56,349 nucleotides of DNA from Bacteroidales bacterium 6E (GTDB lineage: Bacteria > Bacteroidota > Bacteroidia > Bacteroidales > Prolixibacteraceae). Shown in pieces: positions 1 to 56,349 of this stretch (positions are counted from its first letter, which is position 1; each line of letters begins with the position of its first letter). Location: assembly GCA_001270045.2 (NCBI GenBank), contig DF970677.1, positions 1 to 56,349 of the forward strand, written 5' to 3'. The position numbers and the translations under genes were made by a program. The notes below the pieces were generated by a model. That model saw only the letters and a list, made by a program, of their open reading frames with translations. It was not told the origin of the DNA and searched no databases.

Positions 1-287
1 CATGCCATGCCTCTCGCTACGAATTAAAGGGTCCCATGAAGTGGCCCTTTTTTCATTGTTGGTGATTCAGGTCGGTATGATTCCCGCTGTGCGGGATCTC
101 CACTACGTTTCGACATGCCATGCCTCTCGCTACAAAAAAAGGGTTTCCATTGAGGGACCCTTTTTTCATTGTTGGTGATTAAGGCCGGTGTGATTCCCGC
201 TGTGCGGGATCTCCACTACGTTTCGACATGCCAAACCTCTCGCTACAAAAAAAGGGTTTCCATTGAGGGACCCCTTTTTTGATTTTT
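1..287. repeat. Tandem 113-bp repeat, 2.5 copies
   Basis: The motif catgcc..acctctcgctac begins at about 1, 114 and 227, giving a 113-bp period. Each copy holds an A-run/GGG...CCC/T-run hairpin, a short cccgc-tgt-gcggg hairpin and the phrase ctccactacgtttcgacatgcc. The third copy decays after about 287. The array may continue left of the window. No coding sequence is seen. It lies just downstream of the last gene of the minus-strand operon, so at least the right-hand copy probably acts as a transcription terminator. Confidence 0.85.
247..280 (-). terminator. Bidirectional hairpin terminator after the GH3 gene
   Basis: An A-run followed by GGG pairs with CCC followed by a T-run across a short loop. 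On the minus strand it reads A6-GGG...CCC-T7, about 50 nt beyond the GH3 stop codon. This is the standard intrinsic terminator form and the likely end of the long minus-strand locus. Confidence 0.6.
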
Positions 288-330
288 ATACAAACCAGGT
301 CAAAAATAGACCAGGTTGACAAGTTTCATT

Positions 331-2682
331 TTATTGAAGACTGACTTTTCCCTTGAGTTGTATTTCGGAAGATGATGTACCAACCAAAATTTCAAGGTTA
401 CAAGGATCGTAATCCCAGGTTTTGGTTTCCTCATTCCAGTAACTTAAATCTTCAACTGGTATTTCCAATGAAACGGTTTGTGTTTCACCAGGATTTAAAG
501 ACACCCTTGAAAATGCCTTCAGCTCCTTTTTAGGCCACTCTACAGATGGATTGATACGATGTACATACACTTGTGGAACTTCATCAGCCTGCATCTTTCC
601 GGTATTCTGAATATTAAAACTAACCTCGATTACATCGTCAGCTTTGTACGATTTTTTATTGGTTTTCAACTTTGAATATTTGAAATCGACATACGACAGG
701 CCGTATCCAAACGGATAAAGTACCGGAAGACCTTTTGAATCGAACCAGCGATAACCTACAAATAAACCTTCAGAATATGGCGCATCCGGACCGTTAACCG
801 GACGACGTAAGAATGCACTATAATCAACTTTTTCCTTATCAACTGAATCTGGCTTCACATCATTCTGTCTGTATTGCGATACAAATACATCATTCTCTTT
901 CACCACTTCTTTTTTCTGTGGATACGTTCCCAGTGCAACGGCCGGTGAATCCTCCAGTTTCAGTGGGAAAGTAAATGGCAGCTTTCCTGATGGTGCAATA
1001 TTGCCAAGCAGAACATCTGCAAGAGCATTACCCCCTTCCAATCCATTCCACCAACCCAGTACCATGGCTTTTGAAAGATCGTTTACCTCTCTTAAATCAC
1101 AGGGGCCACCTGAAATAATGATGGTTATCAGGTTGGGGTTGGTTTCAGCCAAGGCTTTGGCAATTTCATTCTGACCTACTGGCAAATCCATGTTTGCCCG
1201 GTCACTACCCTCTGTTTCGATAGATTTGTTAGTTCCGGCGAAGAAAAGGACAATATCAGCTTCTTTTGCCAGTTTCACTGCCTCGGCAACAAATTTGGGA
1301 TCTGCAGATTCATCTATTGATTGAGCGTTGTTTGGATTTGGCACAGGAGGGCCCCACGATCTGACATAGTTTTTATAACCCGGCGCATAATTGATGGTGG
1401 CAGCGTCTCCTATTCTATTCTGTAACCCTTTTAAAGGTGTAATTTCATAAAGCGTTTTTACACCGGCTCCCATACCTCCTGCAGCGGTGGATAAAACAGC
1501 ATTCTGACCAATCACTGCAATGTTTTTTACCTTTTTTAGATCGATGGGAAGAATATTGTTCTCATTCTTCAATAATACAACTGATCTGCTGGCCACTTCG
1601 TAAGCAATGCGTTGCTCTTCCGGTTGGGATGCCATTACAATATTTGCCTCATCTTCGGGAATTGCTTTTACGGTAAAACGAACTCTCAATATCTCGCGAA
1701 CTTTATCATCGACAACTGATTCCGGAACTTTACCAATCCTTACCGAGTCAATGAGTGGCGGCCCCAGGTAATTGTCACCGGTCATTTGCACATTAAGTCC
1801 ACCCAATGCTGCTCCCATGGTACTATGGGTACCTCCCCAATCGGAGACGGTCATGCCTTTAAATCCCCATTCGCCACGCAATATATCATTGTTCAGATAT
1901 GAATTCTCGCTACACCAAAAACCATTAACCTTATTATAGGCTGTCATTACCCCCCAGGCTCCACCTTCCACAACTGCAGCCTTAAAAGGTTTCAGGTATA
2001 TCTCACGCAACGTACGATCATCCACTATCGCATTTACTGTTCCCCTGTCGTTTTCCTGGCTGTTTACTGCATAATGCTTTAAGCATACAGCTCTTCCCTG
2101 ATCCTGCACACCTTTCACGTAACCAACCGCCAAAGCTGCAGCAAGCAGCGGATCTTCACTGAAATATTCATATGTACGTCCCCCAACAGGAATACGTTGA
2201 ATATTCATTGCAGGTCCCAATATCATGTCTTTCCCCCTGCGAGTGGCTTCGCGGGCCATACCTGTACCATATTTGTAGGCAAGATCAGGGGACCAGGTAG
2301 CGGCTAATGCTGATCCGGTTGGGAAATACGTTGCCGAATCAAGTTTCCATCCCTTAGGCATGAACATGTTACCGATTTCTTCCCTTATTCCAAAGGGGCC
2401 ATCAGCATATTTTATTTCCGGAATCCCAAGCCGTGGAATTCCTTCAGATGACATGATGGTTTTACTGTGAAGCATTTCAACTTTTTCTTCAAGGCTCATA
2501 CCCTTGATAATCTCATTGATTTCATGATCGTGTTTCGTCAACACCTCCTGGCGCATCGTTGTTTTCTGGGCATTGGCTACCGATGCAATCAGCATTCCGA
2601 CAGCAAATATCCCCAACATGGAAAGTCTTTTCAAATTCATATTATTCCAATTTTTCTTCGTTTTACTTTTATACTTTTTCAA
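331..2682 (-). CDS. Glycoside hydrolase family 3, beta-glucosidase/xylosidase type
   Basis: This 783-residue exported enzyme probably removes a terminal beta-linked sugar from oligosaccharides in the periplasm. A signal peptide is visible. The translation may really begin at Met15, which gives a cleaner signal sequence ending VANAQ. The GH3 N-terminal barrel follows, with KHYAVNSQENDRG and the nucleophile Asp281 in TVSDWGG. The C-terminal sandwich has the typical GGNALADVLLGNIAPSGKLP run, and a fibronectin-III-like end closes the protein. Length and domain order match BglX-type GH3 proteins. It is the last gene of the esterase-rich locus, 49 bp after the CocE-type gene. The substrate (glucoside, xyloside or aryl glycoside) cannot be read from sequence. 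Confidence 0.92.
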   Translation of the reverse strand: MKKYKSKTKKNWNNMNLKRLSMLGIFAVGMLIASVANAQKTTMRQEVLTKHDHEINEIIKGMSLEEKVEMLHSKTIMSSEGIPRLGIPEIKYADGPFGIREEIGNMFMPKGWKLDSATYFPTGSALAATWSPDLAYKYGTGMAREATRRGKDMILGPAMNIQRIPVGGRTYEYFSEDPLLAAALAVGYVKGVQDQGRAVCLKHYAVNSQENDRGTVNAIVDDRTLREIYLKPFKAAVVEGGAWGVMTAYNKVNGFWCSENSYLNNDILRGEWGFKGMTVSDWGGTHSTMGAALGGLNVQMTGDNYLGPPLIDSVRIGKVPESVVDDKVREILRVRFTVKAIPEDEANIVMASQPEEQRIAYEVASRSVVLLKNENNILPIDLKKVKNIAVIGQNAVLSTAAGGMGAGVKTLYEITPLKGLQNRIGDAATINYAPGYKNYVRSWGPPVPNPNNAQSIDESADPKFVAEAVKLAKEADIVLFFAGTNKSIETEGSDRANMDLPVGQNEIAKALAETNPNLITIIISGGPCDLREVNDLSKAMVLGWWNGLEGGNALADVLLGNIAPSGKLPFTFPLKLEDSPAVALGTYPQKKEVVKENDVFVSQYRQNDVKPDSVDKEKVDYSAFLRRPVNGPDAPYSEGLFVGYRWFDSKGLPVLYPFGYGLSYVDFKYSKLKTNKKSYKADDVIEVSFNIQNTGKMQADEVPQVYVHRINPSVEWPKKELKAFSRVSLNPGETQTVSLEIPVEDLSYWNEETKTWDYDPCNLEILVGTSSSEIQLKGKVSLQ

Positions 2683-2731
2683 TACCGTATAATGAATGAA
2701 TTACTTTGTTTTTCTGCAGGGAGGTGAAGGT

Positions 2732-4522
2732 TCAAATATCACGGTTGATCTTTTTTGTAGGAAATGAAACAAGGCTATTATATTTTCCCCCCAGATAAAT
2801 GACCTGATTGGCAACTCTGGTTTTTGTTTGTAAGGACCAGATTCCGGCATAATTTGAATGAATGGAATACTCGGGAAAGTTGGAAGAAGTGATATCGATT
2901 CTGATTTTATTCCCTGCTTTTACATTCCAAGTTATAGGTAGCGTCTCAATCTTGATTTCCACAACTTCACCTGGTGTGTATGCCTGGCGAACTCCCAGAG
3001 GATTATTCCGATATGCCATCGTGGTAATACCCGAACGAATGTTGTAAGTCGATCCATCCGGCATAACTTCACTTACCTTATATCCAAAACATGTATCATC
3101 CGCATCACTGCCCACATTTAAAGTAACTGATATTTTCCCGGCAATTACCAAATTTTCAGTAAGCGCTGGTGTTATAAAGCTGACTACATCATCACGAAAT
3201 CCAATTTCTTCCTGAAGCTGGCTTCCGCGCTTACCTTCAGAAGTAAACAATGTTTCTCCCCCATTCGAAATCACAGGTTTTTTGGGATCATATACAAATT
3301 TTATTTCATCCGTTTTTTCGGGAGCCTTATCCGATAATTTATAAGCCTTAGGATTTATCTCATCTTTTAGTTTTGTGAAATAATAAGATTCGACTCCATC
3401 AGTCTTTATCGGCCAGGAATCGTAAGTAACCCATTTATCCTCTTCAATAAAATACACATTGACATCACCTTTTGGGACCACTCCTTTTGCCAAAACACTG
3501 TAAAGCCATTCAAACTGGTCAACATTGGGATCAATATCCCTGTCGTGTTTTGGATTGTGTTGAGTTGGCGTAGTTTGATAACTATGGTTCCAGGCTCCTA
3601 AAATCAAACGGCTTTGTTTTTTTATGTCATCGTTTAAACGTTCGTATCCCAAAATTGTACCTTCCATGTGGTGATCATATAGCCCGGCGACTACGGTCAC
3701 AGGTACTTTTATTTTCTCCGGATTTGATTTCAGCTGAGCCCAATAGCCCTGATTCCAGTATGGATCATCGTAGTTTGTGTTGGTAATCCAGTCGCGGTAC
3801 CATGGAAGTTTTGCCTTCAATAAATCAATGTCCATATCAATCTGAGGCATGTATTTATACTCATTGTAATATGGTTCTTCCTTGTCCCTGACCGGCTTTT
3901 CAATTTTCTCTGATGCATTGTCAATTGCCCAACCGGTCATGATATCCTGACGAAAAAGACCATCTTTATACACTGAAATATGACGATCAACGCCGTAATG
4001 ATGAAGATACAATCCCTTTACTTTATCAGGTAACTTATCGGCAATTATCCAGCCCGTAAACGCAACATACGATGCGCCAAATATGCCAATACTTTTGCAC
4101 CACGTCTGGTTTGCCAGCCAGTTAACCATGGCCAGTCCATCCACACGCTCAAACTCATTGGGCTGGTAAAAACCTTCGGAACCTCCTTTCCCACGGCAAT
4201 ATTGAACAACAAAGCCCAACCCGCGTTTGGCATACTCCCGGCCAAGAAAATAATTATCACCTTTATTGTCGCCCCAAGCATATGGTGTGCGTGACATTAC
4301 AATCGGCCATGGGCCTTCACCTTTGGGCAAATATACCTTGGTGTAAAGCTTAAAACCCTCACCTCCTTCAACCATGAAATCCTGGTAAGAATACGCATAT
4401 GTCGAATCAACACTAAACTCAATCCTAGGCCTCCACTGAGCCGATATATCCTGAGCAGGGAATAAACAACAAATGAGGATTACAGCTAACGATGACCTAA
4501 ACAAAAATTGTGATAATCTCAT
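2732..4522 (-). CDS. CocE/NonD-family hydrolase (X-Pro dipeptidyl-peptidase fold)
   Basis: A 596-residue serine hydrolase with a signal peptide (cleavage near DISAQ). An alpha/beta-hydrolase core has the nucleophile elbow GASYVAF at Ser151, and a C-terminal jelly-roll follows (from roughly residue 440, through FVYDPKKPVISNGGE to the end). Family members hydrolyse esters or amides such as cocaine, glutaryl-cephalosporins or X-Pro peptides. In this locus, surrounded by esterases, ester or acyl cleavage is the better guess. It lies 158 bp downstream of the first CE1 esterase and 49 bp upstream of the GH3 gene, on the same strand. The true substrate is unknown. Confidence 0.85.
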   Translation of the reverse strand: MRLSQFLFRSSLAVILICCLFPAQDISAQWRPRIEFSVDSTYAYSYQDFMVEGGEGFKLYTKVYLPKGEGPWPIVMSRTPYAWGDNKGDNYFLGREYAKRGLGFVVQYCRGKGGSEGFYQPNEFERVDGLAMVNWLANQTWCKSIGIFGASYVAFTGWIIADKLPDKVKGLYLHHYGVDRHISVYKDGLFRQDIMTGWAIDNASEKIEKPVRDKEEPYYNEYKYMPQIDMDIDLLKAKLPWYRDWITNTNYDDPYWNQGYWAQLKSNPEKIKVPVTVVAGLYDHHMEGTILGYERLNDDIKKQSRLILGAWNHSYQTTPTQHNPKHDRDIDPNVDQFEWLYSVLAKGVVPKGDVNVYFIEEDKWVTYDSWPIKTDGVESYYFTKLKDEINPKAYKLSDKAPEKTDEIKFVYDPKKPVISNGGETLFTSEGKRGSQLQEEIGFRDDVVSFITPALTENLVIAGKISVTLNVGSDADDTCFGYKVSEVMPDGSTYNIRSGITTMAYRNNPLGVRQAYTPGEVVEIKIETLPITWNVKAGNKIRIDITSSNFPEYSIHSNYAGIWSLQTKTRVANQVIYLGGKYNSLVSFPTKKINRDI

Positions 4523-4680
4523 ACGATTCAGATTGTTACTTATTCAGGTGACATATGAACCCGCACTTTCAATCATTTCGACGGACTGGCAATTTAACAA
4601 CCAATCAGAGCCCGAATGCTCCGGTTCACAATGACTGACAGGAATCTTTCATGGATGCCTTTCACCGGTTTTTATCGGGA

Positions 4681-6997
<2,317 letters not shown>

Positions 6998-7055
6998 ATT
7001 TTTTGGTTGAAAACTCTTGACAAACTATCCCATAACCCAGGACGTCTTATATATT

Positions 7056-8054
7056 CTATTCAGGCCACTCGAAATGGTCTTTATCCAGACGCAGGAAGCG
7101 GACTGCATTGTTAAAGAGAATGTCTCTTTTTTGGTCGTCCGACAGGTACTGAGCATGTTCAATCACACCCATTGAGGTTTCGAACAACCGCGGCCACATC
7201 ATAAAATCGGTTCCATACATGATGCGTTTTCCGAACCCTGCCTGAATCATTCGTTTGATGTAATAATGCACATCGTCGAGCGGATAACTCCATATCATAC
7301 CCGAAATATCGACATAAACATAGGCATGCGCCCCCATAAGCGCAATCATGTGTTCCAACATCGGGTAACCGGCATGCATGACCCAAACTTTCATTTTTGG
7401 ATGGCGGGAAAGCAAGTCTTCCAAAAGAAAGGGGTCACCCAGCGAAGCCCTGTATTTTGGCTGGGTAAGGTTGGCCATTCCGTTACCGCCTGTCCCCATG
7501 TGAATACCAACAGGGATATTGAGTTCCTCCGCTACCGCGAAATAGGGTTCGAGCGAAGGGTCACTTGGAGAAAGGCCCTGATATTGAGGAGCCACCTCTG
7601 CCATGACTTTGTAAAACCCGCTGCTTAACGAATCCCGAAAAGCCTCGACAGTCATTTCAGCGGCATTGCTGATGCCAATGCCCGGTATAATTCGTCCGGG
7701 AGGAGCGGCGGCCACCCACCTGTGCAGAATCCCGGGATCGCCAAAGGCCACCATGGTCATATTAAAGTCTTTTATCCGGCGGATTACTTCATTCTGCATG
7801 TCCTCGTCACTTTTTGCCGGTTGAAGCGGATCTACACAACCAAGGTTCATAAACATATCCGGGGCCTCATTGGGATCGCCACCGGGCATGCTGGTCAAAA
7901 ACCACGGACACATGGATGACGACCATGCCGGATTAACCTTCATCGTATGTACATGTATATCGAAAACTGGCAAACGCGTTACTTTCTTTTCCTGAGCATA
8001 ACTCATTGAAAACATTAAAACCGCAATTGCCATAAAAATGAATATCCTTCTCAT
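7056..8054 (-). CDS. Exported amidohydrolase (amidohydrolase-2 family)
   Basis: A 332-residue metal-dependent TIM-barrel hydrolase with a signal peptide (cut near SMSYAQ). Metal ligands visible are His34/His36 in FDIHVH, His in PVGIHMG, His in WVMHAGYP and Asp in MYGTDF. This layout matches amidohydrolase-2 proteins, which include ring-cleaving and decarboxylating enzymes such as the ACMSD and resorcylate-decarboxylase relatives as well as lactonases. A secreted member inside an esterase-rich locus suggests action on an aromatic acid or lactone released by the esterases. That is inference only. It lies 58 bp before copy 2 of the esterase and 18 bp after the metallo-hydrolase gene. Confidence 0.8.
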   Translation of the reverse strand: MRRIFIFMAIAVLMFSMSYAQEKKVTRLPVFDIHVHTMKVNPAWSSSMCPWFLTSMPGGDPNEAPDMFMNLGCVDPLQPAKSDEDMQNEVIRRIKDFNMTMVAFGDPGILHRWVAAAPPGRIIPGIGISNAAEMTVEAFRDSLSSGFYKVMAEVAPQYQGLSPSDPSLEPYFAVAEELNIPVGIHMGTGGNGMANLTQPKYRASLGDPFLLEDLLSRHPKMKVWVMHAGYPMLEHMIALMGAHAYVYVDISGMIWSYPLDDVHYYIKRMIQAGFGKRIMYGTDFMMWPRLFETSMGVIEHAQYLSDDQKRDILFNNAVRFLRLDKDHFEWPE

Positions 8055-8072
8055 TGCCTAAAGTTAAATTGA

Positions 8073-8900
8073 TTAATTGCTTCCTGTTTTTATGTGGTCT
8101 GGATCATAAACGATGGTTGCCGATTTATAGGTCGACATCATTGGATTTTCAGCACCAATTCCCGGGATTTTCATTGGATGGGGTTCCGGTTTGGGTTGGG
8201 TTCCCTTATCAATCATTTCAGCCAGTGCAAGCATATCTTCCATGTAACTGCGATCGTATGCCTTCTTGACGTAAGGGTAATGCCCGCAATATATTTTACT
8301 GATCCCTTCGTCCATCAATGTTAGCATTTTCTTGCATGAATTGGCGTAGGTTTTCATCGGTAAAAATGGCCAAAGCTGACACCATACCTGGCCCGAGCCA
8401 AAAGCATCGCCACTGTAACAATTTCCGTTTTCCCTGTCGAGTATAACTATGGAACCTGGTGTGTGCCCAGGCATGTGTTTTACCTCAATTTTCATTCCTC
8501 CAAGATCAAACAGATCTCCATCTTTTACATAGTTTACCTTTCCTTTGTAAGGAGCGTTCATGCGGTCCAATAACACCTCATCATCCTTATGAAAGTAGAT
8601 CTCATCAAAATCATTGATGTTTCCTGCGTGATCAACATGGATATGGGTTATCACAACATAAAGTGGTTTTTGTGTGATCTTTTTCACCACTTCATCCAGA
8701 TTTTTACAATTGGTACCGGTATCAATCAGCATTGCTTTTGTACCTCCTTCAATAAGATACATAGTGGTATTATCCACGGTTTCAATTACCCACATATCTT
8801 TTTCCAGCTGGGTAATCGTAAGGTCATCATTGGTAAAGACCTGAGAAAATGCCAATTGCAATCCCAACAAAAGAAAGCATAAAATTGAATGAGTTTTCAT
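8073..8900 (-). CDS. Exported metallo-beta-lactamase-fold hydrolase
   Basis: A 275-residue protein with a signal peptide (ends near LAFSQ). It has the zinc motif HIHVDH at His86/His88/Asp90/His91, then GHTPGS and YSGDAFGSG, and a final GHYP. These are the conserved positions of the MBL superfamily. Relatives include lactonases, thioesterases and glyoxalase II. No beta-lactam specificity is implied. It sits between the amidohydrolase and the third CE1 esterase. A 221-bp gap separates it from the upstream esterase, and I see no gene in that gap. A lactonase or (thio)esterase role would fit the locus. Confidence 0.82.
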   Translation of the reverse strand: MKTHSILCFLLLGLQLAFSQVFTNDDLTITQLEKDMWVIETVDNTTMYLIEGGTKAMLIDTGTNCKNLDEVVKKITQKPLYVVITHIHVDHAGNINDFDEIYFHKDDEVLLDRMNAPYKGKVNYVKDGDLFDLGGMKIEVKHMPGHTPGSIVILDRENGNCYSGDAFGSGQVWCQLWPFLPMKTYANSCKKMLTLMDEGISKIYCGHYPYVKKAYDRSYMEDMLALAEMIDKGTQPKPEPHPMKIPGIGAENPMMSTYKSATIVYDPDHIKTGSN

Positions 8901-9121
8901 GAGGTTGATTTTTGGTTTTCAATAATTTATAAAGACCGCACTTTTACATTGTCAAATCATTACTTTCAGGTTCAGAAGATGGAACCCGCTTTTTCTTAAT
9001 CCTTGCGGGTATGTCAGTTTCTTGTCGTTCTTGTTTCAATATCTTACAACTGATGCCTGATTTTTATCAGATTGTCTTAACGGAAAGTGATTCCCGGCAA
9101 CACAATTATTTCATGAATACT

Positions 9122-10318
9122 CTATTTAAAAAGTAATGGAACAAACTCGCTGAGGTAGACCCTCCAGTTGGTCCAGGTATGACCACCCTCAGTTTCCACG
9201 TATGTGTATTTCATTCCCAAATCATCCAGTTTTGCGCGATAGTCAGTTATGCTCTTATATAAGAAATCGGTTTTACCCATTGCAATCCAGTACAACTTAT
9301 ATCCATTATCCATTTGTACCTTTAAGGTTTCATCAAAGTTATCATAAACCTTTGATTTTACGCTTTCGTTGGGCATAATAGCTGCCGAAAACAAACCAAC
9401 ATAATCAAAAGTATTTGGATAATAGCGTGAAATATGAAGTGAATGATATCCTCCCATAGAAAGGCCGGCAATGGCCCGGCTTGCTTTATCGGCTTTCACA
9501 CGATAACTTTTCTCAACAAATTTGATTACGTCAATGAATGTTTCTTCAAATTTACCATCCATTGTATGAGGCAATTGCATGCTTGGTTTGTAAAAACCTT
9601 CAGGTGATTCACCAGGAGCGGCCTTTTGGGCCACATTGCCGTTAGTCATTACAACAATCATCGGTTTTGCGCGTCCCTGCGCAATCAGGTTATCCAGAAT
9701 TTGAGAAGTTCGTCCCAAGGCAATCCATGCTTCTTCGTCTCCCCCCATTCCGTGTAACAAATACAAAACCGGATATTTATCATTACTTTCTTCGTAACCC
9801 GGAGGCGTATAAATGGTCACACGACGATGCATGTCGTTTCCGGGAGATTCATACCAACGGCGGGTAACCGAGCCATGCGGAACATCCTGCACACTGTAGA
9901 GATCTGCTTTTCCACCACCTACAATAAATACATCGGTGATGGAGGCAACATCGCGGATCATATAAACATTGTTTGGATCGGTTGAGGTAACGCCATCAAC
10001 AATAAATGAATAGCTGTATAAATCCGATTCCAAAGGCTGGGAAGTAAAACTCCAGATTCCGGCATTATCTTTTTTCAAGAGTGCTGTTCCGGGGCCATCA
10101 AATTCTCCCCATTGTGTATTGATTTTCCGTGTGGGCAAAAAATCACCGGTGATTTTTACCGTGTCAGCTTTTGGTGCATTAAAACGAAATGTTACGGTAT
10201 TGTTGTCGTGTACATCCGGAGAGATAATTTGTTGCCCGCCCCACAAGGCCTGTTGGGCGTAAATATTAAATCCGAACAAGAAGATGAGAATACTGGTAAT
10301 TGAGAATTTAACTTTCAT
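9122..10318 (-). CDS. CE1-type esterase with N-terminal CBM48-like domain (copy 3)
   Basis: A 398-residue paralogue nearly identical in layout to copy 2. Signal peptide to about IYAQQ, then a beta-domain with VTFRFNAPKADTVKITG and SFIVDGVTSTDPNN, and a catalytic domain with [17 protein letters not shown]. The nucleophile is Ser287 in AGLSMGG, the same number as in copy 2, and the terminal motif is GGHTWTNWR. It is the first enzyme gene after the susC/susD/lipoprotein block, from which the hairpin at 10350-10397 separates it. Three copies in one locus suggest either different acyl groups or high flux through de-esterification. Confidence 0.88.
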   Translation of the reverse strand: MKVKFSITSILIFLFGFNIYAQQALWGGQQIISPDVHDNNTVTFRFNAPKADTVKITGDFLPTRKINTQWGEFDGPGTALLKKDNAGIWSFTSQPLESDLYSYSFIVDGVTSTDPNNVYMIRDVASITDVFIVGGGKADLYSVQDVPHGSVTRRWYESPGNDMHRRVTIYTPPGYEESNDKYPVLYLLHGMGGDEEAWIALGRTSQILDNLIAQGRAKPMIVVMTNGNVAQKAAPGESPEGFYKPSMQLPHTMDGKFEETFIDVIKFVEKSYRVKADKASRAIAGLSMGGYHSLHISRYYPNTFDYVGLFSAAIMPNESVKSKVYDNFDETLKVQMDNGYKLYWIAMGKTDFLYKSITDYRAKLDDLGMKYTYVETEGGHTWTNWRVYLSEFVPLLFK

Positions 10319-10349
10319 TTGTAAAATTGTTTATTCGTTTACGATATTG

Positions 10350-10397
10350 AATGAAACTCATCCTGGTCCCCCCGCCGAAGGAAGGATGAGTTTCATT
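10350..10397 (-). promoter_or_regulatory. 15-bp perfect stem-loop within the operon
   Basis: AATGAAACTCATCCT pairs perfectly with AGGATGAGTTTCATT across an 18-nt loop. A T-run follows only on the plus-strand side, so in the direction of the operon it lacks a U-tract. It lies exactly between the surface-lipoprotein gene and the first esterase. A 3' stabilising hairpin or partial attenuator, giving more susCD transcript than enzyme transcript, is likely. Confidence 0.7.
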
Positions 10398-10402
10398 CTT
10401 TT

Positions 10403-11347
10403 TTAATTGCTTAAAGTTACATCAGTTAAAATAAAACTACCTTTTGCAGGCAGGTTGGTCCAGTTGGCACCCTTTGATGCAATTAGTGCTTCAAGGTCAA
10501 GTAGGGAGAGGTTTTCGCCGGTAATGGCAAGTTTCCCGCCATTGTCGGCAATTGTGACTGTGCCAGCACCTTCGCGCAGGAACATTTTGTCTTCACCTTT
10601 CATGTAATAAGAACCACCTTGCAAGGTGCCGGCTCCACCGTACCATGACCAATCGAGGTAATATCCATTTCCGATTTGGCCAACTGAATTTACGCCGTCC
10701 TTAATGGTGTAAGTCCCCGATAGTGAGGTGGCATTTGCATCTGCCACTACCTCCAGATAAGCATAAAAGACCCCATCGGCATAAACCGTAATTCGATGCA
10801 TGGCACTTCCTTCAATGGGTGTTGAACCTTGCGCACCTCCCATTGCCGGCGTTTGGGTTTCGTCGGTGTAGGTATAGGTTGGAATGTAGGGATCAGGTTG
10901 ATAAGCATAGGTAAATCCTCCGGAAAGTTTCAATACCGTTTCATCTGCCAGGTAAAGAATTCCGCCAATTGTATAATTGCTGTCCTGAAGCGCAATGCTT
11001 AAAGTACCGTCAACGACCTGTTGCCCATTAAAAGTGGTGCCGTTGCTACTGATCAGGTATGTTTTATTCGCGGCCTGCAAGCTTGGCGTATAGTCAGAAG
11101 CCGGTAAAATGTAGTCGGTGGAAAAGAGTGTCATACTGAGTGTATTTGACTCATTATCCTTCAAATCAAGCGAGAAAGCATAAAGCGGACCAGCTTTCTC
11201 CCGTTCCTGTGCCCCAAGTATCGTAAGATCATACACATCTGGAGGTGAATATTTCCCGGTGAGTGGGTCAAGTGTATCTTCCTCGCATGATACCAGCACA
11301 AGAGTGCTAATTATGAGGAACATAAAAGTTTTCCATGTAGTTTTCAT
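10403..11347 (-). CDS. Surface-glycan-binding-type lipoprotein (SusE/F position)
   Basis: A 314-residue lipoprotein with lipobox LVSC (Cys21) followed by acidic residues (EED), typical of surface-exposed Bacteroidota lipoproteins. The body is Ser/Thr/Gly-rich and beta-predicted. Two similar halves seem present, each with a TL..G..Y..I.. pattern. No enzyme motif is visible. Its place directly after susD and the small lipoprotein is where SusE/SusF-like glycan-binding proteins usually lie. Function is inferred from position and lipidation only. I do not recognise the sequence family. Confidence 0.75.
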   Translation of the reverse strand: MKTTWKTFMFLIISTLVLVSCEEDTLDPLTGKYSPPDVYDLTILGAQEREKAGPLYAFSLDLKDNESNTLSMTLFSTDYILPASDYTPSLQAANKTYLISSNGTTFNGQQVVDGTLSIALQDSNYTIGGILYLADETVLKLSGGFTYAYQPDPYIPTYTYTDETQTPAMGGAQGSTPIEGSAMHRITVYADGVFYAYLEVVADANATSLSGTYTIKDGVNSVGQIGNGYYLDWSWYGGAGTLQGGSYYMKGEDKMFLREGAGTVTIADNGGKLAITGENLSLLDLEALIASKGANWTNLPAKGSFILTDVTLSN

Positions 11348-11374
11348 ATGTTATTTTTTAATTTTTTGTTATGA

Positions 11375-11491
11375 TTAATTATTACCGGCATTAATCAATT
11401 CCGTAGCTGTGTAATCGTCATTGTTGCATGCCGGCAAAACTATGATGAAGCATATCAGAACCAAGAATATCAAACTTTTTACGGCACTCAT
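11375..11491 (-). CDS. 38-residue lipoprotein between susD and the surface lipoprotein
   Basis: This is a short open frame below the usual length cut-off. ATG at 11491, stop TAA at 11377-11375, 38 residues. It reads as a complete lipoprotein signal: short charged start, hydrophobic stretch LIFLVLICFIIV, lipobox LPAC, then acidic NNDD and a short tail ending NAGNN. The gap to susD is 33 bp and to the next gene 27 bp, so it fits neatly in the operon. A mature lipopeptide of about 17 residues would remain. Function unknown. It could be a small accessory of the SusCD complex, or the remnant of a larger SusE-type gene. Confidence 0.6.
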   Translation of the reverse strand: MSAVKSLIFLVLICFIIVLPACNNDDYTATELINAGNN

Positions 11492-11524
11492 GCTGCTTTT
11501 TTAATCCTGCTAAAACACTTTAGA

Positions 11525-13084
11525 TTACCAACCCTGATTTTGAACAATGCTCTTGTTTAATTGAATCTCGGTTGACGGGAAGGGGAAAAGGTAATTTCTA
11601 TTCTGAAATCCATACTTTCCTGAACTGTTTCCGGTTGGCCTGTAGGTAACTGTCCCGTTGGATGCCATCACCGGATATTCACTTCCCTGTTCTGATAAAT
11701 ATGATTCAGCATCTCCCCAGCGAATCAAATCTTGATAGCGAACATCCTCGAAACACAGTTCAAGCCTGCGCTCTGTTTTAATGGCTTCCATGGATGCGGT
11801 TTTATTTCCAAGCCTGACACGGGTACGGACCATGTTCAGGTAGGTATCGGCCTTGCTTTGGTTTCCTGCCAGAAGGTTAGCTTCAGCGGCCATCAGCAGT
11901 ACATCGGCATAGCGCATAAGATTGATGTTGTGATCCCAGGTAAAATTGGAACCTGCAGCAGGCACAGCATCCTTGGTTATTCTTGTTTTCCAGAAAAAAT
12001 ATCCTTCACCAATGATCGTTTTACCGGCATCCATACTGGCGCCCATTTCCTGTATTTGACCATAGGTTTTTAAGGTACGATTCAAACGATATCCATTTTC
12101 GCCTTCTTCAGCAACAAATGCATCGTATAAGTCTTTTTGTGGCAAACAAAAGCCCCAGCCAAGATCTGCCAATCCCATGGCAGTGACAGGCTTACTTGTA
12201 AACCGGTCGGTACGGAAATGAATCATCAAGTGCCAGAAGTCGAAATTACTCCAAACGTTGTTTGGGTCCACAACACGGTTCACCTCGAACATCGATTCGC
12301 TGTTGTTTTTATTGGAAAAAGCGAAAATATCATCATATTCTCCCTCATATAATGCATACAGATTTGAGTTGATAACCGACTCGAATGCAGCTGCAGATTC
12401 AGTGTTTTTCCCCTGGTACAGGTAGGCTTTACCCAATAAGGTTTGTGCAAACTGTTTAGTCACCCTGAAAATTGACTTATCGTTAACCCCAGATTTTTGT
12501 ATCAGGCTACCCGATGCAATGGCTTCGGTTAAATCGGTTTCAACCAAGGCCCATAATTCAGCCGGATCTCCGTTTGGCATTTGGTATTCCGACGGATCCA
12601 GCGGATGGTCAACCAAAGGAGGCGTTCCCCACATTGAAATAAGGTCGATATAGGCAAACGCCCTAAATACTTTGGCTTCAGCAATCATTTGCCTCTTCAC
12701 GTCGGTATCGGGCTCAATATACTGCATTACGATATTGGCATTGTAGATAATTCTGTAATAGCTCTGGAAACATCCGGAAAGAAAAGCATGTTCGGCACTA
12801 AAAGTAAATTCGTTCATTTTTTCAAGGTCGCTGTTATCACCACGGTCGGCCCCACCTGCCCATACATCATCCGAACAAATATTTTTCAAAAATTTATAGT
12901 TGTACATCATTCCACGCAATTCACCATAAATTGCCGTTACCGCACCTTCCGCACTTTCGTCGGAACCATAGTACTCCTCTAAACTAATGGCACCTTTCTG
13001 TACGATATCCAGTTCATCATCGCACGATAGCATTGAAAACATCATTGCTATGGCGGCTAAATATATGATTGTTATTCCTTTCAT
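11525..13084 (-). CDS. SusD-like outer-membrane glycan-binding lipoprotein
   Basis: A 519-residue SusD/RagB family protein with lipobox MLSC (Cys21) and an acidic start (DDELD). It has the conserved helical TPR-like region (AEAKVFRAFAYIDLISMWGTPPLVDHPL), the segment LLMAAEANLL, and the late family run RRLELCFEDVRYQDLIRWGDAE. SusD proteins cap the SusC channel and capture oligosaccharide at the surface. It follows susC by 24 bp on the same strand. Length is normal for the family. It is the ligand-capture half of the transporter for this locus. Confidence 0.95.
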   Translation of the reverse strand: MKGITIIYLAAIAMMFSMLSCDDELDIVQKGAISLEEYYGSDESAEGAVTAIYGELRGMMYNYKFLKNICSDDVWAGGADRGDNSDLEKMNEFTFSAEHAFLSGCFQSYYRIIYNANIVMQYIEPDTDVKRQMIAEAKVFRAFAYIDLISMWGTPPLVDHPLDPSEYQMPNGDPAELWALVETDLTEAIASGSLIQKSGVNDKSIFRVTKQFAQTLLGKAYLYQGKNTESAAAFESVINSNLYALYEGEYDDIFAFSNKNNSESMFEVNRVVDPNNVWSNFDFWHLMIHFRTDRFTSKPVTAMGLADLGWGFCLPQKDLYDAFVAEEGENGYRLNRTLKTYGQIQEMGASMDAGKTIIGEGYFFWKTRITKDAVPAAGSNFTWDHNINLMRYADVLLMAAEANLLAGNQSKADTYLNMVRTRVRLGNKTASMEAIKTERRLELCFEDVRYQDLIRWGDAESYLSEQGSEYPVMASNGTVTYRPTGNSSGKYGFQNRNYLFPFPSTEIQLNKSIVQNQGW

Positions 13085-13108
13085 TTTTATTCGAATTTTC
13101 GGTTAATA

Positions 13109-16100
13109 TTAGAATGACACATTAACGCCAAATATGATTTTCTTTGATGTTGGGTAGCTTCCCTTGTCAACCCCAAGAGAATTTCCGACACCTGTAACTT
13201 CGGGGTCGAAACCCTTATATCTGGTAAATGTGAAGTAATCTTCGAGCGACACATAAAGCCTCAGCTTGTTCAGGCTTACTTTGTTGCCCAGGGAAGCCGG
13301 AAGCATATAGCCCAACTGTATTTGTTTGATTTTGAAATAGGAACCATCAAAAATCACGGCTGATGAGGTAAAATATTTTTCCAGGTCGTTGGCACCTGCG
13401 CGAGGCCTGGTACCATTTGGATTGTCAGCTTTCCATCTGTCTTCCGTAAAATATGTAAGACTGTTTACCGCAAAATCTGTTCGGTTCAGACAAGAGTAGA
13501 TGTCGTTACCTTGCGAACCTTGACCAAATACAATCAGGTCGAATCCTTTGTAAGCCGCGCTTAACGTTATGCCATAGGTAAGATCAGGCATACCTTTGCC
13601 TAAGTCAACTTTATCATCGTCGTTGATGATCTGATCCGAATTCTGGTCAACAAAAACTGGATCTCCGGTCGCTGCATCTATGCCCTGGAACTCGTAACCA
13701 TAAAAGTACCAGGCCGGTTTCCCTACTTCGAAACGTGTAATGCCACTGGTGGTGTGAAATCCTGCACCTGCGATAAAATCCAAAGATTGGTGAATGTTGG
13801 TTACTTTATTGTTAATGGTCGAGATATTTCCCCTTACATCGTATGCAAAATCACCCTTCATATCTTTCCAGCCAAGTTCAAATTCCAAACCGGTATTTTT
13901 GATGTTCCCGGCATTTATCGGAGAAGCGGTGTTTCCGACAATGGTTGAAGGTGTTATACCAGTTACTATAAGGTCTTTCGTTCTTTTGTTGAAATAATCG
14001 AAAGTTAAGATTAACCTGCTCTTCAGGAACCATGCATCCAAACCGATGTTGGTCTGCTCATTGGTTTCCCATTTCAATTCGTCGTTTCCGGTGGTGGATG
14101 GCTTGTAACCAATACTATAAACAGGTTGCGAGCTAAACGGGTAACTCCCGGTACTGGTAATCGATGTCAGGTATGCATAACTGCCCAATCCTGCGAGAGA
14201 GCCATTTTGGCCCCAACTGGCACGAAGCTTCAGGAAGTTGACAGTCGAGGATAAATCTTGCATAAATGACTCTTTTGAGATTACCCAGCCAAGCGACCCA
14301 CCGGGAAAATATCCCCAACGATTACTTAGTGGCAAGAATGCCGAGTCGAAAGCATCGGCACGCATAACGAATTCGGCCAGGTACTTTTCACTGAAGTTGT
14401 AACCTAAACGACCAAAATAGGCGTTCTGGGCCCGTTGTGTCGGCTGTCCTCCCGAAACATCTTTAATGGCCTCCGATGTAGCGTACGCAAAATAATAATA
14501 ACGGGGATCGTCTCTTTGCACACCAAAATCACCATCTGAGCCAGTCTTGCTACCCGAAACGCCATATGAGCGAATTTTCGTTATCGATGTACCCACCATG
14601 GCGGTTAAGTTGTGTTGATCGAAAGAACGACTGTATGTGGCAAAGTTCTCCCACTGGATACGTGTGTTGGTTGAGGTCGATGCATTTAAAGACATATAAT
14701 TCTGGTACGACATTGCGTTTGCATAATAGTCCTTGCCGTAACCATAACTTTCAGATGCACCCAGCAAATAAGAAAAACGTGAGGTGGCAACCAGACCTTT
14801 AATGGGTTTGAAATTCACATAAGCGGTTCCGTTAATATTAAAACCTGAACTTGTTGAGTATGAGTTATCCCGCATAATCAGCGGGTTGAGGTTTTCGCTT
14901 GTAAGGAAAGGCGAAACGCTGTAATAATTGCCCTTTCCGTCATTCAGGAGTTCCCCAACTCCGGTTGCCCGGTACCTGGCCAGAGCTGCAGCCATATTGT
15001 CGGGCAAATTTTCTTCGGTATAGGTTACGGCCGTCATGGGATCGAGCTGTAGCGTGCTCAAAATAAGCGAACCATATTCCGAGCCTTCCGAAACAGCCCT
15101 TCTTTCGTAATATTCTATTTGGTTGTTTGTACCCACTTCCAACCAGGGTTTAATATGGTAATTGGTATTGATCATACCGGTGTATCTCTTGTAAATATCG
15201 GCGTCGCCAACAACCACCCCATCGTTGTCCAACATGCTTCCCGAGAGGTAATAACTGCCTTTTTCGTTCCCTCCCTGGAAACTGATGTTATGGCGCTTCA
15301 TGATCGACGATTCAAATATTTCGTTGACCCAGTCAGTATTTTGCTGAAAATCCCAATACTGGTAAACCCTGTCCATGCTAAATTTTCCGGCTTCCGTCCA
15401 GTAATCAATGAACTGTTCTGAATTCATGACCTTTGGAGTTCTTCCAATACTTTGAGAGGTAAACTGATAATCGTACGAAATACTACCAATTCCCATTTTT
15501 CCCTTTTTCGTCGTAATCAGAATTACGCCATTACCGGCTTGTGCACCATAAATAGCTGCAGAGGCGGCATCTTTTAAAATCTCCATGCTTTCGATATCGT
15601 TTGGCTCAATGCCTGCAATAGATGAGGCTATACGGCCGTCAACCACATACAAGGGTGAAATCGAATTATTGGAATTAATCCCCCTGATTCGGATGGTTGG
15701 CGAGCTACCCGGTGCTGCCGATCCTGAATAAACCTGTGTCCCCGCCGTTTTTCCTGCAATTGCCTGCAGCGGATTCGTTATACTGCGGTTCTCCATGTCT
15801 TCCGATTTTACCTGTGAAATGGCACCGGTGATCGAGCTCTTTTTCTGAACGCCGTATCCAATCGCAACTACCTCTTCGAGGCCAACGGTTTCCACTTCCA
15901 TCACCAAGTTTATGACGGATTTGTTCCCAATTGGTATCTCTTGCATTTTCATTCCCACAAAAGAGAAGGACAGAGATACGGCATTATCCGGAACTGCCAG
16001 CGAATATTCACCATCCATATTGGTAATGATACCTATAGTGGTACCTGGTACAACTACCGTAACACCCGGCAGTGGCCCTCCGCTTTCATCGGTTACCGAA

Positions 16101-16228
16101 CCGGAAATTGTACGGCCGGGTTGCGAAAATGCCAATGAAGAGATCAGTAACAAACTAATGAGCAACATTTTGGATAAAAACCGACTGGATCTTACCAAAT
16201 GCAACATTGGATTTTTAAAATTCTCCAT
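13109..16228 (-). CDS. SusC-like TonB-dependent outer-membrane transporter
   Basis: A 1039-residue SusC/RagA protein. After the signal peptide comes a carboxypeptidase-D-like regulatory domain (about residues 38-105, RTISGSVTDESGGPLPGVTV). Then come the family motif around GLEEVVAIGYG, a plug with PTIRIRGINSNNSISPLYVVDG, and a long beta-barrel ending in KKIIFGVNVSF with a terminal Phe. It imports oligosaccharides with the downstream SusD. The ancestral gap from the carboxylesterase stop to this start was about 42 bp. The IS element now occupies it, so transcription of susC must read through the IS or start from it. The gene itself appears intact. Confidence 0.95.
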   Translation of the reverse strand: MENFKNPMLHLVRSSRFLSKMLLISLLLISSLAFSQPGRTISGSVTDESGGPLPGVTVVVPGTTIGIITNMDGEYSLAVPDNAVSLSFSFVGMKMQEIPIGNKSVINLVMEVETVGLEEVVAIGYGVQKKSSITGAISQVKSEDMENRSITNPLQAIAGKTAGTQVYSGSAAPGSSPTIRIRGINSNNSISPLYVVDGRIASSIAGIEPNDIESMEILKDAASAAIYGAQAGNGVILITTKKGKMGIGSISYDYQFTSQSIGRTPKVMNSEQFIDYWTEAGKFSMDRVYQYWDFQQNTDWVNEIFESSIMKRHNISFQGGNEKGSYYLSGSMLDNDGVVVGDADIYKRYTGMINTNYHIKPWLEVGTNNQIEYYERRAVSEGSEYGSLILSTLQLDPMTAVTYTEENLPDNMAAALARYRATGVGELLNDGKGNYYSVSPFLTSENLNPLIMRDNSYSTSSGFNINGTAYVNFKPIKGLVATSRFSYLLGASESYGYGKDYYANAMSYQNYMSLNASTSTNTRIQWENFATYSRSFDQHNLTAMVGTSITKIRSYGVSGSKTGSDGDFGVQRDDPRYYYFAYATSEAIKDVSGGQPTQRAQNAYFGRLGYNFSEKYLAEFVMRADAFDSAFLPLSNRWGYFPGGSLGWVISKESFMQDLSSTVNFLKLRASWGQNGSLAGLGSYAYLTSITSTGSYPFSSQPVYSIGYKPSTTGNDELKWETNEQTNIGLDAWFLKSRLILTFDYFNKRTKDLIVTGITPSTIVGNTASPINAGNIKNTGLEFELGWKDMKGDFAYDVRGNISTINNKVTNIHQSLDFIAGAGFHTTSGITRFEVGKPAWYFYGYEFQGIDAATGDPVFVDQNSDQIINDDDKVDLGKGMPDLTYGITLSAAYKGFDLIVFGQGSQGNDIYSCLNRTDFAVNSLTYFTEDRWKADNPNGTRPRAGANDLEKYFTSSAVIFDGSYFKIKQIQLGYMLPASLGNKVSLNKLRLYVSLEDYFTFTRYKGFDPEVTGVGNSLGVDKGSYPTSKKIIFGVNVSF

Positions 16229-16281
16229 AGTTTAAGTTTTAATTGTTCTAAGAAATGATTATTGAATTGGTTATTTGGTTT

Positions 16282-17612
16282 CACTAGTGTCCAATAAATT
16301 TTTTTCAACTAATATTTAAAGGCAAATTCAAGTTGAGCGGGTTTTTCACATATATCATCAATGGTCTCAGGGGTCAGAAAAAGATCTCTGATGGGCGTCT
16401 TGTCTGTCAGTACTCTGCTAATGACACGAAGTACATTGAATGTAGTCCTGCCCAACTGACAGTCATGTTCGATGATAGCCACGAGACAGTATGTGATAAC
16501 CGCAATGTAAATTTGTATTCTCACAGCGTTTTCCGTATTACCCCAGAAAGATGTGATGCGGAGATGCTGCTTTATCCACCGAAAAAAGAGTTCCACCTGC
16601 CAGCGCTGCTTATACAACATAGCGATGTCTTTCGCCTTGATGCTGATGTTGTTGGTCAGGAACGTGAACGTTCTTTTAAGGTCGGGAGCATAGTAAACGA
16701 TCCTCCTCATTACGCAGGAATATTTCTTCCGGGTCTGGTAGCCCGTAAGGCGTATCGTCTGATCAATCAAGACGTTATCCGTCTCATCCAGAAGTTCCTC
16801 ACCATCAACAACTTCATACTGGAGATGAGACTTCTGTCGAATAACAAAGTAGGAGCCGATTGTGTTGATTGTATGCAGCCTGGCAAGGTCATAATATCCC
16901 TTGTCAAAAATGTAGAATGCATATGGCTCATACGGAATCTCATCCATGGCATTCACATCATGAACTTTTGCTTCCGTGATATGAATGTAAGTCGGTATCT
17001 GGGTTACAACGTCAAACAGCGTGTGAACTTTGATGCCACCCTTGTTCTTCCTGAAGTATGCCCACTTGAACAAGCTCAGACAAAGGTCTATAGTGGTGGA
17101 GTCGAACGCATAGAACTTTCCCTGCAGTTCGAACGGCCTTGCAATTCGCTTATTTTGAGCAAGATTGATCATGTGATAGGCAAACTCTTCAAATATCTTG
17201 TAGTCCCGGTTTACATTGGCGTAGGAAAGATTGCTCAGTTTAATCTCCCCAGTGCCAAATCCGAGATGGTAACTCTTGTTTTTGATAGAGTCAACGATAC
17301 ACGCAACCTCTCTAAGACTATCACAGGCAGCCAGCTGCCCATACATCATAACAAGCAGTTGGTTCCAACAAGTGAAAGTCTTCACCCATTTATCTCCGTC
17401 ATATCGTTTGACTATCATATCAAAAACTCGCTTTGGCAGGAAGTCCACGAGTTGACTGAATACATATTTGCCGCTGTTCATATTTGCCTGGTTTTCTTTC
17501 AGGCAACGAAGATGGGAAATGAATTCAAATCGACACGCGACTTTATTGCTTGTAATAAACTATATACTAATAACTTACAAAGGTTTTGTAAAAAATCTTT
17601 TGGACACTAGTG
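16282..17612 (-). mobile_element. IS4-family insertion sequence, 1331 bp, 9-bp target duplication
   Basis: The ends are inverted repeats: CACTAGTGTCCAA at the left and its complement TTGGACACTAGTG at the right. The 9-bp sequence ATTTGGTTT lies directly outside both ends (16273-16281 and 17613-17621), a clean target duplication. One transposase gene fills the element. The intact ends and target duplication indicate recent insertion. Removing the element and one duplicate restores a TAA stop to the carboxylesterase immediately after its Lys codon. The first 18 bases of the same terminus recur at 56332-56349, so at least two copies exist in this genome. Confidence 0.95.
16309..17481 (-). CDS. 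IS4-family transposase
   Basis: A 390-residue DDE transposase. The first Asp is in FDSTTIDL, the second in FDKGYYD, and the Glu is in the YKQRWQVELFFRWIKQHL run, which matches the Y-(2)-R-(3)-E-(6)-K signature of the IS4 group. An N-terminal region with CWNQLLVMMYGQLAACDSLRE matches the usual IS4 leader domain. The frame is full length, so the copy may be active. It is transcribed in the same direction as the locus it interrupts. An antisense 425-codon frame over it is a coding shadow. Confidence 0.93.
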   Translation of the reverse strand: MNSGKYVFSQLVDFLPKRVFDMIVKRYDGDKWVKTFTCWNQLLVMMYGQLAACDSLREVACIVDSIKNKSYHLGFGTGEIKLSNLSYANVNRDYKIFEEFAYHMINLAQNKRIARPFELQGKFYAFDSTTIDLCLSLFKWAYFRKNKGGIKVHTLFDVVTQIPTYIHITEAKVHDVNAMDEIPYEPYAFYIFDKGYYDLARLHTINTIGSYFVIRQKSHLQYEVVDGEELLDETDNVLIDQTIRLTGYQTRKKYSCVMRRIVYYAPDLKRTFTFLTNNISIKAKDIAMLYKQRWQVELFFRWIKQHLRITSFWGNTENAVRIQIYIAVITYCLVAIIEHDCQLGRTTFNVLRVISRVLTDKTPIRDLFLTPETIDDICEKPAQLEFAFKY

Positions 17613-19257
17613 ATTTGGTTTCATTAAATGAATTGATGAACTGCAGAAGTTCCTTGTCGTGATTATATTTTACATCGCATTCTTTGTCAAAAACCATTGT
17701 TGCCCCCTCATCGATGGAATATGGTTCCCAATGTGGTAACTCCGCTGTGTTCGGATCTCCCGTTTTGGCAAAACTCAGCCATGATGAGCTCATCTTGTCT
17801 GCCAGTTCATGGGCCTGCTCTCCACCTCCGGTCATTTTTTTGCAAAGCTCAATGTTGTTAAATACAAATGGTAGTTCCATACAATGCGTTGAGCGGAGCA
17901 TACCATCGAGTATAGGTGATTCCCAGGCAAATAAATAGGTATAAACCGGCGCTCCCTGCAAGCCATATTTCAAGGATGCATGGTTGACTGCCAGGGGGCG
18001 AAACATAAAATCAACGTCAAGTAGATCTTTGGGCTGATAGTTGGAATACACTTTTTCAAAAGCCGCCAGAAACTCTTCGGTTCGTTGGCCGTATTTCCTT
18101 TTCAATTCATCTTCGACCCCTGCCTTGTCGATATCCCGGAAGGCAGGATTATAAGTGCTTGCCGTAAACTCGTGTAAAGTGGTACCTAACAGCAAGGGAA
18201 TGTCTTTTGACTGTTCCATGGCTTTTGGATTGGCAGGTTGTAAGGGCAATACAATTCCATCAACAGTTGGCCCCCAGCCAAAAAGTAATGGAGTAAAACC
18301 ATCCTTCCTGGCTTCCGCTTCAATTTTTTGAATGGCCATGTTTCCGGCTTCCAGCAGTTTTTCGTAAGGTACTTTTACCAACTCGCCTATCTGCGAAGCA
18401 TTCAGTTTAAGTTCCTCCATGGTGGCAAGGCCGATTTTCCGTGAATACCTGGCTTCCATGGTATTTAACAAAGATCCACTTTGCACAATGGCCTTATGGA
18501 ACAAACCTGCAGCAGCTGGAGTTGCCATTAAGGTACTTACTTTACCTCCACCGCCCGACTGCCCGAATATCGTTACGTTATCCGGATCGCCACCGAATTG
18601 TACGATATTGTTCCGTACCCATTGTAATGCGGCTACAAGATCGAGCAAACCAACATTGCCCGATTGTGCATATTTTTCGCCGAAGGCTGACAGGTCGAGA
18701 AAGCCCAGGACATTTAAGCGGTGATTGAGCGAAACCACCACAACATCGCCTTTTTTGCAAAGTGCGGCACCATCGTACGATGGAAGTTCCTGCCCCGAGC
18801 CGGCTGAATAGCCTCCCCCATGCAGCCAAACCATTACTGGGCGTTTCTTATTGTCGTTAATTCCCTGTGTCCAGATGTTCACCCTCAAACAGTTTTCATC
18901 GGCAAAACCATCGTCCCAGTCAAAAGCAAAGGCCATTTCATCAGAATACCAACCCATTCGTTTTCCCTGCGGACATACCGGACCATATGTCCGGCTGCTT
19001 CTAATTCCGTCCCACGGTTGAGGTGAATGCGGAGGCATAAAACGTTCTGCCTCGGCATACGGAATACCTTTATATACATAGATGTTATCTTCGATATAAC
19101 CGGCAACTTTTCCCGATTCGGTTTCAACCACTACACTGCTGTTTGAAGTCGAAATGCCTCCTGCAGTGTTGCCATTTTGCTGAATATTCAGTGATGAATC
19201 ACATGAAAAAAAGGATGGAATAAGCAAACCCGCCACGAATAGTTTTATTGGTTTCAT
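17575..19257 (-). CDS. Type-B carboxylesterase lipoprotein with IS-derived C-terminus
   Basis: A 560-residue carboxylesterase (para-nitrobenzyl/cholinesterase family). Lipobox FFSC (Cys19), then TESGKVAGY and GIPYAEAERF, nucleophile Ser234 in FGQSGGGG, and a His in STHCMELPFVF. It is probably surface- or periplasm-anchored and hydrolyses carboxylic esters. The last 12 residues (SLVSKRFFTKPL) come from the IS end. The ancestral protein stopped after NETK at 548 residues, because the insertion changed the TAA stop to TCA. The tail is short and probably tolerated. It is the first gene of the minus-strand locus and faces the HTCS gene across a 215-bp divergent region. Confidence 0.93.
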   Translation of the reverse strand: MKPIKLFVAGLLIPSFFSCDSSLNIQQNGNTAGGISTSNSSVVVETESGKVAGYIEDNIYVYKGIPYAEAERFMPPHSPQPWDGIRSSRTYGPVCPQGKRMGWYSDEMAFAFDWDDGFADENCLRVNIWTQGINDNKKRPVMVWLHGGGYSAGSGQELPSYDGAALCKKGDVVVVSLNHRLNVLGFLDLSAFGEKYAQSGNVGLLDLVAALQWVRNNIVQFGGDPDNVTIFGQSGGGGKVSTLMATPAAAGLFHKAIVQSGSLLNTMEARYSRKIGLATMEELKLNASQIGELVKVPYEKLLEAGNMAIQKIEAEARKDGFTPLLFGWGPTVDGIVLPLQPANPKAMEQSKDIPLLLGTTLHEFTASTYNPAFRDIDKAGVEDELKRKYGQRTEEFLAAFEKVYSNYQPKDLLDVDFMFRPLAVNHASLKYGLQGAPVYTYLFAWESPILDGMLRSTHCMELPFVFNNIELCKKMTGGGEQAHELADKMSSSWLSFAKTGDPNTAELPHWEPYSIDEGATMVFDKECDVKYNHDKELLQFINSFNETKSLVSKRFFTKPL

Positions 19258-19287
19258 AAGTTGATTTTTTTAGACATTTTGTCTGTA

Positions 19288-19295
19288 CAATGCTA
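19288..19295 (-). promoter_or_regulatory. Candidate promoter -7 box for the esterase/SusCD operon
   Basis: On the minus strand this reads TAGCATTG, one mismatch from the Bacteroidota consensus TAnnTTTG, about 30 nt before the carboxylesterase start. The three direct repeats lie upstream of it, as expected for activator sites. It is a single weak match in AT-rich DNA, so moderate confidence only. Confidence 0.35.
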
Positions 19296-19341
19296 TTCAT
19301 TATCCTTATGAACCTTTTTTCGATTTGTTTTGAATGCTTTA

Positions 19342-19394
19342 GTATTTGTTCAAACCACATGTCGTATTTGTACAGATTCTTTCGTATTTGTACA
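19342..19394. promoter_or_regulatory. Three direct repeats, candidate HTCS-binding sites
   Basis: GTATTTGTTCA, GTATTTGTACA and GTATTTGTACA start at 19342, 19364 and 19384, spaced 22 and 20 bp, close to two helical turns. A weaker GATTTGTTTT lies another 20 bp to the left at 19322. They lie between the divergent carboxylesterase and HTCS genes. AraC-type output domains of such regulators typically bind direct repeats, so these are likely its operator sites. Confidence 0.6.
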
Positions 19395-19472
19395 AACCGT
19401 AATGCTTTGTTTTAAAATCCGGGAGACCGATTGCTTTTATTTTTACTTTTAAAGTATACAGAATCAAACCTG

Positions 19473-22400
19473 ATGAAACGAGTTACGCCAATTGTTTTCT
19501 TTTGTGTTTTGTCTGCTATTGTTTTCGGGCAAGAGAAACCTTCGATTGTGGTAGAGGCTGGAACAAATCCGGTTATTTCAAATGAAATTTCAAACCAGTT
19601 TGTTTCGTCTTTTGCCGAAGATGCATTCGGACAAATTTGGATCAGCACCAACCGGGGACTCAATAAGCTCAATATCAATAAATATCATCAGTATTTTAGC
19701 ACCGACGATTCAACAAGCATCGCTGACAACCGAATTCACCATGTTTACAAGGACTCAAAAGATATACTTTGGGTGGCCACAACCAATGGCGTTTGCCGGT
19801 ATAATGAACAGGATTGTTTTGACCAGGTAAGCATTGAAAGTGTCAGTGCAAACGCGCTGTTCTTTTTCGAAAACAGGGATGGGCAATTGTTTCTAAGCAT
19901 GAATTTTGAAATATTGGCCTTTAACGAAAAAACCAAAAGGTTTGAGCCCGTAATCAGAAATTTGAATCCTTTAAATATAGCCACTTCATGCCATGTCGAT
20001 AATTTAAACAACATATGGGTTGTAACGCCTTTTGAGGTAAGATGTTACAGCAGTCATACCTACGAATTAAAGAAAAAACTGCAGCGCGAAAAGTATACGA
20101 CATTTTCCCATATCGACGATAACGGAAGGTTGTGGCTAGCTTCATGGGGAAACATGGAAGTATATGATACCCACACTGACAGATACGTTGAAGTTCCTCC
20201 GGTAATTGCCCGACACCCGGTGTTAAGCAAGGCAATCATTTATAAAATGTATCCCTATACCAATTCATCGTACCTTATTTTAACGCAAAAAGACGGTATG
20301 TTTCTTTACAACAAGCTCACCGAAACCGTGATACATCAATCCGAAAGTGGTTTCCCATTCGAGGTTCCCGGTTTCGAGATCACCTCCCTGTTTACCGATT
20401 CACGTAAAAACCTCTGGGTTGGTTCATACGATCAGGGCTACAAAGTAATTTACAGCTATAAAGAACGGTTTAACAGCAATCACTTCCTTCAATCAAAACT
20501 GGATGGATTATCGGTTACCTCCGTAGCCAATGACCAGGATAACAACCTTTGGGCGGTAACCCGTTCAGAAGGCATAATGCTTTACCGCAACGACAATTAT
20601 GAAATACAGAACTTTCCAAACACTGAATTGTACTCTTATTGGTCCGGTTTTCAGCATAAGGCAAAAAAAATATACATCGACAGCAAAAATGATATTTGGA
20701 TTTTGTCTGACTGGATGTTGCTGCGCACACGTTTTGAAAATAACAAGATTGAAGTTAAAAAATGGCATTACTTCCCGGCAGGAATAATGTCGATTACCGA
20801 AGACGAAAAAGGAACCATTTGGCTGGGCGGTGCAAACCAGATATACCATTTAAAAAAAGGTGAGACAGAATTTTCCGAATTTCATTTGTATGGGAAGGAG
20901 TATACCTTTACCCCTACCATCATGACTCTTTCATCGGGCAATGTCCTGGTGGCTTCCTTTAATCAGGAACTGCAATTTATTGATGCCGAAACCTACGAAG
21001 TGTCGGCCATCAAGATTAAACATCTCATCAAAAAATCGCTCTTTGTACCCGTGTTTCTTTTTGAGGATGCCGTTGGAGATATTTGGATTGGCACCATTAA
21101 CAACGGGCTTTATCGTTTATACATGAATGATAAAACAATCCTGCCGGTTGAAGGAATCAGTTGTCCTGATATAAGCAGCATCACCGAAGATATTTCGGGA
21201 AATATCTGGGTAGGCACATTGTTTGGGTTAAGCAAATTCGACCGCACAACGCAACGATTTATCAACTACTACGCTACGGATGGCATTGGTGGAAATCAGT
21301 TTAACGAACAGAGTGTTTGCCGGCTTGCCGATAACACCCTGGTTTTTGGAGGAACACACGGGCTTACAATCTTTAACCCGACTGACATCAATTACAAGCA
21401 AAACATCCCCTTGTTGTTCGAAAATCTAAAGATTCACAATAAAATAGTGCATCCGGCTACCAGTAAAAATATTGATAAACACCTGACCTATAACCCTGAC
21501 ATTACATTAAAACATCATCAAAACAGTTTTGCCATCTCTTTTTCAGCCATCGACTACAGCGAATTCGAGCGCATTGAATATGCATATCAACTCGAAGGAT
21601 TCGATGACATGTGGATTGAAGCAAACAGCAGCCACGAAGCCTATTATTCAAACGTTCCTGCCGGACGCTATACGTTCCGGGTCAGAATTTACAATAAGGA
21701 GAATACCATACAGGAAACTCAAAATGAAATTCGGGTGCGCATAAAACCGGCTCTATGGTTGAGCTGGCCGGCGTATGTTCTGTACTCCATGATTTTTTTA
21801 CTCCTTGTTTTTCTTGGAATTCGGCTGCAACGAAAGATTAGCACAAACAGGGAAAAGGCATTACAGGCTGAGCGGGAAAAAGAGCAAGAGCATAAGGTGA
21901 ATATGATGAACATGAGTTTCTTTGCCAATCTTTCGCATGAGTTCAGAACACCGCTGACCATGATTTCAGGGCCGGTTGCGACCTTATGTAACGATAATGA
22001 AATTAAAGAGGAATCAAAACAACTGATATATATAGTACAACGCAGTGTAAACCGTATGTTAAGGTTGGTAAATCAGCTCATGGACTTCAATAAGCTTGAA
22101 AACGATACACTGAAACTGAGGGTAAAACTTACCGACATCATTGCCGAACTGAAACGTCCAATCGAGATCTTCAGGCTAAACGCCAAAGGAAAAGGCATTG
22201 ATATTAAGACATTCGGACTGGAAGACAATTTCATTACCTGGCTCGATGCCGATAAGTTCGATAAAATATTGGCCAACCTGCTTTCAAACGCGCTAAAATT
22301 TTGTGATTCTAATGGAAGAATTGGAGTTTCGTTCGATGTGATTACCCGCGATGATGCATTGGAGATTTTTCCGCTTACTGCAGGCGATGCCAGCACACAA

Positions 22401-23501
22401 TGGATAAAAATTGCGGTTTCCGACACCGGAAAGGGAATCCCAGAAGATAAACTGGAGAAAGTTTTTGAGCGGTACTTTCAGTTGGACAACCATACCAAAG
22501 ACAATTACAACTGGGGTACGGGCATTGGATTGTACTATACCCGCCGTTTGGTTGAGCTTCATCATGGATACATAAAAGCAACCAATCGTGAAGCAGGAGG
22601 GGCAAAGTTCATTTTTATTCTCCCGGTTTCAGAAATGGCCTATTCCTCCGAAGAGCGGAAACCTGAACCTGATGAACAGCAAACACAGGATTTGTCAGCA
22701 CCGTTGGAAAGTGAAAGCCTGATCGCATCAAATCCGGACAAGAAGAATGGCAAACAGAAATTGCTGATCATTGATGACGACATCGATATTGTAAATTACT
22801 TAAATGCACTGTTGTCGCCACATTTCGATGTCACTTATAAATTCGATGCCGATTCAGCTTTAAAGGTATTGAAAGAGATTGAACCCGATTTAATTCTTTG
22901 CGATGTGGTCATGCCCCGAACAGATGGTTACACATTTAGCCGACAGGTGAAAGAAAGTCTTTCGTTTAGCCATATTCCGGTAATTTTGGTCACTGCCAAA
23001 GCCACCGTGGAAAACCAGGTAGAAGGTTTAAACAGTGGTGCAGATGCCTATGTCACCAAACCTTTTGACCCGAATTACCTGCTGGCGCTGATTAACTCGC
23101 AACTAAGCAATCGCAGGAAAATACAGAGTATGCTGGTGGGCGCTACCAAAACCGAACGAATTGAAAGCGATGCGCTCACACCCCAGGATAATGCATTTAT
23201 GAACGAACTATACAAGCTGATGGAGACTGAGCTTTCGAACCCGGAGTTGAACATCATCCGAATGACGGAAGTATTAAATATGTCACGCACCAAATTCTAT
23301 TATAAAGTCAAAGGCTTAACCGGCGAAAATCCAGCCATATTATTTAAAACATACAAATTGAACAGGGCTGCCGAACTGCTGTTGGAAGGCAATATGAACA
23401 TTTCTGAAATAGCCGACATGACAGGATTCAGCAATCCATCCCATTTTTCGGTGAGCTTTAAAAAGCAATTTGGGGTATCTCCCAAAAATTACCATGGCTG
23501 A
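19473..23501 (+). CDS. Hybrid two-component system regulator (HTCS)
   Basis: A 1342-residue one-protein sensor-regulator from the chosen ATG at 19473. A frame start at 19431 would add 14 residues before the signal peptide. Order: signal peptide (to about VFGQ), a periplasmic sensor made of regulator-propeller repeats (WISTNRGLNKL, WVATTNGVCRY, WIGTINNGLYRL, WVGTLFGLSKF), a Y_Y_Y domain (about 690-760), one membrane span, a histidine kinase with His822 in FFANLSHEFRTPL and GTGIGLYYTRR, a receiver with IDDDID and Asp1144 in LCDVVMP, and a C-terminal AraC helix-turn-helix (RAAELLLEGNMNISEIADMTGF). It senses a breakdown product of the target glycan and activates the adjacent locus. Confidence 0.96.
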   Translation: MKRVTPIVFFCVLSAIVFGQEKPSIVVEAGTNPVISNEISNQFVSSFAEDAFGQIWISTNRGLNKLNINKYHQYFSTDDSTSIADNRIHHVYKDSKDILWVATTNGVCRYNEQDCFDQVSIESVSANALFFFENRDGQLFLSMNFEILAFNEKTKRFEPVIRNLNPLNIATSCHVDNLNNIWVVTPFEVRCYSSHTYELKKKLQREKYTTFSHIDDNGRLWLASWGNMEVYDTHTDRYVEVPPVIARHPVLSKAIIYKMYPYTNSSYLILTQKDGMFLYNKLTETVIHQSESGFPFEVPGFEITSLFTDSRKNLWVGSYDQGYKVIYSYKERFNSNHFLQSKLDGLSVTSVANDQDNNLWAVTRSEGIMLYRNDNYEIQNFPNTELYSYWSGFQHKAKKIYIDSKNDIWILSDWMLLRTRFENNKIEVKKWHYFPAGIMSITEDEKGTIWLGGANQIYHLKKGETEFSEFHLYGKEYTFTPTIMTLSSGNVLVASFNQELQFIDAETYEVSAIKIKHLIKKSLFVPVFLFEDAVGDIWIGTINNGLYRLYMNDKTILPVEGISCPDISSITEDISGNIWVGTLFGLSKFDRTTQRFINYYATDGIGGNQFNEQSVCRLADNTLVFGGTHGLTIFNPTDINYKQNIPLLFENLKIHNKIVHPATSKNIDKHLTYNPDITLKHHQNSFAISFSAIDYSEFERIEYAYQLEGFDDMWIEANSSHEAYYSNVPAGRYTFRVRIYNKENTIQETQNEIRVRIKPALWLSWPAYVLYSMIFLLLVFLGIRLQRKISTNREKALQAEREKEQEHKVNMMNMSFFANLSHEFRTPLTMISGPVATLCNDNEIKEESKQLIYIVQRSVNRMLRLVNQLMDFNKLENDTLKLRVKLTDIIAELKRPIEIFRLNAKGKGIDIKTFGLEDNFITWLDADKFDKILANLLSNALKFCDSNGRIGVSFDVITRDDALEIFPLTAGDASTQWIKIAVSDTGKGIPEDKLEKVFERYFQLDNHTKDNYNWGTGIGLYYTRRLVELHHGYIKATNREAGGAKFIFILPVSEMAYSSEERKPEPDEQQTQDLSAPLESESLIASNPDKKNGKQKLLIIDDDIDIVNYLNALLSPHFDVTYKFDADSALKVLKEIEPDLILCDVVMPRTDGYTFSRQVKESLSFSHIPVILVTAKATVENQVEGLNSGADAYVTKPFDPNYLLALINSQLSNRRKIQSMLVGATKTERIESDALTPQDNAFMNELYKLMETELSNPELNIIRMTEVLNMSRTKFYYKVKGLTGENPAILFKTYKLNRAAELLLEGNMNISEIADMTGFSNPSHFSVSFKKQFGVSPKNYHG

Positions 23502-23868
23502 GGCAGGTCGATGGTACGGGGATACGGGGTGCGAGGATGAGAGGATGAGAGGTCAGATGGTACGGGGTTCAGGGTGGCCTTACTGTCCCAAACGCTTTAG
23601 TAAACGAGAGCTGGCAGATGATAGCATCCTCAAATGAAAATTATTTCATCCCGTATATAATGCAGGAGTCACATTTATGAAAAACAGGGTGTTTTAATAA
23701 CCCTGCAAGGGTGACATAATTGTAGATAGCGCCCATGGATTAAACAGGCAACCCTGTAAGGGTGACACGATTGTAGAAAACGGTGTATCCCTACTCCCAC
23801 CCTCTCGAGGTTTTTTTTGGTAAATTGGTGTAATTCGTGGGCAAAAAAAGAAAGAACAAGCCCTTTCC
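23502..23868. repeat. Gene-free spacer with dispersed repeats
   Basis: No gene is seen. At about 23562-23617 lies a degenerate copy of the element also found at 31427-31482 (shared phrases: CGGG..T..GGG.TGGCCTT, AACGC.TTAG). At 23701 and 23752 lie two copies of the core CCCTG(C/T)AAGGGTGACA followed by ATTGTAGA. The same core ends both tandem arrays in this window. The second copy is followed by a degenerate C-rich stretch but not a clear hairpin. This spacer coincides with a visible rise in GC content to the right. Confidence 0.7.
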
Positions 23869-24846
23869 CTACAAATCGTTTTCCACATAAGGTTTGTGAG
23901 CATCCGGGAAATCTGTGGTGAACCCACCCCTACCAGCCATCAAGCCATCAATCTCATCCCTTCGCGGGGCTGAAGGTTGTGCCCCCATCCGGGTGACGCT
24001 GATGGCGGCCGCAGCACTGGCGAACCGAAGCGCTTCGCTGATACTCTTGCCTTCCACCATGGCCACGGCATAACTTCCGCAAAAGGTGTCACCTGCCCCT
24101 GTTGTGTCAACCGGATCCACTGTAAAGGCCGGCACACGCACCTTTTCATTGCGGGTAACAGCCAGTACCCCTTGTGATCCCAGTGTAATGATTACCATCC
24201 TGACCCCCTTCCCGACCAGCATTTCTGCTGCCTTTTCAGCCTCATCCTCATTCGTCACCGGAATTCCGGACAGGAAGCCGGCTTCCACCTCGTTCAAGAC
24301 GAGAATATCGACATTTGGCACATACGACAGGTCAAATGAACGGGCAGGCGCGAAATTCCAGAGGACCGGGATGCCCATCCGGTTAGCCACATCGATGACA
24401 TATCGTATCGTCGCTTCCGGGATTTCATATTGCATCAGGATGATGGCAGCCTCCCTGATCACGGGCATGGCCTCATCAATCCTTTCCGGTGTCAGCCGAT
24501 AATTGGCCCCGGGGGCCACCGACAGGTAATTCATCCCCTTGCCACCGATCATGATCAGGGCGTGGCCACTGGCGATGTCCTTTTCGTGAAATACAAAGCG
24601 GGTATCTATGCCGTCATCCTTGAAATTCTGCACCATTTGTGGTGTATAGGCATCCTCTCCCACACAGTTCACAAAGGCAACGTTCCCGCCTGCACGCGCC
24701 GCTGCCACCGCCTGGTTGGCTCCCTTGCCGCCATACACCTGCATAAAGACGGCATCGGTCACCGTTTCCCCCTTCTCCGGAAGATGGTCCATTTTCATGA
24801 TCAGGTCAACATTGGAGCTCCCAATCACCACTATCCAGTTTTTCAT
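23869..24846 (-). CDS. Ribokinase (PfkB family), possibly deoxyribokinase
   Basis: A 325-residue cytosolic sugar kinase. N-terminal VVIGSSNVDLIMKMDHLP, the sugar-binding GGKGANQAVAAARAGG, and the ATP/anion-hole motif DTTGAGDTFCG with catalytic Asp253. The length is typical, with a slightly long C-terminal tail. It phosphorylates ribose, or 2-deoxyribose in the DeoK branch of the same family. It is the last gene of a four-gene minus-strand set with DeoC, which argues for deoxyribose or another pentose entering via deoxyribose 5-phosphate. Sequence alone does not separate RbsK from DeoK. Confidence 0.9.
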   Translation of the reverse strand: MKNWIVVIGSSNVDLIMKMDHLPEKGETVTDAVFMQVYGGKGANQAVAAARAGGNVAFVNCVGEDAYTPQMVQNFKDDGIDTRFVFHEKDIASGHALIMIGGKGMNYLSVAPGANYRLTPERIDEAMPVIREAAIILMQYEIPEATIRYVIDVANRMGIPVLWNFAPARSFDLSYVPNVDILVLNEVEAGFLSGIPVTNEDEAEKAAEMLVGKGVRMVIITLGSQGVLAVTRNEKVRVPAFTVDPVDTTGAGDTFCGSYAVAMVEGKSISEALRFASAAAAISVTRMGAQPSAPRRDEIDGLMAGRGGFTTDFPDAHKPYVENDL

Positions 24847-24893
24847 AGGCTATTTCCCTTTATTGTAAAAATCCTCGATTGCTTTCGATCAGT

Positions 24894-25898
24894 CTAATTT
24901 AGCCTGGCGATCACGATCAGCGACAGGCCCACTATAAAAAAGGCAAACATGGCGGCCAGCAGCTTGCCGGTTCCTTTGGGCGCCCTGTCAAACTCTTTCC
25001 ACACAAAAACACCCCATGCTGCCGAAATCATGGTGGCTCCCTGTCCCAGTCCATACGAGATGGCCGGACCGGCCTTTTCCATGGCCATCAGGTTGAATTC
25101 CATGGCCGCGCACCAGATCAGTCCTCCCAATATCCCGATCAGGTGGAGTTTGGGTGTCCCCAGACTGAAGTAATCCCTGAAGGTGACTCTCCTGCCGGTG
25201 ACCGGTTGGTACATAAACCAAGTGTTAAAAATGAAGCTCGAGAGAAATACCCCGATGGTAAACACGAACATCGCCGAATAGGGTGTCAATAAACCAACCT
25301 CGGGGGTGGCGAAGTTCACCACCATCGAATCGGCCACGAACTTGTAGAAGAATCCCATCAGGATACCTGAAATGATGGAGATGATAATCCCTTTGCTTTT
25401 ATTTCCCGATACATCCTGCGGCAGTTTCCGGTAAGCGGCCGTGTCGACAAGTATGGCAACCACCACCAGGGCCAAACCAATAAAGAGCATATACGGATTC
25501 CCGAGTGGTGTATTGATATAGTTGACCACAACCCCGATGACCAGCGCCAGACCCACCGCAATGGGAAATGCCACGGCCATGCCGGCGATGGCAGTTGCGG
25601 CCACGATCAACAGGTTTGACAGGTTAAAGATTACGCCCCCGATAAATGCCGAAGCCAGCGCCGAACTTTCGGCCTGGGCCAGGTCGGACAGGAAATCCCG
25701 GCCTGCGGCACCGTTGCTTCCAAAGGTAAAGCCGAACAGGAGGGTGGTCAACACCAACCCGATCGAGTAATCCCAGTAATAGAGGGGAAACTCCCACTTC
25801 TTCGGGGTCATTTTCAGTGTGTTGGCCCACGAGCCCCATCCCAACATGGTCAGGACGCAAAACACTACCGCAAGGGTATAAGAATCAACGATATACAT
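24894..25898 (-). CDS. DMT-superfamily sugar permease (GRP/ureide-permease-like)
   Basis: A 334-residue inner-membrane protein with about ten hydrophobic segments arranged in two halves. It starts SYTLAVVFCVLTMLGWGSW and has AGMAVAFPIAVGLALVIGVVVNY and GLGQGATMISAAWGVFVWKE. This pattern matches the drug/metabolite-transporter branch often annotated as GRP-family sugar transporter in Bacteroidota. It has no ATPase partner. It lies 47 bp upstream of the ribokinase and 40 bp downstream of deoC. The likely role is uptake of the free pentose that the kinase phosphorylates. Confidence 0.78.
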   Translation of the reverse strand: MYIVDSYTLAVVFCVLTMLGWGSWANTLKMTPKKWEFPLYYWDYSIGLVLTTLLFGFTFGSNGAAGRDFLSDLAQAESSALASAFIGGVIFNLSNLLIVAATAIAGMAVAFPIAVGLALVIGVVVNYINTPLGNPYMLFIGLALVVVAILVDTAAYRKLPQDVSGNKSKGIIISIISGILMGFFYKFVADSMVVNFATPEVGLLTPYSAMFVFTIGVFLSSFIFNTWFMYQPVTGRRVTFRDYFSLGTPKLHLIGILGGLIWCAAMEFNLMAMEKAGPAISYGLGQGATMISAAWGVFVWKEFDRAPKGTGKLLAAMFAFFIVGLSLIVIARLN

Positions 25899-25938
25899 AG
25901 ATATAAGTTTAAGTGTGGTTTATGGTTTGAAATAACGG

Positions 25939-26652
25939 TCAGCGGCCAAAACGTTTCATGGCTTCCTCCATGATGGCCCCGGTGGCCGTGGCTCCGGTCC
26001 TGGTACACCCGGCTTCCTTCACGGCCAGGACCTGATCCAGGGTACGTACCCCGCCTGCTGCCTTCACCTTGACCCCGGGACCAATGCTTCTTTTCATCAG
26101 TTCCAGGGTTCTGATGGTGGCACCGGTGTAGTTATAGTCGCCGTTTTGTTGTTTCACGAATCCGAAGCCGGTTGAGGTCTTCACATAATCTGCCTTCACT
26201 TTCGTACAAATTTCACACAACCTGATAATATCACTCTCTTCGGTGACATAATCGGTTTCGAAAATGACCTTCACGATGGCACCGTTGGCATGACACGCAT
26301 CGGTGACCAACCTGATCTCGTTCTCCACATATTCCCAGTCGCCCTGCAGTGCCTTGCCGATATTGATCACCATGTCAATTTCCACCGCACCATCTTTGCA
26401 TGCCTCTATCGTTTCAAATACCTTCACCTCCTCCTTCGAGTTGCCAGCAGGAAAGCCGATCACGCAACCGACCAAAACATTGGTATCTTTCAGGTATTCA
26501 ACCGCCTTGGCCACCATGTAGGGTTTTACGCAAACCGATGCCACGTCGTACTTCTTCGCGACCTCGCATTCCTTCCTTAATATTTCATCGGTAATGGTGG
26601 GATGAAGAATGGAATGGTCGATCATTTTTGATATTTCCCTTAACAAGCTCAT
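25939..26652 (-). CDS. deoC: Deoxyribose-phosphate aldolase
   Basis: A 237-residue class I aldolase that splits 2-deoxyribose 5-phosphate into glyceraldehyde 3-phosphate and acetaldehyde. Visible are IDHSILHPT near the start, CVIGFPAGNS, EIDMVINIGKAL with the conserved Asp, the Schiff-base Lys158 in YVKTSTGFG, and the second conserved Lys in VKAAGGVRT. Length is normal. Its position between a permease/kinase pair and an exported GH9-like protein suggests a catabolic rather than a salvage role. Confidence 0.95.
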   Translation of the reverse strand: MSLLREISKMIDHSILHPTITDEILRKECEVAKKYDVASVCVKPYMVAKAVEYLKDTNVLVGCVIGFPAGNSKEEVKVFETIEACKDGAVEIDMVINIGKALQGDWEYVENEIRLVTDACHANGAIVKVIFETDYVTEESDIIRLCEICTKVKADYVKTSTGFGFVKQQNGDYNYTGATIRTLELMKRSIGPGVKVKAAGGVRTLDQVLAVKEAGCTRTGATATGAIMEEAMKRFGR

Positions 26653-26671
26653 TTTATGATATTTTACTGTT

Positions 26672-28519
26672 TCACAATCTGATGATTCCAGTCAGCCAAC
26701 CGGCACTGTGCGGTATCCAGTCCTCATCGGTAAAGGAGAACGGACCGTCATTTTCCCTTTTGGGCTCCACATCATATTTAAATTGTTCGCCCGTCGAAAA
26801 GCCGTTGCAGATGACGCCGCGTGTCTGGAACCAAGTGCCGGCCCAACGCTTGCCGACATGACAAATCATGCTGACAGGCAGCGCCATGCCTTCCGGGAGG
26901 TCCATGCTATAGACTACACTTCCCTTTGACAGGGCGGATCTGGTGATTCCGGCATTCAGGCCCGCCAGCCACTGAAGGTTGGCATAGGCGATATGTCTCA
27001 ATTTAAGATCATTGAACAGTTTCGACAGCTCAAGTGCCAGCGCGGCCGTGTAGCCGTATATGCAGTTTGTCCCGTGAAAAGTTCCGCAAAACCAGATTGG
27101 CCCATCTTCGATAAAGATACCTTGCGGCACGAGGTAAAACGGATTTGCCTCGCACGCCGGAACCAGGTACCCATAGGTAAAATCGTTCAGGCAGTCTTTC
27201 CACTTTACGGCGTCATCGTGGTTGGGATACCATTCAAGCAGCTCGATGAACGGCATCAGAAAATTGGGGTATATGCCTCCCATGTCGGTCCCGAACTGCG
27301 CTCCACCTTCACCGGGCACGATTCCGTGAGTCCATGAGGGTTCGGCATGAGGAAGGCTGGAGTATTCATAAAAATGGCCATAAAAACCGTGGATGGACTT
27401 TTCTTTGGGAATCTGTCGGCTCAGGACCTGATTCGCATAATCGAAGACCAGTGGTTCGGCAGAGTCATCTCCACCCTTCACCATCTCCATGGAGGCACGG
27501 AGCATGGTCAGGATATCGCGCGTAGGCCATTCGTCATCGGGTATCACCACCCGTTCCGAAATCCCCCGCTGCATCTTTACGTAACCATAATCGCCCATGG
27601 GTTTGGCCTTGTTGACGAGCCATCCGAAGGCCAGTTTTGCGGTTGATTCGTATACCGCCTTTTTCTCCTGAAAGGAACCGGGAAGTAAGCGAACAGCATT
27701 CATCAGGGCCACCACCGCCTTCGAGGCATCATGGGGTAATATGTCCGATGCATGTTGCAGGACGTCATGCGACATGGCCCCTGCCTCAAAACCCAGTTCC
27801 CGGGCCTTGTTTTGCGTGAGCACCAGATAGTCGCAACCACATGCCATCTGTTCATGAATTCGTTTCTCCATCTTGGGATCGATGCGGCCACTGCTTTTCT
27901 CCAGGACTTCAGCAAGGGCAATGACCATAGAGCTTTGGGCCGGACTCTCGACCCAGAGGGTCCCGGCATCCTGCCATCCGGCTCCTACGCCCGTAAAATG
28001 CCTCCTGCGCTCCAGCATATCAACGCCTGACCATTTGAGGGTACTGTCCCACAGGATGTTTCTTTTCACCTCCAGGCCCGAATCCCTGAACACGACCATG
28101 CTGCCCGACCTTACTTCAAGATCCCATTCACCTTCTTCATCAAGGCTGTCGAATTCGGCAATCCACCAATGGCTTTTCCAAATTTCACCCCAGTAGCGGC
28201 AGTCTGTCCGGTGTTCCTTTTCTTTGGAGGTCGGGACCAGCACACAAGTGGCCGGTTCGGGCAGCAGGGCTTTATCAGGCAACCTGACCAACACCCTGAC
28301 AGGCAGATTCGGCTCATAACCGACCTGTGAGAACAACAAGCCGGCCACCCCCGATTGGGGATCGAATGATTCATCCAGGAAAACCGGGAAATATGACCGT
28401 TTCTCGGTGCTGGTTTCCGTACCACACGAAGGCAGCATCCCAGCTCCCGCTACCGCCACGCCCGAGACCACTCCGGTTTTGAGGAATTTTCTCCTTGTCA
28501 GTTCTGGTTTGGTTTCCAT
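26672..28519 (-). CDS. Tat-exported GH9-like protein
   Basis: A 615-residue protein with a twin-arginine signal (TRRKFLKTG) and a possible lipobox at LPSC (GAGMLPSCGTE). An Ig-like CelD-N-type domain follows (FSQVGYEPNLPVRVLV, about residues 60-155), then an alpha-barrel-like region with GAGWQDAG, the position of the GH9 DAGDY motif. The second Asp/Tyr of that motif is changed (DAGTLW), so the activity may differ from cellulases. The classical C-terminal NE acid motif is not obvious. It heads the deoC/permease/kinase operon, 19 bp from deoC. Inference: it releases the sugar this operon consumes. It could also be non-catalytic. Confidence 0.65.
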   Translation of the reverse strand: METKPELTRRKFLKTGVVSGVAVAGAGMLPSCGTETSTEKRSYFPVFLDESFDPQSGVAGLLFSQVGYEPNLPVRVLVRLPDKALLPEPATCVLVPTSKEKEHRTDCRYWGEIWKSHWWIAEFDSLDEEGEWDLEVRSGSMVVFRDSGLEVKRNILWDSTLKWSGVDMLERRRHFTGVGAGWQDAGTLWVESPAQSSMVIALAEVLEKSSGRIDPKMEKRIHEQMACGCDYLVLTQNKARELGFEAGAMSHDVLQHASDILPHDASKAVVALMNAVRLLPGSFQEKKAVYESTAKLAFGWLVNKAKPMGDYGYVKMQRGISERVVIPDDEWPTRDILTMLRASMEMVKGGDDSAEPLVFDYANQVLSRQIPKEKSIHGFYGHFYEYSSLPHAEPSWTHGIVPGEGGAQFGTDMGGIYPNFLMPFIELLEWYPNHDDAVKWKDCLNDFTYGYLVPACEANPFYLVPQGIFIEDGPIWFCGTFHGTNCIYGYTAALALELSKLFNDLKLRHIAYANLQWLAGLNAGITRSALSKGSVVYSMDLPEGMALPVSMICHVGKRWAGTWFQTRGVICNGFSTGEQFKYDVEPKRENDGPFSFTDEDWIPHSAGWLTGIIRL

Positions 28520-28656
28520 GATTCAGTCAGGTTTTGATCAGGGTTTCACGCTACTGTGCTCCCCCTCTTTGGTTTAGCCACACCAATTTACTTTTCTTTT
28601 TCGATTTTCAGTCCTGCTAAACAATATTTTTGGAGGAGAACCAATTTTGGATCATT

Positions 28657-28719
28657 ACATAGGGTTTCCAGAAACCCTGTATGTAGTTCAAAATAGATTA
28701 TGACGCGATCAATCGCGTC
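28657..28719. repeat. Two short palindromic repeats (REP-like)
   Basis: AGGGTTTC-ca-GAAACCCT (28661-28678, extended by ACAT/ATGT) and GACGCGAT-ca-ATCGCGTC (28702-28719) are perfect 8-bp stems with 2-nt loops. They lie 140-200 bp upstream of the GH9-like gene. Such short palindromes are usually dispersed non-coding REP elements. A regulatory role is not excluded. Confidence 0.7.
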
Positions 28720-28780
28720 TCCACAAATCCACTTCCAAATGAAAGGGAACTGATTATATATCATTGGCTATGGCACTCAG

Positions 28781-29252
28781 CAACCTTTAAGGGATTTAAT
28801 TTTTGATCATGGGTAATAGCATCAAACAACCCTGTTAGGGATTTAATTTTTTTATCATGGGTAATAGCATCAAACAACCCTGTTAGGGATTCAATTTTAG
28901 GATGATGAGGCCTTGCATCCAGGAACCCTGTAAGGGATTCAATTTAGGATGATGAGGCCTTGCATCCAGGAACCCTGTAAGGGATTTAATTTTTTTATCA
29001 TAGGTAATAGCATCAAACAACCCTGTTAGGGATTCAATTTAGGATGATGAGGCCTTGCATCCAGCAATCCTGTAAGGGATTCAATGTAGGATGATGAGGC
29101 CTTGCATCCAGGAACCCTGTAAGGGATTTATTTTTTTATTATGGGTAATAGCATCAAACAACCCTGTAAGGGATTCAATGTAGGATGATGAGGCCTTACA
29201 TCCAAAAACCCTGTAAGGGATTCTATTTTGGATCATAGGTTATGGCATGCAG
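28781..29252. repeat. Tandem array 1: ten units of about 47 bp, two alternating spacer types
   Basis: Each unit begins (C/G)AACCCTGT(A/T)AGGGATT(C/T)AATTT and is followed by one of two fillers. Type A reads TTATCATGGGTAATAGCATCAAA. Type B reads GGATGATGAGGCC.TTGCATCC, with GGATG/CATCC able to pair. Order is roughly A A B B A B B A B and a hybrid. Units decay at the left edge (two diverged units before 28781). Fillers recur almost unchanged, so this is not a CRISPR. No ORF uses it. The region between the GH9-like and GH44 genes (28520-29425) holds nothing else but repeats. Confidence 0.85.
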
Positions 29253-29345
29253 GAACCCTGTAAGGGTGACACATTTGTAAAAGTGCCAGACCAACTCCCC
29301 CTCTCTCTTGTTATCGGGGGTTGCCCGGGGGCACCCCCCGATAAC
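29253..29345. repeat. Array-terminal element with hairpin, copy 1
   Basis: The last core reads AACCCTGTAAGGGTGACA, then ATTTGTAAAA, a C-rich stretch, and a hairpin GTTATCGGGGG...CCCCCGATAAC (29310-29320 with 29335-29345). Its inner part is GGTTGCC...GGCACC. The same order is found at 31680-31765 and 50921-51010 with different lower-stem sequences that still pair. Confidence 0.8.
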
Positions 29346-29425
29346 AATCCGAGCAACATACCCCCAACCCAACTTTTCAAAAAAGTACCTAAATTGCACC
29401 CAACATCAAAAACCATTAAAACCAG

Positions 29426-31330
29426 ATGCAACTGCAAACCAACCTGATAAAAAGGATCCGGATCACTCTGGCGCTGATGCTCTGCATCACAGCCACCCAC
29501 GCCCAAGAGGTAACTATCACGATCGATGCCTCCAAGGACATACGCGCGGTGTCACCCTACATATACGGAAACAACAACGGCTACGACAAGCCCGCCCAGT
29601 TCTACCGGGATGCCGGACTACGTATGTCGCGGATGAACAACGGCAATAATGCCACCAAGTACAACTGGCGCAAGAAAATCACGAGTCACCCCGACTGGTA
29701 CAATAATGTCTACTCCTACAGCTGGGATGCACGCTCAAAATTAGTTTCGGAAAACCACCCCAACATGCAAATCATGTGGGCTTTCCAACTGCTCGGCAGG
29801 GTGGCATCGAGCAACGCCCACAACTTCAACGAGGGAGCCTTCAATAATTACCAGTGGTGGGAAGGGGTTAACCAGAACCTGGCCGGCGGAGGGGTTCCCA
29901 ATACCAGCGGCACCAACCTCCACAAGGCGGCCGTCGAGGGAAACATGACTCTCTATACCCAGGAGTGGCCTGCCGACTCGACCGTGGGTATTCTCAACCA
30001 CTGGTTCGGTGAGGGTGGCCTTGGACTGAACAAGGAGCAGTTCCTCTACTGGAACATGGACAATGAACCCGACATCTGGAACGGCACCCACGACGATGTG
30101 ATGTCCGACGGACTGCTGCCCGCTTCGGAATTCATGGACCGCTATATCGAGGTGGCCAAAAAAGCCAAGGAACTTTTTCCCGGAATTAAGATCTGCGGAC
30201 CCGTGACCACCAGCGAATGGCAGTGGTTCAAGTGGGGCGAGGAGAGACTGACAATCGACGGCAGGTATTACTGCTGGTTCGAATATTTCATCAAGCGTTG
30301 CGCCGACGAGGAGAAGGCTTCGGGGGTAAGGGTTGTCGACGTGTTTGACATCCATCATTATCCATATGCCCCCAACGTGACCGGAGCCCTCCAGAACCAC
30401 CGCTCTTTTTTCGACAAGACCTACATCTACCCCGGTGCCAACGGGGTGAAAACCATCAATGGCGGATGGGACACCTCCCAAAACAAGGTGTATATCTTCC
30501 AGCGGGTCAACGACTGGCTCGACAAGCATTTTGGGCCAAACCACGGCATCGGGCTGGGCGTGAGCGAGTGGAGTACCGGCGTTGACCAGCCCAACCCCAA
30601 TGTGGCATCGGTGATTTATGCCTCCACCCTGGGTACCTTTGCCAACCATGGTGTCGAATATTTCACACCCTGGACATGGAATGTCGGTATGTGGGAAACC
30701 CTGCACCTGTTCAGCCGATATGCCCGAGAATACAGCGTTTCAAGCACCTCGACGCTCGAGCATACCGTATCGGCCTATTCCACCCTGTCAGAAGCAGCCG
30801 ACTCCATGACCGTCATCCTGGTCAACCGTGACCAGTCGGCCCCAAGAACCGTAACGGTCAACCTCACCCATTTCACGGCGGCCGAAGGAAACCACAAAAC
30901 ACTTCAGCTCTCGTCCCTGCCGGCAGCCGAAACTTTCAAGTCGCACACCAACAATGCACTGAAGGAGAATACGGTGGCAGTCGCATCCAACTCATTCACC
31001 ATTACCGTGCCATCCCTCTCCACCACGGCCATATTGCTGAAGGCACACACCGTGGGAGTTCAGGGAATCAACAATCGCCTGGGCGACATGATCCTCTACC
31101 CCAACCCTGCCAGTGAAACCGTATCCATACTGCTTGACCTGTCCACTTCCGTCCCGGTCCGGATCACCCTCTACGACAAACAAGGCCGCACGATTAAGGC
31201 CCTCGACGCCTGGCATGATGGCCACTCCCCCATCCGGGTCGAGGTGGCCTCCCTGCAGCCGGGAATTTATTTCCTGGAGGTGAAGGGTGACCGGTTTGTT
31301 TCGGTGAGAAAGGTGGTGCGGGGATTGTAG
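29426..31330 (+). CDS. GH44 endoglucanase/xyloglucanase with T9SS sorting domain
   Basis: A 634-residue secreted enzyme. Signal peptide to about THAQE. The GH44 barrel has SPYIYGNNNG, the acid/base Glu214 in WNMDNEPDIWNGTHDD, and the candidate nucleophile Glu381 in GVSEWSTG. A beta-domain follows (about 450-550). Last comes a type IX secretion type-A sorting domain (about 555-634: ILYPNPASETVSI...LQPGIYFLEV). GH44 enzymes cut internal beta-1,4-glucan or xyloglucan. The sorting domain predicts export through T9SS and cell-surface attachment or release. It stands alone between two repeat regions, with no promoter I can identify firmly. Confidence 0.88.
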   Translation: MQLQTNLIKRIRITLALMLCITATHAQEVTITIDASKDIRAVSPYIYGNNNGYDKPAQFYRDAGLRMSRMNNGNNATKYNWRKKITSHPDWYNNVYSYSWDARSKLVSENHPNMQIMWAFQLLGRVASSNAHNFNEGAFNNYQWWEGVNQNLAGGGVPNTSGTNLHKAAVEGNMTLYTQEWPADSTVGILNHWFGEGGLGLNKEQFLYWNMDNEPDIWNGTHDDVMSDGLLPASEFMDRYIEVAKKAKELFPGIKICGPVTTSEWQWFKWGEERLTIDGRYYCWFEYFIKRCADEEKASGVRVVDVFDIHHYPYAPNVTGALQNHRSFFDKTYIYPGANGVKTINGGWDTSQNKVYIFQRVNDWLDKHFGPNHGIGLGVSEWSTGVDQPNPNVASVIYASTLGTFANHGVEYFTPWTWNVGMWETLHLFSRYAREYSVSSTSTLEHTVSAYSTLSEAADSMTVILVNRDQSAPRTVTVNLTHFTAAEGNHKTLQLSSLPAAETFKSHTNNALKENTVAVASNSFTITVPSLSTTAILLKAHTVGVQGINNRLGDMILYPNPASETVSILLDLSTSVPVRITLYDKQGRTIKALDAWHDGHSPIRVEVASLQPGIYFLEVKGDRFVSVRKVVRGL

Positions 31331-31356
31331 GAAAAAAGGGTGCGGGTTGCGACGGC

Positions 31357-31407
31357 AAGGATGTCATCCTCTCCTTGCATTCGTCATCGGTAAAGGATGA
31401 CATCCTC
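31357..31407. repeat. REP hairpin with paired AGGATGTCATCCT arms, copy 1
   Basis: AGGATGTCATCCT (31358-31370) and AGGATGACATCCT (31394-31406) are exact reverse complements across a 23-nt loop. Copy 2 at 51277-51326 has the arms swapped (GACATCC left, GTCATCC right) and a similar loop, so the central base pair is inverted but pairing is kept. Confidence 0.8.
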
Positions 31408-31426
31408 TTTCCGTGGTAAATAAAAT

Positions 31427-31482
31427 GGTGCGGGTTGCGGGATGGCCTTGAAATCCCGAACGCGTTAGCGGGCGGGAGCGGA
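31427..31482. repeat. Dispersed G-rich repeat copy
   Basis: GTGCGGGTTGCGGGATGGCC followed by TTGAAATCCCGAACGCGTTAGCGGGCGGGA resembles 23562-23617. GCGGGAT/AATCCCG and CGCGTTAGCG can each form short stems. It lies in the 520-bp gene-free spacer between the GH44 gene and arsR. Confidence 0.55.
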
Positions 31483-31624
31483 ATTGGTTGCACTACCGAT
31501 TACACAGATTACACCGATTTATTTTACCCCATATACACGACAATTGCCGGTAACAATGCAGGTTGCAACGGTCCTTGGTAATGGTATAAATTGGTGCTAT
31601 TCGTTTTACAATTGGAAATCGGTA

Positions 31625-31765
31625 TGAATCCCTTAAGGATGGCAAATTTGCAAAAAACATCAATTGATAAACCAATCGGAATCCCGTAGGGATGGCACAT
31701 TTGTAAAAACAGTGCATCCCTCCGCCCCCATGTTTTCGTGGTTGCCTGTCGGCAACCACGAAAAC
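31625..31765. repeat. Array-terminal element with hairpin, copy 2
   Basis: Two diverged cores (AATCCCTTAAGGATGGCAAATT at about 31627 and AATCCCGTAGGGATGGCACATT at about 31680, each followed by TTG-A-AAAA) precede a C-rich run. Then comes a perfect 15-bp hairpin GTTTTCGTGGTTGCC-tgtc-GGCAACCACGAAAAC (31732-31765). There is no long array here, only the terminal part. It lies about 50 bp upstream of the arsR promoter and could insulate it. Confidence 0.8.
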
Positions 31766-31815
31766 CAATCCGTTAAATATTTGGTGCAAAACCCCATCCC
31801 AATAAATAAATATTT

Positions 31816-31841
31816 TACCTTTGTTTCGTAAAAATACGAAA
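31816..31841 (+). promoter_or_regulatory. arsR promoter and ArsR operator
   Basis: TACCTTTG (31816-31823) is a perfect TAnnTTTG -7 box. It is followed without a gap by the palindrome TTTCGTAAAAATACGAAA (31824-31841, TTTCG-N8-CGAAA). This placement covers the transcription start, 8 bp before the arsR ATG, as expected for repression relieved by arsenite. Confidence 0.75.
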
Positions 31842-31849
31842 TACCCGTC

Positions 31850-32158
31850 ATGGCCACTAAAAGGAAATACTATACCGAAGAGCAGGAGCGGCTGGCAAAA
31901 ATCGCCAAGGCCCTCTCGAACCCGGCCCGGGTCTTCATTCTCGACTTCCTGGCCAAAAACCTCGACAAGTGCTGCTATAGCGGGGACATGGTCGACGAGC
32001 TGCCCATTGCCCGGTCGACCTTGTCGGAGCACCTCAAGGAACTGAAGAATGCCGGACTTATCCAGGGCGAGATCAATCCTCCCTACATCAAATATTGCCT
32101 TAACCGCGAAAACTGGATGATCGCCAGGGCGATGCTGGACCGCTTTTTTGACCGTTAA
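31850..32158 (+). CDS. arsR: ArsR-family arsenic-responsive repressor
   Basis: A 102-residue winged-helix ArsR/SmtB protein: ALSNPARVFILDFLA, then the recognition region PIARSTLSEHLKELKNAGLIQGE. Cys41-Cys42 (KCCYSGD) lie at the start of the DNA-binding region and are candidate As(III) ligands. The spacing differs from the CVC motif of E. coli ArsR. It is the first gene of the arsenic operon, with an operator-promoter just upstream. Expected role: repression of its own operon and release on binding trivalent arsenic. A 179-codon antisense frame here is a shadow. Confidence 0.88.
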   Translation: MATKRKYYTEEQERLAKIAKALSNPARVFILDFLAKNLDKCCYSGDMVDELPIARSTLSEHLKELKNAGLIQGEINPPYIKYCLNRENWMIARAMLDRFFDR

Positions 32159-32175
32159 AAAATTTTAAACCAATA

Positions 32176-32193
32176 GTTCGGGTTTTCCCGAAA
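32176..32193 (+). promoter_or_regulatory. Second ArsR-type palindrome, before the arsE-like gene
   Basis: GTTCG-GGTTTTCC-CGAAA keeps the 5-8-5 geometry of the arsR operator. The preceding bases TAAAAAATTTTAAAC recur before the third palindrome at 33614. The core TTCGGG-tttt-CCCGAA can also fold as an RNA hairpin, so either a repressor site or an mRNA element is possible. Confidence 0.5.
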
Positions 32194-32207
32194 TAAAAAC
32201 AAGGATC

Positions 32208-32438
32208 ATGGACATAAAAATTCTGGGGACAGGATGTCCCAAATGCAAACAGCTCGAAAAGCTTACACGTGAAGTGGTGGAGCAAAACCACATTGACGCC
32301 ACAGTATCCAAGGTGGACGACATCATGGAAATCATGAAATATGGGATCATGGCAACCCCAGCCCTTGTCGTCGACAACAAGGTCGTGCTCAAGGGGAGAC
32401 TCCCATCGGCCAATGAAATCAAAAACCTGTTATTGTAG
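32208..32438 (+). CDS. Small thioredoxin-fold protein, ArsE-like candidate
   Basis: A 76-residue thioredoxin-fold protein with redox pair Cys10-Pro-Lys-Cys13 and the conserved cis-Pro region MATPALVVDNKVV. It matches the 'redox-active disulfide protein 2' type. It lies directly before arsF and arsG, where the small subunit ArsE of the ArsEFG organoarsenical system is expected. It could instead supply electrons to the downstream arsenate reductase. The start at 32208 is preceded by an ACAAGG-type weak ribosome site. Confidence 0.75.
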   Translation: MDIKILGTGCPKCKQLEKLTREVVEQNHIDATVSKVDDIMEIMKYGIMATPALVVDNKVVLKGRLPSANEIKNLLL

Positions 32439-32459
32439 AATAAAATAAAACCACGAACC

Positions 32460-32891
32460 ATGAAAAAAATGATTGTCCTATTGTTTGCAGGGGTACTGGC
32501 CTGCATTAGCCTACCATCCGGGGCAGCTTTATCAAAATCCGAAGTAAATCAATCCGAAGTCAAGGAGAAGATTGAGGTCTATTATTTTCACTTTACCCGC
32601 CGGTGTGCCACCTGCCAGGCTGTCGAAACTGAATCAAAAAGTGCCCTGGAAGCGCTTTATCCCTCTCAGTTAAAGAACGGCACGATCAGCTTTAAGGAAG
32701 TCAACCTCGATAACAAAAACAGTAAGCCGGCAGTTGAAAAGGCCAAGGCCGAGGGGCAAAGCCTGATCATCCTGAAAGGCAACAAAAGGGTCGACCTGAC
32801 CACCAAGGCCTTCATGTATGCTTTGTCGAGCCCCGACAAGCTGCAGGATGAAATCAAAAAAGCCATCGACTCCATGCTGAGCGCCAATTAA
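32460..32891 (+). CDS. arsF: ArsF-family thioredoxin-like subunit (organoarsenical nitroreduction)
   Basis: A 143-residue exported protein with an N-terminal signal that includes a possible lipobox (VLAC, Cys15). The thioredoxin-like domain has Cys49-Ala-Thr-Cys52 in HFTRRCATCQAVE. The length and this motif fit the ArsF family, reported to act with ArsE in reducing nitro-aromatic arsenicals. It lies 21 bp after the arsE-like gene and 6 bp before arsG. The biochemical role in this organism is inferred from family and neighbours. A general periplasmic redox partner is the alternative. Confidence 0.75.
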   Translation: MKKMIVLLFAGVLACISLPSGAALSKSEVNQSEVKEKIEVYYFHFTRRCATCQAVETESKSALEALYPSQLKNGTISFKEVNLDNKNSKPAVEKAKAEGQSLIILKGNKRVDLTTKAFMYALSSPDKLQDEIKKAIDSMLSAN

Positions 32892-32897
32892 AACATC

Positions 32898-33596
32898 ATG
32901 GACATTTTGCACAACCTGATCGAGAATTCCCAGTATGCCTTTGTAACGGCTTTTGTGCTCGGACTGATGACTGCCATCAGTCCCTGCCCTTTGGCCACCA
33001 ATATCTCTTCGATTGGATACATCAGCCGCGATATCAAGGACAGGAACCGTGTTTTTTACGGCGGGCTTGTCTATACGCTGGGACGGGCCATCAGCTACAC
33101 GGCTGTGGCCTTGCTCCTTTTCTTCGGAGCCAACCAGTTCAATGTATCCATGATCTTTCAGGGCTGGGGCGAGAAACTGATCGGCCCGCTCCTCATCGTC
33201 ATCGGTTTGTTCATGCTCGACATACTTAGAATCAGGCTTCCGGGATTCTCAGGACTCACCGAAAAAATTGGGTCAAAGGGCGGCGGCAAGTATTGGGGGG
33301 CATTGCTATTGAGAATGGTCTTCGCCCTGGCATTTTGCCCATACAGCGGTGTCCTTTACTTTGGGATGCTGATCCCCATGACCATTGCCAGTCCGACCGG
33401 CTTGTACCTGCCCGCCATTTTCGCGATTGCCACAGGCCTGCCGGTCATCCTGTTTGCCTGGTTGCTGGCCTATGCCGTTGGGAATGTCGGCAAGCTTTAC
33501 AACCGCATCAAAACCTTTGAAATATGGTTCCGCAGGGTCGTGGCCGTCCTGTTTATCGGCATCGGCATCTACTATCTGCGCATATTCTTTATGTAA
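32898..33596 (+). CDS. arsG: ArsG-family CcdA/DsbD-like membrane permease
   Basis: A 232-residue integral membrane protein with six to seven spans. It carries cysteines in TAISPCPLATN and ALAFCPYSG, the paired positions of the CcdA/DsbD transmembrane family. Placed directly after arsF, it fits ArsG, described as an efflux permease for aminobenzyl arsenicals. A CcdA-like role passing electrons across the membrane to ArsF is also chemically sensible. The start ATG is 6 bp after arsF, so translation is probably coupled. Confidence 0.75.
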   Translation: MDILHNLIENSQYAFVTAFVLGLMTAISPCPLATNISSIGYISRDIKDRNRVFYGGLVYTLGRAISYTAVALLLFFGANQFNVSMIFQGWGEKLIGPLLIVIGLFMLDILRIRLPGFSGLTEKIGSKGGGKYWGALLLRMVFALAFCPYSGVLYFGMLIPMTIASPTGLYLPAIFAIATGLPVILFAWLLAYAVGNVGKLYNRIKTFEIWFRRVVAVLFIGIGIYYLRIFFM

Positions 33597-33613
33597 AAAA
33601 TTTTAAACAATCG

Positions 33614-33631
33614 TTTCGGTCTTTTGCGAAA
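33614..33631 (+). promoter_or_regulatory. Third ArsR-type palindrome, before the arsP-like gene
   Basis: TTTCG-GTCTTTTG-CGAAA has identical 5-bp arms and the same 8-bp spacer as the arsR operator. The leader TAAAAAATTTTAAACAAT also matches that of the second site. It lies 16 bp before the chosen ATG of the permease. It overlaps an earlier in-frame ATG at 33624, which supports the later start. Confidence 0.55.
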
Positions 33632-33647
33632 TGAATACATCCTTATA

Positions 33648-34967
33648 ATGGAACTTAAAAAAGAACTGCAAATCCTTCTCTGGATGGTGGCCATTTTCCT
33701 GGCCATATTCTTTCTACCGATCGAAAGCACCGTCTTTACCACGGCCGTGGATGCCACCCTTGACCTGTCGAGATGGTATGCCCGCGAACACGTGATCCTA
33801 TGCCTGCTGCCAGCCTTCCTGATAGCCGGCGTGATCAGCGTGTTTGTCAGCCAGGCATCGGTGATCAAATATTTCGGTGCCAGGGCCAAAAAATGGGTGG
33901 CCTATACGGTTGCCTCCGTGTCGGGCACCATCCTGGCAGTCTGCTCATGCACCATCCTTCCGCTGTTCTCGAGTATCCACAAACGTGGGGCCGGACTGGG
34001 GCCAGCCATTGCATTCCTCTATTCGGGACCGGCCATTAACATCCTGGCCATTATCCTTACTGCCCGGATCCTGGGGTTTGAAATGGGCGTGGCACGGTTT
34101 ATCGGTGCCGTGCTGTTCAGCGTGGTGATCGGCGTTACCATGTCGTTGATTTACCGAAAGGAAGAGAAGGCGAAGCGCGAGGAACAGATGAATTTCCCTG
34201 ATGTTCCCGAAACCAGGCCCATCTGGCAAACCTCGCTTCACTTTTTCACGCTGGTGCTGATTCTTGTCTTCGCCAACTGGGGTACACCTGGTGCAGGCGA
34301 TACCAACAGTGCCTGGCATTTCATCTGGGCCAACAAATGGTACATCACCGGCGTGTTCGGACTGGTACTGGTCTGGTCGATGATCTACATCCTGAAGTTG
34401 AAACCCTGGCAGGTGCTTATCGGAGCGGTTGTCACGGCCATAAGTGCCCTGCTGTTTGCCAACCCGCTCATCAGCATGGTGGTCGGTATTGCCGCGGTCA
34501 GTTCCATTGCCCTGATGGATCAATCAGGCGATGGCGAAAACCGCGAATGGATCCTCTCCAGTTGGGGATTCACCAAGCAAATTGTGCCCCTTTTGGCCAT
34601 TGGGGTCGTCATTGCCGGTTTCCTGCTGGGGTCGACACACGACGATGTCAGCATTCCCGGGGTGATCCCCAACCAATGGATCTCCTGGTTGGTCGGAGGC
34701 AATTCCGTTTCCGCCAATTTCTTCGCCTCCATCGTCGGGGCATTCATGTATTTTGCCACCCTCACCGAAGTCCCGATATTACAGGGACTCATCGCCTCAG
34801 GCATGGGTAAGGGACCCGCCCTGGCGCTGCTGCTGGCCGGGCCATCCCTTTCGCTGCCCAACATGCTGGTCATCCGTGGCGTCATGGGGACACAAAAAAC
34901 TGTTGTATACGTACTTATAGTCATTGTTTTGTCGACCATAGCCGGATTGATCTACGGTGCGCTATAA
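33648..34967 (+). CDS. ArsP-type permease (DUF318 family)
   Basis: A 439-residue membrane protein from the chosen ATG at 33648, with about ten spans in two halves. It has the family signature AVCSCTILPLFSSIHKRGAGLGPAIAFLYSGPAINILA, repeated in weaker form as TEVPILQGLIASGMGKGPALALLLAGPSLSLPN. ArsP members export trivalent methyl- and aromatic arsenicals. Other branches export Cu/Zn or are uncharacterised. Here it lies between arsG and arsC, with arsM downstream, so efflux of methylarsenite made by ArsM is a coherent role. Substrate is inferred from context. Confidence 0.8.
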   Translation: MELKKELQILLWMVAIFLAIFFLPIESTVFTTAVDATLDLSRWYAREHVILCLLPAFLIAGVISVFVSQASVIKYFGARAKKWVAYTVASVSGTILAVCSCTILPLFSSIHKRGAGLGPAIAFLYSGPAINILAIILTARILGFEMGVARFIGAVLFSVVIGVTMSLIYRKEEKAKREEQMNFPDVPETRPIWQTSLHFFTLVLILVFANWGTPGAGDTNSAWHFIWANKWYITGVFGLVLVWSMIYILKLKPWQVLIGAVVTAISALLFANPLISMVVGIAAVSSIALMDQSGDGENREWILSSWGFTKQIVPLLAIGVVIAGFLLGSTHDDVSIPGVIPNQWISWLVGGNSVSANFFASIVGAFMYFATLTEVPILQGLIASGMGKGPALALLLAGPSLSLPNMLVIRGVMGTQKTVVYVLIVIVLSTIAGLIYGAL

Positions 34968-35037
34968 CTGAACTATCCACCTGAAGCTGAAAAAAAACAA
35001 GAAAACCAAGATTAATTACACATAAAAACAGAATAAC

Positions 35038-35463
35038 ATGAAAGTATTGATCCTATGTACCGGTAACAGTTGCCGCAGCCAGATGGCGCACGGCTTCCTG
35101 CAATCTTTTGACGCCCGCCTCGAGGTGGCCTCGGCCGGAACGGAAGCGTCGGGACAGCTCAACCGGAAAGCGGTGGCAGCCATGAAAGAGATTGGCATCG
35201 ACATCAGTCACCACACTTCCGACTCGGTCGAAATCTACCTCGGCGACGAATGGGACTACGTGATCACCGTCTGCGGTGGCGCCAACGAAAGCTGTCCGGC
35301 CTTCATCGGCAAAGTGAAACACAGGCTGCACATCGGATTCGACGATCCTTCACATGCCGTGGGTACCGAAGAATTCATCTGGAGCGAATACATCCGCGTC
35401 CGCGACGAAATCAAAGAGGCATTTTGGAAATTGTACACCGAAGAAATAAAACCCCAGCTATGA
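35038..35463 (+). CDS. arsC: Arsenate reductase, thioredoxin-coupled LMW-phosphatase type
   Basis: A 141-residue cytosolic enzyme reducing arsenate to arsenite. The P-loop CTGNSCRS gives Cys7-X5-Arg13. Two more cysteines lie at 79 (ITVCGG) and 86 (NESCPAF). The spacings 7-79-86 equal the Cys10-82-89 triad of the S. aureus plasmid pI258 enzyme, so the disulfide-relay, thioredoxin-dependent mechanism is expected. It overlaps the next gene by 4 bp (ATGA). A 70-bp gap to the permease upstream has no further palindrome. Confidence 0.93.
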   Translation: MKVLILCTGNSCRSQMAHGFLQSFDARLEVASAGTEASGQLNRKAVAAMKEIGIDISHHTSDSVEIYLGDEWDYVITVCGGANESCPAFIGKVKHRLHIGFDDPSHAVGTEEFIWSEYIRVRDEIKEAFWKLYTEEIKPQL

Positions 35464-36314
35464 AAAACGATATCGTAGGGAAAGGGCATGCCCTTTCCGC
35501 CCAAAATACCCCATCCGACCTGAAACTGGTGGTTCAGGAGAAATATGGCCAGATTGCACGCCAGAGCCTCTTGCAACAAGAGGTTTCGTGCTGCGGGGGA
35601 TCCTCCTGCTGCAGCGACCTCGAAATCAGCATGATCGGCGACAAATACACGGGTGTGGAAGGATACAATCCCGAGGCCGACCTGGGATTGGGTTGCGGAC
35701 TGCCGACCCAGTACGCCGGGATTTCGGGGGGCGACCACGTACTCGACCTGGGAAGTGGCGCCGGCAACGATTGCTTCATTGCCCGCTCTATCGTGGGCGA
35801 TTCAGGATGGATCACCGGACTCGACTTCACCCCGGACATGGTTGAAAAGGCCCGCGCCAACAATCAGAAGATGGGCTACACCAATGTTGAATTCATCCAG
35901 GGCGACATCGAAGAGATGCCCCTGCCCGAAGACCGCTACAACGTCGTGGTTTCCAATTGCGTACTTAACCTGGTGCCCGACAAGCAAAAGGCATTTGCCG
36001 AAATCATGCGGGTGCTGAAACCCGGAGGCCATTTCTGCGTTTCCGACGTGGTGACACGGGGCGACTTGCCCGAAGCCCTCCGCAAGGATGCCGAAATGTA
36101 TGCCGGATGCGTTGCAGGTGCGACCGACATGCAGGAATATCTGCATATCATAACAGAGGCAGGATTTGAAAACGTGGTCGTTCACAAACAGAAGGTCATT
36201 GAAATCCCGGAACAGGTGCTGGGCTCCTACCTGGCCCCGGAAGAAGCGGCAGGCTTCCGCAATGGCACCACCGGAATCTTCAGCATCACCGTGTCGGCAC
36301 ATAAACCACACTAA
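35460..36314 (+). CDS. arsM: Arsenite S-adenosylmethionine methyltransferase
   Basis: A 284-residue enzyme from the ATG overlapping the arsC stop. The open frame extends 70 codons upstream, but that part lies out of phase over arsC. SAM-binding VLDLGSGAGND, then QGDIEEMPLP. Cysteines at 44/45/50/51 (SCCGGSSCCSD), 79 (GLGCGLP), 167 (SNCVLNL) and 217 (YAGCVAG). The last two keep the 50-residue spacing of the As(III)-binding pair of algal ArsM (174/224). It methylates trivalent arsenic, giving methylarsenite and then volatile products. Translational coupling to arsC suggests coordinated reduction and methylation. Confidence 0.93.
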   Translation: MKNDIVGKGHALSAQNTPSDLKLVVQEKYGQIARQSLLQQEVSCCGGSSCCSDLEISMIGDKYTGVEGYNPEADLGLGCGLPTQYAGISGGDHVLDLGSGAGNDCFIARSIVGDSGWITGLDFTPDMVEKARANNQKMGYTNVEFIQGDIEEMPLPEDRYNVVVSNCVLNLVPDKQKAFAEIMRVLKPGGHFCVSDVVTRGDLPEALRKDAEMYAGCVAGATDMQEYLHIITEAGFENVVVHKQKVIEIPEQVLGSYLAPEEAAGFRNGTTGIFSITVSAHKPH

Positions 36315-36325
36315 AGAAACAGCAC

Positions 36326-37357
<1,032 letters not shown>

Positions 37358-37358
37358 T

Positions 37359-37395
37359 TTAAATGCCACCTGCCCTGCTGGCAGTTGGCATTTAA
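37359..37395. terminator. Bidirectional terminator between acr3 and the VOC gene
   Basis: TTAAATGCCA-c-CTGCC-ctgct-GGCAG-t-TGGCATTTAA forms a 15-bp stem with one internal mismatch, bounded by A/T runs on both sides. It sits 2 bp after the acr3 stop and 6 bp from the end of the convergent VOC gene, so it likely stops transcription from both. Confidence 0.8.
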
Positions 37396-37400
37396 TATAC

Positions 37401-37904
37401 TTATCGATGTTGGTCGAGCAATATCATATTCCCATCAGGGTCGGTCAGCATCAGGCTGGCAGGGCCGGTGGAGTTTTCGTCGGCCTCGCTCATCAGGATA
37501 AGTCCGCTGCCCTTTAACCGTTTCTGGATTTCGCGGATATCGTTGAACTCTGCCACATTACTGGCGTTTTCGTCCCAACCCGGATTGAAAGTCAGGATAT
37601 TGCCCTCAAACATCCCCTGAAACAGTCCGATCAGTGCGTTCCCGTTTTTCATGATCAGATAGTTTTGCTCCTTGCTGCCCCCAAATGCGGTAAAACCCAG
37701 CTTTTCGTAAAACTCGCGTGAGGCATTCAGGTCCTTCACGCTTAAACTCATCGAGAAGGCACCCAGCTTCAATTGATCCGAATTCACGGATTGTGCAGAT
37801 TCAACCGGGGCATTTCCCGGATTCTTTGTAACAACCCTGTTAAGGAAGTAACCGACCGCAAAGGCCACCAACAATCCGGCAGTGATCAAGATTCTGTGAT
37901 TCAT
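37401..37904 (-). CDS. Membrane-anchored VOC (glyoxalase-fold) protein
   Basis: A 167-residue protein with an N-terminal hydrophobic anchor (ILITAGLLVAFAVGYFL) and a VOC domain: LKLGAFSMSLSVKDLNASREFYEKLGF, and the terminal PASLMLTDPDGNMILLDQ. VOC proteins include glyoxalases, antibiotic-binding proteins and the C-As lyase ArsI. This one contains no cysteine at all, so it lacks the Cys pair of ArsI despite standing beside the ars operon. Function unknown. It is convergent with acr3. Confidence 0.78.
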   Translation of the reverse strand: MNHRILITAGLLVAFAVGYFLNRVVTKNPGNAPVESAQSVNSDQLKLGAFSMSLSVKDLNASREFYEKLGFTAFGGSKEQNYLIMKNGNALIGLFQGMFEGNILTFNPGWDENASNVAEFNDIREIQKRLKGSGLILMSEADENSTGPASLMLTDPDGNMILLDQHR

Positions 37905-37955
37905 GTTATAATGATTTTATTTAAAGATATTGATTTTTAAAGGCATTCCGGTTTA

Positions 37956-38031
37956 GTCCCTGGCGGCCAGGATGACATGCGCCCTTTGGGAGAAAATGGC
38001 ATGGAAAGGGTATGCCATTTCCATGCCATTT
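37956..38031. repeat. Dispersed 'TCCCTGGCGG' repeat with 14-bp hairpin, copy A
   Basis: TCCCTGGCGGCCAGGATGACATGCG is followed by TTTGGGAGAAAA. Then comes a perfect 14-bp inverted repeat AAATGGCATGGAAA...TTTCCATGCCATTT (37994-38007 with 38018-38031). It lies just after the GH43 stop and may serve as its 3' terminator. Related copies are at 39111, 46408 (partial) and 49271. Confidence 0.75.
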
Positions 38032-38033
38032 CC

Positions 38034-39017
38034 CTATAAGCCATTCACCAAGGGTATAATTACCTGGTCCTTCTCCACACTGAACCGATAGAGGCCCGAC
38101 TGGTTATCCCACTCCATGGTTACCGGGACTATCCGGGTTCTTCTCGGACTGACCTGATCATTGCTGAAGTGCACATGGTACACGTAATACAACCGGTTGT
38201 CAGGACCTTTGAACAGGTCGCCATGGCCTGAGCCATTCTCGCCCACGATGGAACGGTGGATGATGGGATTGCCACTATGCTTTGTCCAGGGCCCCATTGG
38301 AGAATCGGCCACCGCATAACCTACCGCGTAGTCGATGTTCATGAAATGGTTGGCCGAATAAAAGAGGTAATATTTGTCTTTCATCCTAAGGACCGTCGGC
38401 CCTTCCATGATCGGCACCGATTCATAATTGGGCGTGGCCTCCCAGGGTTCGGTCTGGCCAAAACATTGTGTAAGCGTTTCGGGCTTTATTTTGCCTTTCT
38501 GCATGTCGAATTCGGCCACCCACAGGTAATTGCCATTGTTGAAACGCACATGGTAGAGATAGTATTTCCCATCATCGTCCCGAAATATGTAGGAGTCGAT
38601 GTTCTTTTCCGATCCGTCAATGGGGGCTACTTCTTCTTGCCTGAACGGTCCAAGCAACGACTGTGACCGGGCCAGTACGGTTTGCTCATTGGCCGTATAG
38701 GTCAGGTACCAGGCATCCTCCACCTTCAGGATTTGCGGTGCCCAGAAACCCTTGTCGCCAAAGGCCTGGACCCCTTTCGTCAGAATCATGTGCACCCCTT
38801 CCCTGGCACCTTTCGGCGGCACCCAGTTGACCAGGTCGTCCGATTCCAGCATCGAAAAACCTGCAGGCCCTCCCCTGCTGCCACCGGTACCTGTCATGTA
38901 GTATTTGCCCCCTTCATGATAGATGGTGGGATCGGCAAAAAATATCTCCTCCTTTTCCTGCGCCCCCACCTGCCAGGCTACCACGACCATCAGCGCAAAG
39001 ATGACTAACTGTTTCAT
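38034..39017 (-). CDS. Glycoside hydrolase family 43 (arabinofuranosidase/xylosidase type)
   Basis: A 327-residue exported five-bladed-propeller glycosidase. Signal peptide to about VGAQE. The three catalytic positions are visible: base Asp29 in FADPTIYHEGG, the pKa-setting Asp141 in IDSYIFRDDDG, and the acid Glu205 in IMEGPTVLRM. No accessory binding domain is present, so it is a single-domain GH43. Likely substrates are arabinose or xylose side chains of hemicellulose or pectin. The exact subfamily is not readable. It is a stand-alone gene bounded by two copies of the same dispersed repeat. Confidence 0.88.
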   Translation of the reverse strand: MKQLVIFALMVVVAWQVGAQEKEEIFFADPTIYHEGGKYYMTGTGGSRGGPAGFSMLESDDLVNWVPPKGAREGVHMILTKGVQAFGDKGFWAPQILKVEDAWYLTYTANEQTVLARSQSLLGPFRQEEVAPIDGSEKNIDSYIFRDDDGKYYLYHVRFNNGNYLWVAEFDMQKGKIKPETLTQCFGQTEPWEATPNYESVPIMEGPTVLRMKDKYYLFYSANHFMNIDYAVGYAVADSPMGPWTKHSGNPIIHRSIVGENGSGHGDLFKGPDNRLYYVYHVHFSNDQVSPRRTRIVPVTMEWDNQSGLYRFSVEKDQVIIPLVNGL

Positions 39018-39110
39018 GTTTATATAGTTTCCTTAAAGATAGAAAATTTCAAGTTTATAAGGAATTGTTCCCTGATTACCATGACGACAATTGCATGATG
39101 GAAGAGGAAA

Positions 39111-39180
39111 GAGGTCCTTCCCTGGCGGTCAGAATGACATTCGCATTTGGGAGAGAATCGCATGAAAAGGGCATGCCCAG
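39111..39180. repeat. Dispersed 'TCCCTGGCGG' repeat, copy B
   Basis: GAGGTCCTTCCCTGGCGGTC then AGAATGACATTCGCATTTGGGAGA and a short AAAGGGCATGCCC end. It is closely similar to 49271-49345 and 37956-38010. It lies upstream of the GH43 start. Confidence 0.75.
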
Positions 39181-39202
39181 CGGTGTAAACACACTTGACC
39201 AC

Positions 39203-39538
39203 TCAAATTATTATGATGATTTGTATGGTTAATGAACCCAAAAATGCATTTTTTTTTATAAATAAATACCTAAATGTATTTATATCTCAATTTATTGTTG
39301 TAATTTACTCAATGAAAATTGTAATAATTCACCCAACCAGCAATTAGATTTTTAATTTTTAAGGCCTGTTTTACTTATAAGTAAATGATCATTGGGTTAT
39401 AATGAATTGGATTGACACAGTAAACATCCAACTGGTTATCCATGCAAATTTAATCCAAATGGCAATGTTATGCCAATACCCGATTACACCCATTTTACAC
39501 CTCAATATTTTCCAATTAAACTGTAAACAACTCTTATT
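39203..39538 (+). promoter_or_regulatory. AT-rich leader of the 2233-residue gene
   Basis: A 336-bp stretch without a gene, much richer in A/T than its surroundings. It contains a perfect 14-bp palindrome TTACTTATAAGTAA (39371-39384) and a looser AAATAC...GTATTT pair near 39263. Either could bind a dimeric regulator. No clear -7 box or ribosome site stands out before the ATG at 39539. Confidence 0.45.
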
Positions 39539-42500
39539 ATGAAGAAATTTACATTCATTAAACAAAAACGGATGTATGTCCGAAACCGCCTCCTGTTGCT
39601 GCTTCTATTAATGGGAGGAGCCTTCGTAGCAAACTCCCAGCGGGTCTATCCCGATATGGCCGTAACGATATCGTCCGGAGGCTCTGACTACCTGCTAACA
39701 TTTACCTTTGATGGAGCAGGAGTGGTCAATTGTACCGAAAGCGTAGTGCATGATATCGGTATTTTTAAAAACAATGACGACCCGCCGATACACACCATCA
39801 ACGGTTCAGGAAGCCTGAACAGTGGTTCGTTTACCTATGTTGCCGGGCCGAACAATTCGGGATCTTGGGGCATGCGCTATCGCGAACGGGAAGACTGCGC
39901 CCTGGCCTGGTGCAATTGCGTGGCCTGGATCTGGAGCGGTTATCCTAGGGCCAACAGCTCCGATGACAGGGGAGCCGGATACAGTGTATTGACCTATGTA
40001 ACCACTGCACCCATCAAATCGCCAACCAATGTCACCGCTTCTTCCGAAGAATTTTACGACAAGATTACCCTCAACTGGGGTAAAGGAACCGACATACCCG
40101 ACGCAAATGTGCAATACCGCATTTACAGGGGAACCACCCAGAATAACGGGACACTCGTCCACACCGCAGGGGGTGGCGAACGCACATGGACCGACAATAC
40201 CATTGAGCCCAACGACGAATATTACTATTGGGTTACAACCTATACTTCCTCCTGGGGTGGCCACGAGTCGCCACGCTCAGCTGGAAATTCAGTATTGGGA
40301 AAAGCAAAAAAACTGGTTATCAATGCCTCTGATGGTTTATATACCAACAGGGTGCGAATCGATTGGGAAGATTTGTCATCGTTCGCCGAAGAAATCAGGG
40401 TCGAACGCAGCATCCCCAATTCGACCGAAAAGGAAGAACTGGCCATTCTGAGCAAGAATGCCAAAACCTACAACGACAACGAAGCCATTCCCGGCTATAA
40501 CTATACCTATTATATAACCCCAATCCGTCCGTCGCGTATTTTCAATTTCTTAAAGGATACCGGATACAAGAAACCCGACGGCATGATCAAGGGGAACGTT
40601 ACCTCGGTGATGGGTGCCGGCGTTGAGGGAGTCACGGTTTGTGCCATACCCATCACCGCAAACCTGCCCGCAGGAGCCATTCCTGTCCCGGCAAGCGGCT
40701 ATTGTGCCGTTACCGACATTGATGGCTATTACGAAATCAGGAATGTGTATTACTTCGATGAAGCACAGTTTAAAATAGTCCCATCCAAATCGGGGCCTAC
40801 CGGACCACACATCTTTAATCCCGATACCATTACGCGCCGGCTTGATTTGAATGCCCGTTTAAGTTCGGGGGCCAATTTCACCGATGAAAGCGTGTTTACC
40901 GTTTCGGGAAGGGTCACTTTCCCGACTTCGTCGACCAATGTCGAATGCGGCGTGCCCGATGTCGAAATCCTGTTCAACAACGAACGCAGGGGCATCCTCA
41001 CCAAGTCCGACGGAACATGGAGCTATGCCATCCAGGAAGAGGGAACCTATTCCTTCACGCCCAAATTCATGCACCATACTTTCGAGAATGAAGATGGTGA
41101 CACTACGACCACTGTCCTGGTAAATGATGACATTGCCGGAATTGATTTCCTGAATACCCAGGTCGACAGCATCAAGGTCAGGGTGCAAGGTGGCTGCGGA
41201 ACCCCGCTGGGCGATTATGCCTCGGTAAGGGTAACCTCGCCCGGAAATTGTTTCAACCAGGTTTTCCAGACTGACGAGAATGGCTTGCTGACCCTGAAAA
41301 ACCTGCCTGCCCGCAAGTACAGCATCCAGGTGATTGGTATCTATCCGGTGGATTCAAATATCATGGACCAGATCGGGAATAAGCCCATCGAACTTGATTT
41401 GACGGTTCGCGACACAACCGAAATGATTTCGGAGCGTGACAGCATTTCAATCACTCCTGCCGACACAACGATTCTGTCGAACGGAAGTGTGTACATCACG
41501 CCCGCCGATACCACCATTACAACGGTTAGCGACACTGTTAGAAGCGAAGTCATACCCAAGGCTGACTTCATCTATTTCTCGCCCCTGCAGGTCGAGGTTG
41601 ACTTTGCGGCATCAGGTGCCGAAATCATTGATTGTGGCGACCCCAACAACCCGCTTATCCTGATGGAGCAAAACACCAATTATTTCCTGACCTTTGAAGT
41701 GACCGAACAACTCGGCGGTTGCCCTGTCAAGGAAGGTAAATTGCGGATATTCGACTTTGTAAGCGATAAGGGCGACTCACCCATTGAAATACCCATCCAA
41801 AATGCGATCGCGATTTATAATGTGGAGGCTGGTTTGCCCAATCTTGCTGAAAGCCCGACCCACAGCCATGAAAAGCTGTTGTATGTGTTGCCAAAAGTGG
41901 GTTTCATGGACGCACAGCCGGCCGATTACTGGATTGCCGTAACCGGGGTTGTAACCCAGGCTCCGTCGTTCGTAACCCGTTCGGTTGACCTGCCCATGCT
42001 TGTTTTGCACGATCCTCCGGGTGACGAAAGCTATGCGTATGTCGAAAAGGGCACGCAGTTCAGAAGCTTCGAATCGCACGAAGTATTGGTTGGGGGCGAA
42101 GCCGGGGTTTTTGCCAATTTATTGATTGGGGCAAAAGTGATCACCCCGTTTTCGACCAATGGATTCGGCACCATGGTCAATTTCAAGGCCGTGGCCGGAA
42201 GGGACAATTTTAACCGCACCGGAGTCGAAACGACCATTACCTTCAATGAAACCTTCTCCACCTCAAGCTCCGATATCTTTACGGGCAACGACGGGGATGT
42301 GTATATAGGTGCGGCATTCAATCAGGAATTTGCCATTGGCGACGAACTTTCGTTCAACAAAAACACCTGCCAGTTCGAGACCAGGGTGGTGCCGACTATT
42401 GATGTTACGGGATTTGCAACCACTTTCATGTACACCGAAAAACACATCAAAACCACGCTGTTGCCAAAGCTGGGTGAATTAAGGGCTGCCATCATCAACA

Positions 42501-45500
42501 ACCGCGATGCAAGCCAGCTGACCGAAGAGGAGAAAATACAGGCAAACCAGCTGTTATTCGACAGCCTGCACTGGGCAAAAGTGCTTGACTTAAATGCAGA
42601 AAACCGTGATGCAAAAGCCATTTTCAAGGAAAATAAGTCGTTCAGTGCCGGGGCGCAGTATCAAAACACGTATACTACCGACGAATTTAATTCGGTATCT
42701 TACGAATACAACACGTTTGTAAACCTTGACCTCGACATTGGGATAAAAATCGACAATGCGTCAGGTGCATGGTTCGACAGCGAACTGGGCTTCACCTCGA
42801 AATTCAGGTGGGGTACCCGAGCCAATGAGGGAAATGATACAACCTACACCCGATCGGTGGGATATGTATTGTCTGATGACGACGTCGGCGACTTCTTCAG
42901 TGTCGATATCCTCGAAGATAAAGCATACGGGGTACCAGCCTTCAGGCTGAAACTCGGCACCACAAGCTGTCCGCACGAACCAGGCACGCAAGCCCGCGAC
43001 AAAGCCAGCATTACATTTACCGAACCGCAGATAAACAATGTCCCCATTGGCGGACAGGCAGTTTTTGTGGCCAGGCTGACCAATGAGAGCGAAAGCAGGG
43101 AAACCAGGGAATATGGGGTCAGGGTGATCTCGACAACCAATCCCGACGGCGCAATCATCAAAATCGGAGGACAACAGATCAATAATTCGGGTGCAAACTT
43201 TTTCCTCGACTTCAGGCAGACGGCCGAAGTTGCGCTTACCGTTGAAAAAGGGCCCTTTGCCGCCAGTTACGACTCCATAGGGATTATGATGTATCCCCCC
43301 TGTGAACTCGATATATGGGACAACGGTGGCGATGTCACCAATGCCGATACTGCGTGGATTTTCGTGAATTTCCAAACCAATTGTTCCAATGTGGCATTGC
43401 ACCTGCCCGGAGATGGCTGGCTTGTTAACCAGAATAACCAAAACATCCTCAACGTCGCCTTTACGGGCTATGACATGAATAACGATTATCTCCAGAGCAT
43501 CACACTGCAGTACAAAAGGGAAGGCCAGGGATGGATTGATGTAACCACCATCCCCAAAGAGGATTTATTGCAAGCCTTTTACGATTATCCGTTTGATGTT
43601 TCAGGATTGCCCGACGGCCCATACAGGTTGAGGGCCAAAGCATGGTGCGGAATTGAAGGCGGTATCTCATACTCTTCCGAACAGACAGGCATCATTGACC
43701 GTACTTCACTCGAACCATTCGGGATGCCCTCCCCTTCCGACGGATTCCTCCGTCTCGGCCAGGAGATCAGCGTCACGTTCGACAAAGACATCAATTGTAA
43801 CTTCAGCAGTTACGATAGCTCGAAACCCGATCCTGTGGTTAAATTGTTTCTCGAGGATGGCACCGAGATCCCGGCAACCATTCAGTGTTCCGAAAACCAG
43901 GATAAAATCATCATTGTTCCCAATGATGACTTATTCGAACAGCCATGGCTCAACGGAGTGAAAGTGTTTGCCGTGGTCGAAAACATCCAGGATATATCCG
44001 GAAATGTGCAGAAGTACAAAACCGAATGGTCATTCCTGGTCAATGTCCGTCCGGTGGCCTGGAACCCTGTAAGTGTCCATCTTACTGCCATGGAAACCGA
44101 AGTGGTGGTGTTTAACACGACCCTCATTAATACCGCGGGACTGAACAAGCCTTTTATCCTTACCGAATGGCCCGATTGGATGACACCTTCCGTAACAACG
44201 GCATCCGTGCTCGCAGGTAACAGTTTCAACATCCAGCTGACAGTTGTGGAGGGACTAAATCCCGGATATTATGAAGGACAGGTGGTTGCCATGGTTGACG
44301 GGGTTGCCGAAATCCTCCATGTTTCACTTGAACTGTATGCACAGGAAATCGGCTGGTATGTAAACCATTCACAATATGAACACAGCATGAATGTGGTTGC
44401 CCAGTTCAGCAGCGACGAGGGTGACCTTAACCTGTCGACCGGCTTGCGCGACAAGATTGCAGCCTTTGTAAACGGTGAACTGCGTGGTGTGGGTAATATC
44501 CAGTATGTAAAGGACCTCGACAAATATGCGGCATTCATTAACGTGGTTAGCAACCAAAGTGGCGAAAATGGCAGTTTGCTCGAAGCAGAGGATTATGTGG
44601 CCGATTTGAGTGTCCAGGACATCACGGTTACCGATAACGGGACATCATCCGGGGCAACCAGGTTTAAAAAGAGCAACTGGACTGATTTCCACATCGTGGC
44701 TTCCAAATCCGGAACGTTCGATATCGAATTCCGACTGGCCAGCATCAAGGCAGGCGAAAAAGCCAATATCCTGATCGACGGTGTCATTAAGGCTACCATT
44801 GATATCCCTGCCACCGGCAGTACCGCCACCTATGTCACTTTACCGGCCGAAATCCAGATCGATGAAGGCGAGCATGTATTGCGGATCCAGTCCATCAATG
44901 CCGAGTTCGACCTGAACTGGATCAATTTCCCTGAATACCATGTCCGAAACAAATATTCGACCGAAGTCATTGATTTCAGGATGTGGGACGGACTGAACGG
45001 AATTGAATATGGCGCCGTCGAGAAACTGACTTTCTTTGGCGACGGTGTGGTCGGTTCGGTAGCGAAACCCTTTATCCTGCATCCGGCAGGTGGCATCCAG
45101 GAAATGGTATTGTCGAAGGGCTGGACCTGGATTTCGGTCAACAAGGTGGCTACTGACATGAGTTTGGGCAATGTTTTCCAAAGCATTACCTCACCCACGT
45201 CGCTCAACGACATCACGCTGAAATCGCAAACATCCTTTGCCCAGTACAATAAAAATACCGGGTGGCAGGGTTCACTGTCATCGGTTGATCTGGTTTCGGG
45301 TTACCTGATTCACCTGAGTTCACATTCCGACACGCTCAGCCTGATTGGCAAGGCACCCGAAAGCAATGTGGTCATTTCACTCAACCCGAAATGGAACTGG
45401 ATCGGTTACCCGAAACAGGAAGTGATGGAGGCCAATGATGTATTGAGCCAGCTGACATCCAACCCCGGCGATATCGTGAAAAGCCAGTTCGAATTTGCCG

Positions 45501-46240
45501 AGTACAACGAGGGAATCAATTCGTGGATTGGCGACCTGAAATACTTCAGTCCTGGCAGGGGATATAAATTATTTGTATCCGATCCGGCCAGTATCACTTA
45601 CCTGAAATCGGCAAGCAGTGACGACATGTACCTGAAACACGAGTACAACATGACACTGACCGCCACGGTCGAGTTTGGTGTGCTTCCGGTTTCCGACCAT
45701 TACGACCTGAGGACCTATATCAATGGCCAGCTCAGGGGTGAAGCGCCGCTCACTTTTGTCGAAGGACTAGGTAAGATCATGACGTTTAACATGATTTATG
45801 GCGACCGGAACGATATAGGCGAAACTGTACAAACGGTTTTGTGGGACAAGTTCAACCAGAAGGAGGTTGTTCTGTCATCGGAAAGGCTGGTATTTGGCAT
45901 CGACAAGATTGCCGGTACCATCAGCAATCCGGTAGTGCTTTCGGCCATGACCGTTGATGTAACGAACAGTCCCGAAAACCTGTTCAGGTTCGAGACCTAT
46001 CCGAACCCATTCTCAGACAGGGCGAAGATCAGTTACTACCTGCCATTCGACACGTATGTGGTTCTCAGGATCACCGATTCGTTCGGCAGGGAAATCCGCA
46101 GGATTGCCGACGAAAACCAACGGGCGGGCAATTACGACTACGTCTTTGAAGCCAATGACCTGCCGGCCGGAATATATTTCAGCACGCTGATCATTGGAGA
46201 AACCATCCAAACGAAAAAGCTGATCCTGTTTAAGGATTAA
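39539..46240 (+). CDS. Giant secreted multidomain protein with T9SS sorting domain
   Basis: A 2233-residue surface protein. Order: signal peptide (to about VANSQ), FN3-like domain (about 158-250), carboxypeptidase-regulatory-like beta-domains (about 350-620, DIDGYYEIRNVYY and KSDGTWSYAIQ), a long unclassified middle, an Ig-like Big_5-type domain (about 1395-1500, SPSDGFLRLGQEISVTFDKD), a repeated domain at about 1609 and again at 2031, and two short tandem domains (WTWISVN... and WNWIGYP..., about 1855-2030). A sorting domain ends it (about 2150-2233, TYPNPFSDRAKI). In the first 1609 copy, a CBM6-like segment (about 1674-1803, LLEAEDYVAD) interrupts the domain. Likely an adhesin or glycan-binding scaffold. 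No catalytic motif recognised. Confidence 0.8.
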   Translation: MKKFTFIKQKRMYVRNRLLLLLLLMGGAFVANSQRVYPDMAVTISSGGSDYLLTFTFDGAGVVNCTESVVHDIGIFKNNDDPPIHTINGSGSLNSGSFTYVAGPNNSGSWGMRYREREDCALAWCNCVAWIWSGYPRANSSDDRGAGYSVLTYVTTAPIKSPTNVTASSEEFYDKITLNWGKGTDIPDANVQYRIYRGTTQNNGTLVHTAGGGERTWTDNTIEPNDEYYYWVTTYTSSWGGHESPRSAGNSVLGKAKKLVINASDGLYTNRVRIDWEDLSSFAEEIRVERSIPNSTEKEELAILSKNAKTYNDNEAIPGYNYTYYITPIRPSRIFNFLKDTGYKKPDGMIKGNVTSVMGAGVEGVTVCAIPITANLPAGAIPVPASGYCAVTDIDGYYEIRNVYYFDEAQFKIVPSKSGPTGPHIFNPDTITRRLDLNARLSSGANFTDESVFTVSGRVTFPTSSTNVECGVPDVEILFNNERRGILTKSDGTWSYAIQEEGTYSFTPKFMHHTFENEDGDTTTTVLVNDDIAGIDFLNTQVDSIKVRVQGGCGTPLGDYASVRVTSPGNCFNQVFQTDENGLLTLKNLPARKYSIQVIGIYPVDSNIMDQIGNKPIELDLTVRDTTEMISERDSISITPADTTILSNGSVYITPADTTITTVSDTVRSEVIPKADFIYFSPLQVEVDFAASGAEIIDCGDPNNPLILMEQNTNYFLTFEVTEQLGGCPVKEGKLRIFDFVSDKGDSPIEIPIQNAIAIYNVEAGLPNLAESPTHSHEKLLYVLPKVGFMDAQPADYWIAVTGVVTQAPSFVTRSVDLPMLVLHDPPGDESYAYVEKGTQFRSFESHEVLVGGEAGVFANLLIGAKVITPFSTNGFGTMVNFKAVAGRDNFNRTGVETTITFNETFSTSSSDIFTGNDGDVYIGAAFNQEFAIGDELSFNKNTCQFETRVVPTIDVTGFATTFMYTEKHIKTTLLPKLGELRAAIINNRDASQLTEEEKIQANQLLFDSLHWAKVLDLNAENRDAKAIFKENKSFSAGAQYQNTYTTDEFNSVSYEYNTFVNLDLDIGIKIDNASGAWFDSELGFTSKFRWGTRANEGNDTTYTRSVGYVLSDDDVGDFFSVDILEDKAYGVPAFRLKLGTTSCPHEPGTQARDKASITFTEPQINNVPIGGQAVFVARLTNESESRETREYGVRVISTTNPDGAIIKIGGQQINNSGANFFLDFRQTAEVALTVEKGPFAASYDSIGIMMYPPCELDIWDNGGDVTNADTAWIFVNFQTNCSNVALHLPGDGWLVNQNNQNILNVAFTGYDMNNDYLQSITLQYKREGQGWIDVTTIPKEDLLQAFYDYPFDVSGLPDGPYRLRAKAWCGIEGGISYSSEQTGIIDRTSLEPFGMPSPSDGFLRLGQEISVTFDKDINCNFSSYDSSKPDPVVKLFLEDGTEIPATIQCSENQDKIIIVPNDDLFEQPWLNGVKVFAVVENIQDISGNVQKYKTEWSFLVNVRPVAWNPVSVHLTAMETEVVVFNTTLINTAGLNKPFILTEWPDWMTPSVTTASVLAGNSFNIQLTVVEGLNPGYYEGQVVAMVDGVAEILHVSLELYAQEIGWYVNHSQYEHSMNVVAQFSSDEGDLNLSTGLRDKIAAFVNGELRGVGNIQYVKDLDKYAAFINVVSNQSGENGSLLEAEDYVADLSVQDITVTDNGTSSGATRFKKSNWTDFHIVASKSGTFDIEFRLASIKAGEKANILIDGVIKATIDIPATGSTATYVTLPAEIQIDEGEHVLRIQSINAEFDLNWINFPEYHVRNKYSTEVIDFRMWDGLNGIEYGAVEKLTFFGDGVVGSVAKPFILHPAGGIQEMVLSKGWTWISVNKVATDMSLGNVFQSITSPTSLNDITLKSQTSFAQYNKNTGWQGSLSSVDLVSGYLIHLSSHSDTLSLIGKAPESNVVISLNPKWNWIGYPKQEVMEANDVLSQLTSNPGDIVKSQFEFAEYNEGINSWIGDLKYFSPGRGYKLFVSDPASITYLKSASSDDMYLKHEYNMTLTATVEFGVLPVSDHYDLRTYINGQLRGEAPLTFVEGLGKIMTFNMIYGDRNDIGETVQTVLWDKFNQKEVVLSSERLVFGIDKIAGTISNPVVLSAMTVDVTNSPENLFRFETYPNPFSDRAKISYYLPFDTYVVLRITDSFGREIRRIADENQRAGNYDYVFEANDLPAGIYFSTLIIGETIQTKKLILFKD

Positions 46241-46269
46241 TTGGAATAGCAATCTCTGTTTTAAAAAAA

Positions 46270-46297
46270 TTGCCCGGGAATACCGGGCATTTTTTTA
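46270..46297 (+). terminator. Intrinsic terminator after the giant secreted protein
   Basis: TGCCCGG-gaata-CCGGGCA, preceded by an A-run and followed by seven T residues, 30 bp after the stop codon. A textbook intrinsic terminator for the plus strand. Confidence 0.9.
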
Positions 46298-46300
46298 TCC

Positions 46301-46350
46301 CTACCCCTAGTTTGCAACTAGGGGTTTTTGGCAATGGGTTTGTAACCCAT
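46301..46350. repeat. Double-hairpin dispersed repeat, copy 1
   Basis: CCCCTAGTT-tgc-AACTAGGGG followed by TGGGTT-tgt-AACCCA. The other copies at 49220 and 49386 have CCCCGAATT/AATTCGGGG in the first stem, so paired bases change together while the second stem stays constant. A partial copy of the TCCCTGGCGG repeat follows at 46408-46437. Confidence 0.8.
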
Positions 46351-46440
46351 CATGAGATCCTTTCCTGGCGCTACCAATGCCCATTTTCCCAAATGATGAT
46401 TACTTGAAGAGGTCCTTCACTTGCAGTCAGGATGACTACA

Positions 46441-47088
46441 TCACCTGATAAAAATCAAAAGGATGACCTGGAATGTGGCCAGGCCAATGAATGCCACAAC
46501 CACCGACCTGGCCCACCCGAGGCGCTGGGCCAACCTGATTCCCAGGGCAAACAAAGTCAGGATCCAGAAAAAATAAATGGCATACAGGGTCAGAAGCAAT
46601 CCGCGCCAAAAGGTAGGCTCGTTCAACAGCCTTTCGTATTCGCGCATATCGATGACACCTATCACGCTAAGCAAGGCATCCGTCAGGTCGTGTAACAACG
46701 AGCTCCAGGTAGCCACGCCCACACCGAAACCGATGATGGCCAGCACCTGGTCGAAACCACCCTTCCCTTTTAACAGGCGCGATATCAGGTATACGGTACC
46801 GGCCGCCCCTATCCAGCTTAAATAATAGCCCGGCAAAGCCAACACAATGTCGTACTTGAAATATTCCTCAATCGGCAAGGCCAGCCAGGGTTTGAAGGTC
46901 GAAGGGGAACCACCGGCAAGGTATGCCATCACATAAAACAGGGTGTACCCCAAGGCCGGCACCAGCAAGGCATAAAAGCCATACGGCAGGCTTTTGCCGC
47001 TGTCGAAAATGAACCGGAAGGTACGCCTCGGTTGATAAAACATCCTGAGGTAAATTGCCAAAAAGCCAGCATTCATAATCCATGGCAT
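46441..47088 (-). CDS. YIP1-family membrane protein
   Basis: A 215-residue integral membrane protein with about five spans (PYGFYALLVPALGYTLFYVMAYL, YYLSWIGAAGTVYLISRLL, FDQVLAIIGFGVGVATWSSLL and two near the C-terminus). The arrangement, with a cytosolic start FRFIFDSGKSLPYGF, matches bacterial YIP1-domain proteins of unknown function. A second Met five codons in (47076) is a possible start. It lies 89 bp downstream of the GH97 gene on the same strand, without a clear functional link. Confidence 0.7.
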   Translation of the reverse strand: MPWIMNAGFLAIYLRMFYQPRRTFRFIFDSGKSLPYGFYALLVPALGYTLFYVMAYLAGGSPSTFKPWLALPIEEYFKYDIVLALPGYYLSWIGAAGTVYLISRLLKGKGGFDQVLAIIGFGVGVATWSSLLHDLTDALLSVIGVIDMREYERLLNEPTFWRGLLLTLYAIYFFWILTLFALGIRLAQRLGWARSVVVAFIGLATFQVILLIFIR

Positions 47089-47177
47089 TTTTGTGGATTT
47101 GTCAATGGCTGCTATCCAGGGATAGTACTGAAGTGGTGAGTCTGCCTGGCATCAGCAAAAATGACCAGTATGACCTT

Positions 47178-49136
47178 TTACTTCTTTTGCAGGTGAATGG
47201 CAAAACCTCCCCCTTTTTTCATGTTGATCCTGAGGGAATCCGCACTGTTCACTCTTTTCTTTTCGACCCGGTAATCACTGGCATTCCGGTTGGCATTGAT
47301 GCCGTCAAGCAACAGGGTGGCATCGTATTCACCAGAGGTAAACCCGGATAAGTCGATTTCCACTTCCCGCTCATCCCAGTTGGTCAGGCCGCCAATGTAC
47401 CAATCATCGCCTTTCTGTCGCGCCACCACCACATAATCGCCCAATTTGCCGGAAAGCACGCGGGTTTCGTCCCAGGTAACCGGAACATCCGACAGGAATT
47501 TCAGGATATCGGGGTGCTTCTCATACGAAGTGGGGGCATCGCACAGCATTTGCAAAGGGGCATGGTAAACCACGTACATCCCCAATTGATGTGCCCTTGT
47601 ACCGTAACTCATCGGATTTTCAAAACTCTGGTGAAAGTCGCCCTGCACCGAATTGGTCATGGCACCCGGGGTATAATCCATCGGTCCTGCCATCATCCTG
47701 ATAAAGGCGATATCAACATTATGCCCGGGAGTTTCTCCGGTCGAAAACTTGTTGTATTCGTTTCCCCTGACGGCCTCATAATTGATCAGGTTGGGATAGG
47801 TACGGTGCAATCCGGTGGGTTTGCTGCAACCATGGTAGTCGACCAGCAATTCATATTTGGCCGCTTCGCGAACCAACCGTTCGTAAAACTCGATGGCCAG
47901 CTGGTCGTCCCTGTCAATAAAATCGACCTTTATTCCGGCCACTCCCCACTTTTTAAACAGCTCAAATGCTTCCTTGTACTGGCGGTCAATGGTGTGCCAT
48001 ACCGCCCACAGGATGATTTTCACGCCTTTTTCCCTGGCGTATTGGGTAAGGTGTTCCATGTTCACATGGGGCGAGGGCAGCAATACGTCAAACTGGTCAG
48101 ACCAGCCTTCATCCATGATGATGTATTCAATATCGTTCGCGGCGGCAAAATCAATAAAGTATTCATAGGTTTTGTCGTTGATGCCTGTCTCGAAATCCAC
48201 GCCTTCCAGATTAAGGGCATTCCACCAGTCCCACGCGACTTTCCCCGGCTTGATCCAATCGGTTTTAATGGCCGCAGGGCGTGCGAGTTTATAGACCAGG
48301 TCCGAGTCAACCAGGTCGATGTCTTCGCGGGCCACCCCGATCACCCTCCACGGAAAATCGCGTTTCCCGTTTGTTTTGGCTATATAGGCAGCCCGTTCCG
48401 TGACCACCATGTTGAACATTGAATGTCCGCCGGGCTCCCAGCTTAAAGGGTATTTAGCGAAACTGCCATTCAGGTATGAACGGGTATGTGTCCCTTTTCT
48501 TGTCAGGTAAAAACCCGGGTACTCAAACACATCCGATTCGGCGATGGCAAGCTTTACATTGCCCTGGTCGATGATGGAGGGAAGGCTTATCAGGTTGCTG
48601 GTCCCAACAGCCGACAAATGTTGCCGGGTGTACAGTGTCTCATAACTAGAGGTATAGGAATCGACCACATGGTTGACCATGGGATAATTTTCAAGAAACC
48701 GGTATTCGATTTCCTCGTCGTTCACGATCAGCTCCCCATCGTGCCTCGACTGGAAACGGTAGGCAACCCCATCGTTGTATGCCCTGAACAGGATGTTATA
48801 CCCACCCCTGAATTGCAGTTTCAGTTCGTTGTATTCATTGGCGACTTCACTGCGGTTACCCCACACGGTTTTGATGACCTCGCTGACCGAACCCTTTTCA
48901 CTGTTCTCGAGCACCGGTTGATAACCAAACACCCCTTTGCTGGTCGACATTGAAATTGGCGAGAACCACATCACTTCCTTTCCGTCGACTTCCAGATTGT
49001 AGTAAACGCGGTCGGTTAACTTGACCTGAATCCTGAGATTCCCGTCAGGCGACGTGACCGACAATGGTTGTGCATTCAAAATGTTGGCAGCCATAAGCAA
49101 AGCGAATAAAATCAATGGAGTTCTCATACTATACAT
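47178..49136 (-). CDS. Glycoside hydrolase family 97, probably retaining type
   Basis: A 652-residue exported glycosidase. Signal peptide to about ILNAQP, then the GH97 N-terminal beta-supersandwich (LSVTSPDGNLRIQV...), a TIM barrel with WDWWNALNLEGVDF, YIIMDEGWSDQF and AGIKVDFIDRDDQ, and a C-terminal beta-domain. Asp405 in KVDF lies where retaining GH97 alpha-galactosidases carry their nucleophile. Inverting SusB-type members use glutamates further on. Glu454 (NYEAVRGNE) is a candidate acid/base. So alpha-galactosidase or a related alpha-glycosidase is the better guess than SusB alpha-glucosidase. A few residues may be trimmed if translation starts at Met4. Confidence 0.9.
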   Translation of the reverse strand: MYSMRTPLILFALLMAANILNAQPLSVTSPDGNLRIQVKLTDRVYYNLEVDGKEVMWFSPISMSTSKGVFGYQPVLENSEKGSVSEVIKTVWGNRSEVANEYNELKLQFRGGYNILFRAYNDGVAYRFQSRHDGELIVNDEEIEYRFLENYPMVNHVVDSYTSSYETLYTRQHLSAVGTSNLISLPSIIDQGNVKLAIAESDVFEYPGFYLTRKGTHTRSYLNGSFAKYPLSWEPGGHSMFNMVVTERAAYIAKTNGKRDFPWRVIGVAREDIDLVDSDLVYKLARPAAIKTDWIKPGKVAWDWWNALNLEGVDFETGINDKTYEYFIDFAAANDIEYIIMDEGWSDQFDVLLPSPHVNMEHLTQYAREKGVKIILWAVWHTIDRQYKEAFELFKKWGVAGIKVDFIDRDDQLAIEFYERLVREAAKYELLVDYHGCSKPTGLHRTYPNLINYEAVRGNEYNKFSTGETPGHNVDIAFIRMMAGPMDYTPGAMTNSVQGDFHQSFENPMSYGTRAHQLGMYVVYHAPLQMLCDAPTSYEKHPDILKFLSDVPVTWDETRVLSGKLGDYVVVARQKGDDWYIGGLTNWDEREVEIDLSGFTSGEYDATLLLDGINANRNASDYRVEKKRVNSADSLRINMKKGGGFAIHLQKK

Positions 49137-49219
49137 TGTAAGTTGGTTATTTCTCTGGTTAGATTCCTACAAATTTAAAAATTATTGTAACCCATTATAA
49201 GGAAAGGGCATGCCCCTCT

Positions 49220-49345
49220 ACCCCGAATTTACAATTCGGGGTTTATGGTCCTGGGTTTGTAACCCACCGTGAGGTCCTTCCCTGGCGGTCAGGTTGACAT
49301 GCGCATTTTGGGAGGAAAGGGCATGCCCTTTCCCTACAATACGCC
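49220..49345. repeat. Double-hairpin repeat copy 2 plus TCCCTGGCGG repeat copy C
   Basis: CCCCGAATT-tac-AATTCGGGG then TGGGTT-tgt-AACCCA (49220-49266), followed directly by GAGGTCCTTCCCTGGCGGTC and a palindromic end AAAGGGCATGCCCTTT (49271-49335). Both families occur next to each other here and at 46301-46437, so they may be parts of one larger element. No gene lies in 49137-49518. Confidence 0.75.
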
Positions 49346-49385
49346 ATCCAAAAATAAATTGTTAAATAAAGATCATTCCCACCCC

Positions 49386-49450
49386 TACCCCGAATCCTCG
49401 ATAAATATCGGGAGTAATTCGGGGTTAAAGGCCATGGGTTTGTAACCCAT
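49386..49450. repeat. Double-hairpin dispersed repeat, copy 3 with internal insert
   Basis: CCCCGAAT...ATTCGGGG encloses an extra small hairpin (CTCGATaaatATCGGGAG), then TGGGTT-tgt-AACCCA. Otherwise it matches the copies at 46301 and 49220. It lies about 70 bp before the membrane-protein gene at 49519. Confidence 0.7.
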
Positions 49451-49518
49451 TAAAAATCATTCCCACCCCCATTTATATTAATCATATAAATTACCTTTAC
49501 CCCCCTAAACCAACCTTT

Positions 49519-50238
49519 ATGAACGACCTTGACAACCACTGGAAAACCATTTACAGGGTGGGTGCCATTACCACCATCATTGTCCTGTGCGGCATTGTCG
49601 CCGACATGGTGGTCGGTTCCATAACCGGGGCCGACATCACTGCACTTCCGCCGACCGCCACGGAGCGATTCATGCAGATGAACGACAACCCATGGCTGGG
49701 ACTGTACAACCTCGACCTGCTGAACATGGTCATGCAGATCATCTTCATCCCCTCCATGTTTGCCCTTTACGGGGCACACCGGAAGGTGATGCAACCGATG
49801 GCCATGCTCGCGCTTATCCTGTTCCTGTTCGCCACCACCCTGTTTGTGGCCGGCAATACCGCCCTGACCATGCTCGATTTGAGCCACCGATATTTCGCGG
49901 CCGGATCAGAAGGGCAGCGTATGCTGATTGCGGCTGCGGGTGAGGCCATGCTGGCCAAAGGTGCCCATGGCAGCCGGGGCGTGTTTCTGGGCTTTGCCCT
50001 CATCCCGTTCGCCAATGCCTTGATGTCGGTCGTCATGTTGCAGGGGAGAGTCTTCAGCCGCACCACCTCGTGGTTTGGCATCATCGGCAACTCGCTGATG
50101 GTGGTGTATGTCATCCTGGTGACCTTTGTCCCCCGCGTCGAAACCATGGCCATGGCCTTTGCCATGACTGCCGGACTGCTTGTCATGGGATGGATGGGGA
50201 TATTTATGGTAAAACTTTACCAGGGCATTAATGAGTGA
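49519..50238 (+). CDS. Six-span membrane protein, unknown function
   Basis: A 239-residue integral membrane protein with about six hydrophobic spans (AITTIIVLCGIVADMVVG, VMQIIFIPSMFALYG, AMLALILFLFATTLFVAG, GVFLGFALIPFANALMSVVM, IIGNSLMVVYVILVTFV, AFAMTAGLLVMGWMGIFMV). A conserved-looking loop LTMLDLSHRYFAAGSEGQR lies between spans three and four. The layout resembles DUF4386-type proteins, but I cannot confirm that. No enzyme motif. It is preceded by repeats and followed by the second tandem array. Confidence 0.7.
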   Translation: MNDLDNHWKTIYRVGAITTIIVLCGIVADMVVGSITGADITALPPTATERFMQMNDNPWLGLYNLDLLNMVMQIIFIPSMFALYGAHRKVMQPMAMLALILFLFATTLFVAGNTALTMLDLSHRYFAAGSEGQRMLIAAAGEAMLAKGAHGSRGVFLGFALIPFANALMSVVMLQGRVFSRTTSWFGIIGNSLMVVYVILVTFVPRVETMAMAFAMTAGLLVMGWMGIFMVKLYQGINE

Positions 50239-50276
50239 CATGACCTGAGCAAGCCCTGCACCAAACATCTTCGCAG

Positions 50277-50920
50277 GTAACCCTGTAAGGAATTTGAGGG
50301 GGACAGGATGACAGAGGTATCCTTGGGTAATATTATTTGATCAAGCCCTGAACCAACCATCTTCGCAGGTAACCCTGTAAGGAATTTGAGGGGGACAGGA
50401 TGACAGGGATATCCTTGGGAATTTTATTAATCAAGCCCTGCACCAACCATCTTCTCAGGTAACCCTGTAAGGAATTTGAGGGGGACAGGACGACAGAGGT
50501 ATCCTTGGGTAATATTATTTGATCAAGCCATGCACCAAACATCTTCGCAGGTAACCCTGTAAGGAATTTGAGGGGGACAGGATGACAGGGATATCCTTGG
50601 GAATTTTATTAATCAAGCCCTGCACCAACCATCTTCTCAGGTAACCCTGTAAGGGATTTGAGTGGGACAGGATAACAGAGGTATCCTTGGGTAATATTAT
50701 TTAATCAAGCCATGCACCAACCATCTTCTCAGGTAACTCTGTAAGGAATTTGAGGGGGACAGGACGACAGAGGTATCCTTGGGTAATATTATTTGATCAA
50801 GCCATGCACCAAACATCTTCGCAGGTAACCCTGTAAGGAATATGAGGGGGACAGGATGACAGAGGTATCCTTGGGTAATATTATTTGATCAAGCCCTGAA
50901 CCAACCATCTTCTCAGGTAA
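50277..50920. repeat. Tandem array 2: seven units of 90-92 bp
   Basis: Cores GTAACCCTGTAAGGAATTTG recur at about 50277, 50369, 50459, 50551, 50641, 50733 and 50825, with periods alternating 92/90 then 92. Each is followed by a nearly constant filler: GGGGGACAGGATGACAG then a paired AGGAT/ATCCT, TTGGG, and ATCAAGCC.TG.ACCAA.CATCTTC.CAG. Two filler variants alternate (TAATATTATTTGATC versus AATTTTATTAATC). It is not a CRISPR, because the fillers recur. Confidence 0.85.
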
Positions 50921-51010
50921 CCCTGTAAGGGTGACATGATTGTAAAAACATGAACATCCCATCCCACCCCATCCAGAGTTTTCCTGGTTGCCGAAGGCAA
51001 TCAGGAAAAC
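50921..51010. repeat. Array-terminal element with hairpin, copy 3
   Basis: The last core changes to CCCTGTAAGGGTGACATGAT followed by TGTAAAAACATG, a C-rich stretch and the hairpin GTTTTCCTGGTTGCC-gaa-GGCAATCAGGAAAAC (50978-51010, 15 bp with one G-T pair). Copies 1 and 3 end arrays of different unit length in the same way. Confidence 0.8.
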
Positions 51011-51114
51011 TTCACAAAAATCAATCAAAAAAACTTCAGTTTGGTCTTTCATTTTTACCCGGCAATTCCTAACTTTAGAAACGATACTTCCTAAATAATT
51101 GAAATTCAATATTT

Positions 51115-51312
51115 ATGGAAAAGGAATATGTTAAGACAGCAACCGAGGAGAATGAATACCAGCCTCTATTTAAGGCACCCTCTAGGCTTAGTCGGATTTA
51201 TGAAGAGATAAGAAACGAGAATCCGGAACTGGATGAAATTGTTTCCTTGCGAATTGCAAATACAGTCTTGTCAAGGGAGGATGACATCCTCTCATTGAAT
51301 CCATCTTCGTAA
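51115..51312 (+). CDS. Small hypothetical protein, end supplied by a REP
   Basis: A 65-residue open frame: acidic, helical, with PLFKAPSRLSRIYEEIRNENPELDEIVSLRI. It is not recognised. The last dozen residues (REDDILSLNPSS) are encoded by the REP hairpin at 51277. The original C-terminus may therefore have been lost or rewritten. TAACTTTA at about 51069 resembles a -7 box. It may be the 5' remnant of a longer gene cut at the repeat, or spurious. Confidence 0.4.
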   Translation: MEKEYVKTATEENEYQPLFKAPSRLSRIYEEIRNENPELDEIVSLRIANTVLSREDDILSLNPSS

Positions 51313-51326
51313 AGGATGTCATCCTT
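51277..51326. repeat. REP hairpin with paired AGGATGACATCCT arms, copy 2
   Basis: AGGATGACATCCT (51278-51290) and AGGATGTCATCCT (51313-51325) are exact reverse complements across a 22-nt loop CTCATTGAATCCATCTTCGTAA, which resembles the loop of the copy at 31357. The arm order is swapped relative to that copy, so the central base pair is inverted. Confidence 0.8.
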
Positions 51327-51405
51327 AGAAATTACGTGTATAGATAAACGCCATTTTCTATACATATCAGTGTCAACATGTATAAAAATACATTGTTATC
51401 TGATT

Positions 51406-51453
51406 ATTCCGGACAAACTTGTACCACCTATTCCGGGACATATTGGATCACTT
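51406..51453. mobile_element. IS21-like terminal repeat remnant
   Basis: Two adjacent 24-bp direct repeats, ATTCCGGACAAACTTGTACC then ACCT, and ATTCCGGGACATATTGGATC then ACTT, share ATTCCGG and about 60% of positions. IS21-family ends typically carry several such direct repeats as transposase sites. No istA or istB gene lies nearby, so this would be a solo remnant of one end. Confidence 0.45.
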
Positions 51454-51506
51454 CATTTAGGATGAACTTGAGGCAAAATAGACAATAAAAGGGAATATTT
51501 CTGGGG

Positions 51507-51545
51507 GGGGGCGTGGGGTCGCAGGTTCAAATCCAGTCGCCCCGG
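51507..51545 (+). pseudogene. tRNA-Pro-like 3' fragment (candidate attachment site)
   Basis: GTCGCAGGTTCAAATCCAGT has the T-arm form: stem GCAGG, loop TTCAAAT, stem CCAGT with one A-A mismatch. The 3' acceptor strand CGCCCCG follows. A GGGGCGTGG stretch just before it could be the matching 5' acceptor and D-stem start. The anticodon and most of the D-arm are absent, so no working tRNA is made. tRNA-Pro genes of this kind carry a closely similar T-arm. Such 3' pieces are left where integrative elements insert into tRNA genes. Confidence 0.6.
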
Positions 51546-51549
51546 ATAA

Positions 51550-51804
51550 TCATTCCTCCCAAAAACTTTGATTCGTTGGTTTGTTCTCTTTATTGGTTTC
51601 CTTTTTCGAAGAATATACCAGATTCTCACAAATCTGCTCCAAACAATCGAGTTGTTTTCCCATCTGACTTATCTGCTTTTCTTGATTTTTCACTATTTGA
51701 TCGATCTTGAAATACCAAAGGACGATATTCCTAAATAAGAAGAACAACCCTATAAGAATCGCAATTCCAATTATCGCTGATCGCAATGCATCTAAGCTAT
51801 TCAT
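51550..51804 (-). CDS. Small membrane-anchored coiled-coil protein
   Basis: An 84-residue protein with one N-terminal membrane span (AIIGIAILIGLFFLFRNIVLWYF) and a hydrophilic, heptad-like tail (KIDQIVKNQEKQISQMGKQLDCLEQICENL) ending in a charged, Asn-rich stretch. Its stop codon lies 4 bp from the tRNA fragment, so it is at the inner edge of the suspected island. Not recognised. Possibly an accessory of the restriction locus. The 237-bp gap to hsdR shows no gene. Confidence 0.6.
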   Translation of the reverse strand: MNSLDALRSAIIGIAILIGLFFLFRNIVLWYFKIDQIVKNQEKQISQMGKQLDCLEQICENLVYSSKKETNKENKPTNQSFWEE

Positions 51805-52041
51805 TTCGCAAATATTTAGTCAATAATAATTAATCAAATTTCAATTTGGGCAAGGATTCGAAGTAGTGTTTCATTATTTACGTCTCAAAACCTGAATTCA
51901 TTGTTTCGTATCTGAACCACCAAATTACCTTTCTTTTCCGATTTCATGAGCTGCTTAATGTCATTTCTCGAATAATGGGGTCTTTTTTTAAGGCTGGCAT
52001 GTACCTTTAATACCCCTTATGGCCACTGCCAATGAACGCCT

Positions 52042-55000
52042 TCAATTAACCCCACTCAGCTCATTAGCGATCATTTCGGCTTGTTTCAGGACGGTTTCTG
52101 TGGCCAGCATTTGCATGTCGGGCGGATAACCAAATTTCCGGAGCAATCTTTTAACTGCCACTCTAAGCTTGGCTTTAACGCTTTCCTTGATGGTCCAGTC
52201 GATCGAAGCATTCTGCTTGATCGTGTCGGTCAAGACTACTGCCAATTCCCTGAGTTTTTCTTTCTGCATCAGTTCCCTGGCACTGTCGTTATTGGCTACC
52301 GCGGTGTAAAAGGCATATTCGAAGTCGGTCAGGTTCATGGCTTTGGCTTCGTTATCCATTTCAACGATGCTTTTGCTTAAATGGATCAGTTCCTCGATGA
52401 CCTCGGCGGCTGTAAGGATTTTATTGTGATACTTCTTTATTGAATTTTCAAGCATTTCCATCAGGGACTTGCTCTTGACGAGGTTCTTTTTCGTCCTCGA
52501 TCTTATTTCATCGTTCAATAGTTTTTTCAATACCTCAAGGGCAACATTCTTGTGCTCCATCCCTTTCAGTTCCAATAGGAAATCTTCGGACAGGATTGAA
52601 ATGTCAGGTTTCTTTATCCCTGCTGCATCAAAAACATCAATTACTTTTTCGGATACCAGGGCTTTGTCAATCACCTGACGTATGGTTGTTTCTATTTGCT
52701 CATTGGTTCTGCCTGATCCCGTTCCGTCAAATTTGGCCAACCGGGCTTTCACCGCCTGGAAAAACGAGATTTCATCCTTGACGTCCATTGCCTGATCGTG
52801 TGGAATGGCAATCGCAAAAGCCATTGACAAAGCGTTTACCTCATTGATGTATCGTTTCCTGCCATCATCCAAGCCTAAAATATGTTCCTCCGCAGCCAAT
52901 ATCATCGAAAGTTTTTGTGCTGTACCAGCCTGGAAATAATCTTCATAGTTAAACCCGTGGTACATATCCGCAACTACTTCAATCTTCTCAAGCATTAATT
53001 GTACCGCTTGTTCCTGTAAAATGGTAGGATCACCCTTTCCGCCTGATTCAGAATAAAATGAAAGTGCTTTTTTCAGGTCAGATGCGATTCCGAGGTAATC
53101 AACCACCAACCCACCCGGTTTATCTTTATAAACACGGTTAACCCTTGCAATTGCCTGCATCAGGTTATGGCCTTTCATTGGCTTGTCGATGTATAAGGTG
53201 TGCATGCTCGGGGCATCGAAACCGGTGAGCCACATATCGCGGACGATCACCAGCTTCAGTTCATCATCGGGATTTTTCATCCGGTCAGATAAACTCCTTC
53301 GCTGCTGCTTTGTGGTATGGTGTTTCGAAATCTTTGGACCATCAGAAGAAGAAGATGTCATCACAACCTTAATTGCTCCCTTGGTCAACTCCTCCGAATG
53401 CCATTCAGGCTTTTGACTTATGATTTCCCCATACAAATCGGCGGCAATGCGGCGACTCATGGTCACGATCATGCCTTTGCCCTCAAACACCTCCTGGCGT
53501 TGTCCAAAATGCTCGATAATGTCCCTGGCGATCTGCCTTATCCGGTCCTCGCTGCCCACCAGCGCTTCCAGCTGGGTCCACTTGGCCTTGGCCCTTTGGG
53601 TGGTGGTCATGTCCTCCTGGTCAAGCTCGTCATCCAACTCATTTACCAGCTCTTTCCCCTCATCGCTCAGGTTCACCTTGGCCAAGCGGCTTTCGTAATA
53701 GATGCGAACCGTTGCGCCATCTTCCACCGCCTGGGCAATGTCGTATATGTCGACATAATTGCCGAATACGGCAGGGGTGTTGACATCGGTACTTTCAATG
53801 GGAGTGCCTGTAAAACCCAGATAAGTGGCGTTGGGCAAGGCATCGCGCATGTACTTGGCAAAACCATACACGATTTTTTTGCCGATGACCTGTCCCTGTT
53901 CGTTACGGTCGTCAATGGTTTTGGCAGTAAATCCGTATTGCGTGCGGTGTGCCTCATCGGCAATCACCACAATATTTTCGCGCTCCGAAAGCATTTCATA
54001 GATGTTGCCATCATCGGGCTGAAACTTTTGGATGGTGGTAAAGACCACACCCCCCGAAGCCACTCTCAGCAGTTCCTTCAGGTGGTTCCGGTCGCCAGCC
54101 TGCACCGGCTCCTGGCGCAGCAACTGTTTCGAGGCGGCAAATGTATCAAAGAGTTGGTCGTCGAGGTCGTTACGGTCGGTAATCACCACAATGGTAGGGT
54201 TGTCGAGGGCCAGTACAATTTTTCCGGTGTAAAAGACCATCGAAAGTGATTTGCCGCTACCCTGGGTGTGCCATACCACACCACCCTTCCGGTCACCAAC
54301 AGGCTGCGCCTTAACTCCCCGTAATCCATAACTTTCGGGCGATTCCCCTGAAACAAACACGGGCATACGGCTATCCTGGCTATAACCCGATGCACGTAAA
54401 GTCGATTCCACCGCCCGGTTGACGGCATAATACTGGTGATAAGCGGCCAGCTTCTTGACAGTTGAAATGGTGATGATTCCGGTATCAGGATCTTCCCGTT
54501 TTGTTTTCTCGAAAACGATAAAATGACGGATTAAATCGAGGAGGGTTTCCTTGCTGAGCATCCCGGAAATCAAGGTTTCCAACTGACTTACCAAATGCGA
54601 TGCTTCAGCTTTCCCATCGGCCGATTTCCAGGCCATGAAACGGCTGAGCCCAGAGGAAATGGTACCTGATTTGGCTTCAAATCCATCGGAAATTATCACA
54701 AACCCGTTATAGGTGAATAGGCTTGGAATAATGTATTTATATGTCTCAATTTGGTTATAGGCTGAATGAATGGTTGCATTCTCATCAACCGCATTTTTAA
54801 TTTCGATGACTACCAACGGGATGCCGTTGACGAATAAAATGACATCAGGGCGTTTGTTGTGGTTGTTTTCAACAACAGTGAATTGGTTGGCAACCACAAA
54901 GTCGTTATTGTAAGGATTATTGAAATCTATCAGCCATACAAGATCCCCCCTTTCGCTTCCTTCCACATGTTTTGACACCGGGATACCCTCGGTCAGAAGC

Positions 55001-55272
55001 CGGTGAAACGCTTCATTGTTGGCCAACAATTCAGGGGAGGCTATGCGTTTAATTTCCCTGATGGCTTCGGCCTGTGCATCGGCAGATATGGATTTATTGA
55101 TCCGCTTTACGGCAACCCGCAAACGGTCGACCAACAGAACCTGCTCATATGATTCCCGTTCAGGTGTTTCACCATCGGGAGCAATATTGGGTGCATAAAT
55201 GTATTCGTAACCCAATTTGTCCAGTAACTCGATGGCAAATGATTCGATGGTATTTTCTGTGATTCGGGTCAT
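52042..55272 (-). CDS. hsdR: Type I restriction endonuclease subunit R
   Basis: A 1076-residue motor/nuclease subunit from the ATG at 55272. A TTG four codons earlier would overlap the preceding stop. N-terminal PD-(D/E)xK nuclease with PDVILFVNG and VVIEIKNA (Glu157/Lys159). SF2 translocase with Walker A QGSGKS (Lys341), DEAH box (Asp439-Glu440-Ala-His), FTGTPI, and DMWLTGFDAPSMHTLYIDKPMKGHNLMQAIARVNR. C-terminal helical domain binding the methylase complex. It cuts unmodified DNA after translocation. hsdM and hsdS are not in the window and should lie upstream, beyond the IS at the right edge, if still present. Confidence 0.95.
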   Translation of the reverse strand: MTRITENTIESFAIELLDKLGYEYIYAPNIAPDGETPERESYEQVLLVDRLRVAVKRINKSISADAQAEAIREIKRIASPELLANNEAFHRLLTEGIPVSKHVEGSERGDLVWLIDFNNPYNNDFVVANQFTVVENNHNKRPDVILFVNGIPLVVIEIKNAVDENATIHSAYNQIETYKYIIPSLFTYNGFVIISDGFEAKSGTISSGLSRFMAWKSADGKAEASHLVSQLETLISGMLSKETLLDLIRHFIVFEKTKREDPDTGIITISTVKKLAAYHQYYAVNRAVESTLRASGYSQDSRMPVFVSGESPESYGLRGVKAQPVGDRKGGVVWHTQGSGKSLSMVFYTGKIVLALDNPTIVVITDRNDLDDQLFDTFAASKQLLRQEPVQAGDRNHLKELLRVASGGVVFTTIQKFQPDDGNIYEMLSERENIVVIADEAHRTQYGFTAKTIDDRNEQGQVIGKKIVYGFAKYMRDALPNATYLGFTGTPIESTDVNTPAVFGNYVDIYDIAQAVEDGATVRIYYESRLAKVNLSDEGKELVNELDDELDQEDMTTTQRAKAKWTQLEALVGSEDRIRQIARDIIEHFGQRQEVFEGKGMIVTMSRRIAADLYGEIISQKPEWHSEELTKGAIKVVMTSSSSDGPKISKHHTTKQQRRSLSDRMKNPDDELKLVIVRDMWLTGFDAPSMHTLYIDKPMKGHNLMQAIARVNRVYKDKPGGLVVDYLGIASDLKKALSFYSESGGKGDPTILQEQAVQLMLEKIEVVADMYHGFNYEDYFQAGTAQKLSMILAAEEHILGLDDGRKRYINEVNALSMAFAIAIPHDQAMDVKDEISFFQAVKARLAKFDGTGSGRTNEQIETTIRQVIDKALVSEKVIDVFDAAGIKKPDISILSEDFLLELKGMEHKNVALEVLKKLLNDEIRSRTKKNLVKSKSLMEMLENSIKKYHNKILTAAEVIEELIHLSKSIVEMDNEAKAMNLTDFEYAFYTAVANNDSARELMQKEKLRELAVVLTDTIKQNASIDWTIKESVKAKLRVAVKRLLRKFGYPPDMQMLATETVLKQAEMIANELSGVN

Positions 55273-55273
55273 C

Positions 55274-56331
55274 CTATACAACAATAGGTTCGTGTTTTTC
55301 TAACGCATTTTTTACATCAATATCCAGGAGCTGTTCAATTTCAGAAAAAAACCATTTCCAACGTTCGGTCATTGAATCCAGGTTCCATTGTCCGTTAAAT
55401 TTATTCAAATTGTAGTCGTTCACTATTTGCTGTGTAATATTGAATGCAGTAATCTTTTCATCCTTATTCTCATATTTACCCTTACCCTTGTAAACATCAA
55501 TTTTTACATTGAATGGGTTATTGCTTGCCTCAATATTTTTAGCTCCGCTTAACAAGGTAATATTTCCTGCGCTATTGAGCCATTTAGCGGCATAGTTTTT
55601 CGAAATGTGATCCCATTCAGGAAATTTTTCATACTTTACTGGTAAGATATGTTCAAGGTGTAAGTCATGATCTAGGTCAATAAACACACTTTTACTTTTG
55701 TCGGTAGCATTATATTCCATCATCAATAAAAGTGGCTTACACCACATTTCTGAGGCTATCTGCTCTGAAGTTAAGTTGTAAAGAGCCATCGAAACAATAT
55801 TGTCTTTATCTATTTTGTTCTGAAGCTCTTTTCGAATTTCAACCATTGGTTTTTTCTCTCTAATCCATTTTATCAAATTAAAAGAGGTTTGCTTTATTTG
55901 CGATAATGTTTTCCCTGCAATCCAATACAAATAATAAAACCTCCGTAAATCTATCGTCAAAGCTTCAAACTCATCATAATCAGTATGCAAAGCTGTAAGC
56001 AAAATGCCTTTCCAATACATATTCCATCGAAGATACCAGAAGGAATAAATAATGGAATTACGGCTTTCATAAATAAATTTGTAGTAGGAATTGGCGAATT
56101 TTTTAATATCGGCAATAACTTCATTAGGGTCAAGCGGAGTAAAGGCTGCCTGTAACTCATCATATAACGATTTCTTTGGATTCTGTCCCAAAATGTAGTA
56201 TTCGTATATAATGAAAAGATCATTGAGGTTTATATCGCAGGTTTTGATAATCTGTTCCATCTCCCGCCAATCGGCAATAAACTGTTCTTCTTTTAGATTT
56301 GATGTTTCACGGTCATCTTTATATTTTGAGT
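55274..56331 (-). pseudogene. DUF262/DUF1524 protein, 5' end cut by an IS
   Basis: About 352 host-encoded residues remain of a DUF262-type protein. The C-terminal DUF1524 HNH-like domain is clear: LDHDLHLEHILPVKYEKFPE, NSAGNITLL and NIEASNNPFNVK. The frame runs right into the IS end, where a TTG lies inside the IS sequence, so the real N-terminus with the DUF262 catalytic DGQQR-type motif is gone. GmrSD-like proteins and related accessory proteins of type I systems have this layout. The stop is 1 bp before hsdR, so they formed one operon. IS-driven expression of a fragment is possible. Confidence 0.8.
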
Positions 56332-56349
56332 CACTAGTGTCCAAAAGAT
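56332..56349 (+). mobile_element. Terminus of a second copy of the IS4-type element
   Basis: CACTAGTGTCCAAAAGAT is identical over 18 bases to the complement of the transposase-upstream end of the element at 16282-17612. It differs from the other end at positions 14 and 16. The second copy is therefore inverted relative to the first, with its transposase on the plus strand beyond the edge. The window stops inside it. Predicted 9-bp duplication: ATTTTGAGT (56323-56331). Confidence 0.85.

Follow-up and report, generated by a model that had tools for sequence, protein, structure and literature searches.

Tandem arrays and complete repeats in the window

The window, meaning the whole 56,349-nucleotide stretch of contig DF970677.1 of Bacteroidales bacterium 6E that was analysed, contained two tandem arrays and other copies of the same repeat. 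Array 1 (28782-29253, plus strand) lies between a minus-strand gene at 26672-28519, which matched nothing in Pfam, and a plus-strand gene at 29426-31330 encoding GH44 and Por_Secre_tail domains. The best homologues of the latter protein in three genomes of the genus were 49-50% identical. The two genes are divergent and array 1 sits upstream of both, not at a shared gene end. Array 2 is located at 50246-50918 on the plus strand. A type I restriction R subunit gene (HSDR_N, SWI2_SNF2, T1RH-like_C) was found at 52045-55284, approximately 1 kb past array 2. A separate tandem repeat occupied 1-284; its unit of 113 bp was present in 2.5 copies and contained an inverted AAAGGG...CCCTTT stretch.

TRF reported a period of 47 bp with 10.2 copies at 28784-29266. 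Counted by unit, array 1 comprised ten units of 46-48 bp followed by a terminal core starting at 29254, confirming the tandem array described in an earlier note on this DNA. Each unit consisted of the core AACCCTGTAAGGG, or a variant of it, and a filler. With up to two mismatches the core occurred at 22 sites in the window, some in the two arrays and others as single copies, compared to 1.16 expected and a maximum of 5 in 100 shuffles. The near-palindrome previously seen in the core forms a stem closed by a loop of 3 nt, and within array 1 the outer A-T pair of this stem was present in the terminal copy only. The fillers had been described as two types in an irregular order. Three recurring types (A, B and C) were found and the order was regular: A, A-B-B, A-B-B, A-B-C. 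The last three A units were spaced 143 and 142 bp apart. This is a higher-order repeat and indicates that multi-unit blocks were duplicated in array 1, in place of the stepwise growth from the defined end that had been suggested; the defined end is an intact dispersed repeat. The three filler types seem to have diverged from a single sequence. Comparison of an A unit with a B unit showed identity at 13 of 13 core positions and 22 of 35 filler positions (Fisher p 0.010, a single unit pair). The leftmost core of array 1 was degenerate (AACCTTTAAGGG). Further left, weak unit-like stretches (61-71% over 51 nt) were seen within 28631-28790 on the plus strand. Over 51 nt, the stretch 28631-28681 was 63-71% identical to five stretches farther along, and its identity to 28740-28790 was 61%. 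These may be decayed copies or may be due to chance.

Array 2 had 90/92-bp units (TRF and unit comparison) with the same core as array 1 and a different, unrelated filler. Both arrays ended in the complete element AACCCTGTAAGGGTGACAyrwTTGTA. A covariance model, R1, was built from alignment A2, which comprised 69 distinct 26-mers from the flanks of transposase genes in other genomes. R1 matched five sites in the window with E below 0.001, the next site having an E of 4.6. The five sites were all on the plus strand. Two were the terminal repeats of array 1 (29254-29279, REP-like, stem ACCCT-GTA-AGGGT plus tail, 26.9 bits, E 1.9e-4) and array 2 (50919-50944, 32.1 bits, E 7.2e-6). A single complete repeat, ATCCC-GTA-GGGAT plus tail, was located at 31680-31705 (32.3 bits, E 6.4e-6). 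The remaining two formed a head-to-tail pair 51 bp apart at 23699-23724 (25.9 bits, E 3.6e-4) and 23750-23775 (29.4 bits, E 4.1e-5), the second with a C-rich stretch and no clear second hairpin. As R1 matched the terminal cores of both arrays, only the last core of each array, and none of its inner units, is a complete repeat. The inner units of both arrays resembled the terminal unit up to, or just short of, the end of the core, and the tail was absent from them.

As the earlier note had stated, the final core of array 1 switches to TGACA, after which come a C-rich run and a hairpin. The hairpin spans 29308-29347 and its arms are 19 nt long. The "fixed terminal element" seen there is a defined end but is not unique to array 1, being dispersed and also ending array 2. 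Second hairpins were predicted by folding at 50977-51011 in the terminal module of array 2 and at 31732-31765 in the module at 31680. Twelve stretches selected because they resembled one another, three from the window and nine from elsewhere, were compared. Each had the repeat, or in two cases the tail behind a different hairpin, before a C-rich linker and a second, longer hairpin. This longer hairpin folded at a similar place in 11 of the 12 modules; the lowest-energy fold of the other (L191) differed. Its stem sequences varied among the copies. The longer hairpin may mark the opposite end of a small non-autonomous element. An intrinsic terminator was not favoured, as most copies begin with the T-rich arm and end with the A-rich one. 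At three loci on two contigs of the same genome (L183, L184 and L182; contigs C1 and C2), phrases like CTGTGTTCATCTGTGGTGAAT recurred in several places downstream of the second hairpin.

Dispersed copies in the genome and in the genus

The repeat family of this genome has a 5-bp stem, a GTA loop and the tail TGACAyrwTTGTA. Other tail forms, for example GAyATTATTrTA and GACCTGTTTGTA, occur elsewhere. The pattern AACCCTGTAAGGGTGACA, with up to three mismatches, was found at 83 sites in the genome compared to 4 for the reversed pattern. The earlier note had named a lack of other genomic copies among the signs that would point to inert local duplication; copies were plentiful. They were single or clustered and were located on several contigs. 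Stem variants were kept in paired form (ACCCC-GTA-GGGGT, ACCCT-GTA-AGGGT and ATCCC-GTA-GGGAT). The exact form AACCCYRTARGGGTGACA was present in 5 of 140 genomes of the family and is lineage-specific. An array of approximately 161-bp units was seen on contig C9 (L042, 7500-8800), each unit containing a repeat, a C-rich stretch, a GGATGCCATCC hairpin and a second repeat with another stem.

The orientation of 25 repeat clusters in the genome was compared to local GC skew. Plus-strand clusters were in negative skew in 14 of 17 cases and minus-strand clusters were in positive skew in 5 of 8 (Fisher p 0.061, clusters on the same contig not being independent). It is at most suggestive of an orientation leaning with GC skew, as single-strand transposition might give.

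Seven genomes of the genus were scanned with R1 at E <= 1. Matches numbered at least 121 in the genome studied here (G000), 32 in G139, 7 in G137, 3 in G135 and 0 in G134, G136 and G138. The first figure is a lower bound as 150 candidates were scored per genome. Copies of the transposase gene described below numbered 1 in G000, 2 in G139, 6 in G137 and 0 in G135, G134, G136 and G138. The presence of the gene and of the repeat agreed across the genus save for G135, whose assembly is 66% complete, but the copy numbers did not track each other. Facing hairpins, ATCCC-GGA-GGGAT and ACCCC-GGA-GGGGT, with outer ends 115-117 bp apart, were found in 6 of 20 stretches examined in G139. Two further stretches of the 20 had the facing doublet with one base changed in the partner. 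The similarity continued to the left beyond the hairpin, and the copied unit in G139 may be longer than the doublet. One of the two gene surroundings in G139 (L249) contained no perfect GNA hairpin. A tandem array of GNA hairpins with a spacing of approximately 66-68 bp was also seen in G139 (L237, 2906-3108).

The transposase and the hairpins around its homologues

The sole match to PF01797 (Y1 transposase) in the genome was at C10:36178-36522, inside a large repeat cluster at C10:34.5-37.1 kb. Head-to-tail repeats with variant stems and loops also lay around this gene (L041, 4500-7100), at spacings of just 25-27 bp. The protein has 153 amino acids and matched NCBIfam transpos_IS200 at 3.9e-21, while the match to REP_Tyr_transpos was weak (20.2 bits compared to a cut-off of 80). 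It matched solved TnpA chains by sequence. The structure model (pLDDT 89.3) was closest to the TnpA of ISDra2 and IS608 (2xma_A, 4.5e-08), and RAYT bound to a REP hairpin was a poorer match (4er8_A, 1.5e-04). The motifs DHVH, WQ and YISNQEQHH were identified by eye against published motifs and the protein fits TnpA-Y1 subclass 1.2 on this basis. Y115 was invariant in the 27 homologues of alignment A1, which also showed a conserved C-terminal stretch. Relatives of the gene (E <= 0.001) were present in 121 of 140 genomes of the family and in 159 of 295 sampled genomes of the class.

The best 80 of at least 565 confirmed loci of transposase homologues, retrieved with alignment A1 from one genome collection, were examined. 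Many were from Bacteroidetes or its subgroups, and Ignavibacteria, Anaerolineales, Chloroflexi and others were also included. GNA hairpins were defined as a perfect 5-bp stem with at least three G/C and a GNA loop. GNA loops form unusually stable DNA hairpins. Within 600 bp of the gene 335 such hairpins were found in 91,696 bases, compared to 34 in 440,371 bases beyond 1,500 bp. At least one was near the gene in 74 of the 80 loci and none in the other 6. The near loops were mostly GAA (190) and GTA (119). A stricter form, with an A-T outer pair and G then A/G after the stem, was near the gene in 49 of the 80 loci (165 near compared to 20 far). Upstream of the gene the stricter form favoured the gene strand (66 compared to 21) and downstream the other strand (47 compared to 31). 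For 76 loci the sequence covered 150 bp to either side of the gene; 49 of them had a hairpin upstream on the gene strand and 51 had one downstream on the other strand. Both sides were inverted in this way in 38 loci and both were in the opposite orientation in 2. Same-strand neighbours within 120 bp of each other were spaced 45-56 bp apart in 120 of 151 cases, a range that includes the 46-48 bp units of array 1. TTRTA followed within 17 nt of 154 of the 335 near hairpins, in 58 loci, and the tail is less general than the stem-loop. In a preliminary look at 30 class loci, AACCC-n-GGGTGACA was found in 11 and looser forms in more; the 80-locus comparison with its distance controls supersedes it.

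Pairing was assessed at sites picked by loop and tail, blind to the 5' arm. All five Watson-Crick pairs were present at 101 of 116 near sites, and at 0 when the arm was slid by 1, 2 or 3 nt. The corresponding figure for far sites was 13 of 34, some of which are probably true dispersed copies. In alignment A2 95.4% of cells paired compared to 77.1% when shuffled, 69 cells were changed on both sides compared to 14.1, and the covariation score was 0.581 compared to 0.207. None of 500 shuffles reached any of these three values, and slid structures scored 0.074-0.137. The number of stem pairs changed on both sides in A2 was at chance level (4 compared to 3.3, with 200 of 500 shuffles as high). Loop class, GAA or other GNA, required 9 changes on the transposase tree compared to about 24.4 when shuffled (0 of 500 as low), a comparison in which host kinship is not separated. 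In this tree 6 of the 80 rows were unlabelled and 44 of 77 inner branches were weakly supported. Loop type follows the transposase tree.

Origin of array 1 and comparison with known systems

The hairpins are dispersed and covarying, and their position, orientation, spacing and loop type tie them to the genes of one transposase group. The favoured explanation, with a probability of about 0.7, is that array 1 is a local tandem amplification from a dispersed REP-like hairpin repeat tied to a Y1 (HUH) transposase and presumably spread by transposition. A non-autonomous mobile repeat was the first alternative offered in the earlier note and it fits best. The transposase would bind the folded hairpin in single-stranded DNA, as suggested by the IS200/IS605 and TnpA-REP enzymes; hairpin recognition is known for the former, according to PMC8266576. 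It would cleave in or near the tail and so spread the repeats. Head-to-tail neighbours approximately 50 bp apart could then expand into arrays by unequal recombination or slippage. Array 1 itself would have grown by ordinary duplication and its inner units would no longer be substrates of the transposase, since they lack the tail that the last unit has. It is read here as a decayed local amplification.

A number of observations count against this explanation. The inner units lack the outer stem pair as well as the tail, TTRTA follows only 154 of 335 hairpins, 6 of 80 loci have no hairpin and the exact motif is confined to 5 of 140 genomes. One gene in G139 has no perfect GNA hairpin beside it, copy numbers and gene numbers are unmatched, 13 of 34 far sites pair and double-change pairs are at chance level.

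The best placed of the alternatives, although unlikely, is an inert minisatellite that arose by local duplication alone, unconnected to any transposase and with an incidentally shared core. Recombination or slippage is all that the block structure and the decay at the left edge need, and the tail missing from the inner units also suits it. Such an origin does not sit well with the independent array 2, which has the same core and terminal element beside an unrelated filler, nor with a core dispersed in the genome. The unit length is also the usual spacing of the repeat, and a model made from transposase flanks of other genomes recognises the terminal cores.

A slightly lower probability was given to a host function, in which the hairpins serve in RNA or DNA by protecting mRNA ends, stopping transcription or binding protein and the array is kept for that purpose. 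This does not predict the clustering round transposase genes. Array 1 is upstream of divergent genes and not at a shared end, and the order of the arms in most second hairpins is unlike that of an intrinsic terminator. On the other side, the hairpins are intergenic, the core was conserved between one pair of diverged units and REPs in other bacteria have such roles (PMC3733652). A CRISPR array or processed RNA array is highly improbable in spite of the short, regularly spaced near-palindrome, as the fillers recur and are homologous to each other, no part of the window matched Rfam at gathering thresholds and the core is a dispersed repeat. A CRISPR array was rejected on the three recurring filler types, which are not unique spacers, and the earlier view that this is not adaptive immunity was upheld.

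Beyond array 1, a wider proposal is favoured with somewhat less confidence. A common class of IS200-like Y1 transposases in Bacteroidota, subclass 1.2 by motif, would form a REP-type system with its own code, namely a GNA mini-loop on a covarying stem of 5 bp, with a tail on the 3' side replacing the GTAG foot. Loop type would follow the enzyme tree and the repeats would seed arrays with a period of approximately 50 bp that can pass for CRISPRs. If this is true, a transposase group with no recorded DNA partner, whose gene relatives are common in the family and class, gains one. The substrate would be small and defined, and could be tested with oligonucleotides. The proposal would also account for a type of array liable to be taken for a CRISPR, and would place a REP-like system on an enzyme of the IS200 side rather than the known TnpA-REP side.

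No earlier description of the repeat was recognised in the literature searched by term and string, which included few subscription journals. Longer repeat strings had no match in the literature text, and 11-mers matched papers including one on Synechococcus CRISPRs. The text available of PMC11194056 mentions a "RayT" gene in Chryseobacterium and gave no match for "palindrom". CGTC repeats in Bacteroidetes are mentioned in PMC3733652. The statement in the earlier note that no named element has this layout was too strong. REPs and REPINs with RAYT/TnpA-REP come close to it, and PMC3116915 describes REPINs clustered in tandem.

The transposase resembles TnpA-Y1 subclass 1.2 in its motifs (DHVH, WQ and YISNQEQHH), its length of 153 amino acids, its occurrence in Bacteroidota and its low copy number here. 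The subclass table in the 2018 survey (PMC6006769) lists DH[IV]H, WQ and YIKNQKEHH with a mean of 148 amino acids, and describes these enzymes as generally without typical terminal IS200 structures. GNA hairpins were near 74 of 80 homologue genes; as the survey says "generally", this is a difference and not an exclusion. The enzyme is like those of IS200/IS605 (IS608, ISDra2) in sequence and fold. Unlike in those elements, the hairpins on one side of the gene are inverted relative to those on the other and often come in twos, copies without a gene number in the hundreds, and no defined element ends were seen. The inverted hairpin doublets of G139, a member of the same genus, are similar to REPINs as described in PMC3116915. 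The arrays in the window, however, are head-to-tail single hairpins, and the similarity in G139 extends past the hairpins.

The closest likeness is to REP elements and REPtrons with TnpA-REP/RAYT (class 2 of PMC6006769), which are also short, dispersed, multi-copy hairpins with clusters and arrays. As in REPtrons, the hairpins flank, and apparently coevolve with, a Y1 HUH transposase gene of single-copy scale. Unlike in canonical REPs, GTAG/GTGG was located 0-2 nt from the 5' foot in none of the 335 hairpins on the top strand and in 2 of them on the bottom strand, and a 3' tail is present instead. The enzyme has Y---Q--HH where class 2 TnpA-REP, according to the same source, has the Y..NP motif. 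The system would work like a REP system and departs from the canonical GTAG REP in two defining features, the foot and the Y..NP motif. It shares with REP systems in the broad sense both the many dispersed hairpins and the association with a Y1 HUH gene.
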